Shown here piece after piece: positions 1-17,466 of a DNA stretch of 17,466 nt. Within the stretch, counting starts at the first letter, position 1. Each line of letters opens with the position of its first letter. Both the position numbers and the translations under genes were made by a program. The notes beneath the pieces are model-generated. The model made no database searches and had not been told where the DNA came from. It saw only the letters and a list, made by a program, of their open reading frames with translations. Origin of the DNA: an uncultured bacterium. GTDB taxonomy: Bacteria > Patescibacteriota > Minisyncoccia > Phycocordibacterales > PALSA-1337. The DNA lies in assembly GCA_903870235.1 (NCBI GenBank), contig CAIQCA010000024.1, forward strand, positions 1 to 17,466, read 5' to 3'.

Positions 1-161
1 CGCTTGCCCGGATAACCCTCGGCATATTTGTTTGTAAGTTCTGATCCGAGAGCTTCCAAAACATCACTGGAAACAAAATTTTCTGAGGCGATCAGGTTAA
101 CCACCTTCTTCTGGCGTTTTTTCTCCGCCTCGATAAGTTTCTTTATTTGGATATCTTTCAT
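1..161 (-). CDS. glyA: Serine hydroxymethyltransferase, N-terminal part (runs off the left edge)
   Basis: Reverse-strand translation from the ATG at 159-161 gives about 53 residues that contain the SHMT N-terminal signature NLIASENF followed by [11 protein letters not shown]. This matches the start of the PLP-dependent SHMT fold. The enzyme interconverts serine plus THF with glycine plus 5,10-methylene-THF in the cytoplasm and is the usual source of the one-carbon unit used by ThyA, encoded about 1 kb away on the other strand. There is no clear Shine-Dalgarno before the ATG. An extended -10 (TGCTACAAT on the minus strand, 207-215) lies about 40 nt upstream. The catalytic lysine region is outside the window, so intactness cannot be judged. 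Confidence 0.92.
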
Positions 162-206
162 AGGGGTGAATTAAAAACAATCGCTATTAATGATGTTAAT
201 AATGGC

Positions 207-215
207 ATTGTAGCA
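207..215 (-). promoter_or_regulatory. Probable glyA promoter (extended -10)
   Basis: The minus strand reads TGCTACAAT, an extended -10 element (TGn plus TACAAT). A start about 7 nt downstream would give a leader of roughly 40 nt before the glyA ATG. The -35 is weak: TTTGCA is present but at only 15-nt spacing. If real, glyA does not depend on readthrough from the RNA gene upstream. Confidence 0.45.
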
Positions 216-233
216 TGAAAATTTATGTGCAAA

Positions 234-245
234 TTTGTATACAAA
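234..245. repeat. Perfect 12-bp palindrome TTTGTATACAAA
   Basis: A perfect palindrome between the RNA gene's terminator and the glyA promoter. Its core, TTTGTATACA followed by ATTTG on the minus strand, recurs in the promoter spacer of the cytidylyltransferase gene (4380-4395). A related TGTATACTATTTG covers the -10 of the structured RNA (near 659-671). It could be an operator, but may simply be AT-rich promoter sequence. Confidence 0.35.
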
Positions 246-268
246 AAAGCCGGTGGCTCGTCAACCGG
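243..268 (-). terminator. Rho-independent terminator of the structured RNA
   Basis: On the minus strand CCGGT (264-268) pairs with ACCGG (250-254) around a 9-nt loop, and the second arm is followed by C and six T (243-249). The stem is only 5 bp but GC-rich. Both arms overlap the 3' strands of the long-range helices of the same RNA, so the two folds exclude each other. Confidence 0.6.
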
Positions 269-658
269 GTAAGTTAGGACGAGACACCGACTAGTGAGAA
301 GACACTGGTGATGAATGCAGAAGACACCAATATCCCTCGAAAATGTGGGAGGGGTTGAGCGCTAATCGGTGCGAACAGACGACGTAGCTGCAGACTGACG
401 CCGCAAGCACTTTGTTGCTGAACCCCACTCCCCACTGGCTGACAATGAATACGATTGGTGGGCATCGACCTATGCACCGCAGCTAAGTATCAGTTAGCCA
501 TCTCTAGTGCTGTTTCTACGCGCCATAACAGTTTTCATCTCAGCAGGAATCGTTACGATTCCATTTGTGTTTGTTGTTCCTATATCCCCAGGAACCCGGT
601 ACACCTCCACATGTCATGACTCAGGCGATTTGATCTTCCTCGAGCCATGCTACTTCTA
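243..658 (-). ncRNA. Unidentified structured RNA of about 410 nt
   Basis: No plausible protein gene lies in 162-737. On the minus strand a promoter (665-692) and a terminator (243-268) bracket about 410 nt that can fold extensively. A closing helix pairs 641-647 with 254-260 (7 bp, perfect). A second pairs 594-600 with 264-270 (7 bp, perfect). Internal hairpins are 576-581/590-595, 546-552/556-562 (7 bp, 3-nt loop), 510-514/527-531, 482-486/494-498, 457-465/472-478 (bulged) and 285-296/303-310. A long stem pairs 345-356 with 421-435 (12 bp with a 3-nt bulge, extendable by 3 bp at 358-360/417-419). The one non-Watson-Crick pair in that stem is G-U if the minus strand is transcribed but A-C for the plus strand, which supports the minus strand. 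I tested it by eye against RNase P RNA (GAGGAAAGTCC and ACAGAA motifs), tmRNA (tag ending ALAA, T-arm, CCA) and SRP RNA; none fits. Function unknown. Confidence 0.6.
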
Positions 659-664
659 GCAAAT

Positions 665-692
665 AGTATACACGCGGGATATTTGATTGCAA
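665..692 (-). promoter_or_regulatory. Promoter of the structured RNA
   Basis: Minus strand: TTGCAA (687-692), 16-nt spacer, TATACT (665-670). Predicted start near 658, just before GAAGTAGC. It sits directly downstream of the terminator of the 738-1025 gene, as expected for an independent transcription unit. Confidence 0.6.
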
Positions 693-698
693 GAGTTT

Positions 699-726
699 AT
701 AAAAAATAGCCCGAAACCCTCGAGCT
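699..726 (-). terminator. Rho-independent terminator of the 738-1025 gene
   Basis: Minus-strand stem AGCTCGA (720-726) with TCGGGCT (708-714), loop GGGTT, then A and six T (701-706). It begins 11 nt after the stop codon of the small gene. Confidence 0.8.
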
Positions 727-737
727 ACTTAACATCA

Positions 738-1025
738 CTAGTCTTTGGGTTCAGGACCCAATGAACCTTCAGGCAAAATTGTCACAAGTGTTTTTCGTTT
801 TGAATCGTAAACGACCGGAAACCAACGGCCGCTGTACTTCACAAACCAACGGGTAATGCGATTGCTTTGACGGTCGACAAACCGTGAATCCTTGGCTTTA
901 CCCGGGCCACGATCGCGAATCGGGTTTGCTATCTCTTGATAGCTCCTCCGGTTCAATTCGATACCATATCTTTGCAACATCCTGGTCTTAGTATGCATTC
1001 TTTGGCACTTGGCTTTGCTTAGCAT
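738..1025 (-). CDS. Small hypothetical protein (95 aa)
   Basis: A 95-residue basic protein with no membrane segment. Residues about 18-30 (LQRYGIELNRRSY) look helical. Residues about 50-85 (RQSNRITRWFVKY...RWFPVVYDSKRKTLVTILPE) look like a compact antiparallel beta unit. From memory this pattern, a YGI helix followed by QSNR and VVYD-KRK-LVT-LP, resembles small uncharacterised proteins common in phages and mobile regions, but I cannot name a family. The ATG at 1025 is preceded by AAGGAAAATAGGTT, giving a usable AGG/AAGGA Shine-Dalgarno. A good promoter (1091-1118) and a terminator (699-726) bracket it, so it is a real monocistronic gene. Function unknown. Confidence 0.75.
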   Translation of the reverse strand: MLSKAKCQRMHTKTRMLQRYGIELNRRSYQEIANPIRDRGPGKAKDSRFVDRQSNRITRWFVKYSGRWFPVVYDSKRKTLVTILPEGSLGPEPKD

Positions 1026-1090
1026 AACCTATTTTCCTTTTCATGAAATTTCCTTTTTGATAGACGTGTGAACTCTTCGGTGCTATCTGG

Positions 1091-1118
1091 ACTGTAACAC
1101 ACCAAACTAATATGTCAA
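1091..1118 (-). promoter_or_regulatory. Promoter of the 95-aa gene
   Basis: Minus strand: perfect -35 TTGACA (1113-1118), 16-nt spacer, TACAGT (1091-1096) preceded by TGT (extended -10). Predicted leader about 60 nt before the ATG at 1025. Confidence 0.65.
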
Positions 1119-1202
1119 TATTCGACAATGTTCCTTGAGACTATCACCCAAAACATTCAGGCTTGAGTTCTTCTCGAAAAGAATGTAGTGTCTAAACAGA
1201 AG

Positions 1203-1231
1203 TAGTCAACCGAAAAACAATAAGGTAATAT
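1203..1231 (+). promoter_or_regulatory. Probable thyA promoter
   Basis: TAGTCA (1203-1208), 17-nt spacer, TAATAT (1226-1231), each 4/6 to consensus. The thyA ATG begins 6 nt after the -10, so the mRNA would start at or next to the initiation codon. An AAGG at 1223-1226 could instead act as a weak Shine-Dalgarno if transcription begins further upstream. Confidence 0.4.
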
Positions 1232-1237
1232 TGGTGT

Positions 1238-2122
1238 ATGAAAACATACAACGAACGTAAAGTTAATACGCAGTATCGTGATCTTTTAAAACGTATTATG
1301 GAAGAAGGAATCGATGTAAATCCAATCCAAGGAGAAAAGTCTCGCATGATCGTCGGCGGCCAGATGCGCTTCAACATGGACGAAGGTTTCCCGCTTATCA
1401 CAGAGCGTGATTTGTCGAAACTTATCGGCGGTGCCTTGTCTGAACATTTTGCTTTCCTCCACGGCGCCAGAACTCAAGAGGAGCTGTTGAAATGGGGTTG
1501 CAAATGGTGGACCAGGTGGGTAACTGCTGAAAGATGTGCCATGTTTGATCTTCCCCCTGGAGATCTAGGACCTGGTTCATATGGACCAGCTTGGACAGCC
1601 TTCCCGACAGCTGAAGGGATCCCCTTCAATCAGATCACTAACGTGTTGAAGCAACTCAAGGAAAGGCCGTACTTGCGTACCCACGTGATCAGCACCTGGA
1701 TTCCGCAATACGCAATCCAGCACTCAGAACTGAAGCGCAAAGTCGTCGTGGCACCATGCCATGGCACTATGCATATCCTGGCTTACCCAGAAACGAAGGA
1801 AGTTTCTTTGCATCATGTGCAGAGAAGTGGAGACATGCCGGTTGGCGTTGCCTTCAACCTGATCCAGTATGCCTCTTTCCTTCTCATGGTCGCCAAGCTG
1901 ATCGGATACAAACCGCGGGAACTGATCTATACGGTTTCAGACGCTCATATCTACGAGAGTCAGTACGAACACGTCAAAGAATTGCTCAGCCGCGAGCCAC
2001 GACGCCTTCCGACTATGACACTCGATCAGTCGATCAATGACATCATGGACTTCCGACCAGAGCACTTCACTCTCACGGATTATGATCCGCATCCGGCGAT
2101 GTCGATCCCAACACCGACCTAA
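1238..2122 (+). CDS. thyA: Divergent thymidylate synthase
   Basis: A 294-aa member of the ThyA family (E. coli ThyA is 264 aa). ThyA methylates dUMP to dTMP with methylene-THF, releasing dihydrofolate. Visible family features are GQMRFN (41-46), GDLGP (108-112), the nucleophile region APCH with Cys174, QRS-x-D (195-199), the dUMP-specificity Asn in AFN (Asn207), and DAHIY with His237 and Tyr239. E69 matches the conserved Glu58 of E. coli. Departures: the RTGTGT phosphate loop is absent (Arg21 position reads Ile30), the second Arg of the partner-subunit RR pair is Thr148, the SCD tripeptide is SGD, and the C-terminus is PTPT instead of PVAI. Retained Asn argues for dUMP rather than dCMP (the hydroxymethylases have Asp here). 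The HIT gene follows 2 nt after the stop, so they form an operon. Confidence 0.88.
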   Translation: MKTYNERKVNTQYRDLLKRIMEEGIDVNPIQGEKSRMIVGGQMRFNMDEGFPLITERDLSKLIGGALSEHFAFLHGARTQEELLKWGCKWWTRWVTAERCAMFDLPPGDLGPGSYGPAWTAFPTAEGIPFNQITNVLKQLKERPYLRTHVISTWIPQYAIQHSELKRKVVVAPCHGTMHILAYPETKEVSLHHVQRSGDMPVGVAFNLIQYASFLLMVAKLIGYKPRELIYTVSDAHIYESQYEHVKELLSREPRRLPTMTLDQSINDIMDFRPEHFTLTDYDPHPAMSIPTPT

Positions 2123-2124
2123 TT

Positions 2125-2580
2125 ATGAAAACCCACGTAAACCACGACAATACCAAGGGTCGGCCAGGTTCAGACACTTATGGACAGGTCATTGCTGATA
2201 TTGCTAAAGACGGTGTCTGCCCATTCTGTCCGGAACACTTGAAGCAATACCACAAACCAGAGCTGGTTGAAAAAAAGTTTTGGTGGGTGACCGATAACAT
2301 GTATCCGTACAAGCCGACTAAGCGCCATCGCTTAATCATTCACAAAAAGCACATCTCCCACATGAATGAGTTGTCTGTCGACGCTTGGGCTGAACTTCTT
2401 GAAATAATCAAGTCGGAAACAGCACGCTTGGGTATTACCGGAGGAACGTTCATCGAAAGATTCGGGGAAACAAAATTCACCGGAGCCTCAGTGACTCATC
2501 TTCATGGGCACATTGTCCAATCCGACCCCGATGATCCGTCATACGACAAGATCAAGGGGTTGATGATGAGAATTGGTTAG
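2125..2580 (+). CDS. HIT-family nucleotide hydrolase/transferase-like protein
   Basis: 151 aa. The histidine triad is clear at residues 125-129 (H-L-H-G-H), followed by IVQSD. The N-terminal part carries a CPFC motif (Cys32/Cys35), common in HIT/GalT-like proteins and possibly metal-binding. Residues 67-76 (RHRLIIHKKH) correspond to the usual HIT beta strand before the helix. HIT proteins act on nucleoside phosphates linked to a leaving group (Ap4A, AMP-lysine and similar). The substrate cannot be read from sequence. The start is 2 nt after the thyA stop with no separate promoter, so expression is coupled to thyA. A strong terminator follows 50 nt later. Physical linkage to ThyA hints at nucleotide housekeeping, but this is inference. 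Confidence 0.88.
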   Translation: MKTHVNHDNTKGRPGSDTYGQVIADIAKDGVCPFCPEHLKQYHKPELVEKKFWWVTDNMYPYKPTKRHRLIIHKKHISHMNELSVDAWAELLEIIKSETARLGITGGTFIERFGETKFTGASVTHLHGHIVQSDPDDPSYDKIKGLMMRIG

Positions 2581-2629
2581 GACAATCGCATCGAACCACT
2601 ACTAGTCAGAAATCGCCAAAGAAATAAAT

Positions 2630-2657
2630 GCCGCTGGATCAGAACAGCGGCTTTTTT
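2630..2657 (+). terminator. Terminator of the thyA-HIT operon
   Basis: GCCGCTG (2630-2636), 8-nt loop, CAGCGGC (2645-2651), then six T. In the other direction the hairpin is followed by ATTTATTTCTTT, so it probably also stops transcripts of the convergent deaminase gene. Confidence 0.9.
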
Positions 2658-2685
2658 GTTTTTATAATGACAGCGCGGCCGACTT

Positions 2686-3549
2686 TTATTTATTCCCTGC
2701 CTTTTTGTCACTCGCTCCATCATCCACCAAAATCAATTCCACTCCAAAATGTTTGAGAATATTTTCTGCATCAAGCAAAGAATATCCTTTCGAATAGAAA
2801 ACTCTTTTGATCCCGGCTACTCCGGCCAAGCGTGCACAAGTCGGACAAGGAAAAGTTGTTACATATAGATCGGCCCCCTTGAGAGATATCCCCTTCTTGG
2901 CGGCTTCGGCGATAGCTCCAGCCTCAGCGTGGATAGAAGTTACTATGTCATGATATTGGCCGGCATCAAAATTACTACGAGGATCACCATTTACTGCTAG
3001 ATGAAAATCGGACGGTAAATGTGTGTTATGGAAGCCACCAATAACTTTTCCTTTCTTTATTAAAATAGCCCCGATTTGTCGCCACCAATCAGCGCTTTTC
3101 TGTGCTTCTTTGGTCGCCAATGCGAGAATATCTTTATGAAATTTCTCCCTAGTGATCACCCTATCCTTGGCAATTTCAAATTCTTTGAAAGTAATGACTC
3201 GGTTCCAACGCAAAAAAACGCTTATAAACTCCACCTTTTTGCCGGACAGATACTTTTCCGCCAAATCATGACAGACCTCATCATCCGGCATCGATATCTT
3301 GTCATAAGGTAATTTCTTGGACTGCTTCAAATCTTTCAAATGTAAAACAGAAATCTTTCTGCCTGGAACGATCTCCCTAAGAGCCTTAACTGCATCATCT
3401 GGCGAAATGGTGCGCAGATCACGAGTTAGATGAACATATAAAGCGATCACATCTTCACCAAAAATCAGGATATCCCCTTTTTGACTGCGAAAAAAATCCA
3501 CATACCCTTTGTGGATCACCGGGACGAAGGCTATAAGTGCCGTATTCAT
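2686..3549 (-). CDS. dCMP/cytidine deaminase-like protein with an N-terminal nucleotidyltransferase-like domain
   Basis: 287 aa from the ATG at 3549 (an in-frame TTG two codons earlier is less likely). The C-terminal half, residues about 145-275, is a zinc deaminase of the dCMP deaminase type: HAE (H207, E209) and PCPTC (C235, C238) supply the zinc ligands and the proton-shuttling Glu. dCMP deaminases make dUMP, the ThyA substrate. The N-terminal half, residues 1 to about 140, is not part of ordinary dCMP deaminases (about 150-190 aa). It reads like a Rossmann-type cytidylyltransferase: strand TALIAFVPVI, then HKGY where active enzymes have HxGH, strand DILIFGEDVI, and LTRDLRTISPDD. This half may be a degenerate or regulatory nucleotide-binding domain. 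It lies 7 nt after the cytidylyltransferase-like gene and shares its promoter. Substrate unproven; CMP or other deaminations are possible. Confidence 0.82.
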   Translation of the reverse strand: MNTALIAFVPVIHKGYVDFFRSQKGDILIFGEDVIALYVHLTRDLRTISPDDAVKALREIVPGRKISVLHLKDLKQSKKLPYDKISMPDDEVCHDLAEKYLSGKKVEFISVFLRWNRVITFKEFEIAKDRVITREKFHKDILALATKEAQKSADWWRQIGAILIKKGKVIGGFHNTHLPSDFHLAVNGDPRSNFDAGQYHDIVTSIHAEAGAIAEAAKKGISLKGADLYVTTFPCPTCARLAGVAGIKRVFYSKGYSLLDAENILKHFGVELILVDDGASDKKAGNK

Positions 3550-3556
3550 AATCAAA

Positions 3557-4351
3557 TTAATTCTTCTGTCTGATCTTACTCAAAAAATCTTGTGTCAGAC
3601 TCGAAACCTCCTTGGCCAACTTCTCTGCACCCTCAATAGTCAAGTTGCGTATGCGAGCTGACGTAGTCGTGGTGGCTTGTGGTGGCAATGATACTACCTG
3701 ACCACAGACCGACTCATATTCCTTGGCCATATTAAATGTAAAATCAGTTGTCGACTTAGAAACTACCAAAACATCTGGACGAACCAACCTGATCAGATAC
3801 CCGATATCATGATGAGCCTCTCGTAAAGTTACCAAATCCACATGGCGCAAATGAACCAACATCTTCAGTCTCTCCTCTTGTGGAACAATCGGGCGATCTG
3901 GACCTTTTCTTTTACGGGTTAACTCATCGGAATCAACGCCAACAATAAGAACGTCACCCAACCCCTTAGCCGCTTCCAGATATGCAGCGTGACCCTCGTG
4001 GATAAGGTCATAGACACCTTGGGTCAAAACAACCCTATACCCCATTTGTTTGAAAGTCTTAACCATCTTTTCCAGATCTTTGTAATTTTTCACAAACCTA
4101 TGCTCCAGGTTGGAACCGGTTGAGATAATTTGTTTAACGGTTGTCTTAGAATTTTTAGTAGAGCTGACACCATTGGTGATATCGGCACCGTTGATAACTT
4201 TAACTCCATTTACGATAACGCCGTTTTTTTGAAGAGAAACTTTATTCATCTTTTCTGGCGTCTTGGCCGCTACTTTATTTGCCGACTTTAATATCGCCTT
4301 GGCAGGAATTTTTGATTTCATTTTAATTTTGGAATGAGTTGTCTTCTTCAT
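3557..4351 (-). CDS. Cytidylyltransferase-like (RfaE2/HldE C-domain type) nucleotidyltransferase
   Basis: 264 aa from the ATG at 4351. A TTG at 4381 in the same frame lies upstream of the predicted transcription start and is rejected. The catalytic domain, residues about 90-240, has the nucleotidyltransferase signature GVYDLIHEGH (HEGH at 118-121), then LGDVLIVGVDSD, a KGPDRPIVPQEERL segment and TTTTSARIR (227-235, equivalent to the ISTT-type loop). This closely follows the ADP-heptose synthase / glycerol-3-P cytidylyltransferase layout, which transfers a nucleotide to a sugar- or alcohol-phosphate. The first ~80 residues are a Lys-, Val- and Asn-rich low-complexity tail absent from HldE. It is the first gene of a two-gene operon with the deaminase. 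Substrate unknown. Confidence 0.8.
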   Translation of the reverse strand: MKKTTHSKIKMKSKIPAKAILKSANKVAAKTPEKMNKVSLQKNGVIVNGVKVINGADITNGVSSTKNSKTTVKQIISTGSNLEHRFVKNYKDLEKMVKTFKQMGYRVVLTQGVYDLIHEGHAAYLEAAKGLGDVLIVGVDSDELTRKRKGPDRPIVPQEERLKMLVHLRHVDLVTLREAHHDIGYLIRLVRPDVLVVSKSTTDFTFNMAKEYESVCGQVVSLPPQATTTTSARIRNLTIEGAEKLAKEVSSLTQDFLSKIRQKN

Positions 4352-4369
4352 GAAATTGGTTATAACAAA

Positions 4370-4398
4370 AGTATAGTCCAAATGTATACAAATGCAAA
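4370..4398 (-). promoter_or_regulatory. Promoter of the cytidylyltransferase-deaminase operon
   Basis: Minus strand: TTTGCA (4393-4398), 17-nt spacer, TATACT (4370-4375). The predicted start near 4363 leaves only about 12 nt before the ATG at 4351, with no Shine-Dalgarno. The spacer contains TTTGTATACATTTG, resembling the palindrome near glyA. Confidence 0.6.
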
Positions 4399-4427
4399 CA
4401 TGACATACTGCAATATGTATATCAAAA

Positions 4428-4436
4428 TGTTAGAAT
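4428..4436 (+). promoter_or_regulatory. Probable DHFR promoter (extended -10)
   Basis: TGTTAGAAT is an extended -10 (TGn plus TAGAAT). The upstream -35 candidate CTGCAA (4408-4413, 17-nt spacing) is weak. The ATG of the DHFR gene starts 9 nt after the -10, so the mRNA would be leaderless or nearly so. Confidence 0.5.
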
Positions 4437-4445
4437 CCTAATATC

Positions 4446-4952
4446 ATGATCTGCTTTATCATTGCAGCACTAACAGCTGATGGATATATAGGCAAAGACT
4501 CCAGCCACGCCGCCTTTTGGACTAGCAAAGAAGATAAGAAGCGCTTTATCGAGATAACCAAACGTGCTGGCGTAATAGTAATGGGTCTAAATACCTACAG
4601 AACGCTCGGTAAGCCCTTGAAAGAGCGCACGAACATAATCTACTCACCAGAACCAGTTGAAGGTCTAGAAACGACAACTAAACCGCCGCGTGAATTATTG
4701 GAGGATTTAGCCAAAAAAGGATTCAAGGAAGTAGCCATCTGCGGAGGCTCACAGATATACACCATGTTTATGGAAAGCGGCATGGTTAGTAAATTGTATT
4801 TAACTATCGAACCGATAATTTTTGGAGCTGGAATAAAACTCTTCAATAAAGATCTAAAATATCACTTGACCTTAAAAAATTCGGTGCAAACAGACGGTGG
4901 TTCATTGCTTTTGGAATATCAGGTAAATCACGCCGGGGATTTGGGTGTGTAA
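4446..4952 (+). CDS. folA: Dihydrofolate reductase
   Basis: 168 aa, normal DHFR length (E. coli 159). Motifs in order: IAALTADGYIGKD (6-18, the N-terminal strand and Met20-type loop), FWTSKEDKKRF with Asp30 at the position of the catalytic Asp27, VIVMGLNTYRTLGKPL (43-58, NADPH/folate contact region) and AICGGSQIYTMFM (97-109, the GG-x-x-IY cofactor loop). The enzyme reduces dihydrofolate, the by-product of ThyA, to THF. Divergence from the E. coli type means an RibD-reductase-like role cannot be fully excluded, but the nearby thyA and glyA make DHFR the natural reading. The C-terminal tail (about residues 160-168) abuts the IS200 element, so the original 3' end or terminator may have been altered by insertion. 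Confidence 0.87.
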   Translation: MICFIIAALTADGYIGKDSSHAAFWTSKEDKKRFIEITKRAGVIVMGLNTYRTLGKPLKERTNIIYSPEPVEGLETTTKPPRELLEDLAKKGFKEVAICGGSQIYTMFMESGMVSKLYLTIEPIIFGAGIKLFNKDLKYHLTLKNSVQTDGGSLLLEYQVNHAGDLGV

Positions 4953-4976
4953 ATAAAAGTAAACAAATAGTGAAAA

Positions 4977-4996
4977 CCACCAGCTGACGCTGGTGG
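4977..4996. repeat. IS200-like subterminal hairpin (transposase 3' side)
   Basis: Perfect 8-bp stem CCACCAGC / GCTGGTGG with a TGAC loop. A second small hairpin GCGACC TTT GGTCGC follows at 5007-5021, just after the transposase stop codon. Such imperfect palindromes are the recognition structures for TnpA at each end. Confidence 0.75.
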
Positions 4997-5027
4997 CTTC
5001 TATACTGCGACCTTTGGTCGCTGTGCG

Positions 5028-5462
5028 TCAGTGGAAGATACTGAAGCGCTTTTGCTCTAACTCAACTTGGTGGTGTGATTGATTGTTCACATAGTTCCTG
5101 ATTGTGTGTTCGTTAGCACCAGTCGTTGATACGAAGTATCCACGTTGCCACAAAGTGCCCTGAGGGAACTTTTTAGTCTTCTTCTTAATCCAGGTTGACG
5201 ACTTTCCTTTCATCACAGCCATCACATAGGCAACTGAATGCTTAGGTGGTACTGAGATGTAAAGGTGGATGTGTTCGTCACCTATATGCCACGCGAGGAT
5301 GTAGAACCCCTTCCACTTTGCTATGGCCTTGAGGATTCTCTTCAACTCTAGTTTAATATACCTATCCTTGAGTACCTCTCCACGGTACTTGGGACACCAA
5401 ACTATGTGGTAATCACACTTCCACGTTGAATGTGACTCTTCATGATACAAGCGTCCATTCAT
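5028..5462 (-). CDS. tnpA: IS200/IS605-family Y1 transposase TnpA
   Basis: 144 aa from the ATG at 5462; full length for the family. An upstream in-frame GTG at 5477 overlaps the Shine-Dalgarno and is not preferred. Motifs: WKCDYHIVWCPKYR (14-27), the HUH pair DEHIHLYIS (His64 and His66), and the nucleophile in RNYVNNQ (Tyr124). TnpA cuts and rejoins single-stranded DNA at hairpin ends through a 5'-phosphotyrosine link. It looks intact. It is the only gene in the window that ends in TGA; every resident gene ends in TAA or TAG, which fits a foreign origin. Confidence 0.93.
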   Translation of the reverse strand: MNGRLYHEESHSTWKCDYHIVWCPKYRGEVLKDRYIKLELKRILKAIAKWKGFYILAWHIGDEHIHLYISVPPKHSVAYVMAVMKGKSSTWIKKKTKKFPQGTLWQRGYFVSTTGANEHTIRNYVNNQSHHQVELEQKRFSIFH

Positions 5463-5467
5463 GGTTC

Positions 5468-5512
5468 GTAAAATCACCTTAGGTTGTTAATATCGACCTT
5501 AGGTGATTTTAC
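5468..5512 (-). promoter_or_regulatory. 17-bp perfect inverted repeat sequestering the tnpA ribosome site
   Basis: Arms 5496-5512 and 5468-5484 are perfect 17-bp complements with an 11-nt loop. On the minus strand the second arm contains AAGGTGA, the only good Shine-Dalgarno for the ATG at 5462. In the folded mRNA the ribosome site is buried. IS200 is known to limit transposase synthesis with a leader hairpin of this kind. Confidence 0.75.
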
Positions 5513-5536
5513 ATGGGCTACGCCTTTTAATGCACA

Positions 5537-5554
5537 CACCGGCTAAAGCCGGTG
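5537..5554. repeat. IS200-like subterminal hairpin (transposase 5' side)
   Basis: Perfect 7-bp stem CACCGGC / GCCGGTG with loop TAAA. On the plus strand it is followed by GTTTTTC, so it may also act as a terminator. It matches the other end's hairpin in position and in the flanking GAAAACCACC sequence. Confidence 0.7.
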
Positions 5555-5565
5555 GTTTTTCTGGT

Positions 5566-5601
5566 TAAAAAGGAGCCGGTTGTGCTTGCGCTACAACCGG
5601 C
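5566..5601 (-). terminator. Terminator of the SPFH gene
   Basis: Minus strand: GCCGGTTGT (5593-5601) pairs perfectly with ACAACCGGC (5575-5583), 9-nt loop, followed by TCCTTTTT. It lies 33 nt after the SPFH stop codon and next to the IS boundary. Confidence 0.85.
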
Positions 5602-5634
5602 CCCGAACTTCACTAACTACTCAAGACCACTTGG

Positions 5635-7536
5635 TTACTTCTTGCCGTCGGCGGTTTTCGCCGGAGCTGTAGGATCCACGTGGGGCACCGGTGTAACTGG
5701 CGCCGGAGCTGTCGGAACAGCCGCATCCGCTTTCGGAGCTTTCTTCAGCTGTTCATTCAGCATGCTGCCAAGCAACACATCCACCAACGTTCCGCCACCC
5801 GCGCCACTGCCACTGCCACTGCCGTTGACGAGGATATTGGGTACCAGGTTGATGTGGTTGCTAGCCAACGCCTGCGCAACTTGCACCAAGGCGTAGTTGC
5901 CGGCGTCCATCGAAGCAATCTTCATCTTGATGACATCTGCTTCAGCCGTACCGACCGCGAGAGCTTTGCCTGCTTCGGCATTACCCACGATCGTGACAAC
6001 GTTCGCATCCGCTTCAGCTTGGATCTTCTTCGACGTTGCAGCGCCAGTCGCCTGCTTGATATGAGCTTCCGCATCATATCCAGCAATCGCCACATTACGT
6101 TCAGCGTCGACAACCCGCGCCTGCGTGTTCGCCAATGCTTTGGCCTGTTCCAGTTTCTGACGAACCGTTTGCGCCTCTTCCTGCGTCTTGAATGTAACCT
6201 GCTCCTGCTCAGCGATCTTGCGATCGGTGAGTGTCTTCATGAGCGACTCCGGCGGATTGATGTCACCGATCAGGGTGTCCACCGCTCCGACGTTGTACTC
6301 AGACAAGGCATCCGCGATCGACTGCTTGGCCGCTTCCTGCCGCTCATTGCGGTGTTTCAGGAATTCGATCACGTCATAGCTCTGCGCCGCGTTTCGGAAG
6401 TAATTCCCGATTGTCGGTTCGAGCACTTGGCTGACCAAGTTGATCACACTGCCGAACCGGGCGATCACCTTGGGGGCGTCGTTCCGGGGGATGTGAATGA
6501 TCTGGCTGACATCCAGGTTGAACGAGAACCCGTCCTGAGAACGAACAGTGATCGTGCTCAACTTCTCGTCGAGTTTATGTGCTTCCGTTTTACCGGTCGC
6601 CCAATTCAACACAACGTTAGCCGTCGGCACACATTCCACACGGTGGGTGAACGGGTTGATCGGGTACTTGCCTGGATCCAACGGATCCACCCAAACACCC
6701 TTTTCACCACGACTCACGAGATTACCGTGTTTGAAGGCGTCACCGGTGACATCCTTGCCGGGGTTACCGACAAAGGCAATCACAACGCCCACGTGAGCAA
6801 TCGGGACTTCCGTCATCTTCGTTGTTTCAACTGTTGCAAACAACGGGTTGATGAAGTACCGACCAGCCAAGAGCACCTGCTCTTGCAAGCCCTTGAAGCC
6901 GCCCGCTTCGATAAAGGCTTGACCATCCTGGAACAGATTATGTCCCACGACTTCTTTACCGGCAATATCGCCGGTTGCGAGCGCATTGCCGTCCTTGACC
7001 GTCACAATACCGACGGTGTTGTCAGCGATTTCCAACACTGCCGCAGTGCTGAGCTGGAAGAACGCCGTGTTGATCCGGTAAGTTCCCGGTGGGATGATCG
7101 CGATCTGAGGACCGCGTTGACCACCATTTTCGAGGAACAACCGAACGCTCTGGAATGAATCACATTCAACGGTTTTGCCGAGAACGCGACCGCCCGATAA
7201 CGGTTTACCGCCACGAGCTTCCACGACGCCGATCTTGCCTTGCTCAATCGTTGTGAACGACTGAATGTTGATGGCGTACTGCCACGGGAAGAGCCAAAAA
7301 TGGATTCCCGGTGGTAATGCATCAGCTTGAATGCCGGCCTCGCCTTTGAGGGCGATGACTTCGCCGTCCGGCAAGGTCCGATTTGAACCCAGCAGAACGA
7401 ATTTCTTGTTGATGATTCCAATGGTGTCTTTCGGAATGATGACCACGCCGAAGACCCGTAAGATCAACTTGTACATCACGATGAGTAAAAACACCGCGAC
7501 GACGAAGATGATTCCGCCGATTAATTTACCTTCCAT
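5635..7536 (-). CDS. Large SPFH/Band 7 (flotillin-like) membrane protein
   Basis: 633 aa. One N-terminal transmembrane segment (about 6-29) is followed by KDTIGIINKKF, typical of SPFH proteins, and several beta-rich segments with repeated PPG and PGKYPINP motifs. A Band 7 core spans about 300-430 (KLSTITVRSQDGFSFNLDVSQIIHI). A long Ala/Glu/Gln-rich coiled coil (about 430-560) has flotillin-like repeats such as EAEAH and AEADA. A Gly/Ser linker (about 574-585) and a Pro/Ala-rich tail end the protein. SPFH proteins form large membrane-bound oligomers; no client is evident. Shine-Dalgarno AAGGAG is 8 nt before the ATG. Sampled stretches are near 55% GC, clearly above about 43% in the flanking SIMPL gene, and the gene abuts an IS. 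A recent acquisition is possible, as is codon bias of a highly expressed gene. Confidence 0.88.
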   Translation of the reverse strand: MEGKLIGGIIFVVAVFLLIVMYKLILRVFGVVIIPKDTIGIINKKFVLLGSNRTLPDGEVIALKGEAGIQADALPPGIHFWLFPWQYAINIQSFTTIEQGKIGVVEARGGKPLSGGRVLGKTVECDSFQSVRLFLENGGQRGPQIAIIPPGTYRINTAFFQLSTAAVLEIADNTVGIVTVKDGNALATGDIAGKEVVGHNLFQDGQAFIEAGGFKGLQEQVLLAGRYFINPLFATVETTKMTEVPIAHVGVVIAFVGNPGKDVTGDAFKHGNLVSRGEKGVWVDPLDPGKYPINPFTHRVECVPTANVVLNWATGKTEAHKLDEKLSTITVRSQDGFSFNLDVSQIIHIPRNDAPKVIARFGSVINLVSQVLEPTIGNYFRNAAQSYDVIEFLKHRNERQEAAKQSIADALSEYNVGAVDTLIGDINPPESLMKTLTDRKIAEQEQVTFKTQEEAQTVRQKLEQAKALANTQARVVDAERNVAIAGYDAEAHIKQATGAATSKKIQAEADANVVTIVGNAEAGKALAVGTAEADVIKMKIASMDAGNYALVQVAQALASNHINLVPNILVNGSGSGSGAGGGTLVDVLLGSMLNEQLKKAPKADAAVPTAPAPVTPVPHVDPTAPAKTADGKK

Positions 7537-7687
7537 ATATTTTCTCCTTTTCTACTGTCAAACAACACTTAGTGGACTTACTTATATGCCACTTTGGTTA
7601 AACTACCGTTTGGATACTACCTTTGTGGGGAATTACCCAACCTACTAGCCAGTTTAGCACAAATATATAGATAAGTCAATAGCTGAC

Positions 7688-7717
7688 TTGACATTTATGT
7701 ATAATATGTATTAGTAT
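7688..7717 (+). promoter_or_regulatory. Promoter of the helical-repeat protein gene
   Basis: Perfect -35 TTGACA (7688-7693), 18-nt spacer, TAGTAT (7712-7717). A perfect TATAAT (7700-7705) also lies inside the spacer but has no suitably spaced -35, so two start points are possible. The rest of 7537-7687 holds only the SPFH ribosome site and AT-rich sequence with a 5-bp AGTGG/CCACT inverted repeat. Confidence 0.55.
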
Positions 7718-7790
7718 AGCCACAGATTCAAATTCTGTTGTAAATTGGGTTCAGAAAGAGTTTTACTAACAAAAAACAGGAGGAAAACAC

Positions 7791-8744
7791 GTGAGTAGTA
7801 TATTGAAAATGTTCCGAAAAATCATGGGGCTAGAACCTCATGCAGTGGCTCATTATAAGCCACCGACCTTAACCAGTGCCAATCCAGCTCCACTGGGAGC
7901 CGATCAAAATCGTGGCAACATAACAACGCCAGCCGTAAACCGCACAGAAACAGTGGTCGCCGAACACACAGCGGCAACACCGGCAGTAGTCGAAGAAGAA
8001 GTCAACGATTTCGAGACTTGGATCGACAAATTTCGATACGCCGACACCGGTAGCGCAGAAGAGACGTTGGCGCGAACTCGAATGATTGAACTCGCGAAGA
8101 CCAGCGATGATTGGCAAGAAATCTTGGATATAGTATCCGAGGACAGTCCCATTCACACCAGAGCGGTCGAAGAGCTTCTGAAGAACGCAACAACCCTCGA
8201 GGAACTCGAGGCCTTGTACGACAAGCTCGGTGATGATGATCCGGCAATCGACAAGATCGTGGAAAAAATCAAAACATGCACAGAACCAGTCGAAGACTGG
8301 CTTGATATGTATGAAAGTCGAAGCAATTATGATTCTTTGACTAGTGCCCTGTTGGATCATGCCCTATCAGTAGCCAAAACATCTGACGACTTCGAGGCTA
8401 TCCTCGACAAGGTGGATGGAAGTGACATTGATTGTGAAAAGGTCTGGGACACAATGCACCAGATCGTGTGGACAAAGGAACAATGCCAAAAGTTCCGCGA
8501 TGGAGATAGCGATGCCGTCATGGAATTTGGTGTGATGTTACAGGTGCAGTTCCTTGAGACGGCGCCGGAAGCAGTGCAGTTCTACCTCGACTACGTCGAT
8601 GAGTTCGAAGTTAGTAACGAGGTTACAAAGAAGATCTTCGAAAAACTATTCTCTCTTACCACAAGGCAAGAGGCTCAGATCATCGCGAAGTGTGCAGAAA
8701 ACGACGACCTGAAAGAAGCTGCCGCCGAGCATATCGCTAAGTAA
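7791..8744 (+). CDS. Acidic helical-repeat protein of unknown function
   Basis: 317 aa, GTG start with an ideal Shine-Dalgarno AGGAGG 7 nt upstream. A short amphipathic N-terminal segment (SILKMFRKIMG) leads into a Pro/Thr/Ala-rich linker (about 22-68). The rest is strongly acidic and helical. It contains an obvious internal repeat: AKTSDDWQEILDIV at 102-115 and AKTSDDFEAILDKV at 195-208, 93 residues apart, about three units of 31. Weaker units start near 133 (ATTLEELEALYDKLGDDDP) and 165 (EPVEDWLDMY). This suggests an alpha-solenoid scaffold of HEAT-like type. No catalytic motif and no true membrane segment are visible. It is transcribed divergently from the SPFH gene and has its own promoter and terminator. 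I do not recognise a named family. Confidence 0.8.
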   Translation: MSSILKMFRKIMGLEPHAVAHYKPPTLTSANPAPLGADQNRGNITTPAVNRTETVVAEHTAATPAVVEEEVNDFETWIDKFRYADTGSAEETLARTRMIELAKTSDDWQEILDIVSEDSPIHTRAVEELLKNATTLEELEALYDKLGDDDPAIDKIVEKIKTCTEPVEDWLDMYESRSNYDSLTSALLDHALSVAKTSDDFEAILDKVDGSDIDCEKVWDTMHQIVWTKEQCQKFRDGDSDAVMEFGVMLQVQFLETAPEAVQFYLDYVDEFEVSNEVTKKIFEKLFSLTTRQEAQIIAKCAENDDLKEAAAEHIAK

Positions 8745-8762
8745 CAAATACTGACCGAAACC

Positions 8763-8803
8763 AAAACGTGCCGCCCGAGACTCGGGAACGGCACGTTTTT
8801 TTG
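8763..8803. terminator. Strong, probably bidirectional terminator
   Basis: AACGTGCCG (8765-8773) pairs with CGGCACGTT (8789-8797); inside it CCCGA pairs with TCGGG. Seven T follow on the plus strand. On the minus strand the hairpin is followed by TTGG-type T-rich sequence, so it likely also ends the rplK transcript. Confidence 0.9.
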
Positions 8804-8832
8804 TTTGATTGAAAATTATTTTACTTTGCCTA

Positions 8833-9255
8833 TTATTTCACATCTACCCCCATAGATCTGGCTGTACCAGCAACAATCTTCATAGCAGCCTCTATGTCGT
8901 TTGCATTTAGATCTGGAAGTTTCTTCTCAGCAATCTCCTTGAGTTGAGCCTTGGAGATAGTACCGATCTTACTCAAGTTTGGCTTGCCTGAACCCTTCTC
9001 TTTCTTTAAGGCCTTAAGGATAAGACTTGATGCTGGAGGAGTCTTCAAAACAAAGCTATAAGTACGGTCTTCATAAACCGAGATAACAACTGGGATAATA
9101 TCGCCAATCATACTCTTGGTGGCGTCATTGAACTTCTTTGTGAAGTCACCAATGTTAACACCGGCCTGACCCAAAGTAGGACCAAGTGGTGGAGCTGGAG
9201 TTGCCTTCCCTGCTGGAGCTAGAACCTTAACTGTTTTTACGATTTTCTTTGCCAT
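8833..9255 (-). CDS. rplK: 50S ribosomal protein L11 (uL11)
   Basis: 140 aa, full length. The N-terminal signature is intact: [35 protein letters not shown], read here as residues about 9-43 in pieces [13 protein letters not shown] and LGQAGVNI. The C-terminal rRNA-binding domain ends with [14 protein letters not shown]. uL11 forms the GTPase-associated stalk base with 23S rRNA. It is the third gene of secE-nusG-rplK, 23 nt after nusG. In most bacteria rplA follows directly; here a terminator and an unrelated convergent gene follow instead. Confidence 0.97.
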
Positions 9256-9278
9256 GGTATTTGTTGGGTTATCCTACA

Positions 9279-9824
9279 TTAAACTTTCTTTACTTGCAAG
9301 AAATCAAGTTCGACTGGTGTTTCTCGACCGAACATAGAAACCAAGACCTTGATCTTACCTCTCTGAGTATCGACCTCGCTAACCTTACCTTCAAAATCTT
9401 TGAATGGTCCGTCTGTAATCTTAATAAGGTCACCTGCTGACAAATCGATAGTGTGTTCGACACCTCCCTTGGTCATACGTGCAAACAAAGCATCGACTTC
9501 CTTCTTTTCGAGTGGAACTGGATAAACACCAGATCCAACGAAACCAGTAACGCGAGGCGTGTTGCGAACTACGTACCAAGAATCATCTGTCACAACCATA
9601 TCTACAAGCACATAACCTGGATAGATCTTCTCCTCCTCTTCTACACGCTTGTTACTCTTCACTTTGATCTTCTTTTCAGTTGGGACAATAACAGCAAAAA
9701 TTTTGTCTTCCATACCCAAAGACTCAATACGCTGTTTCAGATTCCTGGCAACGGCGTTTTCATAGCCAGCGTAAGTATGTATGGCATACCAATTTCTCTC
9801 ACCAGTTGTGTGCTGTTTTGACAT
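9279..9824 (-). CDS. nusG: Transcription termination/antitermination factor NusG
   Basis: 181 aa, the usual NusG length. The NGN domain begins NWYAIHTYAGYENAVARNLKQR and includes KIYPGYVLVDM and TPRVTGFVG. The C-terminal KOW domain reads GDLIKITDGPFKDFEGKV and ends with FLQVKKV. NusG binds the RNA polymerase clamp to aid elongation and links it to Rho or ribosomal protein S10. It follows secE by 44 nt and precedes rplK by 23 nt. No clear Shine-Dalgarno: the sequence before the ATG is AT-rich (AAAAAATCATTCAA). Confidence 0.97.
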   Translation of the reverse strand: MSKQHTTGERNWYAIHTYAGYENAVARNLKQRIESLGMEDKIFAVIVPTEKKIKVKSNKRVEEEEKIYPGYVLVDMVVTDDSWYVVRNTPRVTGFVGSGVYPVPLEKKEVDALFARMTKGGVEHTIDLSAGDLIKITDGPFKDFEGKVSEVDTQRGKIKVLVSMFGRETPVELDFLQVKKV

Positions 9825-9868
9825 TTGAATGATTTTTTAAAAATAAGAAGTTAAGATCGAAATACTTA

Positions 9869-10051
9869 CTAGCGTGGGAAGAATAGGGTTAGAAGAGTCT
9901 TGAAGATGAAATCGGAAAGACCAAGAATGGCAGCGACAGCGACAGATGTCAGGATAACCAAAAGTGTAAATCTGATCGTCTGTTGCTTTGTTGGCCAATT
10001 TACATGGCTCATCTCTGTTTTGGTTTCTTTGATGTAGTTTGTAATTCCCAT
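9869..10051 (-). CDS. secE: Preprotein translocase subunit SecE
   Basis: 60 aa from the ATG at 10051: YIKETKTEMSHVNWPTKQQTI is the amphipathic cytoplasmic helix with the typical V-WPT signature, followed by one transmembrane helix (about residues 29-50). SecE clamps SecY in the protein-export channel. An in-frame GTG at 10081 would add ten residues (PIKFQNIKN) that do not resemble SecE and has an unconvincing ribosome site; the shorter form is preferred but the longer one is possible. The gene order secE-nusG-rplK confirms the call. Confidence 0.93.
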   Translation of the reverse strand: MGITNYIKETKTEMSHVNWPTKQQTIRFTLLVILTSVAVAAILGLSDFIFKTLLTLFFPR

Positions 10052-10129
10052 GTTTTTGATATTTTGAAACTTTATTGGCACCCTCTATTCTCTTTGACTC
10101 ACTTCAGTCCACTTGGCGCCATTTCTATT

Positions 10130-10148
10130 AAAAAACCCCTGCTGGGGT
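10130..10148 (-). terminator. Terminator downstream of the SIMPL gene
   Basis: Minus strand ACCCC (10144-10148), loop AGCA, GGGGT (10135-10139), then TTTTTAATAG. It separates the SIMPL gene from secE. Another small GC hairpin, GCCCC/GGGGC at 10192-10205 followed by TATTTGCTTTTT, lies closer to the stop and may be a first, weaker terminator. Confidence 0.75.
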
Positions 10149-10231
10149 GGTTACATAACAAGAATAGCATGTTTTGACCAAAAAGCAAATAGCCCCTTCC
10201 GGGGCCAATCACCTAACACAATGTTCAATAT

Positions 10232-11122
10232 TTACTCTATTTCGTATGTAATAGTCACGCTACTTGTGATCTTTTGCTCGCCCGTTGAGATCTCCGGCAC
10301 GGCAATCGCCTTAGCAGAAGACACACCGGAAGCCATATCATACCTTATAGGATAAGGAACGTTGTTGCCGGATTCAGAGAAACTAACAACTCGTACAATA
10401 TGTACTCCTAGAGCTTTAGCTAAAACATCAGCCTTGGCTTTAGCATTATCTATAGCATTGGCACGTGCTGTAGCTTGAACCGTATCTGGATTGTCTACAG
10501 AAAATGAAGGACCATTAACATTTTGCACTCCATTGGCACCGATTGATGTAAACAGGTCTCCAACTTTCTTCAAATCGCGGACTTTCACATCCGTGCTTTG
10601 ACTCACATCGTATCCTGTCACGATGGATTTTGAAGGAGGACAAACACCGTTAGCAGAACAAACACTACTTTGGTATTCGTAATGAGGGTTGATATTGTAA
10701 GAGGTAGTCTTGATATCTTTGTCAGAAATACCTGCGGCCTTGAGGGCAGCAATCGTGGCATTTACCTTGGTCGCAGCTTTATCCTGTGCATCGGCAACTG
10801 TCTTAGCTGTCTCGGTCACGGTAAATGAAATCGTTGCAATATCAGGTATAGCAACTGCATCCCCAGAGCCAGTCACATCGATAGTATGGCTTTGTTGTGG
10901 GTTAGTTCCAACATAGGCAATAGATTTTAATTCTTTAACAGAAAGTACAGCCAGATATATGGCCAATATGACGCCAGCGATCTTTATGATCATCAATGGA
11001 TTTTTGAAACACCTCGATTTACAGCATCCAGATGTGCAACCACACTTTTCTCCACACTTACATTCACAACTACCGGCTATGGAACACTTCGATTCAGAAC
11101 AATTTTTTTCTTGTGGATTCAT
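10232..11122 (-). CDS. SIMPL-domain (DUF541) membrane protein with N-terminal metallothionein-like cysteine cluster
   Basis: 296 aa in three parts. Residues 8-38 carry ten cysteines in 31 residues, including C-x-C-x-C (19-23) and CC (33-34), with Lys, Gly and Ser between them, much like a small metallothionein. Residues about 42-62 form a transmembrane helix. Residues about 75-296 are a SIMPL/DUF541 domain: IDVTGSGDAVAIPDIATISFTV at its start, then ATKVNATIAALKAAGISDKDIKTTSYNI and a C-terminal VTITYEIE. SIMPL domains are periplasmic or extracellular and poorly understood. By the positive-inside rule the Cys cluster should be cytoplasmic. A further Cys pair (SSVCSANGVCPPS) lies in the exported part. 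No Shine-Dalgarno before the ATG. A TTGTCA-TATAAT promoter lies upstream (11185-11212). Confidence 0.85.
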   Translation of the reverse strand: MNPQEKNCSESKCSIAGSCECKCGEKCGCTSGCCKSRCFKNPLMIIKIAGVILAIYLAVLSVKELKSIAYVGTNPQQSHTIDVTGSGDAVAIPDIATISFTVTETAKTVADAQDKAATKVNATIAALKAAGISDKDIKTTSYNINPHYEYQSSVCSANGVCPPSKSIVTGYDVSQSTDVKVRDLKKVGDLFTSIGANGVQNVNGPSFSVDNPDTVQATARANAIDNAKAKADVLAKALGVHIVRVVSFSESGNNVPYPIRYDMASGVSSAKAIAVPEISTGEQKITSSVTITYEIE

Positions 11123-11184
11123 ATATTTTATTATTAACTTACTAATAGATGACGTTTAGACCAGACAAATATGTCAACTTACAC

Positions 11185-11212
11185 ATTATACTTCTTTGAC
11201 TATTTATGACAA
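11185..11212 (-). promoter_or_regulatory. Promoter of the SIMPL gene
   Basis: Minus strand: TTGTCA (11207-11212), 16-nt spacer, perfect TATAAT (11185-11190). It gives a leader of about 55 nt. It overlaps the oppositely directed promoter at 11196-11224. Confidence 0.6.
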
Positions 11213-11224
11213 TAAGCCTAGAAT
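11196..11224 (+). promoter_or_regulatory. Promoter of the 11243 gene
   Basis: TTGACT (11196-11201), 17-nt spacer, TAGAAT (11219-11224), each 5/6 to consensus. The predicted start near 11231 leaves a very short leader containing the Shine-Dalgarno GGAGG (11232-11236), 6 nt before the GTG start. Confidence 0.65.
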
Positions 11225-11242
11225 GTTTTCTGGAGGCAAAAA

Positions 11243-11764
11243 GTGAAAAGATCAATACAAGACTTGATAAGGACAACTCCGCCGGAAGAGATGCGACACG
11301 GCTTTCTCTTGATAACTGCCCCCAGCAACGACATCTATAGGGGCTGTTTAGACTTAAGAGATGGCGTACACTCGGTGAGGATTTACTTTTTACTCGGAGG
11401 ACTTATGACTTCCGAATATGAAAGAGAACTCATGATCGCGGCAGATATCAATATGGATAAGGTTATCCTAGAGGCCATGGTATATCCCAACAATCAAAAT
11501 GGTTACATCCGTTTTGATGAACTGGATAGCCAAGGAAGAATGATCAAATATTGTTCGTTCGCACAAGAAGTTTTCACGACGTACTTTCTCATGATTGAAC
11601 ACGGCCTGGCTACGCAAATATTGCCACTCATCGATACACAGCCAGGTAATGAATACTATGCCGTAACCTTCAAAGAGGAGATGGCCGAGCAATTCAAACA
11701 ACTGACACGTATGAATCTCCGGGACTTAATCCAGGAATTCCACATGCTTATGCCGACCACCTAG
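11243..11764 (+). CDS. Hypothetical cytoplasmic protein (173 aa)
   Basis: GTG start with Shine-Dalgarno GGAGG 6 nt upstream and a near-consensus promoter. The product is soluble, mixed alpha/beta, with no signal peptide, no membrane helix and no recognised catalytic motif. Segments such as GFLLITAPSNDIYRG, HSVRIYFLLGG and KVILEAMVYPNNQNGYIRF look like beta strands; residues from about 110 on look mostly helical (FAQEVFTTYFLMIEH, KEEMAEQFKQLTRMNLRDLIQEF). Its last 17 bp overlap the end of the convergent methyltransferase gene. I do not recognise a family. It is certainly coding, given the promoter, ribosome site and codon structure. Confidence 0.75.
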   Translation: MKRSIQDLIRTTPPEEMRHGFLLITAPSNDIYRGCLDLRDGVHSVRIYFLLGGLMTSEYERELMIAADINMDKVILEAMVYPNNQNGYIRFDELDSQGRMIKYCSFAQEVFTTYFLMIEHGLATQILPLIDTQPGNEYYAVTFKEEMAEQFKQLTRMNLRDLIQEFHMLMPTT

Positions 11765-12608
11765 CGAAGATTCCACAGGGGAGCAGACGAACTGCTTCCT
11801 TTTTTGTTGCATTACTTTTGTTAGTTTCAGCGAGGGTCAATTCCCCTTTTTCTATGGTGCCTCCATATTTTTCCACGAGAGGTTTCAAAATATTTTCATA
11901 AGCAATCGCAGAATATCCAGCCGCATATCCATTTATCAGAAAAAATAGTGGTTTATCTGCCAATATTGAAAAACACATTTCTACAAGCGTAATAAAATCT
12001 TCTTCAATCTTCCAAACTTCATTGTCTGGGCCATGACCAAAAGCCGGCGGATCCATGATGATTCCTTGGTATTTGCGACCACGTTTGACTTCGCGCTTCA
12101 CGAAAGCTCGGGCATCATCCAAGATCCAACGAATTGGCTTCTTGTCTAGGCCGGAAAGTTCAGCATTATCGCGGGCCCAAGTTATAGCCACTTTGGAGCC
12201 ATCTATATGAACAACTTTCGCACCGGCTTGTGCACAGGCGAGAGTGGCGCCGCCAGTATAACCGAAGAGGTTAAGAACTTCGGTCTCCTGAACCTGGCCT
12301 AAAATCACATTCCTCATCCAGTCCCAGTTGGTCGCCTGCTCTGGAAACAAACCGACGTGCTTGAAAGCTGTTGGGCGAATCCAAAACTTCAATCCGGCAT
12401 AATCTATGGCCCAGCGATCGGTAATAGTTTTCTTGAGAGACCAGTCCCCGCTCTTTTCTCCACGAGTAAATGATCCGTCTGCCTTTTTCCATTCGGAGGC
12501 TGGCAACAATTTACGCCACAATACTTGTGGATCAGGGCGCGACAAAATGAACTCGCCGAAGCGTTCGAGTTTCTCACCATCACCAGAATCTAAGAGTTCA
12601 TAGTCCAT
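11748..12608 (-). CDS. Class I SAM-dependent methyltransferase, RlmI/RlmK-like
   Basis: 286 aa. The SAM-binding motif I is VLNLFGYTGGATL (111-123), the acidic residue after strand 2 is in VVHIDGS (Asp136), the adenine-contact acid is in LDDARAF (164-165), and motif IV is IIMDPPAFG (183-191). DPPxFG and the GLFPEQATNW segment before motif I are typical of the 23S rRNA cytosine/guanine methyltransferases of the RlmI/RlmK group, which lack the PUA domain here. The RNA target is not known. It is the last gene of the six-gene minus-strand operon, overlaps the VKOR gene by 19 bp at its start and the convergent 11243 gene by 17 bp at its end. Confidence 0.85.
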   Translation of the reverse strand: MDYELLDSGDGEKLERFGEFILSRPDPQVLWRKLLPASEWKKADGSFTRGEKSGDWSLKKTITDRWAIDYAGLKFWIRPTAFKHVGLFPEQATNWDWMRNVILGQVQETEVLNLFGYTGGATLACAQAGAKVVHIDGSKVAITWARDNAELSGLDKKPIRWILDDARAFVKREVKRGRKYQGIIMDPPAFGHGPDNEVWKIEEDFITLVEMCFSILADKPLFFLINGYAAGYSAIAYENILKPLVEKYGGTIEKGELTLAETNKSNATKKEAVRLLPCGIFARWSA

Positions 12609-13063
12609 TTATATTTCTTAAAGATTACACAAGCTAAGATAAATAAAATAGTAGAAGTGGTCGCTGAACCAAGACAGTACAAACAATATGAATGAATAAT
12701 AAATGCCATCAAATAAACAAACCAGATGGAAAACAATAATCCAAACACAGTAACCAGTAGTGAATACCTGAAAAGCCTCTCATGTTTCCCTTCTAGATAA
12801 GCGAAGGCTCCAGCGGCAACCAAAAGGTAGAATAATGCGCCAAATAATGCAACCGGAATCCCGAACATTACAGAATACGAGCTAGTCAAAACAGTCTCAC
12901 AACCAGAAACGATTGAACATGGTGGAATAACTCCTTGATAATGTTCAATCGCCAAATATGAAGCGTCGGCAAAACCGGCAAGAGCCACGATAAACACCAC
13001 AATAGCCCAACTAATTGGTACTGCCTGAAGTGGCTTGGTCAATAAGTTTTTTAAATTCTGCAT
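12590..13063 (-). CDS. Vitamin K epoxide reductase family membrane protein (VKOR)
   Basis: 157 aa with four to five hydrophobic helices. The two cysteine pairs of the family are present: loop Cys49 and Cys55 in PPCSIVSGC, and the active CxxC in SYCLYC (127-130). Bacterial VKOR reoxidises a DsbA-type thioredoxin and passes electrons to quinone, replacing DsbB. The DsbA-like gene lies directly upstream and overlaps it by 53 bp in another frame. No later Met start exists (a TTG at codon 8 is the only near alternative), so the overlap is probably real and suggests translational coupling. Confidence 0.92.
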   Translation of the reverse strand: MQNLKNLLTKPLQAVPISWAIVVFIVALAGFADASYLAIEHYQGVIPPCSIVSGCETVLTSSYSVMFGIPVALFGALFYLLVAAGAFAYLEGKHERLFRYSLLVTVFGLLFSIWFVYLMAFIIHSYCLYCLGSATTSTILFILACVIFKKYKWTMNS

Positions 13064-13667
13064 AGGTTGATGGAGTATTTATAGCTTTACCGTTAATAAA
13101 GAAGGTTGGTGTCGCATTGATGCCGGCCTTCTGACCACTTTGCGAATCCGCCTCTATGGCCTGTTTCGAAGTCGAAGTACCAAGGTCACCAATAAATCTT
13201 GGTATATCTAGGCCGAGAGTATTTGCATAACCAACAAAGGTCGGGGTTGGGTCAGCCGACTCTGTCCAATCAGAGTGATTCTTGAAAATAAGATCATACA
13301 TCTCCCAGAATTTACCCTGCTGACTAGCGGCTTCAGAAGCCATGGCTGCCGGCATAGCATTTGGATGTTGTGACAAAGGAAAATGCCTGTAGACAAATCT
13401 AACTGTAGTCGAAGATTCCTCTAACAACCTGGAAACTACAGGATAATAATTCTCACAGGCCGGACACTGAAAATCACTATACTCTATAATGGTTACTGGC
13501 GCAGTGGATGGACCTTTAACATGATCAACCTCCGAAACTGGCGCTGGAGAACCCGTAGCAACACCTGGAGCTATGACTGGTTTACTCATGGCCACTGCCA
13601 AACCCCACACGATCAAGGCCAATATAATAAGAAAACAAACCCAAAAAATTATGCGTTTTATATTCAT
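13011..13667 (-). CDS. DsbA-like membrane-anchored thiol oxidoreductase
   Basis: 218 aa. An N-terminal hydrophobic anchor (about 5-26) is followed by a Pro/Ser-rich linker and a DsbA/Thioredoxin_4-type domain. The active site is CPAC (68-71) in EYSDFQCPAC; the cis-proline loop is NATPTFF (Pro187). The inserted helical region (HPNAMPAAMASEAA) is as in Bdb/DsbA-like proteins. It should oxidise cysteines of exported proteins at the outer face and be recycled by the VKOR encoded next. Its ATG is 8 nt after the queA stop. Likely substrates in this window are the exported Cys-pair proteins at 14858-15442, 10232-11122 and 16391-17466 (inference). Confidence 0.92.
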   Translation of the reverse strand: MNIKRIIFWVCFLIILALIVWGLAVAMSKPVIAPGVATGSPAPVSEVDHVKGPSTAPVTIIEYSDFQCPACENYYPVVSRLLEESSTTVRFVYRHFPLSQHPNAMPAAMASEAASQQGKFWEMYDLIFKNHSDWTESADPTPTFVGYANTLGLDIPRFIGDLGTSTSKQAIEADSQSGQKAGINATPTFFINGKAINTPSTYAEFKKLIDQATSGSTN

Positions 13668-13675
13668 GAGGGTGA

Positions 13676-14857
13676 TTATATCACTAACATAGCATCTCCG
13701 AAAGAATAGAAACGAAATTGATTTTTTATGGCATATTCATATAAATCACGCCAAGTTTTTTGTTGCTCCGCTGCAAGAGCTCCATCTTTTTTATTTTGAC
13801 GATATTTATATTGGATAAAAGCGTCTAGTAAGACCAGTAATGAGGTATTCGGTAAATGAAAATTGGTTATAAGACCATCGACTATTTTAAAATCATAGGG
13901 TGGTTTAATAAATATCGATGTGTTACCGACGAAATCATCTCCAAAATCACCGGCGGAATCGCGAGCAGCATCAACTTTGTCGAGACTATTGGAAATATAC
14001 TCAGCAGTCGATTCGAGAACGCGTGTGGCCGTAGTACCAGAAGCAATTATCGGTCTTCCCTCTTTTTTGGCTGTGGCGATCATGTCGGCTGAAGTCTTTG
14101 GAACAAAAATCGGTTCTTCATGCAAGGTTTCTGCGCCCCTTCCCCGGTTTTCCAATTTCGAAGAGTCTACCGAGGAGAAAGTCCCACGACCAACATGCAG
14201 TGTCACGAAGGCCTTCTCGATATGTTTTGCTTCCAAAGCCCGAAAAACTTGAGGAGTGAAATGTAAAGATGCGGTGGGAGCAGCAACAGAGGCAAGTGAC
14301 ATGTTTGATAAACTGGGCATCTTTGCCGATGAACTATCTTGACCCAGTTTGCCACCAGCAAAGACGGTTTGATACTTAGCGCGTGCCTCTGCCTCGGTCA
14401 AAGTCGTATGAATATACGGGGGGAGTGGAGTGATTCCAACCGTCCTCATCAGATCCTGAAACTCTTCTGATGAAATAAGTATTTTTAAGGTAAATTCCTC
14501 ATTATCTTGAGAAACTACTTCGACAATATTATGACTGTTTATAGAAAGTAAGTCCCCTATTTTCAATTTTCTATCTGGTAAACCTTTGATAAGTAAGTCT
14601 GACTGCTTCTCGTTGACCAGAAAGAGGATCCTAACCTTACCACCAGTCGTCTTTGTAAGTTCCATCCTAGCCGGGACTACTCTGGTATCATTGAGCACTA
14701 AAACAGATTTTTCTGGCAAATATTTGTAAATATTTGCAAAAACATCTTCGAATATTTCTCCCGTCGCGGTTTTGTATATCAAAAGTCGTGCCGAATCTCG
14801 TGGATCAGCTGGTGTGTTAGCTATCAATTCATCTGGTAAGTCGTAATCGTAAGACAA
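13676..14857 (-). CDS. queA: tRNA preQ1(34) S-adenosylmethionine ribosyltransferase-isomerase QueA, with insertions
   Basis: 393 aa against about 340-356 in most bacteria. QueA transfers and isomerises the ribose of SAM onto preQ1 in tRNA, giving epoxyqueuosine. Family landmarks: YDLPDELIANTPADPRDSARL (N-terminus), LVLNDTRVVPAR (53-64), GITPLPPYI (141-149), SVAAPTASLHFT (190-201), HVGRGTF (221-227) and DGLITNFHLPNTSLLVL (327-343). The extra length sits in two places: a Ser/Gly-rich insert at about 167-189 before the SVAAPT motif and another at about 287-311 before the IFIKPPYDF segment. The start is TTG at 14857, directly after the upstream gene's TAA and in the same frame; no alternative Met occurs before residue 65. 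A possible Shine-Dalgarno TGGAGAG lies inside the upstream gene's end. Confidence 0.92.
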   Translation of the reverse strand: MSYDYDLPDELIANTPADPRDSARLLIYKTATGEIFEDVFANIYKYLPEKSVLVLNDTRVVPARMELTKTTGGKVRILFLVNEKQSDLLIKGLPDRKLKIGDLLSINSHNIVEVVSQDNEEFTLKILISSEEFQDLMRTVGITPLPPYIHTTLTEAEARAKYQTVFAGGKLGQDSSSAKMPSLSNMSLASVAAPTASLHFTPQVFRALEAKHIEKAFVTLHVGRGTFSSVDSSKLENRGRGAETLHEEPIFVPKTSADMIATAKKEGRPIIASGTTATRVLESTAEYISNSLDKVDAARDSAGDFGDDFVGNTSIFIKPPYDFKIVDGLITNFHLPNTSLLVLLDAFIQYKYRQNKKDGALAAEQQKTWRDLYEYAIKNQFRFYSFGDAMLVI

Positions 14858-15442
14858 TTATAGATAAAACTCTCCACTGTAAGCGAAAGGAACGTCTTGG
14901 CTTGAGGTTAGTTTAGTAGCGCTCTGGATAAGGACAGTATACGGGGTCTTAGACAATTCGGCTGGAACATCTATATTCGCAAATCCGGCACTAACGGGGG
15001 CAGTGACGACTCTCGAAGCAGCATGACCAGTAGAATCCAAAAGTAATACAGATACATGTGTCACAGAAGAACCTGGTGCGACATTCCAAATAACTTTTAC
15101 TGGCGACTTTGGGCTTACATGGTCACCCTCCTGAGGAGAGACAACTTTTATGGCGGGAGATACATTTACACCTGGAACGATCTTACCGCCTCCTGCTACA
15201 CTCTGGATGGTGCAGTCTGAAATTCTACACATTCCATGCTCTGACTGGAACAGAGTTTGCTTTGAAAGCTGAGCCAATTGATCCTGAGTATTTATCAAAT
15301 TATCTAATTTTATTCCGGCGTAAAAAGCCAGAGAGGGCAAAACTCCAATAAACAAGATGATAGCCCAAAATCTTGAGTGTACAGTGACTTTGTTCCAAAC
15401 AATATTTATTTCTTTCATATTTTTATTTAAAAGACGTCCCAT
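14858..15442 (-). CDS. Membrane-anchored protein with an extracytoplasmic Ig-like domain
   Basis: 194 aa, ATG with Shine-Dalgarno AGGAG 5 nt upstream. A basic N-terminus is followed by a transmembrane helix (about 25-44), a short region with a Cys pair (MCRISDC, about 71-77), and a C-terminal beta domain starting VVSPQEGDHVSPKSPVKVIWN. This resembles the Ser/Thr-rich Kre9/Knh1-type or Big-like extracellular domains (pattern SPxxGxxVxxxxPVxVxW). Function unknown; probably an envelope protein. Its TAA stop is directly followed, in the same frame, by the TTG start of queA. Confidence 0.75.
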   Translation of the reverse strand: MGRLLNKNMKEINIVWNKVTVHSRFWAIILFIGVLPSLAFYAGIKLDNLINTQDQLAQLSKQTLFQSEHGMCRISDCTIQSVAGGGKIVPGVNVSPAIKVVSPQEGDHVSPKSPVKVIWNVAPGSSVTHVSVLLLDSTGHAASRVVTAPVSAGFANIDVPAELSKTPYTVLIQSATKLTSSQDVPFAYSGEFYL

Positions 15443-15463
15443 AATGTCTCCTATATTATAACA

Positions 15464-15859
15464 CTATCTAAGAAAAATGTGTGGATAAAAGATAAGCACA
15501 CCAACAACAATGGCGAAAACCGCAGACAACAGGACGGCTCCGGCCGCGATATCCTTGGTATCCCTAGCAAAAGGATGATACTCAGGAGAAGTTAGGTCAA
15601 TATCCACCTCAATTGCCGAATTAAATGCTTCAGAAACAAATACCAAACTACAGACGATAAGTAATGTTATCCACTCCATGCGCGATAAACCCAGATAAAA
15701 TCCGAGTGCAATCACAGCAATAAATGCAACGACATGCAGCCATGCATTGTGAGTATTTTTGAAAAAAATCCATATACCTCGACTGGCATGAATAAAGCTT
15801 TTTGCTCTTTTTTTTATAGAAAATCCTTCCACTGGGTAATTATACCAGGTTCCCACCAT
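15464..15859 (-). CDS. dgkA: Diacylglycerol kinase / undecaprenol kinase (DgkA family)
   Basis: 131 aa with three hydrophobic helices, the normal small DgkA size. The family signature is present: SEAFNSAIEVDID (76-88) followed by ARDTKDIAAGAVLLSA (98-113). DgkA-family enzymes phosphorylate diacylglycerol in proteobacteria and undecaprenol in Gram-positive and many other bacteria; the substrate is not decidable here, but undecaprenol recycling for cell-wall lipid carriers is likelier in this lineage. The ATG at 15859 has AAGG 4 nt upstream. It is the first gene of the operon that continues through queA, dsbA-like, VKOR and the methyltransferase. Confidence 0.88.
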   Translation of the reverse strand: MVGTWYNYPVEGFSIKKRAKSFIHASRGIWIFFKNTHNAWLHVVAFIAVIALGFYLGLSRMEWITLLIVCSLVFVSEAFNSAIEVDIDLTSPEYHPFARDTKDIAAGAVLLSAVFAIVVGVLIFYPHIFLR

Positions 15860-15870
15860 AAAACCTTATC

Positions 15871-15899
15871 AGTAAGTATTATCCACATACCCACTTACT
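15871..15899. repeat. Inverted repeat between divergent genes
   Basis: AGTAAGT (15871-15877) and ACTTACT (15893-15899) are perfect 7-bp arms with a 15-nt spacing, lying between the dgkA start and the promoter of the 15929 gene. It may be an operator or chance. Confidence 0.3.
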
Positions 15900-15912
15900 A
15901 AATAAAATAGAA

Positions 15913-15921
15913 TGGTATAAT
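15913..15921 (+). promoter_or_regulatory. Extended -10 promoter of the 15929 gene (leaderless)
   Basis: TGGTATAAT is a perfect extended -10. The ATG begins 8 nt after its last base, exactly where transcription should start, and no Shine-Dalgarno is present. The -35 position (15893-15898) is weak. Confidence 0.65.
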
Positions 15922-15928
15922 AATATCC

Positions 15929-16348
15929 ATGAACATCAACCCTCACGTGTTTCCTCTCGGTAAGCCAATCTCGCCTCAAGAACACCAACGTTCATTGGTA
16001 AAATCAACAGTGATCACGGTATTAATCATAATTCTAGGGTTGTCTTATTGGTGGTTAAACGTGAAGCAACAAACGACACCGATAACGCCAGCAACAGATT
16101 TAAGTGGTCCTCCTCCAAGGACCATGCAGGCTTTACTTCCAAGCGCTCTTAGTAGTTCAACACAGTCAGTCATTATAGACCAAAAAGAACAGGATAATCT
16201 GGCTTCCCAGCTGGTTAAACCTCAAACACCTAGCTCATCAGCAAGTAAATCGTCAACGACAAAAACGCCGACCACCAAAACAGCGGCCACAACAAGTCCT
16301 GAACAACAAAGTTTACTCAATGCTATCAGCGGAACAAGCGCTAGATAA
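15929..16348 (+). CDS. Small membrane-anchored Ser/Thr-rich protein
   Basis: 139 aa. A polar N-terminus of about 25 residues is followed by one transmembrane helix (about 26-44, TVITVLIIILGLSYWWLNV) and a low-complexity tail rich in Ser, Thr, Pro and Lys (about 100-130, repeats of KTPTTKTAATTS). The tail is probably an extended exported linker. No domain is recognised and no function can be given. The perfect extended -10 just before the ATG, with no Shine-Dalgarno, predicts a leaderless mRNA. It converges on the surface-protein gene, 42 bp away. Confidence 0.7.
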   Translation: MNINPHVFPLGKPISPQEHQRSLVKSTVITVLIIILGLSYWWLNVKQQTTPITPATDLSGPPPRTMQALLPSALSSSTQSVIIDQKEQDNLASQLVKPQTPSSSASKSSTTKTPTTKTAATTSPEQQSLLNAISGTSAR

Positions 16349-16390
16349 AGTTAATCAATATTGTTTATTTGGAAAAGCTCCCAATCACTA

Positions 16391-17466
16391 TTAGTGTTCA
16401 ATGATGGTTGTATCAGTAATAACCAGAGTAGCAATAGCTGATTGTGAACCGGTGCCATTGGCTTTGCTGCAGGTTAGTGTAAGTTTGTATGTTCCGACAT
16501 TTGCACCAGTTGTAGAGATGTTTGAATTAATATTCTGTTGATCAGCAACAGCAGATATGTCCCAACTATCCCGTCCATTGATTGGCGGGTTTATGGTCGC
16601 TCCACAATTTGGTAATGCGGCCGGTTTGGTCCACGCAATATCGAAGGCATTACCCTTAGGAACGTGGACGTATGGGCCAAATGCAGTTGGATCTGGATTG
16701 ATAGAGGCTTTGAGATTAACAGTAGGGGCAGCTGAAACTGGAGGAATGACGACAGTATTAACAAAGACGCCAGGTGTAGAACAGGAGTTATGACTTGGCA
16801 GAGGAGAGCCGCTGGTTACGTTAACTACTGGAGTGTAAGTAGCCCCACCGGTCGCATATGTGACATTGAAGACACCGGTATTGTTTGACTGAGTAGCTGA
16901 TCCATCGCCGGGAATGAGTAAATAAGTGTATGATCCAGAGCCATTGGTAATGGTTGCTGTGACGGTGACAGATGCACCGGCAGTAATAGATGTTTGAGAG
17001 ACACCACAAGAGACAGTAGTCGATGGGAGTGATGCAACAGTTATAGTTTGCGTTCTAACGACATGCCCGGCAGCATTCGAACAATCTAGAGTATAAGTGG
17101 TTGTATTTGCTGGAGTGACAGTTTGGTTTCCATTGCTAGCTTGAGATACGAGAGGAAGAGAACCGGTCCAATCAGGTGTTGACTGGTTGTTTGACTTGAT
17201 ACAAGCATCTGCTCCAGATACTACCCACGATAGGCTCCAGCTTGAACCGGCAGAAATGTCATATAGAGAATCGATAGCTGAAGCTGTAAGAGATGAGCTC
17301 TTAGAGAGTGCCAATTGGGTTGCTAGGAATGACACGTTTGGAAGAGTTACCGGACACGTGGCTGAGGCTGTGGCAGAAACTGGTCCAGCTGCAGCCGATG
17401 AGCCATTAGCATTGGTAGCTATGACTTTGTAATAGTAAGTTGAACCAGGGGTCATGCCTCCAGAGA
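16391..17466 (-). CDS. Secreted or surface protein with Fn3/Ig-like domains, C-terminal part
   Basis: At least 358 codons; the frame stays open past the right edge (SGG precedes the first internal Met), so the N-terminus is missing. The first residues, TPGSTYYYKVIATNANGSS, are the end of a fibronectin type III domain. Two or three Ig/PKD-like beta domains follow, with typical ends such as TTTYTLDCSNAAG and GTYKLTLTCSKANGTGSQ. Cysteines are spaced as in disulfide-bonded Ig folds (ADACIKS, LDCSN, VSCGVS, NSCST, PNCGAT, LTCSK). There is no sorting signal or membrane anchor at the C-terminus, so it is probably secreted or held by other parts. The gene ends with TAA, TAG and TGA in a row (16393-16385). 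Confidence 0.8.
   Translation of the reverse strand, partial: SGGMTPGSTYYYKVIATNANGSSAAAGPVSATASATCPVTLPNVSFLATQLALSKSSSLTASAIDSLYDISAGSSWSLSWVVSGADACIKSNNQSTPDWTGSLPLVSQASNGNQTVTPANTTTYTLDCSNAAGHVVRTQTITVASLPSTTVSCGVSQTSITAGASVTVTATITNGSGSYTYLLIPGDGSATQSNNTGVFNVTYATGGATYTPVVNVTSGSPLPSHNSCSTPGVFVNTVVIPPVSAAPTVNLKASINPDPTAFGPYVHVPKGNAFDIAWTKPAALPNCGATINPPINGRDSWDISAVADQQNINSNISTTGANVGTYKLTLTCSKANGTGSQSAIATLVITDTTIIEH

Follow-up and report, generated by a model that had tools for sequence, protein, structure and literature searches.

A candidate structured noncoding RNA gene upstream of glyA in relatives of Candidatus Taylorbacteria

The window, by which we mean the whole stretch of 17,466 nucleotides that was analysed, comes from a genome whose genus is kin of Candidatus Taylorbacteria. 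Close to its beginning, between an open reading frame of 95 amino acids and glyA, lies a region (659-243, minus strand) that we propose as an RNA gene. Other genes found nearby by means of Pfam include thyA, those for a HIT protein and a deaminase, cytidylyltransferase-like and DHFR-like genes, and an IS200-type transposase. The features relevant to the following paragraphs, together with the evidence for each of them, are collected in Table 1.

Table 1. Features of the window that bear on the candidate RNA gene.
Feature	Positions	Strand	Basis
Candidate structured RNA gene, about 417 nt	243..659	-	promoter, terminator, syntenic units, domain order
Sigma-70-like promoter, TTGCAA-16-TATACT	665..692	-	chance level taken alone
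Terminator of the 95-aa ORF: stem of 7 bp, one of them T-G, a loop of 5 nt and six T	701..726	-	direct sequence reading
95-aa ORF with its own terminator, adjacent to the RNA on its upstream side; no Pfam family	738..1025	-	
glyA (serine hydroxymethyltransferase), 5' portion, truncated at the edge of the window	1..161	-	PF00464, E = 1.2e-19
Extended -10 TGCTACAAT, proposed separate glyA promoter	207..215	-	genus pattern TGNTANNAT
Hairpin H1, 8-bp outer stem	615..649	-	minimum free energy fold and pair probabilities
Hairpin H2	567..604	-	minimum free energy fold and pair probabilities
Hairpin H3, 7 bp	546..562	-	minimum free energy fold and pair probabilities; also picked up as terminator-like on the plus strand
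Arm H4, long and imperfect (107 nt), with 38 pairs and a single hairpin loop	438..544	-	predicted fold
Two-part arm (core module), GTGGG-[GAGT]-GGGGTT ... AACCCC-[T]-CCCAC	345..435	-	fold and module statistics
ATTTTC, unpaired, immediately 3' to the core module (NATTTY in the family consensus)	339..344	-	fold and module descriptor
Hairpin H6, 14 pairs	296..338	-	predicted fold
Intrinsic terminator, 14-bp stem (292-285/255-248 and 283-278/262-257), six T	243..292	-	predicted fold

The predicted RNA would begin at about position 659 and end with the last T of its terminator, at 243. A sequence-only reading of this DNA had seen here a transcription unit that is flanked by two terminators and contains no protein gene, and both statements hold: one terminator lies at the 3' end of the unit and the upstream one at 726-701, whereas the 67-aa open reading frame inside the region belongs to no Pfam family, the longest stop-free stretch measuring 71 codons. 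The terminator at the 3' end had been given as a GC hairpin followed by six T; the six T are there, but the stem, with 14 bp, is bigger than had been claimed. The promoter-like pair TTGCAA-16-TATACT is likewise present, at 692-665, yet such sites occur at chance level, as three promoter-like pairs were found in positions 1-1300 against 2.7 expected. The sequence GCGTG before its -10 is a loose fit to the class GGNG-TANNNT of promoters of the genus, to which we return below.

The minimum free energy fold of the window RNA is a linear chain of seven hairpins, in which the terminator hairpin reaches pair probabilities of about 0.95-0.99. Among the long-range helices proposed earlier, the 12-bp stem 345-356/421-435 was recovered, with pair probabilities of about 0.6 in its outer part and 0.8-0.9 in its inner part, and it is the same as the two-part core module shared with the units of relatives. 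The other two, namely, a 7-bp helix closing the ends (641-647/254-260) and a 7-bp helix nested within it (594-600/264-270), do consist of complementary words, but their pair probability is zero, and together they cost 12 kcal/mol because they are incompatible with the 14-bp terminator hairpin. The two helices, which break the terminator, were rejected on these grounds; a closed overall fold is not supported, and a linear chain of hairpins is the better description of the RNA. When compared with shuffled sequences this fold is stable (z = -2.27, with none of 100 shuffles as stable; z = -2.46 in a second run). Most of the excess stability stems from the 3' end; when the last 60 nt are removed, z rises to -0.96, and the body is not unusually stable.

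A search by nucleotide similarity in related genomes, which the earlier reading had put forward as a check, yielded no homologue. BLAST of the window RNA against 34 genomes of the genus returned the RNA itself and 17 short matches, with no homologue in the other 33 genomes. Eight of the 17 short matches were examined and dropped as chance; six of these eight sit in genes that, judging from their motifs, resemble those for aspartyl-tRNA synthetase and an ABC permease. The window RNA likewise has no detectable sequence similarity to the other proposed family members. A BLAST search for relocated copies of the RNA from another locus, L028, gave two chance matches besides itself; this search was weak, since it left unreported the unit of L045, although the long arms of the two units, when compared directly, agree at 73% of 105 nt, which makes the two homologous. 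No reliable alignment of the core modules was achieved across units.

The comparative evidence comes from the position of the unit rather than from its sequence. glyA was located in 33 of the 34 genomes of the genus, and for 30 of these the upstream sequence was taken to a length of at most 900 nt; ten loci from other genera were added, and then ten further stretches, of which two belong to the genus and eight do not (in L102, no glyA start was obtained). The 33 glyA loci of the genus (L024-L053, L094, L095 and the window) were assigned to classes by reading, with the following results. First, a delimited RNA unit of 238-547 nt is present at 16 loci, window included. Second, two more loci, L030 and L032, are likely to carry a long unit, with unclear boundaries. 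Third, only short promoter-terminator units of less than about 130 nt occur at six loci (L024, L029, L037, L043, L044 and L095). Fourth, nine loci are without a unit (L026, L033, L039, L040, L041, L042, L052, L053 and L094). Two of the loci with short units, L095 (G024) and L043 (G020), have two of them in a row.

A unit was also found at L084 and L088, which belong to other genera of the family, so that the set used henceforth comprises 18 units, namely, that of the window, 15 more of the genus and these two, with L030 and L032 left out. All 18 units, the promoter-RNA-terminator unit of the window among them, lie upstream of glyA and in the same orientation; their 3' ends fall 15-146 nt before the glyA ATG in 17 cases, and 333 nt before it in L048. 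The distribution is patchy, as G027 is without a unit although its near kin G026 has one, and glyA stands without a unit in some near-complete genomes, G018 and G027 among them. At the level of the order, 160 genomes have a glyA match, of which 30 loci were taken and the start located in 27 (that is, without L115, L124 and L132). These 27 loci have mostly short gaps upstream of glyA, with gaps of more than 200 nt in L109, L111, L117, L119, L123 and L125.

In each of the 18 units the fold is more stable than in dinucleotide shuffles, with z from -1.72 to -9.18, and without the last 60 nt z stays negative in 17 of them. They resemble one another in architecture more than in sequence, the common arrangement beginning with small hairpins and, in many units, a long arm, and continuing with a two-part arm, NAUUUY, a hairpin and the terminator. 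The most frequent 5-mers found 0-3 nt after helices are TTTTC (in nine of the 18 units), AATTT and ATTTC (in eight each). In 60 shuffled sets, the best 5-mer count reached nine twice, while the summed helix score of AATTT, 155.5, was equalled by no word.

This arrangement was captured in a descriptor for the shared module, consisting of an outer helix, an asymmetric loop, an inner helix, 0-3 nt and NATTTY. Both the descriptor and its position range were framed after viewing the sequences, that of the window included, so that the figures that follow are optimistic. The two-part helix followed by NATTTY scores at p < 0.05 in 10 of the 18 units, with a Fisher P of 1e-11 when the window is left out, the close kin L025 and L034 being counted as two. 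Score alone gives p = 0.011-0.013 for the module of the window. No NATTTY match exists in L048, which reads AATTTG, and in L088, and the score is not significant in L051, L027, L036, L038, L049 and L050. With regard to position, 10 of the 15 other scored units have their best match at a distance of 83-115 nt from the 3' end, against 2.67 expected (P = 4e-5), a count in which the match of L035 differs from the site picked by eye. In the window, where the two-part arm is followed by AUUUUC, the module is 104 nt from the 3' end, and score and position together give p = 0.001 (3000 shuffles), for a descriptor framed with this very sequence in view. When picked by eye, the module lies at 84-113 nt in 10 of 14 units, with L035 (192 nt), L050 (160 nt), L027 (150 nt) and L084 (122 nt) as outliers, and no core was picked for L038, L049, L051 and L088.

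Five units, namely, those of the window, L025, L028, L045 and L048, are identical in their predicted domain order, which is small hairpins, a long single arm, the core arm, a hairpin and the terminator; the others deviate. Arms of 67-134 nt occupy the place equivalent to H4 in the latter four, and in the predicted fold of L045 core and hairpin are fused.

Searches for known RNAs gave no family for these units. Rfam (Rfam 15) has no match at gathering threshold in the window, and at E<=10 over positions 150-800 there is one chance match, outside the RNA, which is itself matched by nothing. At 16 loci of relatives, two noise matches and nothing meaningful were obtained at E<=3, and at 10 further loci no match was obtained at E<=1; these 26 loci include the other 17 units of the set, and in neither them nor the window did any riboswitch family match in Rfam. 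The earlier statement that the RNA fits none of RNase P, tmRNA and SRP is borne out, as there is no such match at the RNA locus. RNase P RNA was rejected since RF00010 does not match there; its only match in G000 is elsewhere, at C130, with 91.3 bits, below the cut-off of 100. Equally, tmRNA was rejected, with neither RF00023 nor ARAGORN giving a match in the window; it is above the cut-off in 30 of the 34 genomes of the genus, never at the glyA locus, and in G000 there are weak matches only, none on the window contig. For SRP, no model matches the window RNA at E<=10, and none of the 18 units has an SRP-like core word. RF00169 (small SRP RNA) matched 0 of the 34 genomes of the genus; its control misses B. 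subtilis, and the model may therefore overlook large-type SRP RNAs. It may be that the SRP RNA of the genus is of the large type or has diverged.

Promoters of the genus often read TTGACA-N13-GGNG-TANNNT, a pattern with 97 matches in the 34 genomes against 6 in a reversed control (L139-L167). This is a general promoter class rather than one specific to the RNA, as it is also found before protein genes and before 23S-like rRNA sequence. More particular to the units is an exact DnaA box, TTATNCACA, which occurs on either strand in the 67 nt upstream of the promoter in nine of the 18 units, and in six of these nine stands four or five bases before the -35, as read. At 25 other, non-glyA promoters of the genus the exact box was found in none (Fisher P 9e-5), a comparison in which unit and control promoters were not picked by the same rule and the pattern was seen after the fact. 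The window promoter has no exact DnaA box and reads TTTTTATAA four bases before TTGCAA; DnaA-box variation falls on the N of the DnaA consensus. In the genus at large, TGTGNATAA a few bases before a -35-like TTG has 39 matches against 5 in the control (L195-L224). Six of the 39 are at glyA loci, and the box also precedes several other genes; one box lies about 220 nt before a gene whose motif points to a ribonucleotide reductase. We regard the DnaA-box promoters of the RNA units as a lead.

Based on these results, the best reading of the locus is that an independent unit makes a structured noncoding RNA of about 417 nt, which probably acts in trans, and that this is a real, undescribed RNA gene, a conclusion that we hold with moderate confidence. 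The earlier proposal of an undescribed structured RNA gene is supported by the comparative evidence and by the lack of an Rfam match, but not in the closed overall fold that it had been given. The RNA would be transcribed discretely, ending at 243, and the two-part arm with its exposed AUUUUC may be the active element, to which a protein or a partner RNA would bind, while the remaining hairpins would serve as a scaffold that drifts fast. Where a DnaA box stands at the promoter, as in half of the units, expression may follow replication initiation; in the window genome this box is missing or degenerate.

It is also conceivable, if rather unlikely, that the unit is a cis-acting leader or attenuator of glyA, in which case the RNA would sense something, and under some condition transcription would pass its terminator and enter glyA. 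Riboswitches are known to target genes of the kind of glyA (pfl/ZTP), and the constant co-orientation of all 18 units with the gene downstream fits a cis role. Moreover, the two discarded helices would compete with the window terminator, as an antiterminator would; this pairing, however, carries the energetic cost and zero probability given above. There is no conserved aptamer sequence and no match to a riboswitch family, and unit lengths vary from 238 to 547 nt. Furthermore, glyA has a promoter-like -10 of its own. Within 70 nt of the glyA ATG, the extended pattern TGNTANNAT occurs at 13 of the 16 unit-bearing loci of the genus and at eight of the 17 others, that is, at 21 of 33 loci, against a mean of 1.2 in shuffles (maximum 5), and glyA therefore seems to start behind the terminator of the RNA. 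In the window this -10 is 44 nt from the ATG. In nine of the 13 unit loci it is 6-8 nt away, which suggests that the glyA mRNA may be leaderless in many loci of the genus (L024-L053).

To a similar degree improbable, in our judgement, is a drifting, non-functional spacer transcript, whereby promoters and terminators accumulate upstream of glyA and the sequence between them is free to vary. The short units at six genus loci, doubled in L043 and L095, agree with this, as do the nine loci without a unit, the case of G027, the little sequence conservation and the unremarkable stability of the window body. Against it stand the strong fold z-scores of most units, the common module, whose distance from the 3' end is fixed, the domain order shared by five units and the homologous long arms of L028 and L045. 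The close pair L025 and L034 bears on both sides. Columns 54-266 of this pair, which were picked by eye, are 89% identical (183/205); the corresponding figures are 77% in the 3' portion of dut and 84% over 1200 nt of glyA. By this measure the RNA is better conserved in its middle than the adjoining genes are, while the whole unit is only 77% identical. With the consensus fold, which was predicted from both sequences, paired positions change less than unpaired ones (118/122 against 65/83 identical), and the same is seen with the own fold of L025 (121/129 against 62/76, P 0.009). With the own fold of L034 the effect vanishes (120/134 against 63/71, P 1.0), and selection on pairing is therefore not robust. 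Covariation, which the earlier reading had asked for, is sparse in the two pairs of units that could be aligned: between L025 and L034 double compensations affect four of 77 pairs (the terminator holds two of these, a doubtful helix one and the body one), and between L028 and L045 one of 20 pairs is compensated.

A broader idea would be that a clade-specific family of fast-evolving large RNAs, expressed from DnaA-box promoters, links the initiation of replication in Patescibacteria with the metabolism of thymidylate and one-carbon units. The neighbours are thyA, dut- and tmk-like genes and glyA; we consider the idea doubtful and speculative. Lastly, a strongly diverged known RNA, with SRP RNA as the least excluded given that RF00169 finds nothing in the genus and may not see large-type SRP RNAs, is very improbable in view of the searches reported above, the presence of RNase P RNA and tmRNA elsewhere, and near-complete genomes that have no unit at glyA.

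Large structured RNAs repeatedly prove to have unexpected functions. The present case illustrates how an RNA family can escape sequence search, in that what its proposed members have in common is a locus, a domain order and a small 3' module, with almost no shared sequence beyond the closest kin. If real, the RNA would give metatranscriptomic studies of organisms with about 1 Mb of genome something concrete to look for, and would offer a test of whether DnaA controls a noncoding RNA in them.

ZTP (pfl), THF and glycine riboswitches occur upstream of one-carbon genes such as glyA, a position that the window RNA shares. It differs from them in having no conserved aptamer and no Rfam match, and in that the -10 of glyA itself lies behind the RNA. 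A literature search on titles and abstract openings found no description of a large structured RNA from Candidatus Taylorbacteria. Among noncoding RNAs of other bacteria, the raiA motif RNA, or ModT, is conserved and structured (PMC11706538); it has been described from other phyla, and nothing in Rfam matches here. CcnA, a cell-cycle noncoding RNA of Caulobacter (PMC8959179), is from a different phylum and offers a precedent for a cell-cycle-tied RNA that is comparable to the DnaA-box lead in the relatives. Further parallels are the large orphan structured bacterial RNAs OLE, GOLLD and ROOL (PMC12286853). The window RNA differs from these in having no Rfam match and almost no common sequence blocks, and in being tied to one locus; but it resembles them in standing alone, in its length of several hundred nucleotides, in its many stems without a protein frame, and in having neighbours that do not reveal a function.
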